A stretch of DNA of 64,000 nucleotides from Alphaproteobacteria bacterium (GTDB lineage: Bacteria > Pseudomonadota > Alphaproteobacteria > RF32 > CAG-239), in contig JAFVFB010000005.1 in the NCBI GenBank assembly GCA_017475705.1, forward strand, positions 65,405-129,404, given 5' to 3'. Positions within the stretch are counted from its first letter, which is position 1, and each line of letters begins with the position of its first letter. A program made the translations under genes and the position numbers. The notes below the pieces were generated by a model that ran no database searches, was not told the origin of the DNA, and saw only the letters and a list, made by a program, of their open reading frames with translations. Positions 1 through 64,000 of this stretch are shown piece after piece.

Positions 1-1848
1 GGCCTGCAGATTAAAAATGAAAATTTACAGGGTATTCGCATTACAACTGCGCGTAAAGCAGTATTTGATTTAATGCAAGATGGGAAAGAACTTGAAAAAG
101 AAGAAATCATTAGAGAAACTGGTGTTTCGTCTCATATTATTTCAGCAATGATTAAGAGCGGTTTTCTTTATAAAAAAGATGTTCTGGTTAATGAGACTTG
201 TACTGTACAACATATAAATTTTTCTCAGCCAGCCTGTTTAACAGAAGAACAACAAAAAGCTGCAGACCGCTTAATATGTAAAGTCAATCATGGGTTTTCA
301 GCTACTCTATTAGATGGGGTTACAGGCTCAGGAAAAACAGAGGTTTACTTTGAAGCTATCGCCGCAGCATTGTTGTCACAAAAACAAGTTTTGGTTTTGG
401 TACCAGAAATTTCATTAACGTCCCAATGGCTGAAAAGATTTGAACTTCGCTTTGGTGTGACACCCTACATTTGGCATTCTGAAGTTGGCATAAAAGATAA
501 AGCCCAAACGTGGAAAGCGGTTGCTCTTAATAGAGCTAAAGTTATTGTGGGTGCCCGTTCTGCATTATTTTTACCGTTTTCCGATTTAGGTATTATAGTC
601 GTTGATGAGAGCCATGATCATTCTTTTAAGCAAGAAAGTTTGGTAACCTATCAAGGGCGAGATATGGCGGTATTGCGTGCTCATCTAGAAAAAATTCCAG
701 TTGTTTTATCATCAGCAACCCCCGATTTGGAAACGATTATTAATATAGAAGAAGGAAAATATGACTGTGTCAAATTAACCAAACGTTATGCAAAGGCCGT
801 GCTACCTGAAATTAAAATTATTGATCTCAAAAAGGATAAGCCTGTCAAAGGAGAATGGGGCATATCCTTTATGGCACCTACTCTTATCAATGCCATTAAT
901 CATAACTTAGATCGTCATGAGCAATCGATGCTTTTTTTGAACCGGCGTGGTTATGCCCCATTGCTGATTTGTCGTGATTGTGGACATCGCATGCAGTGCC
1001 CTCATTGCACAGCATGGTTAGCTGAGCACCGCCTCTCTGGAGAGCTAATTTGCCATCACTGCGGATTTAGAATGTATACTCCGAGTAACTGCCCTCAATG
1101 TGGTTCTCGTGATGGTCTGACAGCTTGCGGCCCTGGGGTTGAACGTATTGCAGAAGAAGTAAAATATCGCTTTCCTCATGCACGGACAGCAATTTTATCG
1201 TCAGATATCACCACCAATTACCATGAAATATCTGAAATTATTCATAAAACAGCAGCTAAAGAAATTGATATACTTATCGGCACACAAATTTTGGCTAAAG
1301 GTCATAATTTTCCAGACTTAACCTTGGTCGGCGTGATTGATGCCGACTTAGGTCTAATGGGAACTGACCTGCGATCTAGTGAGCAGACTTTTCAGTTATT
1401 AACACAGGTTTCTGGACGAGCCGGCCGTGGCGATAAAAAAGGTATGGTATATTTACAGACACTCTATCCTGACAATTTGGTTTTACAAGCTGTTCTTGAA
1501 CATAACCGACAAAAATTTATTGATTTAGAAAAGAATTCTAGAAAACTACTTAAAATGCCACCCTTCGGAAAATTAGCGGCACTGATTGTTTCTTCAACCA
1601 ATTGTAAAGCCGCAGAAACAACAGCTTACGCGTTAGGGAGATGTGCTCCTAATACGCAATTTATTGAAACATTAGGACCGGCTCCTGCGCCTATGGCTCT
1701 ACTCCGCGGCCGTTATCGCTTTAGATTGTTGTTAAAAACGGCGAAAACAATTAATATTCAAGACATTCTTAAAAAATGGATAGCTATGGTTCCCAGTAAA
1801 GGGAATGTTCGAATTGATATTGATATTAATCCTTATTCATTTATGTAA
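1..1848 (+). CDS. priA: Primosomal protein N' (PriA helicase), 5' end outside window
   Basis: This is the replication-restart DNA helicase that reloads the replisome at stalled forks. The frame is open from base 1, so about 615 residues are visible and the N-terminal DNA-binding part is missing; full PriA is usually about 730 residues. Visible motifs are a Walker A (GVTGSGKTE, near visible residue 106), a DEAH-type box written DESH, and the PriA zinc region (CRDCGHRMQCPHC, CHHCG, CPQCGS). The helicase motif GTQILAKGHNFPDL follows. Family assignment is secure. The true start lies upstream; the ATG at 73 is internal. Confidence 0.95.
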   Translation, partial: GLQIKNENLQGIRITTARKAVFDLMQDGKELEKEEIIRETGVSSHIISAMIKSGFLYKKDVLVNETCTVQHINFSQPACLTEEQQKAADRLICKVNHGFSATLLDGVTGSGKTEVYFEAIAAALLSQKQVLVLVPEISLTSQWLKRFELRFGVTPYIWHSEVGIKDKAQTWKAVALNRAKVIVGARSALFLPFSDLGIIVVDESHDHSFKQESLVTYQGRDMAVLRAHLEKIPVVLSSATPDLETIINIEEGKYDCVKLTKRYAKAVLPEIKIIDLKKDKPVKGEWGISFMAPTLINAINHNLDRHEQSMLFLNRRGYAPLLICRDCGHRMQCPHCTAWLAEHRLSGELICHHCGFRMYTPSNCPQCGSRDGLTACGPGVERIAEEVKYRFPHARTAILSSDITTNYHEISEIIHKTAAKEIDILIGTQILAKGHNFPDLTLVGVIDADLGLMGTDLRSSEQTFQLLTQVSGRAGRGDKKGMVYLQTLYPDNLVLQAVLEHNRQKFIDLEKNSRKLLKMPPFGKLAALIVSSTNCKAAETTAYALGRCAPNTQFIETLGPAPAPMALLRGRYRFRLLLKTAKTINIQDILKKWIAMVPSKGNVRIDIDINPYSFM

Positions 1849-1906
1849 TTTTTTTGTGAAAAAAATTGGTTTTATAGTAGAAATTTTAATTTAAAATAAG
1901 TAATTT

Positions 1907-1915
1907 TGCTATAAT
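1907..1915 (+). promoter_or_regulatory. Candidate extended -10 promoter for the atp operon
   Basis: TGC followed by a perfect TATAAT lies at 1907-1915, about 55 bases before the atpH start, in the AT-rich gap after priA. No good -35 is visible, as is usual for extended -10 promoters. This is inferred from the motif only. Confidence 0.45.
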
Positions 1916-1969
1916 TGTTTATAGAGTCGTTAATCTGACTGGGATTTTTAGATAGAGACAGGTATAAAA

Positions 1970-2527
1970 GTGCAAAGAATTTCTAAATATAAAACAGCTT
2001 TAGTATATGCTCGGGCTTGGCTTGATGCTGCTATTGATGATAAAAAAGATGATTTTATTATGGAAGAGGTTCGTCTACTTAAAGACAGCTTAAATAGAGA
2101 TGCTGATAAGTGGACTTTATTAGCCACCCCACAAAATGATAATAAGGATATTTTGATTTTTGTTGATGACTTTGCAAAAAGAGTTGGTTTTTCAAACGTT
2201 ACCACTGAGACTCTTAAATTAATTGCTTTGAATCGGCGTTTTGACATTCTTGAACTCATTATTGAGGACTTTATACACCTTTATTATCAGCATAAAAGAA
2301 TCGTTGAAGTTCATGTAGACACCGTTATTGCACTTAGTGTCCAACAAGAAAAGCTCTTACAGGATATCTTAGAAAAAAAACTTAAAAGTTCCGTGCTTAT
2401 CCATTATCACCTAAGGCCTGAAGTTTTAGGTGGATTAGCTGTTCGTTTTGGTTCTTTTTTAATCGATGATACTTTGGCCAACAAAATTAACCATATTAAT
2501 CAACTTATGCTCAATCATGCAGGATAA
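1970..2527 (+). CDS. atpH: ATP synthase F1 delta subunit
   Basis: The delta subunit (OSCP-like) joins the F1 head to the peripheral stalk of the membrane ATP synthase. The product is 185 residues, normal for the family, and begins with the typical [21 protein letters not shown] helix. The C-terminal part carries the conserved [14 protein letters not shown] segment that marks AtpH. The start is GTG, with a purine-rich stretch just upstream. It is first in a five-gene F1 operon; the F0 genes are absent, which is the usual split arrangement in Alphaproteobacteria. Confidence 0.93.
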
Positions 2528-2550
2528 TATTTAATGAAAGGTTATGGATT

Positions 2551-4122
2551 ATGACAATGAAAGCAGAAGAAATTTCCGCCATTCTTAAAGAAAAAATTGA
2601 AAATTATGACTTCAACACAGAACTTAATGAGGTTGGTCGTGTTCTTTCTGTGGGAGATGGTATTGCCATTGTATATGGCTTAAATGGCATTGAATATAAT
2701 GAAATGGTCGAATTCCAGTCTGGTATTAAAGGAATGGCGCTTAACCTTAGTGAAGAGAGTGTTGGTGTAGTTATATTTGGTTCTGATTCCGAGATTAAAG
2801 AAGGCGACATGGTCAAACGCTTGAAAAAAATTGTTAGTGTACCTGTCGGCAAAGAGCTCTTAGGAAGAGTTGTTGATGCTTTGGGGCAGCCTATTGATGG
2901 TCTGGGAGATGTGAATACTGCAGAATCTGCTCGTGTTGAAATTAAGGCTCCAGGTATTATAGATCGTCGTGGTGTACATGAACCAGTTCAAACCGGTTTA
3001 AAGGTTATTGATTCTCTTATTCCAATAGGACGAGGTCAACGTGAACTTGTTATTGGAGATAGACAAACAGGAAAGACTTCAATTTTAGTGGATACCATCA
3101 TTAATCAAAAGTTCGTTAATGATGCTGCTAAAAGTGATAAGGATAAGCTTTTCTGTATTTATGTGGCAATTGGTCAAAAGCGTTCTACGGTTGCTCAGGT
3201 TGTTAAGACCTTAAGAGATGCTGGGGCAATGGAGTATACAATTGTTGTTGCCGCCACTGCTTCAGATTCAGCTCCTTTGCAATACTTAGCACCTTATTCT
3301 GGTTGCACAATGGGAGAATATTTCAGAGATCGCGGTATGCATGCGGTGATTTTCTATGATGATTTATCAAAACAAGCGACCGCTTATAGGCAAATGTCTT
3401 TATTATTGAGACGCCCACCAGGGCGTGAGGCCTATCCAGGCGATGTTTTCTATTTGCATTCACGTTTGTTGGAACGTGCGGCAAAATTGAGTGATGCTAA
3501 AGGTGGAGGGTCTTTAACTGCTTTACCGGTTATTGAAACACAAGCCGGTGACGTTTCGGCCTATATTCCGACTAATGTCATTTCTATCACCGATGGTCAG
3601 ATTTTTCTTGAGACATCCTTATTTTATCAAGGGGTACGTCCTGCTGTAAATATAGGTATTTCTGTAAGCCGTGTTGGTTCTGCAGCACAGTTGAAAGCCA
3701 TGAAACAGGTTGCAGGCACAATGAAACTTGACTTAGCACAGTATCGCGAGATGGCGGCTTTTGCGCAGTTTTCATCTGATTTAGATGTGTCGACAAAACA
3801 ACTACTTAATCGTGGTGCCAAACTTGTTGAGATGTTGAAGCAACCAGTTAACCGACCTTTGCCGGTTGAAGAAGAGGTTGTCATCTTGTTTGCAGGTTCT
3901 AAAGGATACCTGGATAATTTGGAGATCGATCAGATTAAAGATTTTGAGGCATATCTCTTAGATAAAATAAAACGTGAGAAAAATTCTTATCTCAAAGAGA
4001 TTAGAGAGCAGAAAGTTATTTCTACTGAGCTAGAGAAATCTTTGCATGAGTTCATGGCTCAATCTGTGGAAACATTTAAAGCTCAAGCAAAGAACTTATC
4101 TTTGCAACAAGCAACGGCATAG
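2551..4122 (+). CDS. atpA: ATP synthase F1 alpha subunit
   Basis: The alpha subunit is the regulatory nucleotide-binding subunit of the F1 hexamer. At 523 residues it is of usual length. A Walker A (GDRQTGKTS) lies near residue 169, and the [23 protein letters not shown] stretch near residue 290 is diagnostic (only part quoted matters: [17 protein letters not shown]). A second ATG two codons downstream is an alternative start. The purine-rich GAAAGG at about 2536 favours the first. It lies 23 bases after atpH in the same operon. Confidence 0.95.
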
Positions 4123-4133
4123 AGGGTAGTTAT

Positions 4134-5045
4134 ATGGCTGGATTAAAGGAGCTTCGAACTAGAATTGAGAGTATAAAATCTACGCATAAGATTACTGCTG
4201 CGATGAAGATGGTTTCTGCCTCAAAATTTCGTCGAGCTCAGTTAACATTGGATAAAAGTGAATCCTTTCAAGATATGCTATTGGCAAATATCAAGAAAGT
4301 TTTAGCTGAGTTAAAAATGCAAGAGGCTGAGCGTCATATTCAATTTGTTATGCCAAAATTGCTCATTCAGCCCACCAACCCTCAAGTTTATGCTTTGTTT
4401 GTATTGGCATCAGATAAAGGCTTGTGCGGCAGTTATAATTCGATGATTGCGAAAGAAGCCAAACGTCGTATTGATGAGTTAACAGAGGAAGGGAAAAAGG
4501 TTCTTGTCTTCTGTTATGGCAAAAAAGCTTTATCCAGCCTAAATCGTTATGGTGTGAGAAACATTGCAGGAGCGTACTCTAACGTCATAAAAAAACATTT
4601 AACTTATGCTGAAGCTTTATCGTTCCTGCGCGATGTATGGGATAAGAAGAATCAATATCAAGTCGATGTCTGTGAAATTGTTTATAGTGACTTTTTGTCT
4701 GGTCTATCTAAAACTTATCTATCAAAGCAAGTAATTCCGCTTGATATTCATTTAGCAGAGGAAGAACAACAGCTAAACCGTATTGGTTCAGCGTTTTATG
4801 AATATCTTCCGGATCCTTGGGAAACATTGCATCAGTTTCTTAACCTTTATGTACGAACTTCTATGTTTGAGATATTGATTAACTCACAAGCTTCTGAGCA
4901 CGTTGCCCGTATGACCTCTATGGATAATGCGACACGTAATGCCCAAGATATGATAAAATCTTTAACCTTTAAGTATAACAGCCTCAGGCAATCCGCAATT
5001 ACGACTGAATTGGTTGAAATTGTTGCCGGTGCTGAAGCTATGTAA
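4134..5045 (+). CDS. atpG: ATP synthase F1 gamma subunit
   Basis: The gamma subunit is the central rotor shaft that couples proton flow to catalysis. The product is 303 residues. Both signature ends are present: the N-terminal helix MAGLKELRTRIESIKSTHKI and the C-terminal helix with MDNATRNAQDMI and NSLRQSAITTELVEIVAGAEA. A ribosome binding site (AGAGGG) lies just before the ATG. It sits 11 bases after atpA and 24 before atpD, so it is co-transcribed with both. Confidence 0.95.
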   Translation: MAGLKELRTRIESIKSTHKITAAMKMVSASKFRRAQLTLDKSESFQDMLLANIKKVLAELKMQEAERHIQFVMPKLLIQPTNPQVYALFVLASDKGLCGSYNSMIAKEAKRRIDELTEEGKKVLVFCYGKKALSSLNRYGVRNIAGAYSNVIKKHLTYAEALSFLRDVWDKKNQYQVDVCEIVYSDFLSGLSKTYLSKQVIPLDIHLAEEEQQLNRIGSAFYEYLPDPWETLHQFLNLYVRTSMFEILINSQASEHVARMTSMDNATRNAQDMIKSLTFKYNSLRQSAITTELVEIVAGAEAM

Positions 5046-6608
<1,563 letters not shown>

Positions 6609-6609
6609 G

Positions 6610-6969
6610 ATGGCTGCGGATATTAAACTCTCTATTTACATGCCAGAAAAGCGCGTTTTAAATCAGTATGTTTATCGGATTGTTTTGCCTTGTCAAAATA
6701 AGACCTTAACGGTGATTAAAGATCGTGCTCCGACTCTATTGCCTTTAGATATGGGAGCCTTGCAGATTCTAAATGAGGATGGTGCTATTTGTGAGGAATA
6801 TCTGATTGCAGGTGGCCTTGCTGATATTAAGCAGAATACATGCACGATTTTAACTGAATCCATCTTTAATCGCAAAGATTTAAACTTAGAAAAAGTCAGA
6901 GAACTTTATAAGGAGTTTAAAAATCCCTTTTATCAATGGCTCGTCCAATTATTTGAAAGCGGAAAATAG
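6610..6969 (+). CDS. atpC: ATP synthase F1 epsilon subunit
   Basis: The epsilon subunit regulates F1 and sits on the rotor. I start it at the ATG at 6610, one base after the atpD stop, because AAAGGAG sits just upstream and the family fold begins at once (AADIKLSIYMPEKRVLN). The product is 119 residues, slightly short, with the beta-sandwich and a brief C-terminal helical part. The longer open frame starting at 6520 overlaps atpD and is not real. It is the last gene of the operon and is followed by a strong hairpin. Confidence 0.88.
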   Translation: MAADIKLSIYMPEKRVLNQYVYRIVLPCQNKTLTVIKDRAPTLLPLDMGALQILNEDGAICEEYLIAGGLADIKQNTCTILTESIFNRKDLNLEKVRELYKEFKNPFYQWLVQLFESGK

Positions 6970-6993
6970 CTGAAAGATATTTTTTTTGGTTTT

Positions 6994-7023
6994 AAGGCGA
7001 AAAATATTTTCGCCTTATTTTTT
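6994..7023 (+). terminator. Rho-independent terminator of the atp operon
   Basis: A perfect 10-bp stem (AAGGCGAAAA at 6994-7003 with TTTTCGCCTT at 7007-7016, 3-base loop) is followed by ATTTTTTTG. It lies 24 bases after the atpC stop. Confidence 0.85.
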
Positions 7024-7026
7024 GCT

Positions 7027-7054
7027 TTATAGGTTAGCTTTTCTCTGGTATAAT
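7027..7054 (+). promoter_or_regulatory. Candidate promoter for the 7085 gene
   Basis: A TATAAT at 7049-7054, preceded by TGG (extended -10), lies 16 bases after TTTATA (4 of 6 to the -35 consensus). It falls between the atp terminator and an ORF with a strong ribosome binding site. Confidence 0.5.
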
Positions 7055-7084
7055 TTCGATATATTATGCTATCTGGAGGTTATT

Positions 7085-7225
7085 ATGGAAGACAATGACA
7101 CTAATAATGGGCAGAATGATACCGAACGCAGATACCAACAGAAGAGAGAAACTGAAGAACGGATTGCTGACGATTTGCATCAAAGAGATATGGCTTTTTG
7201 CAACAAGCAACGATGGCTTGTTTAA
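7085..7225 (+). CDS. Short ORF, probable 5' part of a frameshifted gene
   Basis: This 46-residue frame is very hydrophilic (MEDNDTNNGQNDTERRYQQK at the start). It has the best translation signals in the area: GGAGG seven bases before its ATG, and a promoter further up. It stops at 7225 shortly after a run of five T (7195-7199). The frame one base over continues for 309 residues but has no ribosome binding site of its own. One more T in that run would join the two frames into a single protein of about 350 residues. No function is recognised. Confidence 0.5.
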   Translation: MEDNDTNNGQNDTERRYQQKRETEERIADDLHQRDMAFCNKQRWLV

Positions 7226-8139
7226 CAAGTGCGGCTGCTCAAAATTTACCTTTAATCGGAAAACTTTCTCAATCAGCTGCCAGATTAACTGCTTTTGTCG
7301 GCTTAGCTATACCATCTATTCGCGGCGCATTAGGAGATATGGTTAACACCTCTTATTATATTAAATCTGAAAATTTACGTAACAGTGTACGGAGCGATAC
7401 CCAATTCAACAAAATTAAAGAATTATGGGAAGAATATCCGATGCTTTTTGTAAAAGGTAATAACCATGAGGAATTAAAAGCAGCTATACAAACTTTGTCC
7501 CAAGAAAAGGGAAAAATTCTCAGTCAATCTTCTTGGTTTACCAGCAGTGCCGTAAGTTATGCTATTGCTGCAGGTGTTATTGCCTATAATAATCCTGCTA
7601 TTGCAGCCATGTCAATGACTGTTAGTGCGGCTAGTGGCTATGCCTTTTCTAAAGCAATGAGATTTTTTGATAAATCAGCACAAAAATTAAAAAATAAGTC
7701 CACTCGTTATACTGGAGTGATGGGTGATGTCATGCAACATTTGGGATTGGTTAAACAAAATAATATCGCGGATATGTGGAAAAAAGCTCTTATTGAAACA
7801 CGTATGGCTGAAAGTACGTTAGATGGCATTCATTATTATCTTGATTCCAATCAAACAGAAATTGCTCAATTACGCATGAAAAATGTGATTAACAAAATTA
7901 AATCTTTGTCCGATGAAAATACGCCCGATATTTCTTCGGAGAAAGGAATTTATCTTAGAATTAGCAAAATGCTCTTGAATGACAAAGTTTTACAGAAATT
8001 TTATTTAGAAACAGTCACTTATTCAAGCGAAGAGCCATCGCATAGTAACTTGGGCAAAAGTGATAAAACCTCCCCTTCTGTAGATTCGATCCATAATCCG
8101 GTGTTGAGTTTTGTTTCTAAAAATAAAAATCAGCATTAA
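7213..8139 (+). CDS. Unknown protein with hydrophobic segments, probable 3' part of a frameshifted gene
   Basis: This frame encodes about 309 residues from the ATG at 7213; a TTG at 7198 is an alternative. I recognise no family. Small-residue-rich hydrophobic segments lie near residues 20-40 and 115-150 (AVSYAIAAGVIAYNNPAIAA), which suggests membrane insertion or an amphipathic helical bundle. The C-terminus is polar and serine-rich. Neither start has a ribosome binding site, while the overlapping short ORF at 7085 has a strong one. I therefore think the gene truly begins at 7085 and is split by a frameshift. Confidence 0.6.
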   Translation: MACLTSAAAQNLPLIGKLSQSAARLTAFVGLAIPSIRGALGDMVNTSYYIKSENLRNSVRSDTQFNKIKELWEEYPMLFVKGNNHEELKAAIQTLSQEKGKILSQSSWFTSSAVSYAIAAGVIAYNNPAIAAMSMTVSAASGYAFSKAMRFFDKSAQKLKNKSTRYTGVMGDVMQHLGLVKQNNIADMWKKALIETRMAESTLDGIHYYLDSNQTEIAQLRMKNVINKIKSLSDENTPDISSEKGIYLRISKMLLNDKVLQKFYLETVTYSSEEPSHSNLGKSDKTSPSVDSIHNPVLSFVSKNKNQH

Positions 8140-8172
8140 TTTTAATTAAAATCCACATCTTTTTTATTTGAT

Positions 8173-8201
8173 TTGACGATATAAAGAATATATCCTATCT
8201 T
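8173..8201 (+). promoter_or_regulatory. Candidate sigma70-type promoter for the M48 protease gene
   Basis: TTGACG at 8173-8178 and TATCTT at 8196-8201 are separated by 17 bases. They lie just upstream of a ribosome binding site (AGGAGG) and the ATG at 8223. Confidence 0.55.
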
Positions 8202-8222
8202 GTAATCAGTAGGAGGTATCTG

Positions 8223-9548
8223 ATGAAACATTTGTGCTTAGTATTGTTTCTGTTCTGTATCAGCTATAATGCTCATGCTCTCAGTATTATTAGTGATGAA
8301 GAAACTGAAAGCTGGCTTTATGATATTTTAGCTCCGATTTTTAGGACAGCTTCTCTACCATTGAATCGTCATTATTTGCATATTGTTAAAGATGATAGTT
8401 TGAATGCCTTTGTCGGGGATCATAACCATATGTTTGTACATACAGGGACTTTGCTTAGAGCTTCTAACAGCAATGAAATAGAAGGGGTTTTAGCGCATGA
8501 AACCGGTCATATTCTTGGCGGTCATATTCTTCGCTTAAAAATTAAGATGCAAGATTTGCAAAAAGCGACTTTGGCCTCTCTGGTTGCCGCTGCTGGAGCA
8601 GCTGCGGCTAGCGGCCGCGGCGATGCGGCAATTGCGGTTGTTCTGGGGGCACAAAGTTCTGCTATAAACGCGATGACAGCTTATCAAGTTAGTGAAGAAC
8701 GAGCAGCTGATGAAACTGCCGTTCTGCTGCTCGGCAAAAATAATAAATCGGTTAGAGGACTTAAAAACTTTATGGAAAAAATTCAACATTCTAATCGGTT
8801 GCAAGGCATAGAAGAAAGTCCTTATTTCAGAACACATCCTGTTACAACGGAACGCATAACTTTTTTTAATGATAAATTAAAAAAGGAACGTTCTCTTGTT
8901 TTTCAATCCAATATGGACGAACGTCTGCTTCGCTTGCAGGCAAAATTATTTGCCTTTCTAGCTCCTTTGGAAAAAGTTTTAGCTAAATATCCCCTTACAG
9001 ATACTTCTGTTTATGCGAAGATAGCTCATGCAATTTATTACATGCGGCAAAAGAATTTACCTTCATCGCTTAAGTATGCCGAAGAACTGATTAGAATAGA
9101 ACCAAACAATCCCTACTTTTGGGAAATTAAAGCGCAAACCTTATTTGAAAACGGAAAAATTGCAGATTCTGTTACAGCCTATCGCAAAACGATCGAATTA
9201 AGACCCTCCTCTGATTTATTTAAGCTCAGCTATGCAGAAGCTGTTTTAGCAACAGATATCACCGCGACAGAAGCTACACAACTTATTCCTATGCTAGAGC
9301 AGATTGCACGCCATGGTCATTCACCGATAGCTTATTTATACCTAGGTAAAATCTATGCCCAGTTGAATCAGCCTGCCGTTGCAGATTATTACGCGGCTGA
9401 ATATAATCATGCCATAGGAGAAATATCTATAGCGCATAAATTACTTCTTAAAGCTCTGAAGAAAAATTTACGCTCTGATATTAAGTTACGAGCGAAAGAT
9501 TTAAAAGCTAAATTAGACCAAGATTTACATAAAAAATCCTTATTATAG
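8223..9548 (+). CDS. bepA: Periplasmic M48 metalloprotease with TPR domain, BepA/YfgC type
   Basis: This is a secreted zinc protease of the BepA family. In known members it maintains outer-membrane protein assembly by degrading stalled precursors. A signal peptide is visible (MKHLCLVLFLFCISYNAHA). The zinc site HETGH lies near residue 91, and the downstream Glu motif (SEERAADETAVLLL) near residue 160. The C-terminal half has TPR-like helix pairs, for example around AEELIRIEPNNPYFWEIKA. At 441 residues it is slightly shorter than E. coli BepA. AGGAGG lies just before the ATG. Confidence 0.85.
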   Translation: MKHLCLVLFLFCISYNAHALSIISDEETESWLYDILAPIFRTASLPLNRHYLHIVKDDSLNAFVGDHNHMFVHTGTLLRASNSNEIEGVLAHETGHILGGHILRLKIKMQDLQKATLASLVAAAGAAAASGRGDAAIAVVLGAQSSAINAMTAYQVSEERAADETAVLLLGKNNKSVRGLKNFMEKIQHSNRLQGIEESPYFRTHPVTTERITFFNDKLKKERSLVFQSNMDERLLRLQAKLFAFLAPLEKVLAKYPLTDTSVYAKIAHAIYYMRQKNLPSSLKYAEELIRIEPNNPYFWEIKAQTLFENGKIADSVTAYRKTIELRPSSDLFKLSYAEAVLATDITATEATQLIPMLEQIARHGHSPIAYLYLGKIYAQLNQPAVADYYAAEYNHAIGEISIAHKLLLKALKKNLRSDIKLRAKDLKAKLDQDLHKKSLL

Positions 9549-9566
9549 TGGAAGTGAGGGGCTTTG

Positions 9567-10640
9567 ATGTGGCGTATACTTTTTGGGGCTGTCTTGGGGC
9601 TGGTTTTTGTTTCTCAGAGCAAAGCTGCTGATGTTGTTTTAAAATCAACAACCTATCGAGAAGAAACGCATATTGGAGATTATTGGATTGCAGAGGATTT
9701 ATCTCGTGGTTTTCAAAAAATGGGGATAAGTACAATAATTGATTATCGTGATGAGTATCATCGCCAACATGATCCTCACCCTAAAATGAGCATTTATATG
9801 CGTGGTTATACAAAATTTATCCCACCCTATGATGCGGGTATTACTGTTCTTTATTGCTATTATCCCATGGCATATTTTCGTCATTCTGGGCAAAAAAAAT
9901 CCAAAAATGTCCTTAATTCACGCTCTTCGATGCCATACCTTGCTTCATTGGATGATGATTGGCAAAATTTTGATATTATTGCTGTTGCCTCTTCAAGTTA
10001 CACTAAAAAGCTAAATGATGCTGGCATTTCTGCCTATTATGTACCACAATTTACTAATCCGGCTAAGTTTTATCCTCAATATGATCCCAAAGTAGCCAAT
10101 GATATTCTTTTCGTTGGCTCTAATTGGCATTATCGCACCAGCCTGCACTATGCGATAGATAGTGGTTTTGATGTTGCTGTTTACGGATATAACTGGCAAA
10201 ATGTCGTTCCATCCGATATGTATAAAGGCCAATATATAGAAAATCAAGATTTGCATCGCTATTACAGCTCAGCTAAAATTGTTTTAAATGATCATCGACC
10301 TGATATGAAAGAGTTTGGTTTCATTAATAATCGCATTTATGATGCCACCGCGTCTGGCGCATTGGTTATATCTGATTACATGCCAGAGATTAAACAAGCC
10401 TATGGCGATAGTATTCCCATGTATAGAAACCAGAAGGAACTGGCTCATTTATTGCGCTATTACTTATCGCATGATGCTGAACGACAAGAAAAAGCACGAC
10501 GTGCTCGGCAAATTACCCTACAAAATTTTACTAATGTTGCTGTTGCACAAAAGATTAATGGTATTGCCCGAAAAATGTCAATTAATTCTATTAAAATTGA
10601 TAAATATCCAAAAGAACTTGACACCAAATTAAAAGAATAA
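9567..10640 (+). CDS. Glycosyltransferase-like protein (CgeB type) with a signal peptide
   Basis: The C-terminal half resembles GT-B family-1 transferases of the CgeB type: ILFVGSNWHYR, then YYSSAKIVLNDHRPDM, then GFINNRIYDATASGALVIS with the Glu/Asp-rich donor-loop region. The N-terminus looks like a cleavable signal peptide (MWRILFGAVLGLVFVSQSKA, cleavage near residue 20). That is odd, because nucleotide-sugar donors are cytosolic. The ATG at 9567 is preferred over the TTG one codon earlier, with GAGGGG upstream. It follows bepA by 18 bases, so co-transcription is likely. The substrate is unknown. Confidence 0.7.
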   Translation: MWRILFGAVLGLVFVSQSKAADVVLKSTTYREETHIGDYWIAEDLSRGFQKMGISTIIDYRDEYHRQHDPHPKMSIYMRGYTKFIPPYDAGITVLYCYYPMAYFRHSGQKKSKNVLNSRSSMPYLASLDDDWQNFDIIAVASSSYTKKLNDAGISAYYVPQFTNPAKFYPQYDPKVANDILFVGSNWHYRTSLHYAIDSGFDVAVYGYNWQNVVPSDMYKGQYIENQDLHRYYSSAKIVLNDHRPDMKEFGFINNRIYDATASGALVISDYMPEIKQAYGDSIPMYRNQKELAHLLRYYLSHDAERQEKARRARQITLQNFTNVAVAQKINGIARKMSINSIKIDKYPKELDTKLKE

Positions 10641-10671
10641 TATTACTGACTTAGGTTTCATTATTTGACGG

Positions 10672-11547
10672 ATGCTCTTTTCTATGGCTAAGATAAGTAA
10701 AAAAATAAAGCGCATTGTGGGAATTGGTGAAGTTGTTTTCGATATCATGCCCGATAGCCGAAAATTAGGTGGTGCTCCGGCTGATTTTCTACGTTTTGCA
10801 ACAACCTCAGGAATTCAAGGTGAGCTGATTAGTGCTATAGGTGCTGATGATTTAGGTAGAGAAGTTGTTACCGAGCTAAATAAATACGAAATTAAACCCG
10901 TACTTGCTATTACCCCTTATCCAACTGGCCGGGTCCTTATTTTTAATAATCCTGCTAAAGGTCATACTGCGCATATATTGGAAAATGCTGCATGGGACTA
11001 TATTCCTTTCACAACAGAAGCTGAACTTTGTATCCAAAATGCTGATGCCATTTATTTTGATACGCTGGCATTGAGAAAATCTTATTCATGCCAAACTATC
11101 TTGGATTTAATTGATGCCGCCCCTCAAGAATGCTACCGCTTTTTTGATATCAATCTCAGGCAGAATTATTATGATAAGAATCTTGTACAGCAGCTCCTCT
11201 CTCGAGCCAATATCTTGAAATTAAATATTCAAGAGCTTAGGACTATTGCTAAAATGTTTAATCTTTCAGGAAGTGTTGATGATATGTGTTTAGCACTTAA
11301 AACAAAATATGGATTAAGGTATATCATTCTTACCACTTTGGCCAAAGAAAGCCGTATATGGGGCCTTGAGGGATTAACGATCATGCAGAATAAACAATTG
11401 CAGCAGTCTTTTGCATATGGTGCTGGTAATGCTTTTGCTGGTGCTTTTATGAGTTCAATCTTAAAAGGCTTAAGTCAAAAAGAAGCGCATCAAGCTGCTA
11501 ATGATGTTGCCGCTGAGGTATGTAAATTAACCAAAGGATCTGATTAA
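10672..11547 (+). CDS. PfkB-family sugar kinase-like protein lacking the catalytic Asp
   Basis: The fold is that of ribokinase/fructokinase (PfkB family), 291 residues, with the N-terminal GEVVFDIMPDSRKLGGAPADF and the C-terminal GAGNAFAGAF. In the family these read GGxPxNx and GAGDx; the Asp of GAGD is the catalytic base. Here it is Asn (codon AAT), and the Asn of the N-terminal motif is Asp. If the sequence is right, this is a pseudokinase or a decaying kinase that would have phosphorylated fructose or a similar sugar. A second in-frame ATG at 10684 is possible as start. Confidence 0.72.
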   Translation: MLFSMAKISKKIKRIVGIGEVVFDIMPDSRKLGGAPADFLRFATTSGIQGELISAIGADDLGREVVTELNKYEIKPVLAITPYPTGRVLIFNNPAKGHTAHILENAAWDYIPFTTEAELCIQNADAIYFDTLALRKSYSCQTILDLIDAAPQECYRFFDINLRQNYYDKNLVQQLLSRANILKLNIQELRTIAKMFNLSGSVDDMCLALKTKYGLRYIILTTLAKESRIWGLEGLTIMQNKQLQQSFAYGAGNAFAGAFMSSILKGLSQKEAHQAANDVAAEVCKLTKGSD

Positions 11548-11564
11548 AAATAGGCATAAATTAA

Positions 11565-12668
11565 ATGGCGTCCAAATTAATCATTAAGAATAATGAAGCT
11601 TGTTTAATGTTTATCTCGCAGAATGCCGAGCCCTCTGATTGTATTTCTTCTGTTATAGCAGCCCTTAAACAACAAAATCTAAGTATTATTTATGCAAAAA
11701 TGCCTAATGCAGATCTTTCTTCTGTATTAATTGCGGAAATTTATCAATGGAAGCAAAAACTTATTCAAGAAGGGATTGAGCTTAAATTGGACTATCTTCC
11801 TCAAGAGGCTAAAGATTTGCTTCTTCTCTCTCTTAAACCCGCAAATATTCCCCCTACCGTTTCGGTGTATCAAGTAGACTTTTTAATTCGGTTAGGTCGT
11901 TGGGGATATAAAAAGTACAGTAATGTTTTACAGGTATTAAAATTTCTTTATGAAGTTTTCCTATCTGTTATTACTTTTGTGTTAGGCAGAGCCATCTATC
12001 GACGCAGAGATTTCTGGTTTATATTTGAGGATTGTAGTTATAAATCTGTTGGAATTACGGCTCTGGTTAGTTTTTTAGTGTGATTAATTCTGGCTTTTGT
12101 CGGGGCTTTACAACTTAAGAATTTTGGCGCGGGTATTTATGTTGCTAGCATGGTGACATTAGGTATGACTAGAATCATGGCTGCTATCATGGTGGGAATT
12201 ATTATGGCTGGACGGACAGGATCATCTTATGCTGCTACCTTAGGAACGATGCAAGTTAATGAAGAAATTGATGCCTTAAAAACATTAGGAATTAAAATTA
12301 CAGAATATCTTGTGGTTCCACGGCTTATTTGTTTAGTTGTCACTATTCCTTTTTTGACTTTGTTGGCTGATGTATTAGGTATTTTGGGTGGCGCTGTTGT
12401 TGGGGTTGTATTTCTTGACATCTCCGCTGCTGCTTACTTTGATTATGCACTTAAAGCTTTAAATCTAACGAATATTTTAGTGGGATTGTTGCATAGCTTA
12501 ATCTATGGACTAATTATTTCACTTTGTGGTTGCTATGAAGGTTTAACTGCTGGCAGAGATGCTGATGCTGTCGGTAAAGCAACAACTCAAGCGGTTGTTA
12601 CAGCCCTTATTTGGATGATTGTTGCCACAGGAATTTTGACGGTATTATTGGAGATTATAGGCTTATGA
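11565..12668 (+). pseudogene. mlaE: Mla-type ABC lipid transporter permease (STAS-MlaE fusion), in-frame TGA
   Basis: The permease of the MlaFEDB-type system moves phospholipids between outer and inner membrane. The frame encodes a STAS-like N-terminal domain (about residues 1-95) followed by the MlaE permease. A TGA at 12081-12083 interrupts it (...VSFLV, stop, LILAFVGALQL...). The rest of the permease continues in the same frame to 12668, including RTGSSYAATLGTMQVNEEID and the C-terminal helices. Full length would be about 367 residues, normal for alphaproteobacterial fusions. The stop sits where homologues tend to have Gly, so one GGA-to-TGA change explains it. Restart at the ATG at 12150 is possible but has no clear ribosome binding site. 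Confidence 0.8.
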
Positions 12669-13417
12669 AAAAAGAAATTATAGCGGTTAGAAATCTTCAA
12701 GTTGCTTATGGTGATTTTGTTCTGTTTGATGACATAAATTTTACTGTCAATGAGAAGGATATTTTTATTATTATGGGGGCTAGTGGATGTGGAAAAAGCA
12801 GTATGCTCCGTGTACTGACGGGGCTGGTTACACCCGTTAAAGGTCAAGTTCTTATTGACGGACAAGATTTGGCGGCGGCGTCTTCAATACAAAAAACTGA
12901 AATTATGAAAAAATGTGGTGTTATGTATCAAGGTGGTGCTTTATTTTCCTCTATGACATTAAAAGAAAATGTGGCTATGCCGCTTGAATTATATAGCTCC
13001 TATACCGCAAAAGAGATTAGTGAGTTAGCCTCTTATAAGCTAGCTCTTACGGGATTAGCAGGATTTGATGATTTTTATCCCTCTGAAATCTCTGGTGGGA
13101 TGAAAAAAAGAGCAGCTCTATCTCGTGCTTTAGCTTTAGATCCCAAAATTTTATATTGTGATGAACCATCTGCCGGTCTAGATCCAATAAGTTCAAAGCG
13201 TTTAGATGACTTAATTCAGGAACTTAATCAGTCTTTATCGACTACTTTTGTTATTGTAACTCATGAATTACAATCTATTTTTAATATTGGGACAAATTCT
13301 ATCTTTTTAGATGGTCGTGCAAAAAATATTACAGCTAGAGGCAATCCTCAAACATTGCTTGCAAATTCCCCCAATGGAGAAGTTTTCGAATTTTTAAATA
13401 GAGGAAAGAAAAAATGA
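12665..13417 (+). CDS. mlaF: Mla-type ABC transporter ATPase
   Basis: This is the ATPase that drives the Mla lipid transporter. Walker A is GASGCGKSS (near residue 38), the signature is SGGMKKRAALSRALALDP, and Walker B is ILYCDEPSAGLDP. The protein is 250 residues. I start it at the ATG at 12665, which overlaps the mlaE stop by four bases (ATGA), a classic coupling arrangement. The longer frame from 12611 overlaps mlaE and is not needed. If the TGA in mlaE is real, coupled translation of this gene would suffer. Confidence 0.92.
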   Translation: MKKEIIAVRNLQVAYGDFVLFDDINFTVNEKDIFIIMGASGCGKSSMLRVLTGLVTPVKGQVLIDGQDLAAASSIQKTEIMKKCGVMYQGGALFSSMTLKENVAMPLELYSSYTAKEISELASYKLALTGLAGFDDFYPSEISGGMKKRAALSRALALDPKILYCDEPSAGLDPISSKRLDDLIQELNQSLSTTFVIVTHELQSIFNIGTNSIFLDGRAKNITARGNPQTLLANSPNGEVFEFLNRGKKK

Positions 13418-14238
13418 TAAAACAACCTAATATGAAACTTATCGGTCTTTTTGTTCTGCTTAGTCTTACAGGCTTGATTTTGATGTTCGGTTATTTTTTT
13501 AAATCAAAATTCAGCAATAATGAAACGACTGTGGTGATGTATTTTGATGAGTCCGTCAAAGGACTGGAAGTTGGCGCTCCTGTTTTGTTTAAAGGTGTTA
13601 AAATCGGTGAAGTCTCATCCGTACGCCTGCAGGCTGACTTGCAAACGATGAAATTTTTGATTCCGGTGTATGCTAAAATTTACAATGGTAAATCATTAAT
13701 TACAAACACTATTGATGAAAAAGAACGCTTACAACACTTTATTGATGATGGCTTAAGAGCCCAATTAGCTATTAATTCTATGCTCACAGGTCAACTTTTG
13801 ATAGAATTGGATATGCTCCCTGAAACAAAAGTGGTTTTACATTCTGAAAATGATCGTAATGAATACGAAATTCCCACGGTTGATTCTCCTTTCGCGGAAA
13901 TTTCTAAGAAATTACAAGTTATTCCTATTGCAAAAATAGCCCAAGATATTCATGCCATCACCACTTCTATTGAATCAGAATTGCCCCACTTGCTAAAGCG
14001 TATGAATGAAACCTTATCTACGGTTAATACAATGCTGTCTACTAACAAAAATAATACAAATCAAATGATTACCCAGGTTCGGACAACTGCACAGTCTCTT
14101 AATTCTTTAATAAATGAAAATGCTGCAAGTATCTCAAATCTGATCGATAGTTTTTCTGCTGCAGCTGCTTCCATGAAAAATTTAACTGATTATCTGCAAA
14201 TGAATCCAAGTTCAATTATTACTGGAAAGGATCGTTAA
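13414..14238 (+). CDS. mlaD: Mla-type substrate-binding MCE-domain protein
   Basis: This is the membrane-anchored, periplasmic MCE protein that forms the lipid-binding ring of the Mla system. One N-terminal membrane segment (KLIGLFVLLSLTGLILMFGY) is followed by the MCE domain (VVMYFDESVKGLEVGAPVLF, then GVKIGEV). A helical C-terminal tail rich in Asn and Ser follows. It is 274 residues and overlaps mlaF by four bases (ATGA), with AGAGGAAAG upstream. It belongs to the mlaEFD-lipoprotein operon. Confidence 0.92.
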   Translation: MIKQPNMKLIGLFVLLSLTGLILMFGYFFKSKFSNNETTVVMYFDESVKGLEVGAPVLFKGVKIGEVSSVRLQADLQTMKFLIPVYAKIYNGKSLITNTIDEKERLQHFIDDGLRAQLAINSMLTGQLLIELDMLPETKVVLHSENDRNEYEIPTVDSPFAEISKKLQVIPIAKIAQDIHAITTSIESELPHLLKRMNETLSTVNTMLSTNKNNTNQMITQVRTTAQSLNSLINENAASISNLIDSFSAAAASMKNLTDYLQMNPSSIITGKDR

Positions 14239-14239
14239 A

Positions 14240-14806
14240 ATGAAAAATATATTAGCTTTTATTGCGTTATTGTTGTTTAGCGGCTGCGCCAGCCCTACTC
14301 CTAATTTTTATCAGCCTGTTGCGATGAAAACGGCAGATTTTCACTATACGCAAATAACTGATACCATACTCGTTAAAAATATCCTTTTACCATCTGAAGT
14401 TTCCCGTCCGCAAATTACCACGGTCGGCCGACAGCAATATGAGCTGCACATTGATGAATTTAATCGCTGGGGCGCAACACCTGATAAGTTATTTCAGCGG
14501 ATTATTGCCCAAGATTTAAGTTTATATTTACCAAATGCAACTATTGAAGTTCAAACAGCCCTTAAAAAAAATTATAAGTATGCCGTATCCATAGAAGTTA
14601 ACGAAATGAGTGGAAAATTAGGAAAAAATGCCTTTCTCACTGCTGTATATTTTCTAAAAAATACCCAAGGAATAACTGTACACTCTGGAAAAATAAATAA
14701 AACACTCTCCATACAAGGTGGCTATGATGAGTATGTCTTAGCTCAAAGTGAACTTTTAGGATATTTAAGTGCTCATATTGCCTCTGACTTGGCTAAATTA
14801 AAATAA
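14240..14806 (+). CDS. ABC-type transport auxiliary lipoprotein (PqiC/YmbA-like)
   Basis: The protein is 188 residues with a lipoprotein signal peptide (MKNILAFIALLLFSGC, Cys at residue 16). It matches the pattern of the PqiC/YmbA auxiliary lipoproteins that accompany MCE transporters: a short post-Cys linker, a beta strand around ILVKNILLPSEVSRPQI, then NRWGATPDKLFQRII. In known systems it is an outer-membrane partner of the MCE protein. It starts one base after mlaD, with GGAAAGGA upstream, and closes the operon. Confidence 0.8.
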   Translation: MKNILAFIALLLFSGCASPTPNFYQPVAMKTADFHYTQITDTILVKNILLPSEVSRPQITTVGRQQYELHIDEFNRWGATPDKLFQRIIAQDLSLYLPNATIEVQTALKKNYKYAVSIEVNEMSGKLGKNAFLTAVYFLKNTQGITVHSGKINKTLSIQGGYDEYVLAQSELLGYLSAHIASDLAKLK

Positions 14807-14854
14807 TTTTATCAAAATAAGTCTAATTGATTTATTTAATCTTTTACAAAGTAT

Positions 14855-14882
14855 TTGACAAATAGATTTTTTTGGATATAGT
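14855..14882 (+). promoter_or_regulatory. Candidate sigma70 promoter
   Basis: A perfect TTGACA (14855-14860) and TATAGT (14877-14882) are separated by 16 bases, about 25 bases before the ATG of the 14906 gene. A second TATAAT at 14894-14899 is too far from this -35 to pair with it. Confidence 0.55.
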
Positions 14883-14905
14883 GATTTTGAATATATAATA
14901 TTGTT

Positions 14906-15589
14906 ATGTCTATGCGTATGAAAACGATTGATTGGGCAAAGAATAGGGATATGTTGTTCCGATTTGCCAAGTTTAGGTTTGGAGATGGTTTTCTTGCCAT
15001 ACCTAGACCAGTGAATTTTGTTGAGTTTATTGATGCTCTTCCTGTCAATCATTCTGTCAGAGTGGTTGCCCTTCAGGATTTTATTGAGCAAAATGAACTT
15101 GAGGATATTACATCTTCTGTCACAGCTGATGAAGATTCTACTCTCATGTTTCCTTCTATTGCAGAGGAAGGTAATGCGCTTAATATCGTATTGTCTTATT
15201 TGGAGCAGTTAATTGTCAATGATCAGGCCATTCCTGCTACTTGGTGCTATCTTGATGATGAGAAACTTTCTGTGGTACATTTTACCCAAAGTGGTCAAGT
15301 CTCTTCGGCAGAAATGTATTGTTGTTGCCATCGTAATTACTCTGCCTTACATGTTGTAGAGTTGGCAGACACTACAAAAATCCTTCCAGTGGTCTTTGCT
15401 TGCAAAAAGAATTTTACTATATATCAGCAGCTTGCTGAATTGTCTGGTGGACGTGTTTTAAGAGACTATTTGCCGAGGGAAAAATTTGATTGTCTGTCTC
15501 ATGGCCGCAAGAACAGTGAGCCATTGAAACATGTTAATCCGCAAAATCATTTATTTCCACCTCAGCTGGACCGTGGGGATATGCTTTGA
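14906..15589 (+). CDS. Hypothetical protein, 227 residues
   Basis: I do not recognise this protein. It is soluble, with no signal peptide or membrane segment. The C-terminal half has a Cys/His-rich stretch (AEMYCCCHRN, then CKKNF), which could bind metal but fits no motif I know. The C-terminus is basic and polar. It has its own promoter and a downstream terminator, so it is a single-gene unit. A second ATG two codons in is an alternative start. Confidence 0.75.
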   Translation: MSMRMKTIDWAKNRDMLFRFAKFRFGDGFLAIPRPVNFVEFIDALPVNHSVRVVALQDFIEQNELEDITSSVTADEDSTLMFPSIAEEGNALNIVLSYLEQLIVNDQAIPATWCYLDDEKLSVVHFTQSGQVSSAEMYCCCHRNYSALHVVELADTTKILPVVFACKKNFTIYQQLAELSGGRVLRDYLPREKFDCLSHGRKNSEPLKHVNPQNHLFPPQLDRGDML

Positions 15590-15674
15590 GATTTTATTTT
15601 TGCATCTATTATTTTAAGCATAGAAAGATTGTTGAGAAATAAACTCTTTCTATTTTACTAAAAAACATTTTTAA

Positions 15675-15707
15675 AAAGTGCTCGTTGAGAAACGCGCACT
15701 TTATTTT
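15675..15707 (+). terminator. Terminator hairpin after the 14906 gene
   Basis: A 12-bp stem with one mismatch (15675-15686 with 15691-15702, GAGA loop) is followed by ATTTT. It lies 85 bases after the stop of the upstream gene. Confidence 0.6.
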
Positions 15708-15771
15708 AAATATTTCAATATATTACATATAAAATATTTAGTTTTAGATTAATACTAAAAGGTTTTTTTTC

Positions 15772-16260
15772 ATGCTTGAGAGTTTTACTTTTATTGCTAA
15801 CCAACAGACGAAAATTTTAATTATTGGCTCTATGCCTGGTATTGCATCTTTAAGAGCTCAAGAATATTATGCACATCCACAAAATTTATTTTGGAAATTT
15901 GTTTTTAAGGCCTGCTGTGTAGATTATAATTTTCCTACTTATAATGAAAAAATTGCTGTTTTATCATCGCATTGTCTTGGGCTGTGGGACGTGGTCAAAA
16001 ATTGTGCCAGAGAAGGTAGTCTTGATTGTAATATTAAAGAGGTTATTCCAAATGATTTTTATTTTTTAACAAATTGTTATCCAAACATATTAAAGTTTTT
16101 GTTTAATGGTCAAAAAGCCTTTAAATTATTTAAAACATTCTATCCAGAATTACTCATCAAAAAGCAATATGCGGTTCTTCCCTCGACAAGTCCCGCAAAT
16201 GCATCTATTCCCTTCAAAGAAAAAGAATCAATTTGGATAAACAGCTTAATATCAATATGA
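15772..16260 (+). CDS. DNA-deoxyinosine/uracil-type glycosylase
   Basis: This is a member of the uracil-DNA-glycosylase superfamily, closest in pattern to the hypoxanthine (deoxyinosine) DNA glycosylases that start base excision repair. Motifs seen: IIGSMPGIASLRAQEYYAHP near residue 17, NLFWKF just after, and the C-terminal LPSTSPANA. Its 162 residues are normal for the group. The ATG follows a T-rich stretch with only a weak ribosome binding site. It converges with the phosphomannomutase gene at 16293. Substrate preference within the superfamily is not certain from sequence. Confidence 0.8.
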   Translation: MLESFTFIANQQTKILIIGSMPGIASLRAQEYYAHPQNLFWKFVFKACCVDYNFPTYNEKIAVLSSHCLGLWDVVKNCAREGSLDCNIKEVIPNDFYFLTNCYPNILKFLFNGQKAFKLFKTFYPELLIKKQYAVLPSTSPANASIPFKEKESIWINSLISI

Positions 16261-16292
16261 TATCTCAATAAACTAATTTAAAAGATTATATT

Positions 16293-17006
16293 TTATATTT
16301 CTAAATACTTTAGCACATCCTCCGGTGAATTTACGGCAATGACTTCAGTATTTTCCATAGCGCGTAACGCTTGAGCTAAGGCATAATCGTTACCGCCTGG
16401 CTCGGTTCTATCCCCTAGAAATATAATCTTATCCTGAGGATGTTGTTCACGTATTTTAGCGGCAATTTGTTCTTTTCCTCCCCCCCTCATCACTATATCC
16501 ACTGATATTTTTCCACCCAAGCTTGCCTCGTATTCTGGGAATTTCTCGTTAATTTCTTTCACGACCGCTGCCCTTTCTTGGTGCAGATTGTCCCACTCAT
16601 TATATTTCGCACGCTCCTTAAATGGGCAATTCCTACCTAAGACGCTAAAATTTAGCATTCCAGGCCTTAATTCCAAGTAGTTAGTGTATAACTTTCCGAT
16701 ATAAGCTGTATTTTTGCGATAACGCTCTAAAGTTTGTAGTAGCTCTTTTTTTAGTTTTATTTCATGACGATAGATTTCTTTACCTTTTTGATGAAAAACA
16801 TTTCCCATTGAGCTATATACACCACTAAACCCCGTCCCTATCGCATCTCCAGGTATTTGCTCTATAATTTTCTCGTAATTTGAACCTGCTGCCAAATAGG
16901 CGATGTGTGATTTGACCCAAGGAAAAAATCTGCGTGCAAAATCCGGTTGCATCGGCTGCCTTGCCGGTGTTAAAGTTCCATCCATATCAAAAATATATAT
17001 ATTCAT
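16293..17006 (-). CDS. HAD-family phosphomannomutase, eukaryotic (PMM2-like) type
   Basis: This HAD phosphatase-fold enzyme resembles the eukaryotic alpha-phosphomannomutases, which interconvert mannose-6-phosphate and mannose-1-phosphate. The nucleophile motif is FDMDGTLT (Asp7, Asp9). A cap region RPGMLNFSVLGRNCPFKERA and the metal loop FLGDRTEPGGNDYAL match the PMM family closely. It is 237 residues with AAAGGAG before the ATG. Bacteria mostly use the unrelated ManB/AlgC type, so this is an unusual choice. It may feed GDP-mannose synthesis for the surface glycans encoded further right (inference). Confidence 0.82.
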   Translation of the reverse strand: MNIYIFDMDGTLTPARQPMQPDFARRFFPWVKSHIAYLAAGSNYEKIIEQIPGDAIGTGFSGVYSSMGNVFHQKGKEIYRHEIKLKKELLQTLERYRKNTAYIGKLYTNYLELRPGMLNFSVLGRNCPFKERAKYNEWDNLHQERAAVVKEINEKFPEYEASLGGKISVDIVMRGGGKEQIAAKIREQHPQDKIIFLGDRTEPGGNDYALAQALRAMENTEVIAVNSPEDVLKYLEI

Positions 17007-17030
17007 TACCGCTCCTTTCTTATAAATCCG

Positions 17031-17345
17031 TTACTTTTCCACAACACATTTATAATAAGCTTTAGAAGGTACAAATAATCGACAGCTAAAATACTCTACA
17101 TCAATAAATTCTGCATGCGACTTGGCATTATTACTTTGGCAAATTTCATTGGCTCTCGCCAATATATTTTCTTTACTGTAAAATAATGGATTATAGCAAA
17201 TTGCTGGTTTTTGTGGCCTTGATGCCCCTACCCATATATAGTCTGTTCCAGGCTCACGGCGCCGATCTTCAAAAGGGGCAAATTGCGTACAAGCTGAAAC
17301 GAGTACACACAGAAAAAGCAATGTTGATAATTTTAATGTAGACAA
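17031..17345 (-). CDS. Small lipoprotein, unknown function
   Basis: The product has 104 residues with a lipoprotein signal peptide ending in LVSAC (Cys at residue 19). The mature part has five further Cys (for example in PAICYNP, ANEICQS and YFSCRLF), so disulphides are likely in the periplasm. The start is TTG, with GGGAG nine bases upstream; no ATG is available in frame. It lies 24 bases upstream of the phosphomannomutase gene and may be co-transcribed with it. I recognise no family. Confidence 0.65.
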   Translation of the reverse strand: MSTLKLSTLLFLCVLVSACTQFAPFEDRRREPGTDYIWVGASRPQKPAICYNPLFYSKENILARANEICQSNNAKSHAEFIDVEYFSCRLFVPSKAYYKCVVEK

Positions 17346-17404
17346 TTTATAAAACTCCCATTAAATTTGGTTATGTTTGTTAGTATAAATGAAGATGAAT
17401 TAAA

Positions 17405-18016
17405 ATGCAAAATGAAAATGTATATATTGGGGATGATAAATTCCAACGTTTTTTAAATCATTACCAGTGCCCAACCTCTTTAGACGTGGTTAAATTAAAG
17501 TTTGCAGGAGCTATTTGCAGTCCAAATGTTAATCTAAGACCCACTGATGTGATTTCATCATTGTTTTTAGAAGAAAAGCAACCTAGACTCACCACGAAAA
17601 ATGAGGCGGAATTGTTTTTTAAGTTCTTTATGGGGTTATGGGATGAAATGTTTTTAGAGATTCGTACCAACACATTGCAATTACCTCCTTATTCCGGCAA
17701 CAAAAATGATCAACAAGCGCTCATTACTTTTTGCCATAGGCGTTCTAACCAAATTGAACAAGGTTTTAATGAAGGTTTTTGGGGTGGTTGTCAAACGCTT
17801 AATATTCCAAAATTTGCGGCGGAATTACTGTCTTCTCTTTCTGACCTTGCTGATGTCTATGAAATTTTGGCGCAAAAGTTAGAAAATCAAGAGCAAGCAG
17901 AAGTTATTTTTGGCGTTATCAAAAATACAGATAGTACAGTTGAAAAGACATTAAAGTTTTTAATTGAACATTTTGTCTTACCACATATTACAAAATTGGA
18001 ACGCAAAGTCAATTGA
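17405..18016 (+). CDS. Hypothetical protein, 203 residues
   Basis: I do not recognise this protein. It is soluble and mainly alpha-helical, with Trp/Phe-rich helices near residue 75 (FFKFFMGLWDEMF) and a segment HRRSNQIEQGFNEGFWGGC near residue 115. There is no signal peptide or membrane segment. It lies 15 bases before the nitroreductase gene and is probably co-transcribed with it. The ribosome binding site is weak. Confidence 0.7.
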   Translation: MQNENVYIGDDKFQRFLNHYQCPTSLDVVKLKFAGAICSPNVNLRPTDVISSLFLEEKQPRLTTKNEAELFFKFFMGLWDEMFLEIRTNTLQLPPYSGNKNDQQALITFCHRRSNQIEQGFNEGFWGGCQTLNIPKFAAELLSSLSDLADVYEILAQKLENQEQAEVIFGVIKNTDSTVEKTLKFLIEHFVLPHITKLERKVN

Positions 18017-18031
18017 TATAAGGAGAAAAAG

Positions 18032-18562
18032 ATGGAACTATATGAAGGGCTCTTAACACGCCGATCTATTCGCAAGTATAATCCAGAGCAAACACTTACA
18101 AAAGAACAAATCCTAGAGCTTATTCGCGCTGCGAGCTATGCTCCTTCTGCACATAATAAGCAACCCTGGCATTTTCTTATATTGCAGGATAAAGAAGTGT
18201 TGCGCACGATGCGCCTTATCCAACCGTGGACATCTTTTGCTAAAGATGCTTGTTGTATTGTTGTGGTATGTGTTGATGAAAGTGAAACCTTCCACCGCGA
18301 AAAAGAAGGTTGGAATTATGCACAAATTGATGGCGCACTTGCTGCACAGAATTTGCTTTTAGCTTGCCATGCCAAAGGATTAGGTGCTTGTTTTTGCGGT
18401 GCAGCCCCTATGCCCTTAGTTATTGATAATTTACGTAAAAAATTTAATATTCCAGGTAATATTTTACCTGTGGCCATTGTTACTATCGGCTATCCGGAAG
18501 AGAAACCTAAAACCCCAGAAGATAGGTTAAACTTGGATAAAGTCCATTGGGAAAGTTTCTAA
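18032..18562 (+). CDS. Nitroreductase-family FMN oxidoreductase
   Basis: This flavoprotein belongs to the nitroreductase family, which reduces nitro compounds, quinones or flavins with NAD(P)H. The FMN-binding RRSIRKYNPE and the SYAPSAHNKQPWHF segment lie at residues 10-50. The C-terminal GLGACFCGAAPMPLV and PVAIVTIGYPEEKP are typical. It is 176 residues, like the short bacterial members. AAGGAG lies before the ATG. A bidirectional terminator follows. The physiological substrate cannot be told from sequence. Confidence 0.88.
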   Translation: MELYEGLLTRRSIRKYNPEQTLTKEQILELIRAASYAPSAHNKQPWHFLILQDKEVLRTMRLIQPWTSFAKDACCIVVVCVDESETFHREKEGWNYAQIDGALAAQNLLLACHAKGLGACFCGAAPMPLVIDNLRKKFNIPGNILPVAIVTIGYPEEKPKTPEDRLNLDKVHWESF

Positions 18563-18566
18563 ATTA

Positions 18567-18605
18567 AAATCCCCCGAGTTTCAATATTCTCGGAGGATTT
18601 TTTTT
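18567..18605. terminator. Terminator between convergent genes
   Basis: A stem of AAATCCCCCGAG with CTCGGAGGATTT (one mismatch, 10-base loop) is followed on the + strand by seven T. It separates the nitroreductase gene from the leftward gene ending at 18604 and may serve both. Confidence 0.75.
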
Positions 18606-19446
18606 AGTCTTCTTGGGCATAACGCTTGAAAAATGCTACCAATTCTGTACGGATAGCACGTTTTACCAGTAATGCGACGGCGGTTGAAGAAGTAAAGGAT
18701 TTCGGAGAAGTCACAATAAACTCCATAATTAAATTATGGTCCTGCGTAGCAACTAGTGCTTCTTGGCCTAAACTACTCAATGGATAGGTTTTTATATATT
18801 GAAGCACTATGCCACGTAGTTTATCTTTCACAACTTTTCTTAATTGCCCCAGATTGATGAACTTCATCAGAGCCTCTTCCCCTTCTGGAGATAACTGATT
18901 ATCTGCAACATAAGTGCTAATACACTGGGTTTCGATGGTCAGTATAACACCTTGTCTCTGTATGTCCTGAAGAGTTTTCATAATCATATAGACCTCTGCT
19001 TCCGGCGTTTTCTTGCGCCTAGACCACAAGCTATCAATTTGAGAAAGTTCTATGTTCCATACAGTATCAATCATATGCTTTTCAAATTGTGGCGTCAACA
19101 AACAATTTTCTAGCATATAGAGGTTAGCCTTTTTCATCCATGTCATTCCTCCCTTGCGCGCCTGCTCATAGATGTAAATCTGAGCTTGTGTGCAACAGGA
19201 TCCGACCTTTTCCCAATCCGTTTCAGCATAAGCCTGTAGCATTTCCACTACTTCATCTTCCCGGCCACGACGCAGTATCAACATTTGCTCCTCTGGTGAA
19301 AGCGGCATAGAAGGAAAAGTTCCGTCTGGTTGGCGAATGCCACGTAATGCCAAGATGGCATGCATAATTTTTTGATGCAAGCCACGTTCTTTTTCTGCGT
19401 TTTCACGCAATTGCTGGATTTCTTCAGCCGTAATTTTTTCTTTCAT
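18604..19446 (-). CDS. Hypothetical alpha-helical repeat protein, 280 residues
   Basis: This cytosolic protein has no recognised family. Its C-terminal half contains degenerate helical repeats of about 26-30 residues, each with a pattern like QEALV...L...FI or QYI (for example SLGQEALVATQDHNLIMEF). The same pattern occurs in a 92-residue protein at 35504, so both seem to belong to one lineage-specific repeat family. The N-terminal half is helical and rich in charged residues and Met. No ribosome binding site is clear before the ATG. Confidence 0.7.
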   Translation of the reverse strand: MKEKITAEEIQQLRENAEKERGLHQKIMHAILALRGIRQPDGTFPSMPLSPEEQMLILRRGREDEVVEMLQAYAETDWEKVGSCCTQAQIYIYEQARKGGMTWMKKANLYMLENCLLTPQFEKHMIDTVWNIELSQIDSLWSRRKKTPEAEVYMIMKTLQDIQRQGVILTIETQCISTYVADNQLSPEGEEALMKFINLGQLRKVVKDKLRGIVLQYIKTYPLSSLGQEALVATQDHNLIMEFIVTSPKSFTSSTAVALLVKRAIRTELVAFFKRYAQED

Positions 19447-19532
19447 AAATATAAATTTAATTGTTAGACATATATTTATACTTGCTGTTTTTTATTTATC
19501 ATGGGATAGATTTGTTGTCAATATTTATTTGT

Positions 19533-22500
19533 CTAATATTTGGCTCGCAATCGTTTCAACATTTGCAGTTCTGGCATATTCATTTCTTTTAGCATATGAG
19601 CTACCACATCTAAGTTCAACCGTGCAATTGAGCGAATGGAATATTTATCCTGGTTTTCAATCCATTTCGGATTATTATAATCTACCCAATGACGTTCCCG
19701 ATAAGCTGGAATAATCTTTCTTGCCGGTTTTTCGATATGGAGCTTACCATCATAAGCCAAATAAGCAAATTTAATAAGTTCTTTATTGCCGGCAAACTCC
19801 TTTATGGAAATTTCACCATTGGCATAGAAAATAATTTCAGTCTTAATTTGACCATTAGCATAATATTCTAATAGGGTGTTATGGTTCTTTTCTTGCATAA
19901 AGGCTGCTGCTAATTTTCCATTTCGATCATAAATTAAGCTTTTTTCTTTTATTTTCACGTTCTCTGACGTTACTTCTTTACCATTCAAAGTTACCTTCTG
20001 TAATTTTTTTTCTGGCCCATATTCCCTTATAAGTATATCTTCTCCCTGTTCTTCGGTTGCTTTAAGCAAATTACCGTTTTTATCATATTCTTCCGTGAAA
20101 AAGCTTAATACGGTATTTTGGGTGGTCGCAGATTTTACTGTGCCATCTGGATAATACACTTTTTCAGAAAAAAGCATGGTGTTGGGTTGGCGCTTAATTT
20201 CGTAGCGTTGATTACCACTGTCATAAAAATCTTCTCTTGATATAAAAGCTAAAACTGCATTATCATCATATGATTTTTCAGTTTTACGTCGTACTTCGCC
20301 AGTTCCAAAGTATTTTTCAATCAATATTTTATCTCTATTATACATTACATCTGTCAAGAGCAATCCATTTTTAGAATATTCTTTGATTTCTTGTGTTCTG
20401 GTCCCTTTTGTTTTAATTGTCTTGCGTAGATTTCCATTGGCATAATATAGTTTTTCAGTTTTAGGCTCAGCATCTTCCTCTGCTTTTGATGGTACGGTTG
20501 AAATTTTTTGTTTTTGCACAACATCTGCCATTTTTTCGATATTTGGTTTTGTAATCGGCCCTATGTTTTGAGCTGCTAATTCTGTCTTCTTTTGATTATC
20601 AGACATCGAAATAAGATCATTTTGCTGTTCCTGTTTATTATTATAGTCTGACAAAGAGTTTTGTACTAATTTATCTAAATCACCTAATTCATCACTATCC
20701 TCAATCATCGGGGCATCTTCGGCTGACAAAACAGGAGGTTCTGGCAAATTTATTTCGGGGGTAGATAAAGTATCCGTCTGCTTGGCAATTTTACGACTGT
20801 CAGGTTGAATATTTATCACTTGTATTTTATCACTAGGCTCATAACCGCAAAGTTTTCCGCCTTTTATCAGGTGGTTATTTTCATATATAACATATTCCCC
20901 TAAAGCCAAATTATACTCTATTACTGTTTCTTGTTCATTGTTGAGGCTTTCTTTTATATTTTCTGCATTATCTTCGTAATAATGAATTATTATTTCTTTT
21001 TGTTCTGCCGGTATTCTCAGGTAGGCTTCTTTTCTTTGGTTTTCTTTAGCGGTTAAGCTAAATTGCAATGTTCCTTTGTCATTATACCGTGCCATCATCT
21101 TTTGCGGTGCATCATCAGCATATGATAAAATTTCTTTTACTTGTCCATTGGGAAAATAACTCCGAGAATTTCCGCTTAATTCTCCTTTATTATAATATAT
21201 TTCTGCAATAACTTGTTTTTCGTTATTATAGACTTTAGTCCAACCCTGTCTTTTTTGATTAAAATATGGAATTAAATATTGTAAATTTTTTTCTTTATCA
21301 TAGACTCGTTCCTCGACTTGTTTTCCTGAACTATAGGCGGCTGGAATTTCCGCTAAAATTTTGTTATCTGCGGCCAAACATAATAGATTATTTTCAGCAT
21401 TCTTGAATGACGCAATATTTTCACATCCTTGTGGTATAGTTAAGGAAAATGTTTGTTGCAGTTTTATTTGGTTTTGATCAATCTGCTCTTGCCATAGATG
21501 GATTTTATCCTTGATATCCAAGCATTGTTGTTCTTGTGTTTGTGCCATAGACAGTAGAGATACCACCTGCCGTTTTGCATTATTTGGAGACATATCTACT
21601 ATCTTGTTATCTTTAAATTGAATATCTTTTTTAATTGGACTATTAATTTTAGCTTGCCCTTGTTTTAATCCATTTTGATAAAAAAATTCTGCAGCGATTT
21701 CTCCTGTTGGGAAAAAGCATGTCATTTTTCCTTCAACTTTTCCTTGCACATATTGTTTACGAAAAGCTATTTCTTTGGTAGGAAAATATCCTTTTGCCTC
21801 ACCATTTTTATTCCCTTCTTGATAGGGTATTTCTGCGGTTATATTGCCTGCAGCATCAAATTTCTGCATTATGCCATGTCTTTGCCCATTTAAATATGGT
21901 GTCAAACGTCTTACCATTCCTGTTTCATCAAAACTGAAAACTGTGGACTGTTCCCCTTGTCTATCTTCTACTTCATATAAAAAATTTTCACGATACGGCA
22001 TACCGCATTTATTGTAGCTAATATCTCCTTCATCTTCATATAATTCGACCAGAGATTGTAGACCTAGATGAATTGTCTTTCCTTGGCAGTCATCCTCTGT
22101 CATTTCTTTGGGAAAATTTAATATCTGGCTATTTTCAATCTCTTTTATTGGCTGTTCTTGAAGATTATAAAAAATTGTTTTACCTTGTTTACCTACAGGG
22201 AAAACGGCTGCTTTTTTACCATTGGGATAGTAGGTAATGATATTTCCATACCTTCTGGTTTGCTGCCAATTATCAGTGCCTAGTGTTTTGATTGGTTCCC
22301 ACGGAATTTCTTGTCTGAGGGTTCCATTAGTGTCATATTTTCTTTCTATTCCTATTTTATTTAATTCATTTATATATTTAGACTGCCCTGCGAGCTTGCC
22401 ATTGGTATAATATTCTTCTGCATAAAATCCTGTATCATCGTCAGCAGCAATAACTTTGCGCATAAGTTTACCATCAGGATAATAATAATTTAGCGTTTTA

Positions 22501-22805
22501 TTGGTTATTTTATTGTTTTTGATGGTTTTTTCGGCAACAACTTTGCCACTCTGGTCAAGTAATTTTTCAATTTTTCCGCCTGGTATCTCTTCCGTTATAA
22601 TTTTAGGGGTAATGCTATTTTCCACTGGATTTTTACTAATGTCATCAGTCTTTGAGTTATTTTGTTCTCGCATCTGATATTGGGCAGTTTTTGCTTTATC
22701 TAATTGATATTTTTCAGATATTGAAGCATTTGTTTGTGTTTCTGCCGCGGCTAGAGCCATTCCGGAAACTGTTAACCCCAAAACATAAATCAATGTCTTT
22801 TTCAT
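19533..22805 (-). CDS. Large secreted MORN-variant repeat protein
   Basis: This 1090-residue protein begins with a signal peptide (MKKTLIYVLGLTVSGMALA). It is built from many MORN_2-like repeats, the short strand-turn-strand units also seen in YwqK-type proteins. Examples are YYPNGKLMRKV, YYTNGKLAGQS, YFPTGEIAAEFFYQNG and YYANGQIKTEI. A less ordered linker rich in Asp, Glu and Gln (about residues 690-790) splits the repeats into two blocks. I choose the ATG at 22805 over the one ten codons earlier because the signal peptide starts there. Function is unknown; such repeats often mediate surface or protein contacts. Confidence 0.78.
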   Translation of the reverse strand: MKKTLIYVLGLTVSGMALAAAETQTNASISEKYQLDKAKTAQYQMREQNNSKTDDISKNPVENSITPKIITEEIPGGKIEKLLDQSGKVVAEKTIKNNKITNKTLNYYYPDGKLMRKVIAADDDTGFYAEEYYTNGKLAGQSKYINELNKIGIERKYDTNGTLRQEIPWEPIKTLGTDNWQQTRRYGNIITYYPNGKKAAVFPVGKQGKTIFYNLQEQPIKEIENSQILNFPKEMTEDDCQGKTIHLGLQSLVELYEDEGDISYNKCGMPYRENFLYEVEDRQGEQSTVFSFDETGMVRRLTPYLNGQRHGIMQKFDAAGNITAEIPYQEGNKNGEAKGYFPTKEIAFRKQYVQGKVEGKMTCFFPTGEIAAEFFYQNGLKQGQAKINSPIKKDIQFKDNKIVDMSPNNAKRQVVSLLSMAQTQEQQCLDIKDKIHLWQEQIDQNQIKLQQTFSLTIPQGCENIASFKNAENNLLCLAADNKILAEIPAAYSSGKQVEERVYDKEKNLQYLIPYFNQKRQGWTKVYNNEKQVIAEIYYNKGELSGNSRSYFPNGQVKEILSYADDAPQKMMARYNDKGTLQFSLTAKENQRKEAYLRIPAEQKEIIIHYYEDNAENIKESLNNEQETVIEYNLALGEYVIYENNHLIKGGKLCGYEPSDKIQVINIQPDSRKIAKQTDTLSTPEINLPEPPVLSAEDAPMIEDSDELGDLDKLVQNSLSDYNNKQEQQNDLISMSDNQKKTELAAQNIGPITKPNIEKMADVVQKQKISTVPSKAEEDAEPKTEKLYYANGNLRKTIKTKGTRTQEIKEYSKNGLLLTDVMYNRDKILIEKYFGTGEVRRKTEKSYDDNAVLAFISREDFYDSGNQRYEIKRQPNTMLFSEKVYYPDGTVKSATTQNTVLSFFTEEYDKNGNLLKATEEQGEDILIREYGPEKKLQKVTLNGKEVTSENVKIKEKSLIYDRNGKLAAAFMQEKNHNTLLEYYANGQIKTEIIFYANGEISIKEFAGNKELIKFAYLAYDGKLHIEKPARKIIPAYRERHWVDYNNPKWIENQDKYSIRSIARLNLDVVAHMLKEMNMPELQMLKRLRAKY

Positions 22806-22907
22806 TATAACACCATAGTTAAATAAGTTACACAATAAACTTTTATTTTTATTTAAGCATGTTTATCTTTTTTTTAAAGCATTATTTCGGAGCTGTGTAT
22901 AGTGACT

Positions 22908-24158
22908 TCAGTCGCTCACATAAGGATTTTCCGCTAAAATTGTTTTGATATAGGCATGGTTTAGCTCTATTGGGGGCATAGTCCCTTTTTTTATAGCGGC
23001 TATCATCACTTCGAATTCCGGCAATTCTGAAACTTTCTTATTTCTAACCGCCTCAATTAATTGTTTGAAATATCTCTCAAACTGAGCAAATTTTTTGATT
23101 TCATCTGCAGAATTTTTTTTACCGCGACCTTGCATATCTGCCTTTAAGGCTTGTATAAATCTCTGTTGATCGTGTTTCGAATTGCTACGACTTATTTTGA
23201 TAGCAATCTGCACGAGTTCTTTTTGTACATCCACTATTTTTTGATGATACACCATATGATGCTGTGCTACTGTTGCTGCAAATTCTGTGTATGCAACGGG
23301 AACATGCAGTCGCTTGCCAATTTCTTTAATAATTGCCACACCATAAGCATCATGCCGATGATGTGATGGCCAACATTGAGGATCGGTCTTTATCTTTCCT
23401 ATATCGTGCAATAACACAGCATAATTTACCAATGGGTCATCACTTGATGCCGCTTGTAAGGCTAATAGAGTGTGGGCGCCACTATTTCCTTCAGGATGAA
23501 AATCTAAACGCTCCGGAATGGAAAACATTTCTTCCATTTCTGGCAAAATAACTTTTAATGCACCGCAACAACGCATTGCTTCTATAAATATATGAAAGTT
23601 ATTTGTATTCAATGCTTTGTAAAATTCCTGCCAAATTCTATCCTTACTTAAGTACTGTAGTTCTCCTTGTTCAACCATCTTTTTGCTTAAGGTCATTGTT
23701 TCAGGGGCTATAGCGAAATTTAGCTGTGCTGCAAAACGGCACATACGTAGAATCCGCAGTGGATCTTCCACAAAATGTTCTGATACGTGCCGTAAAATAT
23801 GATGCTTAATATCTTCTCGCCCATGGTGATAGTCTATAATTTCTCCGGTTGATATATTTTCATAAAGTGCATTACAGGTAAAATCCCGACGTAATGCGTC
23901 TTCTTCTAGTGTAATGTCGGGGGAAAAAATAAAGTTAAAATTTTTATGACCGGCACCAATTTTTATTTCTTTTCTAGCTAAAGCATATTCCTCCCCTGTT
24001 TTAGGATGTAAGAAAACTGGAAATTTTTTTCCGACTTTTTTGTAACCTTGTTGGAGCATTTCTTCTTCTGTGCCCCCCACGACAACAAAGTCCTTATCAC
24101 GCCCCGGCCGACCCAAAAATTTATCTCGAAGTGCACCACCTACCAGATATATCTGCAT
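22908..24158 (-). CDS. cca: CCA tRNA nucleotidyltransferase with HD domain
   Basis: This enzyme builds and repairs the 3' CCA end of tRNAs. Class II nucleotidyltransferase motifs lie at the N-terminus: YLVGGALRDKFLGRPGRDKDF, then LRRDFTCNALYEN, then EDPLRILRMCRFAAQL. An HD phosphohydrolase domain follows near residues 225-330 (LLHDIGKIKTD), as in the multifunctional E. coli type. Its 416 residues match that type. GGAG precedes the ATG. It is divergent from the tRNA-Lys gene at 24296. Confidence 0.94.
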   Translation of the reverse strand: MQIYLVGGALRDKFLGRPGRDKDFVVVGGTEEEMLQQGYKKVGKKFPVFLHPKTGEEYALARKEIKIGAGHKNFNFIFSPDITLEEDALRRDFTCNALYENISTGEIIDYHHGREDIKHHILRHVSEHFVEDPLRILRMCRFAAQLNFAIAPETMTLSKKMVEQGELQYLSKDRIWQEFYKALNTNNFHIFIEAMRCCGALKVILPEMEEMFSIPERLDFHPEGNSGAHTLLALQAASSDDPLVNYAVLLHDIGKIKTDPQCWPSHHRHDAYGVAIIKEIGKRLHVPVAYTEFAATVAQHHMVYHQKIVDVQKELVQIAIKISRSNSKHDQQRFIQALKADMQGRGKKNSADEIKKFAQFERYFKQLIEAVRNKKVSELPEFEVMIAAIKKGTMPPIELNHAYIKTILAENPYVSD

Positions 24159-24249
24159 TTTTTCTCCTTTGCTTCTCCATATAATTTACGCCAACCTTTT
24201 TTGCAAGAGGAAATTTTTTCACAAAAAGCTAATAAAATAAAAAAAACTA

Positions 24250-24277
24250 TTGCAAAAAAAAATCTTTTCGTTATATT
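24250..24277 (+). promoter_or_regulatory. Candidate promoter of the tRNA gene
   Basis: TTGCAA (24250-24255) and TATATT (24272-24277) are 16 bases apart. The expected start of transcription falls a few bases before the tRNA. Confidence 0.45.
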
Positions 24278-24295
24278 TGCTGATGTTTTGGTTAT

Positions 24296-24372
24296 GGGTG
24301 CGTAGCTCAGTTGGCTAGAGCAACTGACTCTTAATCAGTGGGTCCAGGGTTCGAATCCCTGCGCGCCTACCA
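24296..24372 (+). tRNA. tRNA-Lys (CTT)
   Basis: A complete 77-base cloverleaf is visible. The acceptor stem is GGGTGCG with CGCGCCT, the D arm holds AGTTGGCTAGA, and the anticodon stem-loop is ACTGA-CTCTTAA-TCAGT with anticodon CTT. The T arm is CAGGG-TTCGAAT-CCCTG. The 3' CCA is encoded. A perfect 14-bp terminator hairpin follows. It lies next to cca, divergently. Confidence 0.97.
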
Positions 24373-24390
24373 ATATTAAGCTTTTATATT

Positions 24391-24425
24391 AAACCCCATT
24401 CTCTGGTGAGAGAATGGGGTTTTGT
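24391..24425 (+). terminator. Terminator of tRNA-Lys
   Basis: A perfect 14-bp stem (24391-24404 with 24409-24422, GGTG loop) ends in TTTTGTTT. It also lies directly after the stop of the leftward gene at 24426 and may act in both directions. Confidence 0.85.
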
Positions 24426-25130
24426 TTAGTCGTCAAGGTTAAAAAGTTCCCTCATTAGCCTGTTCCTGTATCCACACAGCTGGATGTCTCTTACTAAATC
24501 CTCTGCAGAATGCCAGGTCTCATAAGGCCATTTACAAATTTTCCTACCGTCTGGTAATTTGAAACTTGTCTTTTTTTCTTTAACGATTACATCATCAGGA
24601 TACAACCGACACACCCCATTTTTTTTGATAATGATGCCAAAAGATATTTCTTTGAAATCTTTATGGGGGCGTTCGACTTCCCAATAGAAGGCCTCATGGT
24701 CATCTGTTGCAAAAAGAGAAAACATCTTTTCCAATTTATAGAAATATGTTTTTACTTCTCCGTTACCATAGCCATGAATTAGCCCTGGTGAAGCATAGTA
24801 GCATTCATCCATCTGTAAATCGATGCGCTTACCATCACTTTGTGCTAGGAAAAATTTGTCATCCTTCATCATAATTGCGTAAGCTGCATTATCTTCAACT
24901 TGCGCATCAAAAACGACATCTGCTGGCGTGGAAGGTATAATCTCCCGATAAACACCATTTTCTTCCTGTAATACACGTACATTTTCACCAGATCTTACAA
25001 CTGATACAATTAAAAAACCGTATCCGCCAGATCCATCTACCATTAGTGTGTCTGTGGGTTCCACATCAGCACTGACAGGACAAGCCATTGATAGTAACAC
25101 AATGCTTGCAATCGCTTTGATCTTTTTCAT
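24426..25130 (-). CDS. Hypothetical secreted protein, 234 residues
   Basis: I recognise no family. A signal peptide is clear (MKKIKAIASIVLLSMACPVSA). The mature protein looks beta-rich, with a run of YGFLIVSVVRSG and repeated strand-like segments. Four Cys in the mature part could form disulphides (MDECYYA, GVCRLYP, RKICKWP, IQLCGYR). It is a single-gene unit ending in the shared hairpin. No ribosome binding site is visible before the ATG. Confidence 0.68.
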   Translation of the reverse strand: MKKIKAIASIVLLSMACPVSADVEPTDTLMVDGSGGYGFLIVSVVRSGENVRVLQEENGVYREIIPSTPADVVFDAQVEDNAAYAIMMKDDKFFLAQSDGKRIDLQMDECYYASPGLIHGYGNGEVKTYFYKLEKMFSLFATDDHEAFYWEVERPHKDFKEISFGIIIKKNGVCRLYPDDVIVKEKKTSFKLPDGRKICKWPYETWHSAEDLVRDIQLCGYRNRLMRELFNLDD

Positions 25131-25209
25131 ATATCTTAATAATTGGTTAGTGATGCTCTTTATATCTCATTCTTTTTATTTGTCAATGATTTTGTCAGTC
25201 TTTATTTTT

Positions 25210-25719
25210 CTAGCGTTCCTTATCCCTCGAATACTGGTAAAAGCTCATTTTTATATTGGTTTGCTCGTCTTTTGAGGCATCTTTATCAGTAACTTTTGCA
25301 GAGCGTTGCAATTTTCTTTGTCTTGCTCTTCTTAATTCTTCTTGTACTTTCTTTCTATATACCTGTGCTTGTTTTTCCTGTTGTTTATTTTTATCTATTT
25401 CAGCTTCTATTTTTGCAACATCTTTTTCTTGCTTTATGATTTCATCTTCGTATTGGGATTGTTTCTGCTGCAATAATGCAATATTTCTTTTGTAATTTTC
25501 ATCTTCAAGCGCATACTGTCGGCGTTCTATATCATTGGGTTTTTTATGCCGTTTTTTGCATTGTCTCCGGTATTCTTTATTTATTTTTTTTAGTTTTTTT
25601 TCTATTTCATTGTGGCGTTTTTGGTGGTGTTTTCTTACTGTTTCTTTTTATTTTTTTTCTTTTTCCAATTGTTTTCTTCTTGCTTTTATTTTCCTTATTT
25701 CATCTGTTAAACTTTCCAG
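25210..25719 (-). pseudogene. Broken charged coiled-coil gene, in-frame TAA
   Basis: One continuous minus-strand frame from about 25719 to 25210 encodes a very basic, Lys/Glu/Gln-rich coiled coil of about 170 residues (LESLTDEIRKIKARRKQLEK and on; end SFYQYSRDKER). A TAA at 25648-25650 interrupts it, and no ATG opens it. The upstream gene at 25707 ends in another frame where this one begins. A single frameshift near 25710 would fuse the two. I read this as the broken C-terminal part of that gene. Function is unknown; long basic coils alone are not diagnostic. Confidence 0.6.
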
Positions 25720-26051
25720 TTTGACTGGTTTGCATCGGCTTTAGCTTGGATTTGTGTCAGAGCGGCTTGTTGCGCTGCTAATTCTTGCTCATCTGCTTGC
25801 TTTTGCAATTTTTTAGCAGCTGCATTGATTTTATCTACACTTTCATTAACGAATTTAGCTATTTTATTAAAAATTTGCACCATTTGTTCTACTGTATAAC
25901 CTCTTGATCTCATGGCATTATATAGTAAAACACCTCTTTGACCAAAATTTTGTTCTATCAAATTCTGAGCTTCTTTTTCCTGTCCATTTTTGAGCATTAT
26001 AGCTATTTTTTTAAATGTTTCGCTGTCAGCTCTCATATTTTCCATTGCCAT
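25707..26051 (-). CDS. Hypothetical helical protein, possibly truncated by frameshift
   Basis: The 114-residue product is helical and Gln/Ala/Lys-rich at its C-terminus. It starts MAMENMRADSETFKK with GAGGAG upstream. A segment AQNLIEQNFGQRGVLLYNAMR is followed by a predicted coil (INAAAKKLQKQADEQELAAQ). It stops where a longer coiled-coil frame carries on one reading frame away. It may therefore be the N-terminal fragment of a 275-residue coiled-coil protein. I recognise no family. Confidence 0.55.
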   Translation of the reverse strand: MAMENMRADSETFKKIAIMLKNGQEKEAQNLIEQNFGQRGVLLYNAMRSRGYTVEQMVQIFNKIAKFVNESVDKINAAAKKLQKQADEQELAAQQAALTQIQAKADANQSNWKV

Positions 26052-26127
26052 GGCTATTCTCCTCTGCCATTCTTAATATTATTATGGTACAATATTTTTT
26101 GTGAAGATGCAACACTTTTCCAACACC

Positions 26128-26155
26128 AAAAGACCCTCGAAAAGTTTCGAGGGTC
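26128..26155 (-). terminator. Terminator of clpB
   Basis: A perfect 11-bp stem (GACCCTCGAAA and its complement, 26132-26142 with 26145-26155) is followed on the minus strand by TTTTGGTG. It lies 23 bases after the clpB stop. Confidence 0.75.
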
Positions 26156-26177
26156 ACACGCTCTAAATAATATACCT

Positions 26178-28739
26178 CTAATGACTGAATATCAGACCTT
26201 CTGGGCTGCCATCTACCTTAATTTCCGTATTATCATCAACATCACCGGCCAACAAAGCATATGCTAACTTATTTTCCAATTCTCGTTTTAATAACCGCTT
26301 CAATGGGCGTGCTCCGTATATGTTATCATAGCCATTTTCCACCACCCATGACATGGCGTTCGGTGTCAGTTTGAGGCTGATATTTCTATCTTTTAACCTA
26401 TTTCCAATGTTATTAATGGCTAGTGCGGCTATTTCTCTGATATTATCTTTCGTTAGCTTTCTAAAGACAACAATATCATCTATTCGGTTAATAAACTCCG
26501 GACGGAAGGCTTGTTTTAATGCTGCTAATACCTTTTCTTCTTGCTGCTTTTCATCTAACTTATTGTCAATTAGATACTCTGCTCCCAAATTTGATGTCAT
26601 AATAATGATGGTATTTTTGAAGTCGACAGTTCTTCCTTTACTATCAGTTAGACGACCATCATCTAGCACTTGTAGTAAAATATTGAAAATATCAGGATGG
26701 GCCTTTTCAACCTCATCAAACAATATGACCTGATATGGTCTCCGACGGACACTTTCTGTTAAAATTCCGCCCTCGTCATATCCGACATATCCTGGAGGAG
26801 AACCAATTAAGCGCGCTACAGAATGTTTTTCCATATATTCAGACATATCAACTCGCAACAGTGCATTTTCATCATTAAATAAAAACTCTGCTAAACTTTT
26901 ACTTAACTCTGTTTTCCCGACGCCTGTTGGACCTAGAAACATGAATGAACCAATGGGCTGATTAGGATTTGATATTCCTGAGCGTGAACGACGCACAGCA
27001 TTTGCGACGACTGTTACTGCTTCGTCTTGCCCTACTACTCTTTTTTTCAAATGCTCTTCTAAATGTAGTAATTTCTCTTTTTCTGAAGATAGCATCTTGT
27101 CGGTCGGTATTCCAGTCCATTTTGAGACGACTTTGGCTATATCTTCGGGTTGGACAGTCTGTTGTTCTGTTTTTTTAGTGTTTTTTTCCAGTGCTGTGAG
27201 TTCTGCGGATAAATTAGGAATAATATCATACTGCAGTTCCCCTGCCCGTTCATATAGTCCGTTTCTTTCTGCAATCTGGACTTCATTTCTGGCCTTATCC
27301 AGTTTATCTTTAATCTCCGTCATTTTTTGCAGATTTTGTTTTTCTTGATTCCACTTTTCCTGCAAATTTCTTGACTGCTCCTCATCATCACACAATTCTT
27401 TTTCTAATGCCTGTAACCGAGCCAACGAGTTTTCATCTTTTTCCTTTTTTAAGGCCTCTTTTTCTATTTTTAATTGTAATATTTTTCTATCCAAACTATC
27501 TAACTCTTCCGGTTTAGAATCGACATTCATGCGTAGCGATGATGCTGCTTCATCCATTAAATCTATTGCTTTATCCGGCATATATCTATCTGCAATATAG
27601 CGGTTAGCTAATGTTGCAGCAGCAATGAGTGCAGAATCGGCAATTCTGACACCATGATGCAACTCAAATTTTTCCTTAATACCACGCAATATTGTTACTG
27701 TGTCTTCTACATTTGGTTCTTCAACATACACAGGCTGAAAACGACGCGCCAATGCTGCATCTTTTTCTACATATTTTTTATATTCATTCAGGGTCGTTGC
27801 GCCAACGCAATGTAGTTCCCCTCTTGCTAATGCTGGTTTTAACAAATTTGATGCGTCCATAGAGCCTTCATTAGCACCGGCGCCAACAATCGTATGCATT
27901 TCATCAATGAATAAGATAATCTGCCCTGCGGCCTCTTCCACTTCTTTCAAAACTGATTTTAAGCGTTCCTCAAATTCTCCCCTAAACTTTGCTCCGGCAA
28001 TTAACGCTCCCATATCTAGGGCTAGTAATCTCTTATGTTTCAGACTCTCTGGTACATCATTATTAACTATGCGCATTGCCAGGCCTTCCACTATTGCTGT
28101 TTTTCCCACTCCAGGTTCACCGATTAACACTGGGTTATTTTTGGTACGCCGGGATAAAACCTGAATCGTGCGGCGAATTTCTCCATCTCTGCCAATTACC
28201 GGATCGAGTTTACCTTCTTTGGCGCGCGCTGTTAAATCCGTTGTGAATTTTTTCAGACTTTCAAAAGTGTCTTCTGCTGTTTCAGAATCGGCTAGTCTCC
28301 CTTTACGATAGTTTTGGACAGCCTGATTTAATTTAAGCGGATTTACACCCACATTTTTTAGTATTTCTGTAGCTTTATTTCCAGCACTTTGTGCTAATAC
28401 CTGTAAAAGTCGTTCTAATGTAACATATTTATCGTTATTTTTTTCAGCGAAACTTTCTGCCTCAAGTAAAATTCTATTATAGTCTTGAGAAATGGAACTT
28501 TGGACATTTTCTCCGCTCACTGAAGGAATCTTATTTATTTCTTCTAATGTTTTTTGCTTTAGTGCCAATAAATTACCACCACTCTCCGCAATCAATCTCT
28601 CAAGAGCTGGTTCTTTCATCTCTATCATAACAGCCAATAAATGTAACGGCGTCACAAACTGATGACCGGCTTTTATTGCCATATCTATTGATTTTTTAAC
28701 CGCTTCCTGCGATTTGATTGTATATTTTTCCATATTCAT
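26178..28739 (-). CDS. clpB: Disaggregase ClpB
   Basis: ClpB is the hexameric AAA+ chaperone that pulls apart protein aggregates with DnaK. The protein has 853 residues, normal for the family. In order it shows the Clp N domain ([14 protein letters not shown]), AAA1 (GEPGVGKTA), the coiled-coil middle domain (about residues 400-520), and AAA2 ([10 protein letters not shown], ending in [12 protein letters not shown]). The start at 28739 is chosen because AAGGAG lies upstream; a longer frame starting 17 codons earlier lacks support. A TATAAT-like box lies at 28810-28815, but no clear sigma-32 promoter is seen. Confidence 0.96.
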
Positions 28740-28879
28740 CTTTTTTCTCCTTATATTTTTTATGTAGTAAGGAGATAGGGATAAAATCAAGAGTGAAAAA
28801 AAATATTTTATTATAGCTGCAAGTTATTTTCCATGACTCTATTATAAGCATTTACTATAATAAAGGAATAAGATTAAAG

Positions 28880-29104
28880 CTAATAATGCGGTGGAGGTGT
28901 CTCTTCATCCAATGGTTTCACAACATTCTGGGCGTTTCGCAGGGCTTCTATTAGATAGTGGTTCTGTTTTTGAAGAAAGGTAATATCTTTTCCTTGTTTA
29001 ATAATCACTTCATTTAAGTCCTCGACTGTCCTTTCTAGGTTAGACAGTGCCATTTCTATTTCTATAAATCTTTGTTCTGAAGCAATAGCCATCATTGTCC
29101 CCAT
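28880..29104 (-). CDS. slyX: SlyX family protein
   Basis: This short coiled-coil protein of 74 residues ends in the SlyX hallmark TPPPHY. The heptad-like core (ERTVEDLNEVIIKQGKDITF) fits the family. Function of SlyX is poorly known. It directly abuts the merR-like gene: its ATG lies immediately after that gene's stop, so the two are translationally linked. Confidence 0.75.
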   Translation of the reverse strand: MGTMMAIASEQRFIEIEMALSNLERTVEDLNEVIIKQGKDITFLQKQNHYLIEALRNAQNVVKPLDEETPPPHY

Positions 29105-29503
29105 TTAATTTTCTGCTAAAGCCAGTAATTCGCTTTTAACTTCAGATAAATTTGCTACGGCTTTTTTTATGGTCATAAACATGGCATTGTCACTTGCTTC
29201 TGGGACTTCATCTTCAAAGAAATCTTTTTGGATTTCTGTTCCTAGGATATCCTTCAGGGTGCGATTTTTAAATAACTTTTGTACACCCTCTATGGTGTAA
29301 CGCCGATTATACAATAGTTCTTTAATCAAAGCTAATAATTCTACATCATCTGGACGATAATAGCGTCTAGCACTTTTGGTTTTCATTGGTTTTATTTGTG
29401 AAAATTTGGTTTCCCAGAAGCGTAAAACATGTGGGGCAACACCTAAATCTTCAGTGACTTCTGCTATACTTCTAAATGCCGATTTTGATTTATTAATACT
29501 CAT
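29105..29503 (-). CDS. MerR-family transcriptional regulator
   Basis: The N-terminal winged helix reads [20 protein letters not shown], then [10 protein letters not shown] and [19 protein letters not shown], the classical MerR DNA-binding region. The C-terminal part is a short helical tail without an obvious ligand domain. At 132 residues it matches the small MerR-like regulator that follows ihfA in many Alphaproteobacteria. The target is unknown. Confidence 0.9.
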
Positions 29504-29522
29504 ATTCTCTTACCTTAAATAC

Positions 29523-29557
29523 AAAAGAGCAGTTAAGACATATCTAACTGCCCTTTT
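29523..29557 (-). terminator. Terminator hairpin after ihfA
   Basis: A 13-bp stem with one mismatch (29523-29535 with 29545-29557, 9-base loop) lies between the ihfA stop and the merR-like start. On the minus strand it ends in CTTTTGTATTT. It may partly uncouple the downstream merR-slyX pair. Confidence 0.6.
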
Positions 29558-29583
29558 GAACTGTTCGTCTCTAATGTAAAATA

Positions 29584-29871
29584 CTATTTCTTATTAACAG
29601 CTTTTTTTAGAGTTTGTGACGGGCGGAAAGATATCACTGTCCTTGGCGTAATTGCAGCTTCTATTCCTGTCTTAGGGTTACGGCCAACACGCGCATTTTT
29701 CTTTTTCAACCAGAATGAACCAAATGTCGAAATTTTGACATCTCTTCCAGCTACAAGCTCTCCTTTGATTTCATCAATCACCATATCTAAAATATCGCCG
29801 GCATCTTTGCGAGATAAACCTATTTCTTCACAAACACTCTCCGCAATATTGGCACGAGTTACAGTTGTCAT
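29584..29871 (-). CDS. ihfA: Integration host factor alpha subunit
   Basis: IHF-alpha is a DNA-bending nucleoid protein that acts as a heterodimer with IHF-beta. The 95 residues show the full HU/IHF fold: an N-terminal helical pair (ANIAESVCEEIGLSRKDAGD), the beta arm with GRNPKTG, and the C-terminal PRTVISFRPSQTLKKAVN. AAAGGTG precedes the ATG. It lies downstream of fabH as usual in Alphaproteobacteria. Confidence 0.93.
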   Translation of the reverse strand: MTTVTRANIAESVCEEIGLSRKDAGDILDMVIDEIKGELVAGRDVKISTFGSFWLKKKNARVGRNPKTGIEAAITPRTVISFRPSQTLKKAVNKK

Positions 29872-29970
29872 TTTACACCTTTCTAAAAAATAATTATTAT
29901 TCTATCTGGCTACTAACATAATATTTTTTACTTGCTATGCAATAATTTATCTTAAATTATGCAGATGAAT

Positions 29971-30951
29971 TTACATTCTAATAAGCATGCTCCCCCAGGT
30001 GAAGCCAGCTCCCATCACAGGGATAAGAACCACATCATTGCTTTTAATTTTTCCAGCTTGTACAGATTCTGATAATGCTAATGGAACAGAAGCTGCTGAC
30101 GTATTTCCATGGTGATCGACAGTCACTATCACCTTCTCCTCTGGAATATTTAATTTTTGTCCCACTCCGGCAATGATACGGCTGTTTGCTTGATGCGGTA
30201 ATAACCAATCTACATTATCTGTGTTTATACCTACCTGTGCTAATACATTTTCACAAGCTTCATACATTGCTCCAACGGCAAATTTAAACACTTCCTTACC
30301 ATTCATTTTGAGGAACCCTGCAGATTTGGTTAAGGCTACGCCACCGGTCGAATACAGATTTTCAGTTTGTGTGCCATCACCATAGATTTTGGTTGCCAAC
30401 ACTCCTTGATCCATAAAGCTTCCATCACCTTCAGTTGCCCGTACTATTACTGCTCCAGCGCCGTCGCCAAACAAAACACAGGTGTTACGATCCGACCAGT
30501 CCACTATCTTAGATAAGTTTTCAGCACCCACAACTGCTGCAGTCTTGATTTGCCCTAAGCGTATCATATTATCAACAATTGTCATAGCATAAACGAATCC
30601 TGAACAGGCAGCATTAATATCTAAAGCAGGTGTTCCAACTTTAACACCTAGTTTTCCAGCAATTTTTGCTGCTGTGGCTGGTGTTGTGTTGTCCGGTGTT
30701 GCTGTCGCAACTAAAATTAAATCAATCTCAGATGGGGTAATATGAGCTTGCTCCATTGCACGCTCAACTGCTTTTACGCCCATATCAGAGGTCAGCTCAT
30801 CGTCAGCCGCAATATGGCGCGAGCGTATTCCCGTTCGTGTGCTAATCCATTCATCATTGGTCTCAACCATCTTTGATAAATCGTCATTGGTTAAAACTTT
30901 AGTCGGCAGATAATGACCACATCCAATTATTTTTGATCTAATACACTTCAT
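29971..30951 (-). CDS. fabH: Beta-ketoacyl-ACP synthase III
   Basis: FabH condenses acetyl-CoA with malonyl-ACP to start fatty acid synthesis. The catalytic triad is visible: Cys in INAACSGFVYAM (near residue 112), His in LLPHQANSRII and Asn in VDHHGNTSAASVPLAL. The start at 30951 is preferred over the ATG eight codons earlier because AGGAAG lies just upstream. It overlaps the end of plsX by 14 bases, so the two are coupled. Length is 326 residues, normal. Confidence 0.94.
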   Translation of the reverse strand: MKCIRSKIIGCGHYLPTKVLTNDDLSKMVETNDEWISTRTGIRSRHIAADDELTSDMGVKAVERAMEQAHITPSEIDLILVATATPDNTTPATAAKIAGKLGVKVGTPALDINAACSGFVYAMTIVDNMIRLGQIKTAAVVGAENLSKIVDWSDRNTCVLFGDGAGAVIVRATEGDGSFMDQGVLATKIYGDGTQTENLYSTGGVALTKSAGFLKMNGKEVFKFAVGAMYEACENVLAQVGINTDNVDWLLPHQANSRIIAGVGQKLNIPEEKVIVTVDHHGNTSAASVPLALSESVQAGKIKSNDVVLIPVMGAGFTWGSMLIRM

Positions 30952-32002
30952 AATATGCTTCCTGTGAAATTTCATCTAAATCAACATTTTCTAATTCCCG
31001 CCGAATAGAACCGACGAAATCTTTTGCTACAAGCTTGGCTGCATTTTCGACAGCTACAGAAAAACCTAGAGCATCTGTACCTCCATGGCTTTTGACCGAT
31101 AGACCATTTAAGCCGACGAACATTGCACCATTGTATAAACGTGGGTCCAGTGTCTTTTTCAGTTTCTTTACAGCACCCATCATAAATGGCAACCCTAATT
31201 TTGCCATCCAAGACTCTTTTATACTTTTCTTTATCATGTGTGTCATCAGGTGGCATGTCCCTTCAACAGATTTCAGAGCTATATTTCCTGAGAAACCATC
31301 TGCAACGATGACATCTGCCTTATTACGGGGGATTTCATGCGGTTCGATGTAACCGATAAAGTTTAAATTCAAGTGGGTGTTTTTGATAATGTGTGCAGCG
31401 ACGTGGATAGCCTCTTTTCCCTTCATTTCCTCTGCACCTATGTTCATTAATGCGACTCGCGGATTGTCTATATTCAAGGCACATTTAGCATAGATGTTTC
31501 CCATTAACGCAAATTCTGCTAGGTTGATACCGTCGCACTCTGTGTTTGCTCCCAAGTCTAACATTACGTAACGGCCATTCTCATGTGGCATTATGCTGAT
31601 AATAGCCGGACGATGAATTTTTTGTATTGTCTTCAATACCATTTTAGAAATAGCCATCAACGCTCCTGTATTTCCGGCAGACACAACCGCTTGTGCTTTT
31701 CCCAGTTTTACAGCTTCAATAGCCTGATACATGCTGGTTGCACGGTTTCGTATCACGTGTGATGGCTTATCTTCGTTTTTTACGGACTCTTCTGTATGAA
31801 AAACCTCGCAAACATCTCTTAATGCCGGAAACTTTACCATTTCAGCATTGACTTTTTCTTTGTCACCATATACCAAAAAACGAATTTTATCGTTTCTCTT
31901 ATGTGCCAAAGCCAAACCTTCGATTACGACTCCTGGAGAGTTATCCCCGCCCATCGCATCAATGGATATCACAAGATTTTTATCAGACACAAGTTTCTCC
32001 AT
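30938..32002 (-). CDS. plsX: Phosphate acyltransferase PlsX
   Basis: PlsX makes acyl-phosphate from acyl-ACP for phospholipid synthesis. The 354-residue protein begins with the family motif ISIDAMGGDNSPGVVIEG and carries SAGNTGALMA and MLDLGANTECD, then ADGFSGNIALKSVEGT. The ribosome binding site is weak. It sits between rpmF and fabH in the conserved order. Membrane association is peripheral in known members. Confidence 0.94.
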   Translation of the reverse strand: MEKLVSDKNLVISIDAMGGDNSPGVVIEGLALAHKRNDKIRFLVYGDKEKVNAEMVKFPALRDVCEVFHTEESVKNEDKPSHVIRNRATSMYQAIEAVKLGKAQAVVSAGNTGALMAISKMVLKTIQKIHRPAIISIMPHENGRYVMLDLGANTECDGINLAEFALMGNIYAKCALNIDNPRVALMNIGAEEMKGKEAIHVAAHIIKNTHLNLNFIGYIEPHEIPRNKADVIVADGFSGNIALKSVEGTCHLMTHMIKKSIKESWMAKLGLPFMMGAVKKLKKTLDPRLYNGAMFVGLNGLSVKSHGGTDALGFSVAVENAAKLVAKDFVGSIRRELENVDLDEISQEAYYEVY

Positions 32003-32019
32003 AAAAATAAATTAATATC

Positions 32020-32217
32020 TTAGTCTTCAGACTGTTCTACTGCTTTTTGAGCAATAATTTCTTTACCATCATATTGGCCGCATTTCGGGCATACATTATG
32101 AGGTCTTTTCAACTCGCCGCAATTTGGGCATTCATGATACGCATTGGGTGTCAATGCATCATGAGCACGACGCATATTTCTGCGAGATTGAGATGTTTTT
32201 TTCTTTGGTGTAGCCAT
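32020..32217 (-). CDS. rpmF: Ribosomal protein L32
   Basis: This 65-residue large-subunit protein has the typical basic start ([20 protein letters not shown]) and a four-Cys zinc site ([20 protein letters not shown]). It precedes plsX by 17 bases. In most relatives yceD lies directly upstream; here a decayed recombinase lies between them, so rpmF must use its own promoter. Confidence 0.95.
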
Positions 32218-32302
32218 TTCTTTAACTCTTTATCTAAAATTATTTGACACAAATTAACTCCTGATTGTCTGCATCAACGATTCAGGGGTTATTGAGATAG
32301 CT

Positions 32303-32329
32303 TTTATATAAAAAAAATATAAAAGGCAA
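32303..32329 (-). promoter_or_regulatory. Weak candidate promoter for rpmF-plsX-fabH
   Basis: On the minus strand TTGCCT and TATAAA are separated by 15 bases, shorter than ideal, about 90 bases before rpmF. It would replace read-through from yceD, which the recombinase remnant now separates from rpmF. A short imperfect hairpin lies at about 32262-32288 in the presumed leader. Confidence 0.35.
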
Positions 32330-32387
32330 GTATTTTTTTATTACAATATATTTTTTGTTATTTATTAGGTTTTTAACTAATTTGAAA

Positions 32388-32986
32388 TTACATTTGCATT
32401 CTCTCAATAAAATGCCGTACAGTTGAACGATGAACACCTAAAATGTAGGCAATATCTGCTTTAGATAGCCCCTTCTCTCATAATTTTTGTAGGCGTTTAG
32501 TATTTTTTTGTAACTTTAATTCTTTTGACTGTACTGGAAATGACCTCCCCAGTTTCTTTCCGGCTGCTTTGATGTTGGCTAAACTTGATTTTGTGCGTTG
32601 AGATATCAAATTACGTTCAATCTCTGCGGCTAAACCAAATGCAAAAGCCAAGGCTTTACTTTATATATCACTTCCGAGATGATAATTTTCTTTTATGATC
32701 CAAACCTGACAGTTTTTATTCAGACAGGTTTCCTAAATTTTTATAGCCTCGAGCAAAGAGCGACCTAAATGAGATATTTCACAAGTAATTAGTATCTCAT
32801 TTTTCTGCAGATTATTTAATAATTCACCAAGTTTACGCTTTTCCCAGGCTCTTCGGGATGATATTTTTTCTTCAATCTAGTTATCAATTTTAACACCTTC
32901 GCGATGGGTAAAATTTTTTATCTCAAACGTTGATGTTCAGGTGTTTGCTTGTTTGAGCTAAAGCGTATATAACCGATTACTAACAT
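32388..32986 (-). pseudogene. Decayed serine recombinase (Mpi-type DNA invertase)
   Basis: The minus strand reads as a small serine recombinase of about 195 codons: MLVIGYIRFSSNKQTPEHQR, then after a frameshift FEIKNFTHREGVKIDN and on. Later come LGRSLLEAIKI, the family hallmark AAEIERNLISQRT, and the C-terminal helix-turn-helix (KADIAYILGVHRSTVRHF). There is one frameshift after codon 20 and four in-frame stops (TAG, TAG, TAA, TGA). In intact relatives, Mpi-type enzymes invert promoter segments. It lies between yceD and rpmF, which are normally adjacent, so it arrived by insertion and has since decayed. Confidence 0.85.
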
Positions 32987-33030
32987 ATTATTTTCTCTGT
33001 AAAATTATTTAAAACTGGCTTATTTAATAG

Positions 33031-33173
33031 GACGTTTTAAACCGTCACTCGAAAGAAGAACATTGATAAAACATTCCGAACAGGTAAAAATGTTTTATAA
33101 ACAGCAATTACAAGTGTTTACAATCAATTTGATGAAAAAACTGAAATACAAAAAAGTGGTTGATTAAAACGTC
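33031..33173. repeat. Short inverted repeat near the invertase remnant
   Basis: GACGTTTTAA at 33031-33040 has its exact complement TTAAAACGTC at 33164-33173, 123 bases apart. It could be a relic of invertase sites or an element end. Ten bases in AT-rich DNA may also occur by chance. Confidence 0.35.
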
Positions 33174-33414
33174 GGTTCATGATGCAGTTTATTGGTTGCC
33201 GGAGCCGATGGGTAAAAAGGCAAACGAGCATTTTTCACAATTTATTCAACGGAATATTATTTATCAAAATGCTGAAAATAAAAATGTTCACCGTCCTCTT
33301 AGCGAATTAAAAATTATTGCACAGAATTGGAAAGCGCTGGAAAACAGGCTGCAAAATCAAATTTCTCTCCAATCAACGGCTCCACTCCTAATACTCGCTA
33401 GTTTTTTTTTATAG
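33160..33414 (+). pseudogene. ORF remnant beside the recombinase, unknown
   Basis: An 84-codon frame opens with TTG and no ribosome binding site. It reads as plausible protein (SVHDAVYWLPEPMGKKANEH, then FIQRNIIYQNAENKNVHRPL) but matches no family I know. A 25-codon ORF (33090-33167) just upstream ends where this one starts, in another frame. Together with the decayed recombinase I regard it as the remains of cargo or of a neighbouring gene of the inserted element. Otherwise the stretch 32218-33439 shows no intact gene. Confidence 0.35.
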
Positions 33415-33439
33415 ATACGGCATTTTTCTTGAGCGGCAG

Positions 33440-33952
33440 TTATTTCTTCAATTTTTCTAACACGGCGAATGGATTATGCCTTATTGGTTCGTTATTTTCA
33501 ATTATAGCGTTGAATTCTTCTCCCACTTGCCGCGGATGGTCTTCTAAAATTAACGCCAGTTGCTCTATAGCAATGTCTCCTAAATCTATTTTGCCATTAA
33601 TCACTATGTCTGGAACATCTATCTCTATATCGTCATCATCTTGATAGATGTCTTCATATTTGGCGTTCGTGTCGTATAAAATAGAAAAATCTGTCTGGTA
33701 ATCTTTATTAAATTTTTCTAATGTAATTACACTTATTAAGCCAAGGTTTGCCCTGACCTGCCCTTGTACATCTAAAATCCCTTTCTTTTTTTGGAAGTTT
33801 AATTTTATATCTGCTGCAAAACTATTCACAGCCGGAACCTGTAAAATTTCTTTAAGCCACTCCAGCTGCTCCTTGTCTGCTGTAAGGTTATAGCTTTGTT
33901 CGCCTTGTCCCAGCTCATCTATTTTCAGTGGATATGAAAATTCTCTTTGCAT
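33440..33952 (-). CDS. yceD: YceD family protein (DUF177)
   Basis: This DUF177 protein of 170 residues is linked to large ribosomal RNA maturation in other organisms and normally sits directly upstream of rpmF. Typical parts are QREFSYPLKIDELGQ at the start and an acidic segment (IYQDDDDIEIDVPDI) before DLGDIAIEQLALILEDHPR. Its usual Cys residues for metal are not seen. I start it at 33952, where AAGGA lies upstream; the frame extends 23 codons further but that part overlaps the bamE promoter region. Confidence 0.8.
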   Translation of the reverse strand: MQREFSYPLKIDELGQGEQSYNLTADKEQLEWLKEILQVPAVNSFAADIKLNFQKKKGILDVQGQVRANLGLISVITLEKFNKDYQTDFSILYDTNAKYEDIYQDDDDIEIDVPDIVINGKIDLGDIAIEQLALILEDHPRQVGEEFNAIIENNEPIRHNPFAVLEKLKK

Positions 33953-34011
33953 TCTTTTTTCCTTAATGTTATAGGGTAGTATAGGTATTATATAATTATA
34001 AGGATGTAGTG

Positions 34012-34479
34012 ATGTCAACACGTAATATTGTTTTTTCGACTGTTGCCGCAGCGATGCTTTTTCTCTCCGGCTGTTCTACTGACTATTTTAACCAAACAGA
34101 AGGTAACTTACCTCCTAAAAAAGATATTCTAGCCATCAAGCGCGGTATGTCTCAAGAGGAAGTACGTGAGATTTTAGGTTCGCCGTCTGTTATTTCCAGT
34201 TTGGATCATAAATCTTGGATTTATATGAATTCTACCATGCGCCGCCTAGCGTTTCTTAAACCTAAAGAAATCGAAAGGAATGTACTGGCGGTTGAGTTTA
34301 ATTTAGATGGTAAAGTTGAAAAAGTTGTTCAACTTACTAAGGATAATGGCTTTGAGGTTTCTGTTTCTGATGATGAAACCCCTGTCATGAGCAATGATGA
34401 AGGATTTTTACAAAAGTATTTTGGTGGCGTTGGACAATACTTGCCGGTTGAGCCAACTAAAACTAATAATGGCTTATAA
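34012..34479 (+). CDS. bamE: Outer membrane assembly lipoprotein BamE
   Basis: BamE (SmpA/OmlA) is a small lipoprotein of the BAM complex that inserts beta-barrel proteins. A lipoprotein signal peptide ends in LFLSGC (Cys near residue 21). The mature domain has the family signature IKRGMSQEEVREILGSPSVI and later WIYMNST. It is 155 residues. The ATG at 34012 is preferred to the GTG one codon earlier, with AAGGA upstream. It is divergent from yceD, the usual alphaproteobacterial arrangement. Confidence 0.88.
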   Translation: MSTRNIVFSTVAAAMLFLSGCSTDYFNQTEGNLPPKKDILAIKRGMSQEEVREILGSPSVISSLDHKSWIYMNSTMRRLAFLKPKEIERNVLAVEFNLDGKVEKVVQLTKDNGFEVSVSDDETPVMSNDEGFLQKYFGGVGQYLPVEPTKTNNGL

Positions 34480-34499
34480 TCTTAATTGTTCATTGTATA

Positions 34500-34532
34500 A
34501 AAGAGGCAGAGAATTTCTCTGCCTCTTTATTT
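34500..34532 (+). terminator. Terminator of bamE
   Basis: A perfect 13-bp stem (34500-34512 with 34516-34528, 3-base loop) is followed by ATTTG. It lies between bamE and the convergent kdsA and may act on both. Confidence 0.8.
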
Positions 34533-34554
34533 GTAACGAGAGACCATCCCTGGA

Positions 34555-35397
34555 CTAGAAGATATCAAGTCCCTTTCTCACCTCATCAAATTTCTTCAAT
34601 ACTTCCAATACACCTTTCATATCTTTTAATGCAATGGTGTTAGGTCCATCAGACAATGCTTTATCTGGATTTTCATGCGTTTCTATAAACACAGCTGCCA
34701 CCCCTACTGCTACAGCCGCTCGTGCTAATACCGGTGCGAACTCTCTTTGTCCTCCAGATGAACCTCCCATTCCTCCTGGTTGCTGTACTGAATGGGTGGC
34801 ATCCATAATCACTGGACATCCCGTGTCTTGTGCCATACGTGGTAATCCTCTCATGTCTGTTACTAAAGTGTTATATCCAAAGCTGGTTCCCCTTTCCGTC
34901 AAGCAGACATTCCTGTTACCACTTTCATCACATTTTATAACGAGATTTTTTGCCTCCCATGGAGCAAGAAATTGCCCTTTCTTTATGTTAATTACTTTTC
35001 CTGTTTTTGCTGCTGCAACCACCAAATCTGTCTGCCGGCACAAAAAGGCTGGTATCTGCAACATATCTACATGTTCTGCGACAATAGCACATTGGTCTTT
35101 TTCATGAACATCAGTTACGATAGGTAAATTATTATACAATTTTTTTATCTCATCAAAAGTACGCATTCCCTCTTCTAGGCCAACACCGCGTGCACCATGA
35201 ATTGAAGTTCGATTTGCTTTATCAAATGATGCCTTAAATATATACGGTATATTTAATTCTTTAGTTATTTCAATCATACTGCCAGCAATATCTATCGCAT
35301 GTTGGCGACTTTCTATCTGGCATGGCCCGCATAACAGCCCAAATGGTAAATTATTTGCTAACTTAACTCCATTAACATTCACAATTCTCTGTTCCAT
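34555..35397 (-). CDS. kdsA: 3-deoxy-8-phosphooctulonate synthase (Kdo-8-P synthase)
   Basis: KdsA condenses phosphoenolpyruvate with arabinose-5-phosphate to make Kdo-8-phosphate, the precursor of Kdo for LPS and capsule linkers. The 280 residues show LLCGPCQIES at the N-terminus, FKASFDKANRTS near residue 55, and QPGGMGGSSGGQREFAPVLA. The Cys of GPCQIES suggests the metal-dependent type. Kdo synthesis fits the KpsC-like domain of the megaenzyme at 36965 (inference). Confidence 0.93.
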   Translation of the reverse strand: MEQRIVNVNGVKLANNLPFGLLCGPCQIESRQHAIDIAGSMIEITKELNIPYIFKASFDKANRTSIHGARGVGLEEGMRTFDEIKKLYNNLPIVTDVHEKDQCAIVAEHVDMLQIPAFLCRQTDLVVAAAKTGKVINIKKGQFLAPWEAKNLVIKCDESGNRNVCLTERGTSFGYNTLVTDMRGLPRMAQDTGCPVIMDATHSVQQPGGMGGSSGGQREFAPVLARAAVAVGVAAVFIETHENPDKALSDGPNTIALKDMKGVLEVLKKFDEVRKGLDIF

Positions 35398-35465
35398 AGT
35401 CTTTCTCCATTAAGTTTTAGGCTTTTATTGTAGGCGTATTTTATTTGCTGTCAATCTTTTAATCT

Positions 35466-35497
35466 AAAAAAGAGGGCTTTTCTTGCCCTCCTCTTTA
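35466..35497 (-). terminator. Terminator after the 35504 gene
   Basis: On the minus strand a GAGGGC/GCCCTC stem extended by AAAGA/TCTTT with a one-base bulge is followed by TTTTTTAG. It lies seven bases after the stop of the 35504 gene. Confidence 0.7.
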
Positions 35498-35503
35498 TTG
35501 ATG

Positions 35504-35782
35504 TTAAATCTGCTCTACTAAAGCCTTTTGCGCAGCCAAACATAGGATGTGTTTTTGTAAGTATGCCCGTAAAATACATACATTTTTTTGTTTTACCAAT
35601 TCTACTTGGGCCGCTTTATCAAAGCTAAAGAATTTAATGTACAAAAGCAGAATTTCGTTGTCTTGGCGCTTTACCAACTCAATTTGTGCTTCTTCACAAA
35701 AGAAAGTCCTAATTAGAAACTCTTTAATTTCTGCTAGAGATCCTTCGCGCGCTAATTTAATTTCAAATTTTGGTCGATTCAT
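35504..35782 (-). CDS. Small helical repeat protein, 92 residues
   Basis: The protein has an almost exact 26-residue repeat: AQIELVKRQDNEILLLYIK, then AQVELVKQKNVCILRAYLQ, then AQKALVEQI. The same pattern recurs less regularly in the 280-residue protein at 18604. I know no named family for it; the layout suggests a short solenoid of paired helices. The ATG at 35782 gives the natural start; a GTG eight codons upstream is possible. It overlaps nothing and has its own terminator. Confidence 0.65.
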   Translation of the reverse strand: MNRPKFEIKLAREGSLAEIKEFLIRTFFCEEAQIELVKRQDNEILLLYIKFFSFDKAAQVELVKQKNVCILRAYLQKHILCLAAQKALVEQI

Positions 35783-35822
35783 AATAATTCTTATTAATAA
35801 TGACACAATAATTAGATGAAAC

Positions 35823-36239
35823 TTACTTGTTTAGCTGTGTCCTAATGGCTGTTGTCGAGCGAATGGGTAATAAATCTTTAGGAATCCTATTGCTAACAAT
35901 GTAACGGATGCCTAAATTTTCTATAAAATCTCTTTTTTCGGCACTATCACCATCACTATTTACAAAAAATATATCCGGTTTAATTTGTTTTATCTCTTGT
36001 TCAAAATCTAATCTACCATGACCTCTTGCTATAAATGCTTGGTGTACAAAGCGAATAGCTGATACCATATATAAACGCTCTTTTTCGTTATACAAGGTCT
36101 GACGATGTTTTAGCTCTGCAACGGTTTTATCTGAGCCGATGGAAACGTATAAATCCCCATATTGTGCTGCTTCTTCAAAAAAACGAATATGACCACTGTG
36201 CAAAACATCAAAACACCCAGATACAAATACCTTTGTCAT
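35823..36239 (-). CDS. Cytidylyltransferase-like nucleotidyltransferase
   Basis: This 138-residue enzyme has the class I nucleotidyltransferase fold. The signature is FVSGCFDVLHSGHIRFFEEA (HxGH) at the N-terminus, and the C-terminal IRSTTAIRTQL resembles the ISSTxIR motif. Relatives include glycerol-3-phosphate cytidylyltransferase and the adenylyl domain of HldE, both sources of activated sugars or polyols for surface glycans. Which substrate applies is not clear. It lies between the polysaccharide operon and kdsA. AAGGA precedes the ATG. Confidence 0.8.
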   Translation of the reverse strand: MTKVFVSGCFDVLHSGHIRFFEEAAQYGDLYVSIGSDKTVAELKHRQTLYNEKERLYMVSAIRFVHQAFIARGHGRLDFEQEIKQIKPDIFFVNSDGDSAEKRDFIENLGIRYIVSNRIPKDLLPIRSTTAIRTQLNK

Positions 36240-36407
36240 ATTGATTTTCCTTTTTATGCTACTATCATTAATGTCATATCAATAGTTGATAATTTTATTA
36301 CTTTGAATTTATTAACACAAGGCGTTAACATCTTTTATTTTTCGCTTTATTTTCCAGGCTGATTTTATATTCGATGTAGGCGAATATCTCTATCACTAAT
36401 TTTCCCC

Positions 36408-36950
36408 TTATTTTTCTTTTTTATAAAGTACAAACGGATCAGCCCAATACATAAAAGGGTCCTGATGATGTGATATAATTTTCAGACTATTATCGTCCTC
36501 ATCCACTTTATGCCGCTCTATATGGACATATACATAACTCAACCAGTCATTAAAATTGATATACTGATCTGCCTTAATTTCCACATTTTTGATTTTAACT
36601 TTCCCTGGATTTGAACCAAAGTCAATACGGAATTTGTAGATTTTTTCCACCGGCAGTATGATTTCAACATGTTTATTTTCCGGTGTCACCTTCTTTTTTA
36701 CGGATTGCCGACCATGAAAACGCTCATTTTGCTCTGTTGTATAATAAATTTGCAATTCAAATGGCTTTTCTATTTTCCAATCCAGCGCAACTGTTATCGG
36801 AGCCGGATCATATATCTTTGAAACAACATGCTCAGCTACATGGCTATGATGATAAAATTTCAAGAAGCATAAGCTCAAAAACAAAATACTCACAATAAAT
36901 AATTTCTTTGTCAGGCTTCTCGAACATTTTTTTTTCAATTTCTCAAACAT
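36408..36950 (-). CDS. Hypothetical single-pass membrane protein
   Basis: A basic N-terminus and one membrane segment (KLFIVSILFLSLCFLKFYH, about residues 16-34) precede a beta-rich outer domain. The rest includes ITVALDWKIEKPFELQIYY and FRIDFGSNPGKVKIKNVEIK, the kind of carbohydrate-binding-like strands also seen in membrane proteins of polysaccharide clusters. Its 180 residues match no family I can name. It follows the megaenzyme gene by 14 bases and so closes the leftward glycan operon. Confidence 0.65.
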   Translation of the reverse strand: MFEKLKKKCSRSLTKKLFIVSILFLSLCFLKFYHHSHVAEHVVSKIYDPAPITVALDWKIEKPFELQIYYTTEQNERFHGRQSVKKKVTPENKHVEIILPVEKIYKFRIDFGSNPGKVKIKNVEIKADQYINFNDWLSYVYVHIERHKVDEDDNSLKIISHHQDPFMYWADPFVLYKKEK

Positions 36951-36964
36951 TGATATTTTCTCTC

Positions 36965-39900
36965 TTAATAAACCTCATCAGTTGATGTGCAGATAACCGT
37001 TTTTCCGGTTAACAGTGCAATTTCACGTGCTTGGTTTGGTTCTGATTCTACAAACAAAACCGTATCAGCCAGATTTTTATAAACTTCAGCCTTAAATTTA
37101 GCATGGCAACTAAGTTTGCGGCGTTCTTCCGCTGTCGGCAAATCAAGCATAATCAGTTGTTTATATTTAACCCCATGATCTTTAAGCCATTTTTCTGTCG
37201 GTTCGCGATATTTTTCCAGTCTACTGGTGACGATTGTATTTATTTCATAAGTTGGAATATATAAAGGCTTTGCCTTTGCTATAAATTCCAAATATTTTTC
37301 TCCATCATCATTTTCATCTGGTGTAGGATCAATGCATAACACTCCATCCATATCAAAACAAGCTTTTTGTGCAATACTGTGATTTAGATAATTCCATTGC
37401 CATACACGTGGCGCAGAAACTCTTTCCATCCAAACATCAACTTTATCCTCTGAATCCGGTTTAACATAAACTGTTGCATAGGTAAAGTGATATTTATCTG
37501 CAAGTGGGGCGAGCTTTTCTCTTGTCCGTCCCATTTCTGTACCATTATAAACGGAATCATCAATGACCAAGATATTGTTAATCTCTGATGTATTCATCTT
37601 TCGGTTACCGTTTGAGCCGGTGGAACCTGCTAAGAATTCATCTAAGGAACAACATTTTTTGTTCATAAACAAAGCGATAATGTATGCCGGTATCATGCCC
37701 GAGCGTGGAATTCCCACAACTAAATCCACATTTTCCGGTATTTTCTTTAAGTTTTTGCGGATACAATCTGCCATATCTGCAAATGTACGGAATTCTAGAC
37801 TATAATTATCTGTCTTTGTTCTGCTGACATAATATTGCTTTAGGCTATTGATCAAATTATCTATTCTTCTTTGTTGTTTTTGAGTAACATCATTAATACT
37901 TTCAATTATTTCATTCTTATTTACTACACTATTTTTAGCCAGGTTTTCCGGCAACTTAGCTAACTCATCTAAAATAGCGGTGCGGTTGGCTTTTGCCGTT
38001 TCAGTCATCTGGGTGACATTCGCTAAAATCTCAGCTTTATTTGCTGCACTGTTCTTACTCATGCTTTCCGGCAACTTAGTCAGCTCATCTAAAATAGCGG
38101 TACGGTTAGTATTACCACTTTGTTGCAAGTCTGTTTGTGTTTTAGCTACAGCAGATAAAATCGCTGCTTTATTTGCCTCACTTTTTTTGGTAAGGCTTTC
38201 CGGCAGCTTAGTCAGTTCGTCTAAAATGGCGGTGCGATTAGCATTACCACTTTGTTGCAATGCATCTTGCGCCGTCGCTTGAGTGGCTATTACTTTTGCC
38301 ATGCTAGCTAGTATTTCCGCAGTATTTTCTGCTTGAATAACCTGTAGTGTTTCAGCTGCAACGGTCTGTCCTCCCATCACTTCTGCCATCTTATCGTTTA
38401 ATGACTTAATCATATATAAACTATTGGATTTAATAAGGCTGGTTTCTTTTGCAAGTGCTGCAATATCCTGTTCCAGGGATGTTCCTGTCGCTTTTAATTC
38501 TTTCTGGCAAGCCGTGTTAAGCGATGTCATTTTAGTGAGCAGTTCTTTTTTATTAGCTGCTCCGGAATTAACGACAGCGGCAAACTTGCCCTCCCAATTC
38601 TTAGACAGCGCTTCTATTCGTTTATCAATAAATTCATAGATATTTGCCGGCTTTTTCTTTACCCTAATTCCGCAAACATAAGTCTTGGTATAGCTGTCTG
38701 TCTTGACTTTATGATAAAGGAAATGCTTGAAAGATGATTGTTTATCTTTTGCAACAACCTTTGTAGATTTTACATCCTCCGGATAAATATTTTTATAAAC
38801 AGCATCTGTTAGCTTATCAATATTTTGTATGACATAATTGGAATTTGCATTGAGTTTAAGTAGCAGATTCTTTAATTCTGTTTTGGTATATTTATGATAA
38901 GCTTGTTCAATTTCAAGCTCTACTTCTTGTCCATCTTTTACCGGCATTTCGTATTTAAATGGTTGGTCATGCCATGTTTGGACGGTTTTATCATTAATCT
39001 TTTTACCATCAATTTTGATAGACTTATAATCACACCACAACGGAATGCGTGTTTTATTTTCATCGCGTTTATCTTGTCCGCGGAAATTAAGTGTTAATTT
39101 ACCGCTGTTAATGGCTTTAATGTTGATTTTTTGTTTACGAGTTTCGCCTGAAACGACTTGCCCAATTCCAGAGGCATTTGTTGCCCATGAAGGTTGAGTT
39201 ATGGTAGCCTTTGCGGCAGCAACTCCAACAGCATTAATTGCTTTACCGATGTTTTTAATATCCACCCGAAACTCTGTTAACACAGACGGCAATTTTTTTG
39301 CAAAAGCATCAAGATACTTTTTCTTCAATTTTGGTAGCCGCAAAGCGTAGTATGGAAAAAGGAGATATGAGGTAAACTTGTTGAAAGCGTTATTTCTAAT
39401 TATTATTGCATAGAACAGCTCAAACTGATCTGGACAACTTTGTTTTAACTCAGATAGCTTTTTATTTTTAGCCCACAAAGCTGCTTTTTTTGCAAATTTG
39501 ACCTTTGTTTTATCATTACATCTAACATAATATGAACAAATACGTCCAACAGCAAAAGTGTAATAGTATGGCTTTATTTCTTTCCACATATTTTGTTGTT
39601 TGAAAAACTTCTCTGCCTCATTGATATAATTGAATATATCCAGGAACTTATCTGTATTCTCAGAATTACCAGTTATTTGACCTTCTCTATTTTTGCGATA
39701 ATAGTAATAAGCGTTATCCTCAAAGCAAATTTTTTTTGCTAATGACATGCATTTAATATGAACAATTGTATCCTCAAAATAGCAACCTTCAAAAAATTTA
39801 ATATTATTTTTGAGTAAGAAATCTTTTTTATATAGCTTCAGTGGCGCTTCGACCCTTTCAAAAATTAATTTTGGACACAATTTATAATCATAGGATATTT

Positions 39901-42490
39901 TCTTGCTTGTTCTTACTATATTAAAAAGAGTGCTTGGAATTAAGTGCTCTTTTTTTGTTTTATCATTATACTGCAGAATTAAATATTGGCATAAATCTGC
40001 TTCTGTGCTTTCACTCTTTTTGTAAAGATTTTCCAGCGTTTCTGATTTGATAAAATCATCAGAATCAAGGAAAAATATATACCTGCCATTTGCTTTTTCT
40101 ACTCCTAAATTTCTAGAATAACCCAGTCCTTTATTTACGGTGTTTTCATAAATTTTAATTCGTTTATCTTTGTCTGTGTATTCTTTTAGTATTTTTGCAG
40201 AGTTATCCGGAGAACCATCATTGACACAAATAATTTCAATGTCTTTTAAGGTTTGATTAACAACACTGTCCAAACATTCACGCAGATATTGTTCTACATT
40301 ATAAACAGGGATAATTACGGATACCTTGGGTTGTGTTAGGTATTTTCTATATTCTTCTCTTAATTCAATTAAATATTCCATTGCGCGTTCAATATTGCAT
40401 GGGCATTTATTGACAGGGTCAACATAATATGTGTTTTTAATGTAGGCTATATAAAAAATCTCTTCCAATGTTCTTCTGGCTGTTCGACGAGGATTTTTTA
40501 ATTTATCAATAGTCAACCCCCAACCGGCATAAAATGGCATACCAAAAGTATGCACTTCTTTACCACACATTAAAGCTTCAAAACCAAATTGCGTGGTACA
40601 GACATATACTTTATCAACATATTTCAGCAATGATATCGGATTAATCGGCTGACGCATGAGATAGATATTATCGTGTTCTACTATAGTTGAATAATATCCT
40701 AATGGCTTTTTTGTTCCAGGAGCAATAGCATCAGGATGGGTCTTAATGATGATATCGGCGTCGGGATTTTCCTTAATAGCAGCTTCCAACATTTCTGCAA
40801 AAGTATTATCATCAGCTAATCCTTGTTTTATCGAAAAATCACCGTAAGATTGATCTACAACTAGAATTTTCTTTACACCCTCCCTACCAATTTTGGGTTC
40901 AAAAATTGGTTGATGGTTGTATTTGGTTAAATGGTTATCGATGATTGTCTTTATGGCATTTTGTGCTCTTTTTTTCTGTTCTTTGCTTAATTTAAAATCT
41001 TTATTATTAATTTGTCTTTCCATAAATGATGACTGCGTAGCATCAAAATAGAAAACATCATTGGTAAACGTAAAAGCAATACCCATAATATATTTAACAT
41101 CTACCAAAAGGTTACACCATGTATCTGCACTGCGTAAAAAACCATCTTCCATCTTCACAAGCGGGATATTATTTTCAATAGCATATTCTATTGTTTCTGG
41201 CTGCGGTGACCAAGTCCCGCTGCCATGAATAAATGCACACTCAGGTTTTTGAGTTATGTGTGCGTATTCTTCAACTGCATGGGGATTTTTAGACAGATAT
41301 CTGAAGTATTCTCTGTTCCGAAGCCGAGAAACCAAAACATTTTTCTCGAAGATTTTATCCATGTTTTCAAGTTGTTCATCTGTAATGCTTTTTATATCTG
41401 CATTTACTTCTCTGTATTCCATTAAAAGCGCTGCCGCCTTATTTTTTATGCATTCGAGTATAATACGTGACACATATTCATTGGCTTTTTTAGTATAGTC
41501 AATCAATTTAAAATAATAATATTTTTTATCTGCGACCCATGGTTCTGTTAAATCAACAATGCTTCTCAACCGCTCATCAAACGATAGCTTTACTTTATTA
41601 AAAATATTGTCTGAAACTGTTGTTCTAAATTTGTTATAAGGCTCGAATGGAATAAGAAAATTTTGTTCTCTGCGGCTCATGAGTGAATTTTTTTGGAATT
41701 TTCTGTAGTGAATAAAACTTTTTCCAATAGTAGATATATTCTCTGCCATTGAAAATGCTATCAAAAACATATAAATATCATTTGCTATCAATGTATTTTG
41801 AAATCTTATACTGTGGCTACTTATAAATTCATGTCTATACATTTTATTCCATGGAACTTGCGAACAAAAATTATATAATTTTTTGTAAAATAAGTCTTTT
41901 TGCCCAGAAGCATAAAGTTCATAAATATCTTCTTTATAACCAATAATCTTTTTTACATTAGCACGTAGATTAAACTCTTGGTATTTACACACCACTACAT
42001 CTGCATCATCTTCATCAGCCTTTTGAGACATCTCCTCTAGCATATTGAGTTCGAAGAAGTCGTCGGAATCGAGGAAACTGAGGTATTCCCCTTTTGCTTG
42101 TGATAGACCGGCATTGCGGGCAACACCGGCATGGAGATTCTGTTGGCGGATAACTGTCATACGCTTATCTTTTTTAGCGTATTCTTTAAGAATATCAAGA
42201 GAGTTATCAGTTGAACCATCGTCCACGCAGATGATTTCTATCTCTTTCAATGTTTGGTTGACAACACTATCCAAGCATTCGCGCAAATACGGCTCAACAT
42301 TATAGACAGGGATAATAACCGACACTTTCGGCGTATAGTCAATTTTGTTTTGAATAAGTATTTCCGCAGTTGTATCCGGATCACCCTCGGCATTTTTAAC
42401 CGTAATAAATTGTGCTTGTTTTTTCTTTAAATTCTCTGCCTTTGCCAATTTTGATGCTTTTTTAGCTTGCTTACTTATATTTTTCTTCAT
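36965..42490 (-). CDS. Polysaccharide megaenzyme: GT2 - KpsC-like - GT2 - repeat coil - PRTase - HAD
   Basis: The 1841-residue protein joins several enzymes. A first GT2 glycosyltransferase starts near residue 55 (VSVIIPVYNVEPYL, DDGSTDNS, FLDSDDF). A KpsC-like capsule domain covers about 420-700 (GSGTWSPQ, EDGFLRS, CTTQFGFEALM, FYAGWGLTID). A second GT2 covers about 722-1040. A beta-rich segment (1115-1280) and a coiled tandem-repeat region (about 1415-1530) follow. Then come a type I phosphoribosyltransferase (VVGIPRSGMIP near 1587; PRPP loop ILVIDDSVYNGTEMG near 1639) and a HAD phosphatase (CFDMDGVLCIDPTPDEND near 1709). KpsC domains add beta-Kdo to capsule linkers. PRTase plus phosphatase is the known PRPP route to ribofuranose in bacterial glycans. 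GGAG precedes the ATG. Confidence 0.88.
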   Translation of the reverse strand: MKKNISKQAKKASKLAKAENLKKKQAQFITVKNAEGDPDTTAEILIQNKIDYTPKVSVIIPVYNVEPYLRECLDSVVNQTLKEIEIICVDDGSTDNSLDILKEYAKKDKRMTVIRQQNLHAGVARNAGLSQAKGEYLSFLDSDDFFELNMLEEMSQKADEDDADVVVCKYQEFNLRANVKKIIGYKEDIYELYASGQKDLFYKKLYNFCSQVPWNKMYRHEFISSHSIRFQNTLIANDIYMFLIAFSMAENISTIGKSFIHYRKFQKNSLMSRREQNFLIPFEPYNKFRTTVSDNIFNKVKLSFDERLRSIVDLTEPWVADKKYYYFKLIDYTKKANEYVSRIILECIKNKAAALLMEYREVNADIKSITDEQLENMDKIFEKNVLVSRLRNREYFRYLSKNPHAVEEYAHITQKPECAFIHGSGTWSPQPETIEYAIENNIPLVKMEDGFLRSADTWCNLLVDVKYIMGIAFTFTNDVFYFDATQSSFMERQINNKDFKLSKEQKKRAQNAIKTIIDNHLTKYNHQPIFEPKIGREGVKKILVVDQSYGDFSIKQGLADDNTFAEMLEAAIKENPDADIIIKTHPDAIAPGTKKPLGYYSTIVEHDNIYLMRQPINPISLLKYVDKVYVCTTQFGFEALMCGKEVHTFGMPFYAGWGLTIDKLKNPRRTARRTLEEIFYIAYIKNTYYVDPVNKCPCNIERAMEYLIELREEYRKYLTQPKVSVIIPVYNVEQYLRECLDSVVNQTLKDIEIICVNDGSPDNSAKILKEYTDKDKRIKIYENTVNKGLGYSRNLGVEKANGRYIFFLDSDDFIKSETLENLYKKSESTEADLCQYLILQYNDKTKKEHLIPSTLFNIVRTSKKISYDYKLCPKLIFERVEAPLKLYKKDFLLKNNIKFFEGCYFEDTIVHIKCMSLAKKICFEDNAYYYYRKNREGQITGNSENTDKFLDIFNYINEAEKFFKQQNMWKEIKPYYYTFAVGRICSYYVRCNDKTKVKFAKKAALWAKNKKLSELKQSCPDQFELFYAIIIRNNAFNKFTSYLLFPYYALRLPKLKKKYLDAFAKKLPSVLTEFRVDIKNIGKAINAVGVAAAKATITQPSWATNASGIGQVVSGETRKQKINIKAINSGKLTLNFRGQDKRDENKTRIPLWCDYKSIKIDGKKINDKTVQTWHDQPFKYEMPVKDGQEVELEIEQAYHKYTKTELKNLLLKLNANSNYVIQNIDKLTDAVYKNIYPEDVKSTKVVAKDKQSSFKHFLYHKVKTDSYTKTYVCGIRVKKKPANIYEFIDKRIEALSKNWEGKFAAVVNSGAANKKELLTKMTSLNTACQKELKATGTSLEQDIAALAKETSLIKSNSLYMIKSLNDKMAEVMGGQTVAAETLQVIQAENTAEILASMAKVIATQATAQDALQQSGNANRTAILDELTKLPESLTKKSEANKAAILSAVAKTQTDLQQSGNTNRTAILDELTKLPESMSKNSAANKAEILANVTQMTETAKANRTAILDELAKLPENLAKNSVVNKNEIIESINDVTQKQQRRIDNLINSLKQYYVSRTKTDNYSLEFRTFADMADCIRKNLKKIPENVDLVVGIPRSGMIPAYIIALFMNKKCCSLDEFLAGSTGSNGNRKMNTSEINNILVIDDSVYNGTEMGRTREKLAPLADKYHFTYATVYVKPDSEDKVDVWMERVSAPRVWQWNYLNHSIAQKACFDMDGVLCIDPTPDENDDGEKYLEFIAKAKPLYIPTYEINTIVTSRLEKYREPTEKWLKDHGVKYKQLIMLDLPTAEERRKLSCHAKFKAEVYKNLADTVLFVESEPNQAREIALLTGKTVICTSTDEVY
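37920..38250 (-). repeat. Three tandem coding repeats of about 40-44 codons
   Basis: Within the megaenzyme, the motif NRTAILDELTKLPES recurs three times (DNA copies centred near 37950, 38070 and 38200). It alternates with NKAEIL-type segments. The DNA copies are also similar, so the duplications are recent. The repeats look like a parallel coiled coil between the transferase and PRTase-HAD parts. Confidence 0.75.
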
Positions 42491-42509
42491 CTTATGCTCC
42501 TTAATACTC

Positions 42510-43802
42510 TTACTTCGACTTTTCCAAGGCCTTTATTTCTGCTTTTAGCTGGTCATATTCCTCTTTTACTCTGATGGGATAGGTTAAAATTGATTTTATT
42601 TTTTCCCACCAACCATTTTTTTGCAGCAGCGTCTCTTTAGTAGCCGGCTTATAAGTTCTACCTTCCTTTTCTCCGTGCAGAATATAATGCACCAACGGAT
42701 TAATCCCTAATTTTGCCACGTCTTTATAGCGCCTAAGATAATCTTTACCATCAAAATATGGGCTGGGGTTGCGACCTTCTTTATAACCAATTTTAACATA
42801 GTGTTTCGCTGCTTTCATCTTCTTGCTCTTAACATCAGGATTTTGGCTCAGATACCACTTCCTGTCAAACAGTGATGATGCTTCCACTAAAGCTGTTTGG
42901 CGCTTCTCATCATATTTTTCTTTGCTTATCAGATGCGTCATTCGCTCTAATTTTAAAATTGATAACATCTTAGGCTCCTTTCTATCAATTTTCTTTACTT
43001 CCATACTTAAAATTCTATCAAAGCGGCGAACAAATTGTTCATCTCGTTTATAACTTTTCAAGCTGCGCTCACAAAAATTTTTTAGCTCCTGCAGCTCATT
43101 AAGCTGTATTTTCTCCTTCCTTGCAAATTTGGTTATTGCTGTTAATACCTTTAATATATCTTCTTTACGTTTATCTTTTTTAGCTATATCTTTCCCAATA
43201 CTATCCGGCCTTTTAATCCACTGATAACGAGGTTCTGCGATTAATGCTATATTTTTAGCGTAATAGAATGATTTGACAACAAAAATATTATCCGCAGTGT
43301 ATAAACCTTCTACAAATTTCATATGATATTTTTTTAAGAATGTATGCTTATAAATCTTATCCCATAATGCTCCATTGCGCAGTTCTTGGAATCTCTCTTC
43401 AATACTATTAAGCTTGTTTAGAATATGCTTATGCTGATTGTAATTGGTGTAGACAATATCAGCCTTATTCTTAATTGCTGCCATATATAATTTTTCAAAA
43501 TAATCCGGCGGAATAATATCATCACTGTCAAAAAAGCCAATGTATTTTCCTCTTGCTTCTTTTAAGCCTAGATTGCGACAGGCATATGGTCCACTATTTT
43601 TTTGCTGCTGAAATATCTTAAAGCGAACATCAGCTGCTGTCTTTTCTTTTAGATAAGCATATGAACCATCTGTTGAGGCATCATCAATAAAAATAAACTC
43701 AATATCAGCTAATGTCTGGTCCGCACAGCATTTTATGGTTTGTCCCAGAAAATCAAGCCGATTATAGGTTGGGATGATAACGCTGACAAATGGTTTATGC
43801 AA
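42510..43802 (-). CDS. GT2 glycosyltransferase with C-terminal NPDV repeats
   Basis: A GT-A family 2 transferase fills the first 280 residues: VSVIIPTYNRLDFLGQTI, DDASTDGS and FFDSDDIIPPDYF (metal-binding DxD type). The C-terminal part has the NPDV-type repeats common in surface-glycan transferases (LSQNPDVKSKKM, then GYKEGRNPSPYFDG, then NPLVHYILHGEKEGR). The start is TTG, with GAGGGAG seven bases upstream, and overlaps the preceding gene by eight bases. Donor and acceptor are unknown. Confidence 0.85.
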   Translation of the reverse strand: MHKPFVSVIIPTYNRLDFLGQTIKCCADQTLADIEFIFIDDASTDGSYAYLKEKTAADVRFKIFQQQKNSGPYACRNLGLKEARGKYIGFFDSDDIIPPDYFEKLYMAAIKNKADIVYTNYNQHKHILNKLNSIEERFQELRNGALWDKIYKHTFLKKYHMKFVEGLYTADNIFVVKSFYYAKNIALIAEPRYQWIKRPDSIGKDIAKKDKRKEDILKVLTAITKFARKEKIQLNELQELKNFCERSLKSYKRDEQFVRRFDRILSMEVKKIDRKEPKMLSILKLERMTHLISKEKYDEKRQTALVEASSLFDRKWYLSQNPDVKSKKMKAAKHYVKIGYKEGRNPSPYFDGKDYLRRYKDVAKLGINPLVHYILHGEKEGRTYKPATKETLLQKNGWWEKIKSILTYPIRVKEEYDQLKAEIKALEKSK

Positions 43803-45441
43803 TTTTTTTCTCCCTCTGTTTCTTTCTTGGGATAATATCTAGATGTAGGCAAGTTATTTCATGGCTTTCCCCATATTTTTTCAAAAGATAACATAACCGA
43901 TGCTGCCCATCCATCAAGATATTTTGCGCCCCATGTATAACCGGTACTTTTCGCTCATCAAATCCTTTTTCTAAAGATGAGATGAGATTGGTAAATCTAT
44001 TCTCAGACATATCAAATTTTGATGTTTCGCTGTTTACCTGACAATATTCTTGATAGGCATTTTTATTACCGGATAAATATAAGAATGGGGCACACTCATT
44101 TAAGCTATACAGCTTTCCATCTATCCACTTGCGTTTAATGTCACTGATTTTCACTTTTTCCAAAGTATATGCTTTTATTTTTCTTAGTTCGAGCGTTTTA
44201 TAAAAGAAATCTGGATCAAGCTCAAAACGATTGTCCTCAAGCAAACGCAGTGCAGAGCTCTTTTGTAACTTCCGTCTTTCGAACAAATAACAACGATGAG
44301 GGGTCGTGAGCCCTAAAATTTCATAGCCTTGTGCCTCAGCTAAAGCGCAAATTATCCGCTCTACCGCATGGGCTAAAGAAAATTCCCCCCTTCTCGTTTC
44401 TGCAAAATCATCAATGCTTAAATTAAGACTTTTTATAGGTTTTAAGCATTCGGATTTAGCGGCAAACATTGTACCAGCAATATAATGATAAATTAAAGGA
44501 ATCTGAATATTTAAGTGCTGTGCAAAATTGTGAGTTAAAATCTGCTTATGTTTAGGATCCGTGATAACTAAGTTTTTAGCAGATACAATACCTGCTTTTT
44601 TGTTGCTTAATAAAGAATTAATGGCCTTATGGCAATTTATTCCGCCTAGCACGCCATCGAATAAATTATAAAACCAATTATCGAATTTAAATACTTGATT
44701 ATAAACATAACGAAATGGTTTACCGACACCTTTTGAATGGATTTTAAAAACAATATCATAGGCCTCTAAATCTACTTTAGACAACACATCAATAAATGGA
44801 CCGATGTCAAAGCCTTGATTGGCATATTCATAAAATTTTGCGTTGGGTTTAAATTGTTTAACCTGGTCCAGAGTATCTTGCGTATAATTATCACCTATGT
44901 ATGTCACAATTAAATCATAGCAATAGGGTGATAAATTTTCCAAATATCTTTTGATAATTGGCCATGACTCCATATAAAATAAGTGCAAACAGACTAATAT
45001 GCGTCCTTTTTTATTGCGCTGTATTTGTTTTCTGTATAAAAATTTTCCTAAGCAACTCGTTATCGTCATAAATATTCTTTTGCTCATTGTTAGAGCATAG
45101 TTATTCCACACCAAACCTATCACGGCCCGCCCTTCTTTCCTACCGCTAATTTCATAGTGTAAAAGCGGATTCATTCCGATGTCTTTCACATCAGGATTTT
45201 CTTCTAAATAGCCTGCAGTCGAAAAATATGGCGAGGGATTTTTATTGTCATGCCATCCTTGCGTTAAATAATGTTCAGCAGAAGAGATATCTGCAAACCT
45301 CTGCTCTGGAAATTGACTTCTGTAATACTTCTCGTCAAAATAAACAGATTGCTGAATAAGGGCTATATGACGCTTTTTGTTATATGTCTTTTTATCAATC
45401 AAATGAAGTAATCTGGCAAGTTTGAGTAGTTTCAAGTTCAT
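43795..45441 (-). CDS. RgpF-like glycan synthesis protein with NPDV repeats and ParB-like tail
   Basis: Three parts are visible in 548 residues. First, NPDV-type repeats (FDEKYYRSQFPEQRF; ENPDVKDIGMNPLLHYEISG). Second, a rhamnan-synthesis F (RgpF) transferase domain from about residue 145 (VCLHLFYMESWPIIKRYL; NQGFDIGPFIDVLSK; IHSKG). Third, a C-terminal region with ILMDGQHRLCYLLKKYG, which resembles the DGxHRL motif of ParB-type nucleotide-binding domains. I know no standard fusion of this kind. The gene lies one base after the next RgpF-like gene in a tight operon. Confidence 0.8.
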   Translation of the reverse strand: MNLKLLKLARLLHLIDKKTYNKKRHIALIQQSVYFDEKYYRSQFPEQRFADISSAEHYLTQGWHDNKNPSPYFSTAGYLEENPDVKDIGMNPLLHYEISGRKEGRAVIGLVWNNYALTMSKRIFMTITSCLGKFLYRKQIQRNKKGRILVCLHLFYMESWPIIKRYLENLSPYCYDLIVTYIGDNYTQDTLDQVKQFKPNAKFYEYANQGFDIGPFIDVLSKVDLEAYDIVFKIHSKGVGKPFRYVYNQVFKFDNWFYNLFDGVLGGINCHKAINSLLSNKKAGIVSAKNLVITDPKHKQILTHNFAQHLNIQIPLIYHYIAGTMFAAKSECLKPIKSLNLSIDDFAETRRGEFSLAHAVERIICALAEAQGYEILGLTTPHRCYLFERRKLQKSSALRLLEDNRFELDPDFFYKTLELRKIKAYTLEKVKISDIKRKWIDGKLYSLNECAPFLYLSGNKNAYQEYCQVNSETSKFDMSENRFTNLISSLEKGFDERKVPVIHGAQNILMDGQHRLCYLLKKYGESHEITCLHLDIIPRKKQREKKIA

Positions 45442-45442
45442 C

Positions 45443-46282
45443 TTAAGCCTCTTTTATTTTTCTTGCATACACAGGAATTTTGCAAATCTTCACTACTTGC
45501 GTTCCGCGTTTTGTTTGTTTTTTTTGATATAGAAACCTTTTAAATGCCACAAATATAAAATCAAACGTATAATTGCCATGTTTTATAGGATAAATATTTT
45601 GCGCTAAGCACCCAAAAATCCGTTCAATTAGGTGGGCTAATGTTCCCTCTTTTACATGCGCATCCGTCTTTGGAAAATCTGAAAGTCTATAGTGCAACAA
45701 AGGCTTTAATACTGATGCTCTGGCTAAAAACATCGACCCTGCAATAAAAGAGAGCTGCTTTTCAAGTGGTATGCCTAATTTTTTTAATTCCCCATTAATT
45801 TGTGGTAATAGGCTTGCATAATCTGTTAATGATGCTGTTAAACAATATTTGCTGCCTGCCATACCGAACTGAGGGTTATTATCCAAAATTTGTAAATTCT
45901 CTTGCAAGCGGCTTTCTGTCGCTAGCATGCTTTGCCATAAAATTTTTCCCCATAATGCATTATCAAGTCTATGATGATTTAACCACGTATAATTTCTACT
46001 TCTTTTGCCTTTAGTATGTAGCTTGAGTATATATTGATACTGAGCAAGGTCTATATGATGCAAAAAATAAATAAACGGACCAATATCGTATCCGTTATTT
46101 TCAACTTGCCAAATATAAATATTTTCATCAAGCGCGTTTATTTCAGCCTCTATTTCAGGATGAGGTTCTGTCATTGTTATAAATAAATCATGGTCAACTC
46201 TTACTAAATTGTTTAAATAACGTCTTATCTCTGGCCATTGATCGTCGTAATGCAAGTGTAGATGAACAGCAAGCTTTTTCAT
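45443..46282 (-). CDS. RgpF-like rhamnan synthesis glycosyltransferase
   Basis: The 279 residues match the RgpF domain of the neighbouring gene: VHLHLHYDDQWPEIRRYLNN, then ENNGYDIGPFIYFLHHIDL, then LKLHTKG and SFIAGSMFLARASVLKPL. RgpF-like proteins add sugars, often rhamnose, to surface polysaccharides. No repeats or extra domain are fused here, so it is the simpler paralogue. GGAG precedes the ATG, and it is spaced one base from genes on both sides. Confidence 0.82.
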   Translation of the reverse strand: MKKLAVHLHLHYDDQWPEIRRYLNNLVRVDHDLFITMTEPHPEIEAEINALDENIYIWQVENNGYDIGPFIYFLHHIDLAQYQYILKLHTKGKRSRNYTWLNHHRLDNALWGKILWQSMLATESRLQENLQILDNNPQFGMAGSKYCLTASLTDYASLLPQINGELKKLGIPLEKQLSFIAGSMFLARASVLKPLLHYRLSDFPKTDAHVKEGTLAHLIERIFGCLAQNIYPIKHGNYTFDFIFVAFKRFLYQKKQTKRGTQVVKICKIPVYARKIKEA

Positions 46283-46283
46283 A

Positions 46284-47294
46284 TTATTTTCTCCATCCCA
46301 ACAGTATATTGCACATTCTTAGTATTGCTTTATCCACAGGAAGAGATGTTTTTGATACGATTTCCGAGATATTGAGATGTCCATAGTACAGTGCATTTAG
46401 GCAACGTTTTGTAAAATACTGTGCACAAACTTTAGTAAATGATTTTGGCTCTATGAGCTGTTTCTTTTCATTTAAGACTGCCAGATTTTCTAGAGTATGG
46501 CAAGCTATTGTTAATATTTTAGCATCTTGAATTTTTTGCCGTCCATACGTGGTATAATTATCAAAAACATCGACCTCTTCTGGTGTCAGCTCTATATTAT
46601 TGTATGCAAACCATAGTTTATGAAACATTGCCCGTTCCCGTCTTATCATTTGTTTTTGCTTTTTACTGGTCATTTGAGAATGGAAACGGTATTTATATAA
46701 CACATCAGGAATATTCTCTAGCATGCTGTATTTACTAAATTCATAACACAATTGACGGTCATTTAAGCTGATGAAATTCTCGTTATAGCGAATTTTGTGC
46801 TCTGTCATAATGGCGCGACGCAACATCATGGTCGGGTGATGAACAGAAGATTTAAACAACAAATATGCACATATTTCATTGTGATAGCGTGGATTTCTGA
46901 TGGCTTTAAAACGATTTATCTCGCCGAATTTTTTGTAGCCAGTGCCCAGCATTCCGATCTCTGGATGTGCTTCCATATACTCATATTGACGCTGCAAACG
47001 CTCTGGCTTCATCATATCATCATGGTTCATTATCGCAATGTATTTGCCGGCGGCCATATCAAGAAGCTTATTATAACTTTGAGGAATCCCCATATTGGTT
47101 TGATTTTCAGAATATTTGATACGCTCGTCATCGTAACCGGCAATAATTCCTCTTAATTTTTTATTGGTGGGGCTATCGTTTAAAATTAAGAATTCAAAAT
47201 CTTGATATGTTTGGTTTAATACGCTTTCTATTGCCTCTCGTAAATATGCCGTCTTACTTTCGTACACAGGCATTATAACACTTATCATAACCAT
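46284..47294 (-). CDS. GT2 glycosyltransferase, first gene of the glycan operon
   Basis: This family 2 transferase (336 residues) opens with ISVIMPVYESKTAYLREAI and has NDSPTNKK and MNHDDMMKPERLQRQ (the acidic metal site). The segment ISLNDRQLCYEF is near the usual ED/Q-type catalytic region. GGAGG lies six bases before the ATG at 47294. It is the first gene of the leftward operon that runs to 36408, with a good promoter about 140 bases upstream. Donor sugar is unknown. Confidence 0.85.
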   Translation of the reverse strand: MVMISVIMPVYESKTAYLREAIESVLNQTYQDFEFLILNDSPTNKKLRGIIAGYDDERIKYSENQTNMGIPQSYNKLLDMAAGKYIAIMNHDDMMKPERLQRQYEYMEAHPEIGMLGTGYKKFGEINRFKAIRNPRYHNEICAYLLFKSSVHHPTMMLRRAIMTEHKIRYNENFISLNDRQLCYEFSKYSMLENIPDVLYKYRFHSQMTSKKQKQMIRRERAMFHKLWFAYNNIELTPEEVDVFDNYTTYGRQKIQDAKILTIACHTLENLAVLNEKKQLIEPKSFTKVCAQYFTKRCLNALYYGHLNISEIVSKTSLPVDKAILRMCNILLGWRK

Positions 47295-47431
47295 CGCCTA
47301 CCTCCGTTTAAAATAACAAAAAAATTGATATTTGCTTTCAAACAGATATCAGCTGCAATATTCGTGATATTTAGCCCGTTTAAATTTAGCATAACGCGTT
47401 ATAAATCATGATTAACTTAAATTTGTTTTTC

Positions 47432-47460
47432 TGTATACATCGGTCAAAAACAAATGTCAA
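47432..47460 (-). promoter_or_regulatory. Promoter of the surface-glycan operon
   Basis: On the minus strand a perfect TTGACA (47455-47460) and TATACA (47432-47437) are 17 bases apart. It reads toward the GT2 gene starting at 47294, leaving a leader of about 130 bases with no clear terminator. Confidence 0.65.
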
Positions 47461-47501
47461 CATCTGTTTACATTAAGCAATGATTGATTTGTATATCTCT
47501 T

Positions 47502-48215
47502 TTATTGGTAAATATAAAGCATGTGACCATTTTTTGCCAACCATTCGCGTCCTTTAGAGGCATCCGCATCCAAAAATTTCACCAATTCCCAAAAATACGC
47601 TGAATGATCCTGATGCTTTAAGTGTGCTACCTCATGTGCCACAATATAGCGAATAACATGCTCTGGGGCTAAAGCCAAGCGCCAGCTGTAATTTAAATTG
47701 TTCAGAGTCGAGCAACTTGCCCAACGTGATTTGGTATCTTTTATATAGACATTATGCACTTTTTTCCCAATTTTCTGTGCCATTTGCTGTGACCGCTGTA
47801 AAAACTCTTGCTGAGAAACTTTCTTGATAAAATCTTTTACTCGACGGTGGAGAAACTCGATCCCGCCAGAAATATATAAAATATGCTGCTCTTTATCTAG
47901 CTTTGTATTACCTCTAATTTGTGTATGCTGTATACTGTATTGTTTTCCAAATAAGCTTATTACATCTTCATTTTCAAACTTTCTGGAGGCCGGAATTTTG
48001 TTTATATTATTTAATATCCAATTTTGATGGCTTTCTACAAAAGAAATTGCCTGTTGACGAGAACAGTATGGTGGCACAGTTAATATTGCCATACGATCTT
48101 TTTTATCAATACGTAGTGTTAAACGGCGAGAACGTTTGGATTGCACGACTTTCAAGTCACACCCCAATTGCATATCAATATCAAAGGTCTTCCCACTCAA
48201 CAATGTAATTTTCAT
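47502..48215 (-). CDS. YgjP-type metal-dependent hydrolase (SprT-like)
   Basis: The zinc site HEVAHLKHQDHSAYFWE lies near residue 205, and WRLALAPEHVIRYIVAHE precedes it, as in YgjP/DUF45 proteins. These are minigluzincin-like metalloproteins with poorly known substrates. At 237 residues the length is normal. The start at 48215 overlaps the YcgN-like gene by 35 bases; an internal ATG at 48173 would avoid this and is a real alternative. Confidence 0.82.
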   Translation of the reverse strand: MKITLLSGKTFDIDMQLGCDLKVVQSKRSRRLTLRIDKKDRMAILTVPPYCSRQQAISFVESHQNWILNNINKIPASRKFENEDVISLFGKQYSIQHTQIRGNTKLDKEQHILYISGGIEFLHRRVKDFIKKVSQQEFLQRSQQMAQKIGKKVHNVYIKDTKSRWASCSTLNNLNYSWRLALAPEHVIRYIVAHEVAHLKHQDHSAYFWELVKFLDADASKGREWLAKNGHMLYIYQ

Positions 48216-48690
48216 AATCTTCTACCTCTGATTCATTTACTAACTTTCTTCCTTTAAGTGAAAATCCAGCTTGATGAACACTGCAAGCCATACCGCTCTT
48301 CAGCGGATGCCATGGGGGCAGATCTTTTCCCTCATCTATTAGCACGTAAGCACATGTTTTAGGAAGCCATCGTGGTTTTTCTCTGACTGCTGCTATATCA
48401 ATATTCCGACAATCACTAACTTTTTGAAAACGGTGCGCATAAATTTTACATAAACAGTTGGTTATATTAAGAAATCTACAATAAGTATTGGTAAAATGGA
48501 TTTTTCCCTTTATCTCTACTTTATTCAAACAACATTTTCCGCAGCCATCACATAATAACTCCCACTCCTGTGGGGTCATTTCCTCTAATTTCTTTTTCTT
48601 CCAAAATTCCGGCTCTATATCACTTGTATGTCTATATCTGCTTTGCGGATCGTATTCTTCCTCCAACACGAAGTCTGTTTGTTCGCTCAT
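48181..48690 (-). CDS. YcgN-like Cys-cluster protein (copy 1)
   Basis: This protein carries the conserved Cys cluster of the YkgJ/YcgN type (CDGCGKCCLNKVEI near residue 45, then YCRFLN...CLCKIY). The cluster probably binds zinc or iron-sulphur; the role is unknown. The C-terminus ends EYIVEWEDL-like, as in the copy next door. Start at 48690 has GGGAGG upstream and overlaps copy 2's stop by four bases (ATGA). Length is 169 residues. Confidence 0.82.
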   Translation of the reverse strand: MSEQTDFVLEEEYDPQSRYRHTSDIEPEFWKKKKLEEMTPQEWELLCDGCGKCCLNKVEIKGKIHFTNTYCRFLNITNCLCKIYAHRFQKVSDCRNIDIAAVREKPRWLPKTCAYVLIDEGKDLPPWHPLKSGMACSVHQAGFSLKGRKLVNESEVEDYENYIVEWEDL

Positions 48691-49055
48691 AAATCCTCCC
48701 AATCCACTATGTGTTCTTCCAGCTCATCAGCAGGTACCATTGTTTCACTAATAACACGACCTTTAATGGTTGTCAATCGTGGCTGGTACTGCGGTTCAAA
48801 TAGCTGTCTATAAGCACAGCTTTTGGGCATCCATGCCAACCGGTTAACATTTTGCGGTGATAATTTCAAACAGCTTGGAACCAATTCACACCTTTTTTCA
48901 TACACTGAACAGCACATTTTTTGCTGATCATAATAGCGACATACAACGTTGGTATAATAGATGTCTCCGGTTTCCTCGTCTTCCAATTTAATCAGGCAAC
49001 ACTTTCCGCAGTGTTGACAGATTTTTTCCCATTCAGCCTCCGTATATTTTTTCAT
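48687..49055 (-). CDS. YcgN-like Cys-cluster protein (copy 2)
   Basis: This 122-residue paralogue has the same cluster (CQHCGKCCLIKLED, then VCRYYDQQKMCCSVY) and the same end (HIVDWEDL). The start at 49055 (MKKYTEAEW) is set by GAGGAT upstream and lies one base after the dnaB stop. The longer open frame up to 49181 overlaps dnaB and is not real. The two copies look like a tandem duplication. Confidence 0.78.
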   Translation of the reverse strand: MKKYTEAEWEKICQHCGKCCLIKLEDEETGDIYYTNVVCRYYDQQKMCCSVYEKRCELVPSCLKLSPQNVNRLAWMPKSCAYRQLFEPQYQPRLTTIKGRVISETMVPADELEEHIVDWEDL

Positions 49056-49056
49056 T

Positions 49057-50532
49057 TTATCCTCGTTGCTCCGGCAAGCGATTTTCATCACCGAAGTTAG
49101 AAAAACGGGCATATTCACCACTCCAAAACATTTTGATTGGTCCTGTCGTACCATGGCGGTTTTTGCCAATAATGACCTCACCTAAATTGGCGGTTTCGCG
49201 ATCCCTTTTTTCCCATTCCTCGTAACGTTTGGTAAATTTTTCTTCACTTTCTTCTAAGGCTCGCTTAGGCTCTGCATTATGGATGTAATAGTTTTCTCTA
49301 AATACAAACATCACAATATCAGCATCTTGTTCGATAGAACCTGATTCTCTTAGATCTGACATTAACGGACGTTTATCATCTCTTTGCTCAACTCCTCGAT
49401 TTAATTGTGATAAAGCTATCACTGGAACATTTAATTCCTTTGCTAACATTTTGAGTCCGCGTGAAATTTCTGACATTTCTTGTACACGATTACCTTCACT
49501 TTTCTTATTTGTCGCCCCTGAAATAAGTTGGATATAGTCTATGATAATTAAGCCCAGACCTTTTGTACGTTTTAGTCTGCGTGCACGTGTGCGAATCGTT
49601 CCCACAGTTATTCCCGGCGTATCATCAATATATAGCGGTAATTGCTGATATTCCCCCACTGCAGTTGCAATTCTGTTAAATTCCCCCATTTCAATTTCAC
49701 CACGGCGTAATTTTTGTCCTGCTGTATCTGTTATATCAGAAAGCACGCGCGCTGCCAGTTGTTCGGCTGACATTTCCAGAGAAAATACGGCTACGCCTTT
49801 TTCTTTGGGATCCATTTCCCCTTTATCTCTGAACATAGCTGAAGAAACATTATATGCAATATTGACAGCTAAGGCGGTTTTCCCCATTGCTGGTCTTCCT
49901 GCCAGGATAATTAAATCAGAATTGTTTAGTCCACCTATTTTTTTATCCAAATCATTCAAACCGGTTGATATACCAGATACTTTACCTTTCCTTTGGTAGG
50001 CCTTATCTATCATCTCTAATGTAGAGTTTAAAACATGTCCAAAATCCTGCAGTCCTCTTTGACCATCCCCGTGCTCTGCAATGTTAAATAAGCGTTGTTC
50101 TGCTTTTTCTATTTGTGATGCCGTTGTTTCGTCAATATCTTCATTCATGGCATCACTGGCTATATCATAACCGGTTGCAATCAACTCCCGCCGAAGATAT
50201 TTATCGTAAACGAACTGAGCATAGTATTCTACATTTGTTAAAGGGGATGCTGTTTCCGCTAACTTTACAAGATAGGAAATACCCCCAACCTCATTTAGTG
50301 TCCCTTCCTGTTCAAAATAATTTTTGAGAGTGATTACATCTGCTACATGGCCTCTTTGAATCAGACGTGAAATGACATCATAAACTTTTGCATGAATAGG
50401 GTCAGAAAAATGTTCCGCACGCAGAAATTCCGATATTTTTTCATATGCTTTGTTATTTGCCAGCAAAGCTCCTAAAAGTGCTTGTTCTGCTTCTATATTA
50501 CGCGGTAAACGCGTGACGTCCAATTCTTCCAT
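49057..50532 (-). CDS. dnaB: Replicative DNA helicase DnaB
   Basis: DnaB unwinds DNA at the replication fork. The 491 residues show the DnaB N-terminal domain (NIEAEQALLGALLANNKAYE), a linker, and the RecA-like core with Walker A GRPAMGKTA near residue 210 and LIIIDYIQLISG. The C-terminus carries RESGSIEQDADIVMF, typical of the family. No intein is present. It starts the leftward run dnaB, YcgN copies, YgjP. Tandem DnaA boxes lie about 80 bases upstream of its start. Confidence 0.95.
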   Translation of the reverse strand: MEELDVTRLPRNIEAEQALLGALLANNKAYEKISEFLRAEHFSDPIHAKVYDVISRLIQRGHVADVITLKNYFEQEGTLNEVGGISYLVKLAETASPLTNVEYYAQFVYDKYLRRELIATGYDIASDAMNEDIDETTASQIEKAEQRLFNIAEHGDGQRGLQDFGHVLNSTLEMIDKAYQRKGKVSGISTGLNDLDKKIGGLNNSDLIILAGRPAMGKTALAVNIAYNVSSAMFRDKGEMDPKEKGVAVFSLEMSAEQLAARVLSDITDTAGQKLRRGEIEMGEFNRIATAVGEYQQLPLYIDDTPGITVGTIRTRARRLKRTKGLGLIIIDYIQLISGATNKKSEGNRVQEMSEISRGLKMLAKELNVPVIALSQLNRGVEQRDDKRPLMSDLRESGSIEQDADIVMFVFRENYYIHNAEPKRALEESEEKFTKRYEEWEKRDRETANLGEVIIGKNRHGTTGPIKMFWSGEYARFSNFGDENRLPEQRG

Positions 50533-50611
50533 TTTTACGAATCCCTTTTGTTTGGTTTTATCTTGTTATGTAACAAAAGTTTTGATTGTGCACGAAAATC
50601 ATTTTTTTAGC

Positions 50612-50628
50612 TGTGGATATGTGGATAA
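50612..50628. promoter_or_regulatory. Tandem DnaA boxes in the dnaB/galE intergenic region
   Basis: TGTGGATAT (50612-50620) and TGTGGATAA (50620-50628) overlap by one base. The second is a perfect complement of the DnaA box TTATCCACA; the first differs by one base. They lie between the divergent dnaB and galE genes. DnaA control of dnaB is the simplest reading. Confidence 0.6.
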
Positions 50629-50699
50629 ACTTGCAAAGGTAATTTAATTTATAACAGAAAGTGTTATTGCTATCGGTGTTTTAACTTAATGAGGTGATT

Positions 50700-51668
50700 A
50701 TGACGCAAACAATCCTTATTATCGGTGGTGCCGGTTATATCGGTAGCCATGTGCAAAAGCAATTTTTAGCAGAAGGATATCATGTCATTGTTTATGATAA
50801 TCTATCCAGTGGTCATAAGTGCAATTTGTTGCCAGGTGCTCAGTTTATTCATGGAGATATACTCAATAAAGAACAGCTGAACCATGCTATGGCATTAAAT
50901 ATCGATGGCGTCGTTCATTTGGCTGCTAAAAAGGCTGTCGGCGAATCGATGTCTCAGCCTGAACTTTATGCCGAAAATAATATCACCGGCTCTGTTAATA
51001 TTCTGAATGCTATGGTTAAAAATGAGATTAGGTCTATTGTTTTCTCTTCTTCTGCGGCTGTTTATGGTATGCCGAAGTATGTTCCAGTTGATGAAATGCA
51101 TCCAATTAATCCCATTAACTATTACGGCTACACCAAATGTGCCATTGAGCAGAATATGGAATGGTTCTCTAAGCTAGGCAAACTTAATTTTGCATCGTTA
51201 CGCTATTTTAATGCTGTTGGCTATGCCGCAGATAAATCTATTATCGGAAAAGAGGAGAATCCTCAAAATCTTATGCCTATCGTGATGGAGGCTGCCACTG
51301 GCAAACGAAATAAAATTTGTGTTTTCGGACAAGATTATGATACCCCTGACGGAACTTGTATTCGGGACTATATTCACGTTTCGGACTTAGCTACGGCACA
51401 TACCCTAGCTATGCGTTACTTGTTTGATCATCATAAATCTTTAACAATTAACCTTGGTACTGGAAAAGGAGTCAGTGTTACCGAGCTGTTGCATGCCACT
51501 GAAAGGGTTATTGGAAAACCCTTAAATTATGAATATACGCAGCGTCGTCCCGGTGATCCGGCTGTTTTAATGGCAAATGCACAAAAAGCACATGATCTTT
51601 TAGGCTGGTCCCCACAATATACCGAGATTGAAGATATTATTCAAACTGTTTGGAATTTAGAAATTTAA
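50700..51668 (+). CDS. galE: UDP-glucose 4-epimerase
   Basis: GalE interconverts UDP-glucose and UDP-galactose to supply donors for surface glycans. The NAD site GGAGYIGSH is at the N-terminus, the catalytic Tyr-Lys pair sits in YYGYTKCAIEQ near residue 145, and CIRDYIHVSDLATAH is typical. It has 322 residues. The ATG at 50700 is preferred over the GTG two codons earlier, with GAGG upstream. It is followed by terC with a two-base gap. Confidence 0.9.
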   Translation: MTQTILIIGGAGYIGSHVQKQFLAEGYHVIVYDNLSSGHKCNLLPGAQFIHGDILNKEQLNHAMALNIDGVVHLAAKKAVGESMSQPELYAENNITGSVNILNAMVKNEIRSIVFSSSAAVYGMPKYVPVDEMHPINPINYYGYTKCAIEQNMEWFSKLGKLNFASLRYFNAVGYAADKSIIGKEENPQNLMPIVMEAATGKRNKICVFGQDYDTPDGTCIRDYIHVSDLATAHTLAMRYLFDHHKSLTINLGTGKGVSVTELLHATERVIGKPLNYEYTQRRPGDPAVLMANAQKAHDLLGWSPQYTEIEDIIQTVWNLEI

Positions 51669-51670
51669 TT

Positions 51671-52663
51671 ATGGATTGGAAAATGTTAGAAAATTTACAA
51701 TATTCTTTTACTCATCATGCTGTTTTATCGCAAAATTTAATGTGGTTTTGTTTTGCTGTTGCAGTTTTTGTGTTACTCTTTTTAGATTTATTTGTGTTCA
51801 ACCGCAAAAATGAAGTTCCCAGCTTCGTGCACACTTTGTGGATTTGCGTTGCTTATATCGGTGCTGGACTATTATTTGGCGTTTTTGTCTGGTATGAAGA
51901 AGGGACATCAAAGGCTATGGAGTACTTCACCGGCTTCCTCGTAGAAAAAAGTTTATCAATGGATAATATTTTTGTCATGTCGGTTGTTTTTACCAGTTTA
52001 GGTGTTCCTCGGATTTATCAACATCGTGTTTTATTTTGGGGAATTTTGGGGGCGATTGTTATGCGTGCTTTACTGATTGGTATCGGTGAAGTGCTCATTT
52101 CTAATTTTCATTGGGTTTTATATCTTTTTTCTGCCTTTCTTATATACACCGGCTGCAAAATGGCTCTGAATCATAATGAAGAAGATGACAATGATGAAGA
52201 AAAAATTAAGAACAGTCGAATCTATCGGACTGTAGAAAAATATTTGCCCGTTACCCATCAAGTCGATGGTCCGCATTTTATTACCGTGAAGGATGGCAAA
52301 CATTATATTACACCTCTACTCTTTGCTCTTATTACAATTGAAGTCATGGATGTTGTTTTTGCATTAGATAGTATTCCTGCTATATTTTTGCTTACTAATG
52401 ATGTTTTTATTGTTTATACAAGTAACATCTTTGCTATTCTCGGACTAAGGGCACTCTATTTTCTGTTGGAGGCCGCTGTCTACCGTTTCAAGTATTTAAA
52501 ACAAGCTCTTTCCATTGTTTTGATTTTTATCGGGGCAAAAATATTCCTGCCTGTTATTGGTATTGAACTTGAAACATGGCATTCTTTGGCCATCACTTTT
52601 GCCTTATTGTTTGGCGGTGTCATTCTTTCCTTGGTTCAAGAAAAACGTCCATCTCAAAGCTAA
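51671..52663 (+). CDS. TerC/Alx-family membrane protein
   Basis: This polytopic membrane protein of about 330 residues belongs to the TerC family, several of whose members export manganese or protect against metal and pH stress. Family motifs are visible: EKSLSMDNIFVMSVVF in an early helix and FALDSIPAIFLL with LRALYFLLEAAV later. An acidic loop (HNEEDDNDEE) separates the halves. Start is set at the ATG at 51671; ATG at 51683 is an alternative. No yybP-ykoY riboswitch is possible in the two-base gap to galE. Confidence 0.86.
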   Translation: MDWKMLENLQYSFTHHAVLSQNLMWFCFAVAVFVLLFLDLFVFNRKNEVPSFVHTLWICVAYIGAGLLFGVFVWYEEGTSKAMEYFTGFLVEKSLSMDNIFVMSVVFTSLGVPRIYQHRVLFWGILGAIVMRALLIGIGEVLISNFHWVLYLFSAFLIYTGCKMALNHNEEDDNDEEKIKNSRIYRTVEKYLPVTHQVDGPHFITVKDGKHYITPLLFALITIEVMDVVFALDSIPAIFLLTNDVFIVYTSNIFAILGLRALYFLLEAAVYRFKYLKQALSIVLIFIGAKIFLPVIGIELETWHSLAITFALLFGGVILSLVQEKRPSQS

Positions 52664-52674
52664 CGGAGTTCTTT

Positions 52675-54186
52675 ATGCCTTGTTTGAGCCAGCATAGACT
52701 GTATCAAATTACCTATATTTATTTAGCCTTGCCCTTGCTGATTTTTATGTTAAGTTGGCTTAATTATCCGTCTGCGGCGGTCTTGACAGTGCTTTTTGCT
52801 ATTGGCCTTTATAAGATATGTTCTACAAATCAGTTAGGAGATGATATATCGTGGAATCTAGCCCCTCGTCTTTATCTGACTATCCTTATTTTTGCCGCAA
52901 TTTGGTGTTTCTTTGCGGGAATTGGCTATTTTTACTACCAATCCTGGGATTACCATTTTAGAAATGCCATCTTTCATGATCTAATTGAGTATCCATGGCC
53001 GGTATGGTATGATAAAGCTGACACACCTTTAGTTTATTACATTGGTTTTTGGCTATTTCCTGCTCTCTTTGCAAAATTTAGCTCTTTTTTTATCTCCGAT
53101 GTTGAGACTGTTTTTTTGATTGGTAATGTATGCTTATATTTTTATGCGACTTTTGGTGTTGCTTTAATATTTATGCATTTAGCTGCTCTCTTTCGTCTTA
53201 CTTCAGGTAAAAAAATATGTGCTATTATACTTATTTTTATTTTTTTCTCCGGTCTTGATATTATCGGTTATCTTTTTTTTCAGAGAACAGGCCAACCTTT
53301 CGCTTATCATCTAGAGTGGTGGTCAACATATATTCAATATTCGTCCTTTTCTACTTGTCTGTTTTGGGTATTTAATCAGTTTATCCCTGCAGCGTTGGGA
53401 ACACTTTTGATGTATAGTGAACGCTCCATCAAAAATTTTGGTTTTATTTTGCCGTTAGTTTTCTTTCTTGCCCCCTATCCCGGTGTGGGAATCGCCTGTT
53501 TCATGATAATTTATGGCATTTATCAATTTTGGCTTACAACCGATAAATCTCGTTTTATAACTCAGGATATTTTTTCCCTTTCTAATCTTATCGGAATTCT
53601 AGCCCTATTACCTCTGGTTGCTTTGTACTTTATTACTAATTCTAATGGTATAGACCGAATTTGGTTTTTCTCTGATTTTATTTCGTTCCCACAGCTTGTC
53701 CTTTTTTGGGTATTAGAGTTTTTGCTTTACAGCTTAATTTTAATAAAATTTTACCATAAAGATGTTTTTTTCATTGGAACAATTGTTTTCCTTGTCCTAA
53801 TTTCGTTGTTCCGTTTTGATCAGCAAAATAACTTCTGTACCAGAGCGTCCATCCCAGCTATTATTATATTGGCAATTTTTATACTTGATTTTCTGCTAAA
53901 TCATTTACGAGAAAATAAATTTTTGGTTTGTTTCCTATGTTTATTTTTGTTTTTAGGAGCTTTTACGCCGGCAATGGAATTTTATCGCGGTATACATTAT
54001 ACTCTTGAGGCTAAACATCTTAATTTGGTTAAAGATGATCTTAAAACACTTAACAAAGCTATCGTGGTTATGCCGGATTTTGGTTGGAGAGCAAATCATC
54101 AATTTACTGCCCAACATTATGACACTGATTTTTTCTGGAGATATTTTGCTAAAAGGAGTCATTATCTGCAGAATGGCAGCCGATAA
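52675..54186 (+). CDS. Unknown polytopic membrane protein
   Basis: The 503-residue protein has about eleven hydrophobic segments. The topology and a loop WDYHFRNAIFHDLIEYPWPV after the second or third helix resemble GT-C-type transferases, but no clear family motif is present. Aromatic residues are frequent throughout. I choose the ATG at 52675 because ACGGAG lies upstream; the frame extends 33 codons into terC. The position after galE fits a role in surface glycans, but that is inference. Confidence 0.68.
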   Translation: MPCLSQHRLYQITYIYLALPLLIFMLSWLNYPSAAVLTVLFAIGLYKICSTNQLGDDISWNLAPRLYLTILIFAAIWCFFAGIGYFYYQSWDYHFRNAIFHDLIEYPWPVWYDKADTPLVYYIGFWLFPALFAKFSSFFISDVETVFLIGNVCLYFYATFGVALIFMHLAALFRLTSGKKICAIILIFIFFSGLDIIGYLFFQRTGQPFAYHLEWWSTYIQYSSFSTCLFWVFNQFIPAALGTLLMYSERSIKNFGFILPLVFFLAPYPGVGIACFMIIYGIYQFWLTTDKSRFITQDIFSLSNLIGILALLPLVALYFITNSNGIDRIWFFSDFISFPQLVLFWVLEFLLYSLILIKFYHKDVFFIGTIVFLVLISLFRFDQQNNFCTRASIPAIIILAIFILDFLLNHLRENKFLVCFLCLFLFLGAFTPAMEFYRGIHYTLEAKHLNLVKDDLKTLNKAIVVMPDFGWRANHQFTAQHYDTDFFWRYFAKRSHYLQNGSR

Positions 54187-54260
54187 ATCTAAAAAAATAT
54201 TGACTAAGATATATATAGCTGGTAGTTGTTCTATAAAGATTTTTTTGAATAGAGGAAAAC

Positions 54261-54791
54261 ATGTTTGTTGCATTACTTTTGTTATTTTATCTTATAAGCT
54301 TTCAAGCCTATGCTAATCCAGCCTGTGCCGTATGCACTGTTGCAGTTGGAGCATCTTTAGAAATTGCACGAAGAATGGGAGTCGATGATGCTGTTGTCGG
54401 GGTTTGGGCTGGCGCATTTTTAATGCTATTGGGGTACTGGACTCTCAAATGGATGGATAAAAAGGGCTGGCATTTTTATGGACGTGATTTTATTATCCTT
54501 ACTTCTTCGGTTCTGATGATTTTATTTATATATATATCGCATTTACCGTATTCTCCGAAGGCTATTCTCATTTTCTGGCTTGATCCTTTTCTATTTGCCA
54601 CAATTTGCGGTGCTTAAGTTTTACACTATTCATCAGAATTTTATCAATGGATGAAAAAGAAAAATGGCGGTCATGCACATTTTCCGTTTGAAAAGGTTGT
54701 GGTTCCGGTTGTCGCACTGATACTTGTTTCTTGGCTATTTTCTTATTTACAATTGTGCGCCCCGGTCATGGATGATTTAAGTCTTTTATAA
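54261..54791 (+). pseudogene. Small CAVC-type membrane protein, in-frame TAA
   Basis: The N-terminus is a hydrophobic leader followed by CAVCTVAVGASLEIARRMG, a pattern I recognise from a conserved, unnamed small membrane protein in diverse bacteria. Three or four membrane segments follow. The frame stops at 54615-54617 (TAA) after FATICGA. The next 57 codons in the same frame read as the missing C-terminus: KKKNGGHAHFPFEKVVVPVV, then one more helix. A single base change explains the stop. Either the protein is truncated at 118 residues or the gene is dead. GAGG precedes the ATG. Confidence 0.65.
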
Positions 54792-54804
54792 TAGGAGAAA
54801 GTAA

Positions 54805-55398
54805 ATGAATAAAGCTGAAAGCGTTAAAGAATTTGTTGAAAGAATCGATGCGTCAAAAAAGGTTAATCCGAAGGATTTATCTTCTGATCAAGATTTAACT
54901 ATTGCTATTATGAATTTGATTTCTATTGAAGAGCATTTGGTTTTTTCGGGAGCAAAGACCGGAAAAAACTCTTTTTATGATTTAATTGAAGAAGTCCGTG
55001 AAACGCGTAAAAAGTTAATGCTTAAGATTATTCCAAGTTATGAGGGTGAGGTTTGGTGTATATCCAAGCATCTCTTAGCCTCATCTATGCGTTTAATGGA
55101 AGTTGGCACCAAGCAACAATCTTTAGGAAATAAAGATCAAGCCTATGATTTATTCAATAAAGCCTATGATTTGTATTGTTTATTTTGGGGGCTTAATATG
55201 AATATGCTCAATATTGAGGATATGAAATGGATAGAGGATAGTGTTGCTGATATTAAAAAAATTAGTGATAAATTGGCGACACAGGCGCCTGCTGTTGCAG
55301 AAAAAAATGATGAACTGGTTCCGGTTGAAACACCTAAAACTGGTTTTGCTAAGATGAAAGCTTTTGTTCGTAAAGCGGTTGATTGCTGTATAGAATAA
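54805..55398 (+). CDS. Hypothetical helical protein, 197 residues
   Basis: I recognise no family. The protein is soluble and almost wholly helical. A middle segment (SLGNKDQAYDLFNKAYDLYC) has a TPR-like helix-pair look but is too short to call. The C-terminal third is a low-complexity linker followed by a basic helix (GFAKMKAFVRKAVDCC). AGGAG lies before the ATG. It follows the interrupted membrane gene by 13 bases. Confidence 0.68.
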   Translation: MNKAESVKEFVERIDASKKVNPKDLSSDQDLTIAIMNLISIEEHLVFSGAKTGKNSFYDLIEEVRETRKKLMLKIIPSYEGEVWCISKHLLASSMRLMEVGTKQQSLGNKDQAYDLFNKAYDLYCLFWGLNMNMLNIEDMKWIEDSVADIKKISDKLATQAPAVAEKNDELVPVETPKTGFAKMKAFVRKAVDCCIE

Positions 55399-55417
55399 TT
55401 ATTGCTTTTAAGCTTTA

Positions 55418-55458
55418 TTGAAAAAAGGAGCAGATTTTATATCTATATCTGCTCCTTT
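55418..55458 (-). terminator. Terminator after the 55485 gene
   Basis: A perfect 12-bp stem (55424-55435 with 55447-55458) is followed on the minus strand by TTTTTTCAAT. It lies 26 bases after the stop of the leftward gene at 55485 and faces the convergent gene. Confidence 0.75.
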
Positions 55459-55484
55459 GCTGTATAATGAATTAGAGATTTTAA

Positions 55485-55889
55485 CTAGTGAGTTTTCATT
55501 GCTCGGCTATAAGCTAAGATTTGTTGAATGCTTACTTCATTAGAACGTTTTGCTAAATCTTTATTAATGACCATTTTAAATTCTTTTGGTTCTTTGCCGG
55601 TCAGTTCACAATATTTTTGGGCAGCAGCCGCCATTACATCCTGATTTCTTTGGTTACCAACGCTCATTCTAATTTGAGCGACGCGAGCATCATATTTATT
55701 AATGACAGCCATGTCATTAACGTGTTTAACACGCTCTGCAATATCTTTATCACTCATATTATCATGCAAAAATGCCAAAACATCTTCTGCTGTTTGGCAG
55801 CCTTCTAATCCCTGCAGAAGAGCTTGCCCTTTTTCTCTAGGACCTTTAGCTTTTAGAGCCTCAGCGAGTTTTTTCCTATCCTCTGTCAT
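55485..55889 (-). CDS. Hypothetical protein, 134 residues
   Basis: I recognise no family. It is soluble, helical and charged, beginning MTEDRKKLAEALKAKGPREK. A core segment TAEDVLAFLHDNMSDKDIAERV could be a small helical bundle. It has a very strong ribosome binding site (GAGGAGG) and its own terminator, so it is probably well expressed. No neighbour hints at a function. Confidence 0.7.
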   Translation of the reverse strand: MTEDRKKLAEALKAKGPREKGQALLQGLEGCQTAEDVLAFLHDNMSDKDIAERVKHVNDMAVINKYDARVAQIRMSVGNQRNQDVMAAAAQKYCELTGKEPKEFKMVINKDLAKRSNEVSIQQILAYSRAMKTH

Positions 55890-55986
55890 GGTAACCTCCT
55901 CTTATAATAATTTCTTATCTTATGTAGGAAGTTTAGCATATTTTTGTCTGTTTGGCAAGTCTTTTTTGTAACAAAAATGTCATATT

Positions 55987-56880
55987 TTAATAATTTCTAG
56001 TTAAAATATACCTTGACAATAAAATTAAGCTATTTGCTTTTGGACCAAAATCAGTTATTAACATTTCTGCCTCAGTTATTAATGAAGTAGCCATATTCTT
56101 TGCCTTTTCAATACCATAGATGCTTACGAAATTTACTTTTTGTTGCTTTTTATCTTTATTGAGAGTTTTTCCTACCAATTTTTCATCTCCTTCAACATCG
56201 AGTATATCATCCGTAATTTGAAAAGCGATTCCAATATTTCGTGAAAATTTTCTAAGCTTTTCTGTTTGTTCGGCGGTGGCATTGCCCAAGAGCGCCCCAG
56301 CCATGCACGGATAGCTTAGGAGGCATCCTGTTTTTAGCTCTTCAGTATGTTTGATTATGGCCTCAGGTGAAGAAAAATTTTGTTGCGAATCGATATATAA
56401 ATCTAGAATCTGACCGGCAATCATTCCGTTAAAAGCACCAGCTGCCTGTGCTAATTTTAAGGTAAGTTGTACTTTTTTATCAGCTGGTATAGGGGCTTGA
56501 TTTAATATTTGAAATGCATATGTAAGCAAACCATCCCCGGCCAAAATTGCTGTTGCTTCATCATAGGCCTTATGACATGTCGGCTTACCGCGCCGCATAT
56601 CATCATTATCCATTGCCGGCAAATCATCATGAATGAGAGAATATGTATGTAGCATTTCTAATGATGCAGCGACGGGAAATGCCGTTTGATAAGAAACTCC
56701 AAACAAAGCTGCTGTTTCGCACAATAAAAAAGGCCGTAATCTTTTACCGCCGTTCATCAGACTATATTTCATTGCCTGTGCTGCGCGGTGCTGTAGTTCA
56801 TCAATATTTACAAAATAATTCTGTATATCTTGATTAAATTTTGCACAAAAATCTTTTAATATCTTTTCAATCTCAGTCAT
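55987..56880 (-). CDS. ispA: Farnesyl diphosphate synthase
   Basis: IspA condenses isopentenyl and dimethylallyl diphosphate to C15 farnesyl diphosphate for quinones and lipid carriers. Both Asp-rich motifs are present: DDLPAMDNDDMRRG (near residue 84) and DDILDVEGDE (near residue 224). The 297 residues are normal for the bacterial short-chain type. GGACGG precedes the ATG. It is third in the cysS-xseB-ispA run, 21 bases after xseB. Confidence 0.92.
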   Translation of the reverse strand: MTEIEKILKDFCAKFNQDIQNYFVNIDELQHRAAQAMKYSLMNGGKRLRPFLLCETAALFGVSYQTAFPVAASLEMLHTYSLIHDDLPAMDNDDMRRGKPTCHKAYDEATAILAGDGLLTYAFQILNQAPIPADKKVQLTLKLAQAAGAFNGMIAGQILDLYIDSQQNFSSPEAIIKHTEELKTGCLLSYPCMAGALLGNATAEQTEKLRKFSRNIGIAFQITDDILDVEGDEKLVGKTLNKDKKQQKVNFVSIYGIEKAKNMATSLITEAEMLITDFGPKANSLILLSRYILTRNY

Positions 56881-56901
56881 TGCCGTCCTTTTATCTTGTG
56901 T

Positions 56902-57153
56902 TTAGGCTTCTACACTATCTAAGGGCGAAGTAGAGATAGTTCCATCTTTGGCTATTTCTATCTTTTCTACCTTTAAGGTTGCTGCCGCCAGCTTTTCCTG
57001 ACAAAGTTTTTTTAATGCAACAGCCTGTTCATAGCTTGCAACAGCATCATCCAATTTAGTTCTACCGCTTTCGAGTTCTCTGACAATATTTTCCAATTTT
57101 GCCAGTGCTTCTTCGAAATTTAAATTTTTGAGTTCTTCGTTTTTTTCTGCCAT
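56902..57153 (-). CDS. xseB: Exodeoxyribonuclease VII small subunit
   Basis: XseB is the small subunit of exonuclease VII, which trims single-stranded DNA. The 83-residue product carries the family core LNFEEALAKLENIVRELESG and then LDDAVASYEQAVALKKLCQE. The large subunit gene is not in the window. It lies nine bases after cysS and upstream of ispA; the xseB-ispA pair is common in Proteobacteria. Confidence 0.9.
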   Translation of the reverse strand: MAEKNEELKNLNFEEALAKLENIVRELESGRTKLDDAVASYEQAVALKKLCQEKLAAATLKVEKIEIAKDGTISTSPLDSVEA

Positions 57154-57162
57154 ATTACAATC

Positions 57163-58584
57163 CTAAAGTTTAATTAATTCGATTTCTTTATTGGGCAAAT
57201 CTTTTACACCAATCCCTAATGCTGCGAGCTGGTCTCTGATTTCATCAGATTTTGCCCAATCTTTTGCTGCACGAGCTTCTGCTCTTACTTGAAGCAACGC
57301 CTCTATTTGCGGTGTTATTGCTATTCTTTCGACCTCTTTGGGAGCAACATCTTTTAAGGAAAGGTTTAAGGCTTTATCAATATGGTACAAAAACTCTCGT
57401 TTAAGAATAGCTGATTTTTGATTATCTTTCACAACCGACCATATTAAAGAGAGAGCCATTGGTGTTTTCAGATCATCAAATAAATAATTATTAAATTCTT
57501 CATTCAGTGCCTGTAAGGTCTTTTCTTCTGTTTCAGTTAGGTTTTGGTTTTTAGCTGCTGCCTTATATATAGACATTGCTTCTGCCAAATTTTCATAAGC
57601 ATTTTTGGCCGCATCCATTGCTTCTTCAGAAAAAATAGCTGTACTGCGATAGTGTGAGGTCAAGCAAAAATACTTATAGTGCATGGGCTGATATCCTTTT
57701 TCTACCAAACTATCAAGAGTAAGGAATCCTCCTTTTGACTTGCTCATTTTTCCTGATTTATTGTTTAAGAATTCCATGTGCACCCAATAATTCACCCATT
57801 CATGCCCTAGACGTGCTTCTGACTGAGCTATTTCGTTTTCATGGTGAACAGGGATGTGATCTATGCCGCCGCAATGAATGTCTATGCATTCTCCTAGATA
57901 TTTTGTGGCCATGGCAGAGCACTCGATATGCCATCCGGGATACCCTCTTCCCCATGGGCTCTCCCACTGTAAGATCTGGTTTTCAAATTTTGATGATGTA
58001 AACCAAAGTACAAAATCAGATGCATTTTTTTTATTTAAATCTTGTTCTGTGCGTGCCCCGTGTTTCAAGTCCTCACGCTTTTGTCCTGAGAGGCAGCCAT
58101 AGTGAGGAAATTTTGCCGTATCAAAATAAACATTACCATTAGAAATATAAGCGAAACCTTTCTCTTCCAGGGCTTTTATAAAATCTATCATGTCTTGAAT
58201 ATGCTCTGTTGCTCGGCAAACGATTGTTGGTCTTTTTAATCCTAGTGCCTGCGTGTGTCTAAAAAATGCATCTTCGTACATACGGGCAATTTCTAAAACA
58301 CTTTTTTGCTCGCGTTCGGCGGCAATTTTCATTTTGTCTTCGCCTTCATCGCCGTCGCTGGTTAAATGTCCAACGTCTGTTATATTCATGACATGCTTAA
58401 CTTTATAACCAGCTAATCGTAGCGTATTTGCTAATAAATCCTCATAGATATAGGTCCTAAGGTTACCAATATGCGCGTAGTTATATACTGTTGGTCCGCA
58501 GCAATACATTGTCACCTGCTTCGTGTCAAGGGGCTTAAATTCATCTTTGTGGCGTGTTTTAGTGTTATATAAAAAGACACTCAT
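57163..58584 (-). CDS. cysS: Cysteinyl-tRNA synthetase
   Basis: CysS charges tRNA-Cys. The 473 residues show the HIGH-type motif in NYAHIGNLRTY, the zinc site (CCGPTVYN near residue 28; WHIECSAMA; HCGGIDHIPVHHENE), and KMSKSKG (KMSKS loop). Start at 58584 (MSVFLYNTKTRHK) is set by AAGGAAAG; the frame running further upstream crosses the leader terminator and is not coding. An attenuator with a Cys-codon leader peptide precedes it. Confidence 0.96.
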   Translation of the reverse strand: MSVFLYNTKTRHKDEFKPLDTKQVTMYCCGPTVYNYAHIGNLRTYIYEDLLANTLRLAGYKVKHVMNITDVGHLTSDGDEGEDKMKIAAEREQKSVLEIARMYEDAFFRHTQALGLKRPTIVCRATEHIQDMIDFIKALEEKGFAYISNGNVYFDTAKFPHYGCLSGQKREDLKHGARTEQDLNKKNASDFVLWFTSSKFENQILQWESPWGRGYPGWHIECSAMATKYLGECIDIHCGGIDHIPVHHENEIAQSEARLGHEWVNYWVHMEFLNNKSGKMSKSKGGFLTLDSLVEKGYQPMHYKYFCLTSHYRSTAIFSEEAMDAAKNAYENLAEAMSIYKAAAKNQNLTETEEKTLQALNEEFNNYLFDDLKTPMALSLIWSVVKDNQKSAILKREFLYHIDKALNLSLKDVAPKEVERIAITPQIEALLQVRAEARAAKDWAKSDEIRDQLAALGIGVKDLPNKEIELIKL

Positions 58585-58600
58585 TTTACTTTCCTTTTGA

Positions 58601-58628
58601 TATTTTAAAAGCGGCTTTAACAAGCCGC
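58601..58628 (-). terminator. Attenuator terminator in the cysS leader
   Basis: On the minus strand a perfect 7-bp stem (GCGGCTT at 58622-58628, AAGCCGC at 58611-58617, 4-base loop) is followed by TTTTAAAATA. It lies 27 bases before the cysS ATG and after the leader peptide, so it would end transcription before cysS unless disrupted. Confidence 0.75.
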
Positions 58629-58687
58629 CTTCGTTTATTTTATGGTTTAAAATCATCTCGGCAGCATGTCTTAGATGTTCATGCTAC
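58611..58687 (-). promoter_or_regulatory. Mutually exclusive leader hairpins of the cysS attenuator
   Basis: Four segments can pair in three ways. Segment 1 (58680-58687, GTAGCATG) pairs with segment 2 (58661-58668, CATGCTGC; one G-U). Segment 2 (GCTGCC, 58660-58665) can instead pair with segment 3 (GGCGGC, 58624-58629; one G-U). Segment 3 pairs with segment 4 (58611-58617) in the terminator. Segment 1 begins inside the third Cys codon, so a ribosome stalled on the Cys codons would free segment 2 to block the terminator. Confidence 0.72.
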
Positions 58688-58721
58688 AACAACAGTAGAT
58701 ATTTCCATTATAAAAAAACAT
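58671..58721 (-). CDS. Cys-rich leader peptide of cysS, 16 residues
   Basis: The minus strand encodes MFFYNGNIYCCCSMNI and a TAA. Three consecutive TGT codons lie at codons 10-12. AGAGGA lies five bases before the ATG, a good ribosome binding site. A promoter lies just upstream and a terminator hairpin just downstream, followed by cysS. By analogy with trp and his leaders, stalling at Cys codons when Cys-tRNA is scarce would allow cysS transcription. It is too short for standard gene finders. Confidence 0.75.
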   Translation of the reverse strand: MFFYNGNIYCCCSMNI

Positions 58722-58745
58722 TTTTTCCTCTTTTCTTTAAAAGGA

Positions 58746-58774
58746 ATTTTGTCGCTTTTAATTTTAGTTGTCAA
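58746..58774 (-). promoter_or_regulatory. Candidate promoter of leader-cysS-xseB-ispA
   Basis: On the minus strand a perfect TTGACA (58769-58774) lies 17 bases before CAAAAT (58746-58751, 4 of 6). Transcription would start about 17 bases before the leader ATG. Confidence 0.55.
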
Positions 58775-58798
58775 GGGGAATATCTTTTTTGCATAAAT

Positions 58799-59614
58799 TT
58801 ATCCCATATCCCGTCCGCTATTTTGTTTTATCATCTGATCAGCAGATACTTGCGAAGAGTTTTTAGCTTCATTTTCTTTAGCAGACGTGGGAATTGGCGA
58901 GCTATTCAGATCTTCCAATTGTTTATCGGTTATTTTTTGGGCCACTGTCGCTTGCATTGCCAGGTCTTGTTTTTGACTCTGTTTTCTGTGCTCGCTTAAG
59001 AGATCTGAACGAAAGATTTGGTTGGTATCTTCTAATACATCCATATAATCAAATCCCCTATTTTTCCGTACTTCTTGTAGTTGCTGGCGGCATTTTTCAT
59101 TTAATTCAGCCGTTCTCCCTAAAATAGGAATATTCTGCCATTTTTTATCAGATGCAATTTGCTCTGGTGTGGCATATGCCCAAGGAAATTTTCTTTTCAA
59201 ATCTGGTAAGGCCTCTCTTCCCATGATTTGTTTTTGTGTTAGTATTGCGACATTATCAATATTTCTATCTCCTAAGCCCCTAGCCTTTGCTTCTGCTCGT
59301 GCCATTTCCTTATATTTTAATTGATACATAGCAGCTTTTTCCATGCTACTCGCTTGCCCTACGCGAGCACGACATTCAAAAATTGCATAAATATCTTCTA
59401 CCTCCAATTGAGCATTTTGAGAAACGACTACTAATTCCATTGCTCTCTTATTATTGTCATTTTCGGCATATGAACTCCGTAAGACGACAGTATCACCATT
59501 AATTGTAAAAAATTGTTGTTCTGGCCATGCTGCATTTATATCTTGTACAATCTTTCCGACTTCTACAGCATATTTTTTACCATTTTTAGAAGTATAATAC
59601 TTTTTATCACTCAT
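58799..59614 (-). CDS. Hypothetical protein with C-terminal QNSGRDMG, paralogue of 59638
   Basis: The 271-residue protein is unknown. It shares with its upstream neighbour a core (MARAEAKARG, then ALPDLKRKFPWAY, then KCRQQLQEVRKNRGF) and the end KQNSGRDMG. The N-terminal part looks like a small beta domain (YAVEVGKIVQD and on) and the C-terminal part is a polar linker. No signal peptide or membrane segment is present. GAGGAG before 59614 fixes the start. The identical tail in two diverged proteins suggests a functional C-terminal tag. Confidence 0.72.
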   Translation of the reverse strand: MSDKKYYTSKNGKKYAVEVGKIVQDINAAWPEQQFFTINGDTVVLRSSYAENDNNKRAMELVVVSQNAQLEVEDIYAIFECRARVGQASSMEKAAMYQLKYKEMARAEAKARGLGDRNIDNVAILTQKQIMGREALPDLKRKFPWAYATPEQIASDKKWQNIPILGRTAELNEKCRQQLQEVRKNRGFDYMDVLEDTNQIFRSDLLSEHRKQSQKQDLAMQATVAQKITDKQLEDLNSSPIPTSAKENEAKNSSQVSADQMIKQNSGRDMG

Positions 59615-59637
59615 TTTGCTCCTCACACTACTATGGG

Positions 59638-60381
59638 TTACCCTAAATCTCGACCGCTATTTTGCATGATATGCTCCATCGGCACTGTGTTTTGCTGTTT
59701 TTCTATCTGAGAAGAACGCCTTTTTGACTGTCGTTTTTCTGCGGCTGCGACCAATCTTTGTGTACCTTGATCTACTTGTTCAGCGGTCAGTTTTTTCTGC
59801 TCTTCCATAACTTTTCTTTGCATTGCTACGTCTTTAATGATGATTGACTTTCCTGACTTTGATTTAAACATAATATTAAAAGAACTATTTTGTTGGATTT
59901 CTTTGAGATACTGACGACATTTTATCTTATATTCAGTTTCTTTATCAAAATACTTCTTAAAACCGTCGCTCCATTTTTCATCATATGCCCAGGGAAATTT
60001 TTTCTTTAAATCCGGCCATGCCTTTTTGCCATCAATTTGTTCCTGGCTTAATTTCAGCAGTTGAGCATCATTTTCTGTTTTGCCTTTTGCTAGTGCTTCT
60101 GCTTTTGCCATATTATTATATTCATTTTGGTATAAAGCAATTTGCTCTATCCGAGAAGCGATACCCTGTTGTTGGCGTGTTTTTATTTCTTGAATAATAT
60201 CTTCTTTAAAAGGTCCATTATAGCTAAAATCATGTCCATCGTCCATCTTTACATTCTTTCCTTTAGCATTAATATGGATTACGACATTCAATCCTTGTTT
60301 TTTTGATGTATCTGCGGTTGGCTCTATCGATAATACGATTTTTTCTCCTTTTACCATGATTTCTTGTTTCATTTCAGGCAT
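59638..60381 (-). CDS. Hypothetical protein with C-terminal QNSGRDLG, paralogue of 58799
   Basis: This 247-residue protein shares a core with the next gene (MAKAEALAKGKTEND, AWPDLKKKFPWAYDEK, KCRQYLKEIQQNSSF) and the end MQNSGRDLG. The N-terminal part is a different small beta-rich domain (EIMVKGEKIVLSIEPTADTS). A basic, Gln-rich linker precedes the tail. No export signal is visible. AGGAG lies before the ATG. It starts a two-gene unit with its paralogue, 23 bases apart. No family is recognised. Confidence 0.72.
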   Translation of the reverse strand: MPEMKQEIMVKGEKIVLSIEPTADTSKKQGLNVVIHINAKGKNVKMDDGHDFSYNGPFKEDIIQEIKTRQQQGIASRIEQIALYQNEYNNMAKAEALAKGKTENDAQLLKLSQEQIDGKKAWPDLKKKFPWAYDEKWSDGFKKYFDKETEYKIKCRQYLKEIQQNSSFNIMFKSKSGKSIIIKDVAMQRKVMEEQKKLTAEQVDQGTQRLVAAAEKRQSKRRSSQIEKQQNTVPMEHIMQNSGRDLG

Positions 60382-60446
60382 ATTTAGTCTCCTATTTTAT
60401 GTTTTCTTTTTTTATTTTAAAATCTTTTCTCTTTAAGAATAGTTAA

Positions 60447-60473
60447 CAAAAAAGCCGGTTTTAAAGGCCGGCT
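60447..60473 (-). terminator. Terminator of marC
   Basis: On the minus strand AGCCGG and CCGGCT (60453-60458 with 60468-60473) flank a 9-base loop and are followed by TTTTTTGTT. It lies about 28 bases after the marC stop. Confidence 0.75.
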
Positions 60474-60500
60474 CTTTCGTTGTGAAGAATTTTGATATTC

Positions 60501-61106
60501 CTATTCAATATGATGTATTAGTGCTGTCACATTTGTAATGAATAATTTTACTGAAATAGCCAATAATATCATACCAAAAAACTTTTTTAACAAATAGATT
60601 GTTCCTTGACTTAGATGTTTTTTGAGAAAACGAGATAATCTTATGGTTAAATAAACACATATACTGTCTGCCAATACGGCCAATAAAACATTTATATCCG
60701 AATATTGAGAACGGATTGACAACAAAGTCGTTAATACACCTGCGCCAATAAACAGCGGAAATACTACAGGGACAAAAGTACCATCTCCTGTTGGCTGGTC
60801 TGCGCTTTCGCAAAAGACGCTAACATCAAGTATCATTTCTACACTAATTAAGAACACAATTAATGAACCAGCGATTGCAAATGATGCAATATCCAGCCCA
60901 AATAGTTTTAAGAATGCCTCTCCAGCATAAAAGAAAAACACGAGTAATGCCAATGAATACCAAAATGAGCGCCTAGCACTGATATGAATTCCTTTTTTCT
61001 GCATACTCATCACGATTGGTACATTTCCTGGAATATCTGTAATCGCAAATAAAACCACAAATGCACTTAAAAAACCGCGCAAGCTAAATTCTGAAAAAAA
61101 TTCCAT
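60501..61106 (-). CDS. MarC-family integral membrane protein
   Basis: The protein has 201 residues and about six membrane segments, typical for MarC (UPF0056), an inner-membrane family of unknown function despite its name. Family patterns include FAITDIPGNVPIVMSM near residue 20, and TFVPVVFPLFIGAGVLTTLL in the middle. AAGGAAG precedes the ATG. It is a single-gene unit between a terminator and the nrdB 3' region. Confidence 0.86.
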   Translation of the reverse strand: MEFFSEFSLRGFLSAFVVLFAITDIPGNVPIVMSMQKKGIHISARRSFWYSLALLVFFFYAGEAFLKLFGLDIASFAIAGSLIVFLISVEMILDVSVFCESADQPTGDGTFVPVVFPLFIGAGVLTTLLSIRSQYSDINVLLAVLADSICVYLTIRLSRFLKKHLSQGTIYLLKKFFGMILLAISVKLFITNVTALIHHIE

Positions 61107-61209
61107 TTTTACTTCCTTGTTCTAGATAAAAATTTTCTCGGCACACAGTATAAAATTCTTTTTTCTGTTGTAAAGAGTTTTTTTGTTTATGTTTCTTTAT
61201 TTTGAACGA

Positions 61210-61269
61210 AACGTATTGAAATATCAATACGTTCTACGCATGATTTTTGTGATTTCTCAAAAAAATCAC
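61210..61269. repeat. Two adjacent perfect hairpins downstream of nrdB
   Basis: AACGTATTGA and its exact complement (61210-61219 with 61224-61233, 4-base loop) lie next to GTGATTT with AAATCAC (61249-61255 with 61263-61269). Neither has a T-run on either side, so they are not ordinary terminators. They could protect the nrdAB mRNA 3' end or be protein sites. Confidence 0.4.
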
Positions 61270-61363
61270 TTCAAGCTCTGCTCGGTATTAATATTCTCCA
61301 ACCGTATGCTGCGAACACAACGCCCTTAAATAGACAGTGGTTTAGGCAGTTCTATGCCCTTCA

Positions 61364-62398
61364 CTATATTTCGTCCCAGCCTTCCACCGCTGTACTCTGA
61401 TTATATGATGATACATTCGCCTCAAAGAAATTTCCTTTCACATTCCCTTCCCCATTTGTATCTGCGACCCGCTCTAGCTGTTTGTATGGATTTTCATTAA
61501 AGCCCTCATATTTTGGCGTCAATCCGATATCTTTTAGCCGCTTATTTGCTATAAACTTTGTATATTCCTCGATTGTCTTTTCATTAATTCCAATAATGCT
61601 ATTTCCTATTATATGATTGCTCCATGCTATCTCTTGCGCCACGGCCTTGTCAAACATCGCATATATTTCTTCTTTATCAAAATAACTTGGATCTTCAGTC
61701 ATTATCTCTTTAATCAAATTGGCAAATAAAACGCAATGTGTCAATTCATCTCTGTTGATATATTTTATCTCGTCTGCCGTTCCGATCATCAAACTTCTTG
61801 CCGCTAAATTATAGAAGAAATTAAAACCATTATAAAAATAAACTCCTTCTAATAAATAATTGGCAATCAATACTCTGGCAAAATTGACATCTGTTCGCTC
61901 ATCAATGAATTTTTGATAAATCTCCGCAATATATTTATTTCGCTCTAATAACACCTTGTCCTCACGCCATTTTTCATAAATTTCTGCTCGTTTTGCTGCT
62001 GGAATAATGCTCTCTATAATATACGCATAGCTCTGTGAATGCACTGCCTCTTGGTAGGTCTGTATCGCCAAAATCAAATTAACCTCTGGAGCTGTAATGT
62101 AGTCACTAATATTCGGCAAGTTGTTGGTTTGGATACTATCCAAAAATACTAAAAAGGATAATATTCCATCATAAGCCTTTCTTTCAGAATTGGTGAGTTC
62201 ATCATATGCTCTCTTATCATCAAATAATGATACCTTCTCTGGTATCCAAAAATTTTCCATCATCAACCGATATAGCTTATTTGCCCATTGATATTTGACA
62301 TTATTCAAATTAAATAAATTAGTGACATTTCCTCCAATCATTCTCCGGTTGATGATCTCATCATTACCACTGATATTAAATAATTTTTTTTGTTTCAT
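61364..62398 (-). CDS. nrdB: Ribonucleotide reductase class Ia beta subunit
   Basis: NrdB carries the diiron-tyrosyl radical used to make deoxyribonucleotides. The 344 residues show YQEAVHSQSYAYIIE with iron ligands (Glu, His) and the radical Tyr, and a later YLLEGVYFYNGFNFFYNL helix followed by DELTHCVLF. The C-terminus (ANVSSYNQSTAVEGWDEI) resembles the tail that binds NrdA. AAGGAG precedes the ATG. It follows nrdA by 12 bases. Confidence 0.93.
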   Translation of the reverse strand: MKQKKLFNISGNDEIINRRMIGGNVTNLFNLNNVKYQWANKLYRLMMENFWIPEKVSLFDDKRAYDELTNSERKAYDGILSFLVFLDSIQTNNLPNISDYITAPEVNLILAIQTYQEAVHSQSYAYIIESIIPAAKRAEIYEKWREDKVLLERNKYIAEIYQKFIDERTDVNFARVLIANYLLEGVYFYNGFNFFYNLAARSLMIGTADEIKYINRDELTHCVLFANLIKEIMTEDPSYFDKEEIYAMFDKAVAQEIAWSNHIIGNSIIGINEKTIEEYTKFIANKRLKDIGLTPKYEGFNENPYKQLERVADTNGEGNVKGNFFEANVSSYNQSTAVEGWDEI

Positions 62399-62410
62399 CT
62401 TTGCTTCTCC

Positions 62411-64000
62411 TTAGCCTGCACAACTCACACATTCTTGTTTTTCTAAACTGGATCCATCTTTTTGAATTGTCCTCGTATAATACAATGTCTTAATATCTTT
62501 TTTCCATGCACTCATTATGGTCTTATATATATCTACAGCTCTAATATTGCGATTTAAATTATACATCAACTCTATAGATATCCCTGTATCAATCCATTTA
62601 TTAATATGTGACATTATATCTACCACTGTTTCTTGACTAATATTTCTATTTTCTTGATAAAACCAAAATTTCTCCCGAATATACGGCGGGCAATTCGGTA
62701 TTGATCCTTTACCATGTGTTTCCACAAAAAATTTGCTATAGACCGGTAAGACAGATGCTGAACACCCTTGTATTAGAGAAGAGCTTGTATTCGGTGCAAT
62801 AGCAGAAATTTGGCTATTGCGAATACCGTATTGCTGTAAATCACTAAAAATTTTATTCCATGCTTCATAATACTTAGAATTTTCCTTAAACCACGCAGTT
62901 TCATGCCCAAATATAATCCCTTTGCTCCAGTCCGAACCTTCATACGCTTCAAAAGTCCCTTTTTCCTTTGCAAGTTTAATCGATGCTCGTATATTGTATA
63001 TGGCTATTTTTTCAAATAATTCATCAACATACCCTGCTGATAATATATATGGTACATTGTTTTTAGCTAACATATCCGCTAGCCCCATTGCTCCGACCCC
63101 TATTGTCCGATAGCGCTGATTATGCTGCAGCCCTTCCAGAACCGGCACTTTGGTTAAATCTATCGTATTGTCTAGAAGCCTAACAGATGTTGCACAAATG
63201 CTTTCCAGTTCTTCATCTGTATTAATATTCGCTAAATTTATCGAAACCAAATTACATACATGCACTAACCCATCTGTTGCTCTTCTTACAATCTTACCAT
63301 TTTCTATTATATTCGCATCGATATGACTCGGACGTACATTAGAATGAGATTCTGTGCATAAATTTGTTCCCACTATAACGCCATCATGCTTATTAGGATT
63401 ATAGCGGTTTAAGGTATCCTTAAAAGCAATATACGGCATTCCTGTTTCAATCTGGGAGCGCATCACTTTTTTTAATAGTTCTTTTGCGGGATAAAACTTG
63501 TAAAGTTCCAACTTACCAAATGATGCCTCTAAATACAGCTGATTATACGCTTTTTCAAATTCCTTTCCCCAGAGATTAACTAAATCTATGCCATACTTTT
63601 CCCTCACCTCATGTGGATCAACCATCAGCCATTCTTCATTATTCTCAACTTTTTGCATAAATAAATCAGGCACAACAACTTGTGGAAATAAATCATAAGC
63701 TTTCATCCTCTGGTCGCCGTTCTCTGTTCTTAATTCCATAAAGTCTTCAATATCTAGATGCCACATGTCTAAAGATACTGTTACGGCTCCCTTGCGCTTT
63801 CCCTGCTGATTAACTGCCACTGCGGTGTCATTTAATATACGTATCCAAGGTATCACCCCTCCGGAAGAATTTTTAATTCCTTTTATGCGTGCCCCTTTGG
63901 CTCTTACATGAGATATGTTCACCCCAACGCCGCCACCAAATTTCGAAATTTCTGCAACTTGATTTATCACATAAAAAATTGATTCAAGATTATCCTCCAT
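62411..64000 (-). CDS. nrdA: Ribonucleotide reductase class Ia alpha subunit, 5' end outside window
   Basis: NrdA is the catalytic subunit that reduces ribonucleotides. The C-terminal 529 residues are visible and the frame is open to the right edge, so roughly 200 or more N-terminal residues (including the ATP cone if present) are missing. Visible parts include FGGGVGVNISHVRAKG, CTESHSNVRP with NLCTES for the active site, and the end CVSCAG with the two redox Cys. It forms an operon with nrdB. Confidence 0.94.
   Translation of the reverse strand: MEDNLESIFYVINQVAEISKFGGGVGVNISHVRAKGARIKGIKNSSGGVIPWIRILNDTAVAVNQQGKRKGAVTVSLDMWHLDIEDFMELRTENGDQRMKAYDLFPQVVVPDLFMQKVENNEEWLMVDPHEVREKYGIDLVNLWGKEFEKAYNQLYLEASFGKLELYKFYPAKELLKKVMRSQIETGMPYIAFKDTLNRYNPNKHDGVIVGTNLCTESHSNVRPSHIDANIIENGKIVRRATDGLVHVCNLVSINLANINTDEELESICATSVRLLDNTIDLTKVPVLEGLQHNQRYRTIGVGAMGLADMLAKNNVPYILSAGYVDELFEKIAIYNIRASIKLAKEKGTFEAYEGSDWSKGIIFGHETAWFKENSKYYEAWNKIFSDLQQYGIRNSQISAIAPNTSSSLIQGCSASVLPVYSKFFVETHGKGSIPNCPPYIREKFWFYQENRNISQETVVDIMSHINKWIDTGISIELMYNLNRNIRAVDIYKTIMSAWKKDIKTLYYTRTIQKDGSSLEKQECVSCAG

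Follow-up and report, generated by a model that had tools for sequence, protein, structure and literature searches.

A predicted cysteine-codon transcription attenuator upstream of cysS in an uncultured alphaproteobacterial gut lineage

Organization of the cysS locus

The cysS locus lies on the minus strand of the window, i.e. the whole stretch of 64,000 nucleotides that was analysed, and belongs to a source genome of 1.34 Mb (97% complete, 37 contigs). The cysS gene (57163..58584) encodes a cysteinyl-tRNA synthetase of 473 aa, as identified by Pfam PF01406 (E=6.7e-100) and PF23493. It is followed on the same strand by xseB, encoding the small subunit of exonuclease VII (56902..57153, Pfam PF02609), and by an ispA-like polyprenyl synthase gene (55987..56880, Pfam PF00348), both assigned to a presumed operon with cysS. 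The genes xseB and ispA are also found downstream of cysS in those loci of the genus whose contigs are long enough, with ispA conserved beside xseB and an insert of ~0.7 kb after cysS in some of them.

Between marC and the cysS leader, at 58799-60381, two adjoining minus-strand ORFs of 275 and 247 aa are located, which are 30% identical to each other and both terminate in NSGRD(M/L)G. Neither of them has a Pfam match, and among the loci compared the pair is present in this genome only.

The leader region is situated directly upstream of cysS, as evident from its position and from the Pfam identification of the gene. It carries a sigma-70-type promoter match, TTGACA-N17-CAAAAT (58746..58774), followed by the Shine-Dalgarno site AGAGGA (58726..58731) of a leader ORF of 16 codons, MFFYNGNIYCCCSMNI (58671..58721), with TGTTGTTGT and three consecutive TGT codons at 58692-58684. 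Segment 1 (GTAGCATG, 58680..58687) overlaps the last Cys codon and pairs in the fold with 58661-58668 (GTAGCATG/CATGCTGC, pairing 1:2). Segment 2 (CATGCTGCC, 58660..58668) carries GCTGCC at 58665-58660, the partner of segment 3, and the resulting pairing 2:3 is GCTGCC/GGCGGC (58660-58665 with 58624-58629). Segment 3 (AAGGCGGCTT, 58622..58631) is assigned as the 5' arm of the terminator from the fold and the leader alignment, and segment 4 (AAGCCGCTTT, 58608..58617) as its 3' arm from the fold and covariation; pairing 3:4 is GCGGCTT/AAGCCGC (58622-58628 with 58611-58617), after which a short and degenerate T-tract, TTTTAAAATA (58601..58610), and the Shine-Dalgarno site AAGGAA of cysS (58591..58596) follow. 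The promoter, ribosome binding site, three-Cys ORF and three mutually exclusive pairings had been pointed out in an earlier note on this DNA, and all of them were found on the minus strand exactly where it had placed them. An in-frame upstream extension of cysS to 58656 was set aside as unlikely because its start would fall inside the attenuator.

Conservation of the leader ORF in relatives

Promoter-like sites number 30 in 7.5 kb as against 27.5 expected by shuffling, and the promoter match on its own is without significance. The leader of the window folds better than its dinucleotide shuffles (z = -2.8, with 3 of 200 shuffles as good), and of shuffled or reverse-strand upstream regions of 300 nt, only ~4% contain a short ORF in which two Cys codons adjoin. 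At this locus, no matching family was found in Rfam 15.

The comparison set consisted of 20 distinct leader regions, 16 from genomes of the genus and 4 from a named genome collection; those relatives that bear names are assemblies of uncultured Alphaproteobacteria, with ruminant gut as the source of many. A cysS match was obtained in 17 of the 18 genus genomes, the gene belongs to the same cysS lineage in 16, and all 16 of these carry the leader. The short ORF with a Cys run, segment 2 and the terminator are present in all 20 leaders of this cysS clade, and the leader of the window is therefore not a product of chance.

The alignment that the earlier note had proposed as a check thus showed consecutive Cys codons upstream of cysS in 20 of 20 cases. 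The run comprises 2-5 codons (peptide positions 10-12 in the window) and ends 6-12 nt before the stop codon; TGT (52) and TGC (19) are interchanged within the runs and the remaining residues are variable, the peptides of relatives including MIYNKNICCCCCQTH, MLQINEIKACCCGKA, MKKFFVNCFCCCNS and MYTKFEKCCCCKKI. TTGACA is likewise present in 20 of 20 leaders, 47-69 nt upstream of the leader ATG, which is preceded in nearly all relatives by a GAGG-like or AGG-like site. Within the clade, no relative keeps cysS without the Cys codons and hairpins, the case that the earlier note had held to count against an attenuator, but distant orthologous cysS genes do occur without the leader.

The pattern of conservation also bears on what the peptide might sense. 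As many as five Cys in a row is an unusual feature with the potential to bind metal, and the nascent poly-Cys chain could on that account act as an arrest peptide responding to sulfide, metal or redox state instead of Cys-tRNA charging. This is very improbable for the present leader, in which the Cys run alone is conserved, its length varies from 2 to 5 and no conserved arrest motif is found among the 20 peptides; moreover, the gene under control encodes the Cys-tRNA synthetase, in agreement with the identity of the codons.

Terminator and antiterminator pairings

In the leader alignment, 95.1% of the cells of terminator 3:4 are paired and four of its eight pairs have changes on both sides; the covariation score was reached by none of 500 shuffles, and slid registers score lower. 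The hairpin is followed mostly by T6-T8 in the relatives, while the tract is degenerate in the window and also imperfect in leader L018. The short U-tract had been named as the weakest part of the proposal; it is indeed poor in the window but not in most of the relatives, and the defect is largely peculiar to the genome of the window.

Segment 2 is recognizable as GCTGC(C/T) beginning 4-7 nt past the leader stop codon in 19 of the 20 leaders; the other one, L014, has GCTCTT in its place with a matching change in segment 3. Complementarity between segments 2 and 3 is seen in every leader (n=20), and the 2:3 antiterminator has 99.1% of its cells paired as compared to at most 63% in any other register. 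Its variation is mostly of the G-U kind, and the covariation by itself does not exceed that of column shuffles to a significant degree (69/500). L014, however, exchanges GCTGCC/GGCAGC for TGCTCTT/AAGAGCA, i.e. seven standard pairs in a shifted register. A test for covarying stems among relatives had been proposed as a check; covariation is seen for 3:4 and not, by shuffling, for 2:3, where the replacement in L014 is nevertheless compensatory. Both pairings persist through base changes among the relatives. The 1:2 helix, which has no single common alignment and was judged by folding energies alone, is less uniform, with a mean z of -2.0 for its region against -3.8 for the terminator.

The hairpin could also be read as an ordinary terminator serving upstream transcription, the promoter being unrelated to it and the ORF a product of chance; T-tract hairpins are common and the promoter match is unremarkable. 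The promoter nevertheless lies upstream of the hairpin, the in-frame Cys codons are retained in 20 of 20 leaders with synonymous change, and the 2:3 alternative and the spacings are conserved. Conservation has already largely refuted this explanation, and we regard it as highly improbable.

The leader ORF might instead act on translation, stalling or termination at the Cys codons serving to open, close or couple to the ribosome binding site of cysS. The mycobacterial polycysteine leaders are cysteine-responsive attenuators described as translational in work cited in a passage of PMC13236596, and an obvious intrinsic terminator is absent from some of the cysS uORFs found in other Alphaproteobacteria. 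In the present clade the hairpin has the character of a terminator, most relatives having T6-T8 after it; in the fold of the window it makes no pairing with the Shine-Dalgarno site of cysS, which lies downstream of it. Furthermore, segment 2 is a mimic of arm 4 and forms pairs with arm 3, the behaviour expected of an antiterminator. Translational control is hence improbable here, if a little less so than a chance ORF at an ordinary terminator or an arrest peptide.

Ribosome position and predicted switching

In each of the 20 leaders, segment 2 lies 17-23 nt past the last Cys codon and 4-7 nt past the stop codon. A ribosome protects ~13 nt from its A site; with these conserved spacings, a ribosome stalled at the Cys codons should therefore leave segment 2 free, while one at the stop codon should cover it.

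When the computation places the polymerase immediately beyond segment 3, pairing 2:3 has a mean probability over the 20 leaders of 0.21 in the absence of a ribosome; this rises to 0.92-0.98 for a ribosome occupying the Cys codons and falls to 0.03 for one at the stop codon. The corresponding values for the window are 0.88, 1.00 and 0.00, the first of which indicates that its 1:2 helix fails to outcompete 2:3 when no ribosome is present. In a control computation, any pairing between segment 3 and upstream RNA was counted and compared with shuffled spacers. The window gave 1.00 in the stalled state against 0.20 at the stop codon (shuffled spacers, 0.71 and 0.64), and the means of the 20 leaders were 0.99 and 0.71 (shuffled, 0.70 and 0.68); a large difference between the two states is thus confined to some of the leaders, the window included.

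At equilibrium with arm 4 present, the mean terminator probability is 0.95 without a ribosome, 0.64 in the stalled state and 0.95 at the stop codon. The stalled state of the full-length RNA favours the antiterminator in only about 8 of the 20 leaders and not in the window, whose terminator probability is 0.98; its switch must therefore be co-transcriptional, i.e. kinetic. Reliance on co-transcriptional kinetics is usual for attenuators.

The features of a classical ribosome-mediated transcription attenuator are found together in the leader, namely an ORF with cognate codons near its stop, an intrinsic terminator, a conserved 2:3 alternative and the proper spacing; the terminator is represented by the covarying hairpin and T-tract of the relatives, the T-tract of the window being degenerate. 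Judged from these comparisons, the leader is very probably an attenuator of this kind that senses Cys-tRNA(Cys) and controls cysS-xseB-ispA. Relief of attenuation by scarcity of Cys-tRNA, as put forward in the earlier note, gains support from the clade-wide Cys runs, the retention of 2:3 and 3:4 and the spacing of the stalled ribosome. When Cys-tRNA is plentiful, the ribosome would get to the leader stop codon and cover segment 2, the 3:4 hairpin would form and transcription would end ahead of cysS. When Cys-tRNA is scarce, the ribosome would pause on the Cys codons, 17-23 nt upstream of segment 2, and the free segment 2 would pair with segment 3, leaving no terminator and allowing cysS to be transcribed. 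We infer from the same features that the leader is translated, that termination takes place in vivo, that the three genes are co-transcribed and that they respond to Cys-tRNA. Expression of cysS would thus probably be turned up under scarcity of cysteine-loaded tRNA, and co-induction of xseB and ispA under the same scarcity is predicted.

Distribution and origin of the leader

Among 47 CysS proteins placed in a tree, the 19 leader-bearing rows are set apart from the rest by a single branch with a support of 100/100. A covariance model of the leader region was searched in the 18 genus genomes; its strong matches (E 1e-14 to 3e-10) come from 16 of them and all lie upstream of cysS. The two genomes without a match, G008 and G005, do not have a cysS of this type, and G005 (72% complete) has no cysS match. 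G008 (L017), which is placed in the genus, carries a cysS of 38% identity without the leader, reflecting either a replacement or a misbinned contig.

Model matches away from cysS were weaker (E 4e-5 and worse), and the eight that were inspected resemble ordinary hairpins at gene ends. The pattern TGYTGYTGY was rejected as a genome-wide indicator because it is too frequent to be informative (349 sites in the genome). No Cys-run leader was found in the upstream stretches read before cysK or cysE, both of which are present in the genome, and the cysS leader is the sole putative attenuator of its kind detected there.

Upstream of cysS, no Cys-run leader was found in the other genera of the family, sister genera sharing the cysS lineage of the window among them, in Candidatus Enterousia or in Elusimicrobiota with a related cysS. 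The leader is confined to one cysS clade, and therefore its distribution is most simply explained by a single gain of the predicted attenuator at the base of this clade or genus. Two strongly divergent cysS lineages occur within the family, one sharing about 60-85% identity with the cysS of the window and the other about 40%. In the midpoint-rooted tree, the lineage of the window stands among sequences of Elusimicrobiota, Clostridia and Patescibacteria, which suggests a horizontal replacement of cysS. The gain would thus have occurred on a single branch of the cysS tree, in a cysS lineage unlike that of most sampled Alphaproteobacteria.

Occurrence in other Alphaproteobacteria

A wider survey covered 100 further cysS upstream regions of Alphaproteobacteria, searched within 300 nt for a short ORF with adjacent Cys codons. 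Such an ORF occurs in 16 of the 100 regions, about four times as often as in the controls, of which the reverse strand gave 4 and shuffled sequences 3.9. Good-looking cases from other families include MIKVLVKNNFVVCCCT with a T-tract terminator (L128), MILYKFNICCCCCCR (L132) and MFVRAFSPCCCACCCR (L142/L255). This enrichment suggests a recurrent use of Cys-codon leaders before cysS, by descent or convergence.

ORFs with adjacent Cys codons were noted before cysS in members of several further alphaproteobacterial families (L128, L132, L142, L156, L162, L192, L197, L218, L245 and L251), a terminator being present in some and lacking in others. In L128 (family f64), MIKVLVKNNFVVCCCT is located within the 330 nt upstream of cysS. 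After it comes GCGACG, which could pair with CGTCGC at the beginning of a terminator with TTTTTT; the sequence is unrelated to that of the present leader and the attenuator layout is equal. A second promoter-like site lies between the attenuator-like region of L128 and cysS.

The chances are about even that Cys-codon attenuators of cysS arose independently several times in Alphaproteobacteria, on native as well as horizontally acquired cysS genes. If so, cysS would have been put repeatedly under Cys-tRNA control by different RNAs of one layout.

Comparison with known systems

The attenuators of pheST (pheM), trp, his and leu in Proteobacteria combine a four-segment RNA with a leader peptide containing many residues of the cognate amino acid. 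Lopatovskaya et al. in 2010 reportedly surveyed attenuation at the operons of aminoacyl-tRNA synthetases. The present leader resembles that of pheST in having a synthetase operon as its target; it differs in reading Cys in place of Phe, Trp, His or Leu, and no sequence relation to these attenuators is expected. The T-box riboswitches of cysS in Firmicutes respond to the charging of tRNA(Cys) by reading the tRNA directly, without a leader peptide. A response to tRNA(Cys) charging upstream of cysS would be common to both systems, but the T-box covariance model was absent among the 21 Rfam matches up to E=10 at the present locus.

The pheST attenuator is mentioned in PMC1262725, which also describes Cys-rich leaders before cys operons in Mycobacterium and other Actinobacteria, without obvious terminators. 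The cysteine biosynthetic genes of Mycobacterium smegmatis are described as being under translation attenuation in PMC13236596, where Canestrari et al. 2020 is cited. These polycysteine leaders share with the present one a run of Cys codons close to the stop of a short upstream ORF; unlike it, they precede genes of Cys biosynthesis, have no obvious intrinsic terminator and are described as translational.

A cysS leader equivalent to the present one is uORFC-8-2, known from 145 examples before cysS, all of them in Rhodobacterales, and comprising tandem Cys codons and a terminator (RNA Biol. 2021, PMC8632094); for it, a mechanism of Cys-codon attenuation of cysS has already been proposed computationally (PMC8632094). 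Both systems belong to Alphaproteobacteria and join a short tandem-Cys ORF before cysS to two stems ending in a terminator, with an equal proposed logic. The earlier note knew of no described cysS example in this lineage; within the literature searched this stands, but it does not extend to the class, given the Rhodobacterales examples (PMC8632094). The relatives of the window are uncultured gut Alphaproteobacteria, none labelled Rhodobacterales, to which the description of uORFC-8-2 is confined. According to its published description, uORFC-8-2 has two Cys codons, as a rule at uORF positions 14 and 15, whereas the runs here comprise 2-5 and mostly start earlier (10-12 in the window); the present leader further differs in its cysS lineage, its conserved GCUGCC segment and its explicit antiterminator. 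Since uORFC-8-2 has already been proposed in Rhodobacterales, the predicted attenuator described here is a known type in another alphaproteobacterial lineage, and would mean that control of a tRNA synthetase in response to Cys also operates in a gut lineage represented here by metagenome assemblies alone.
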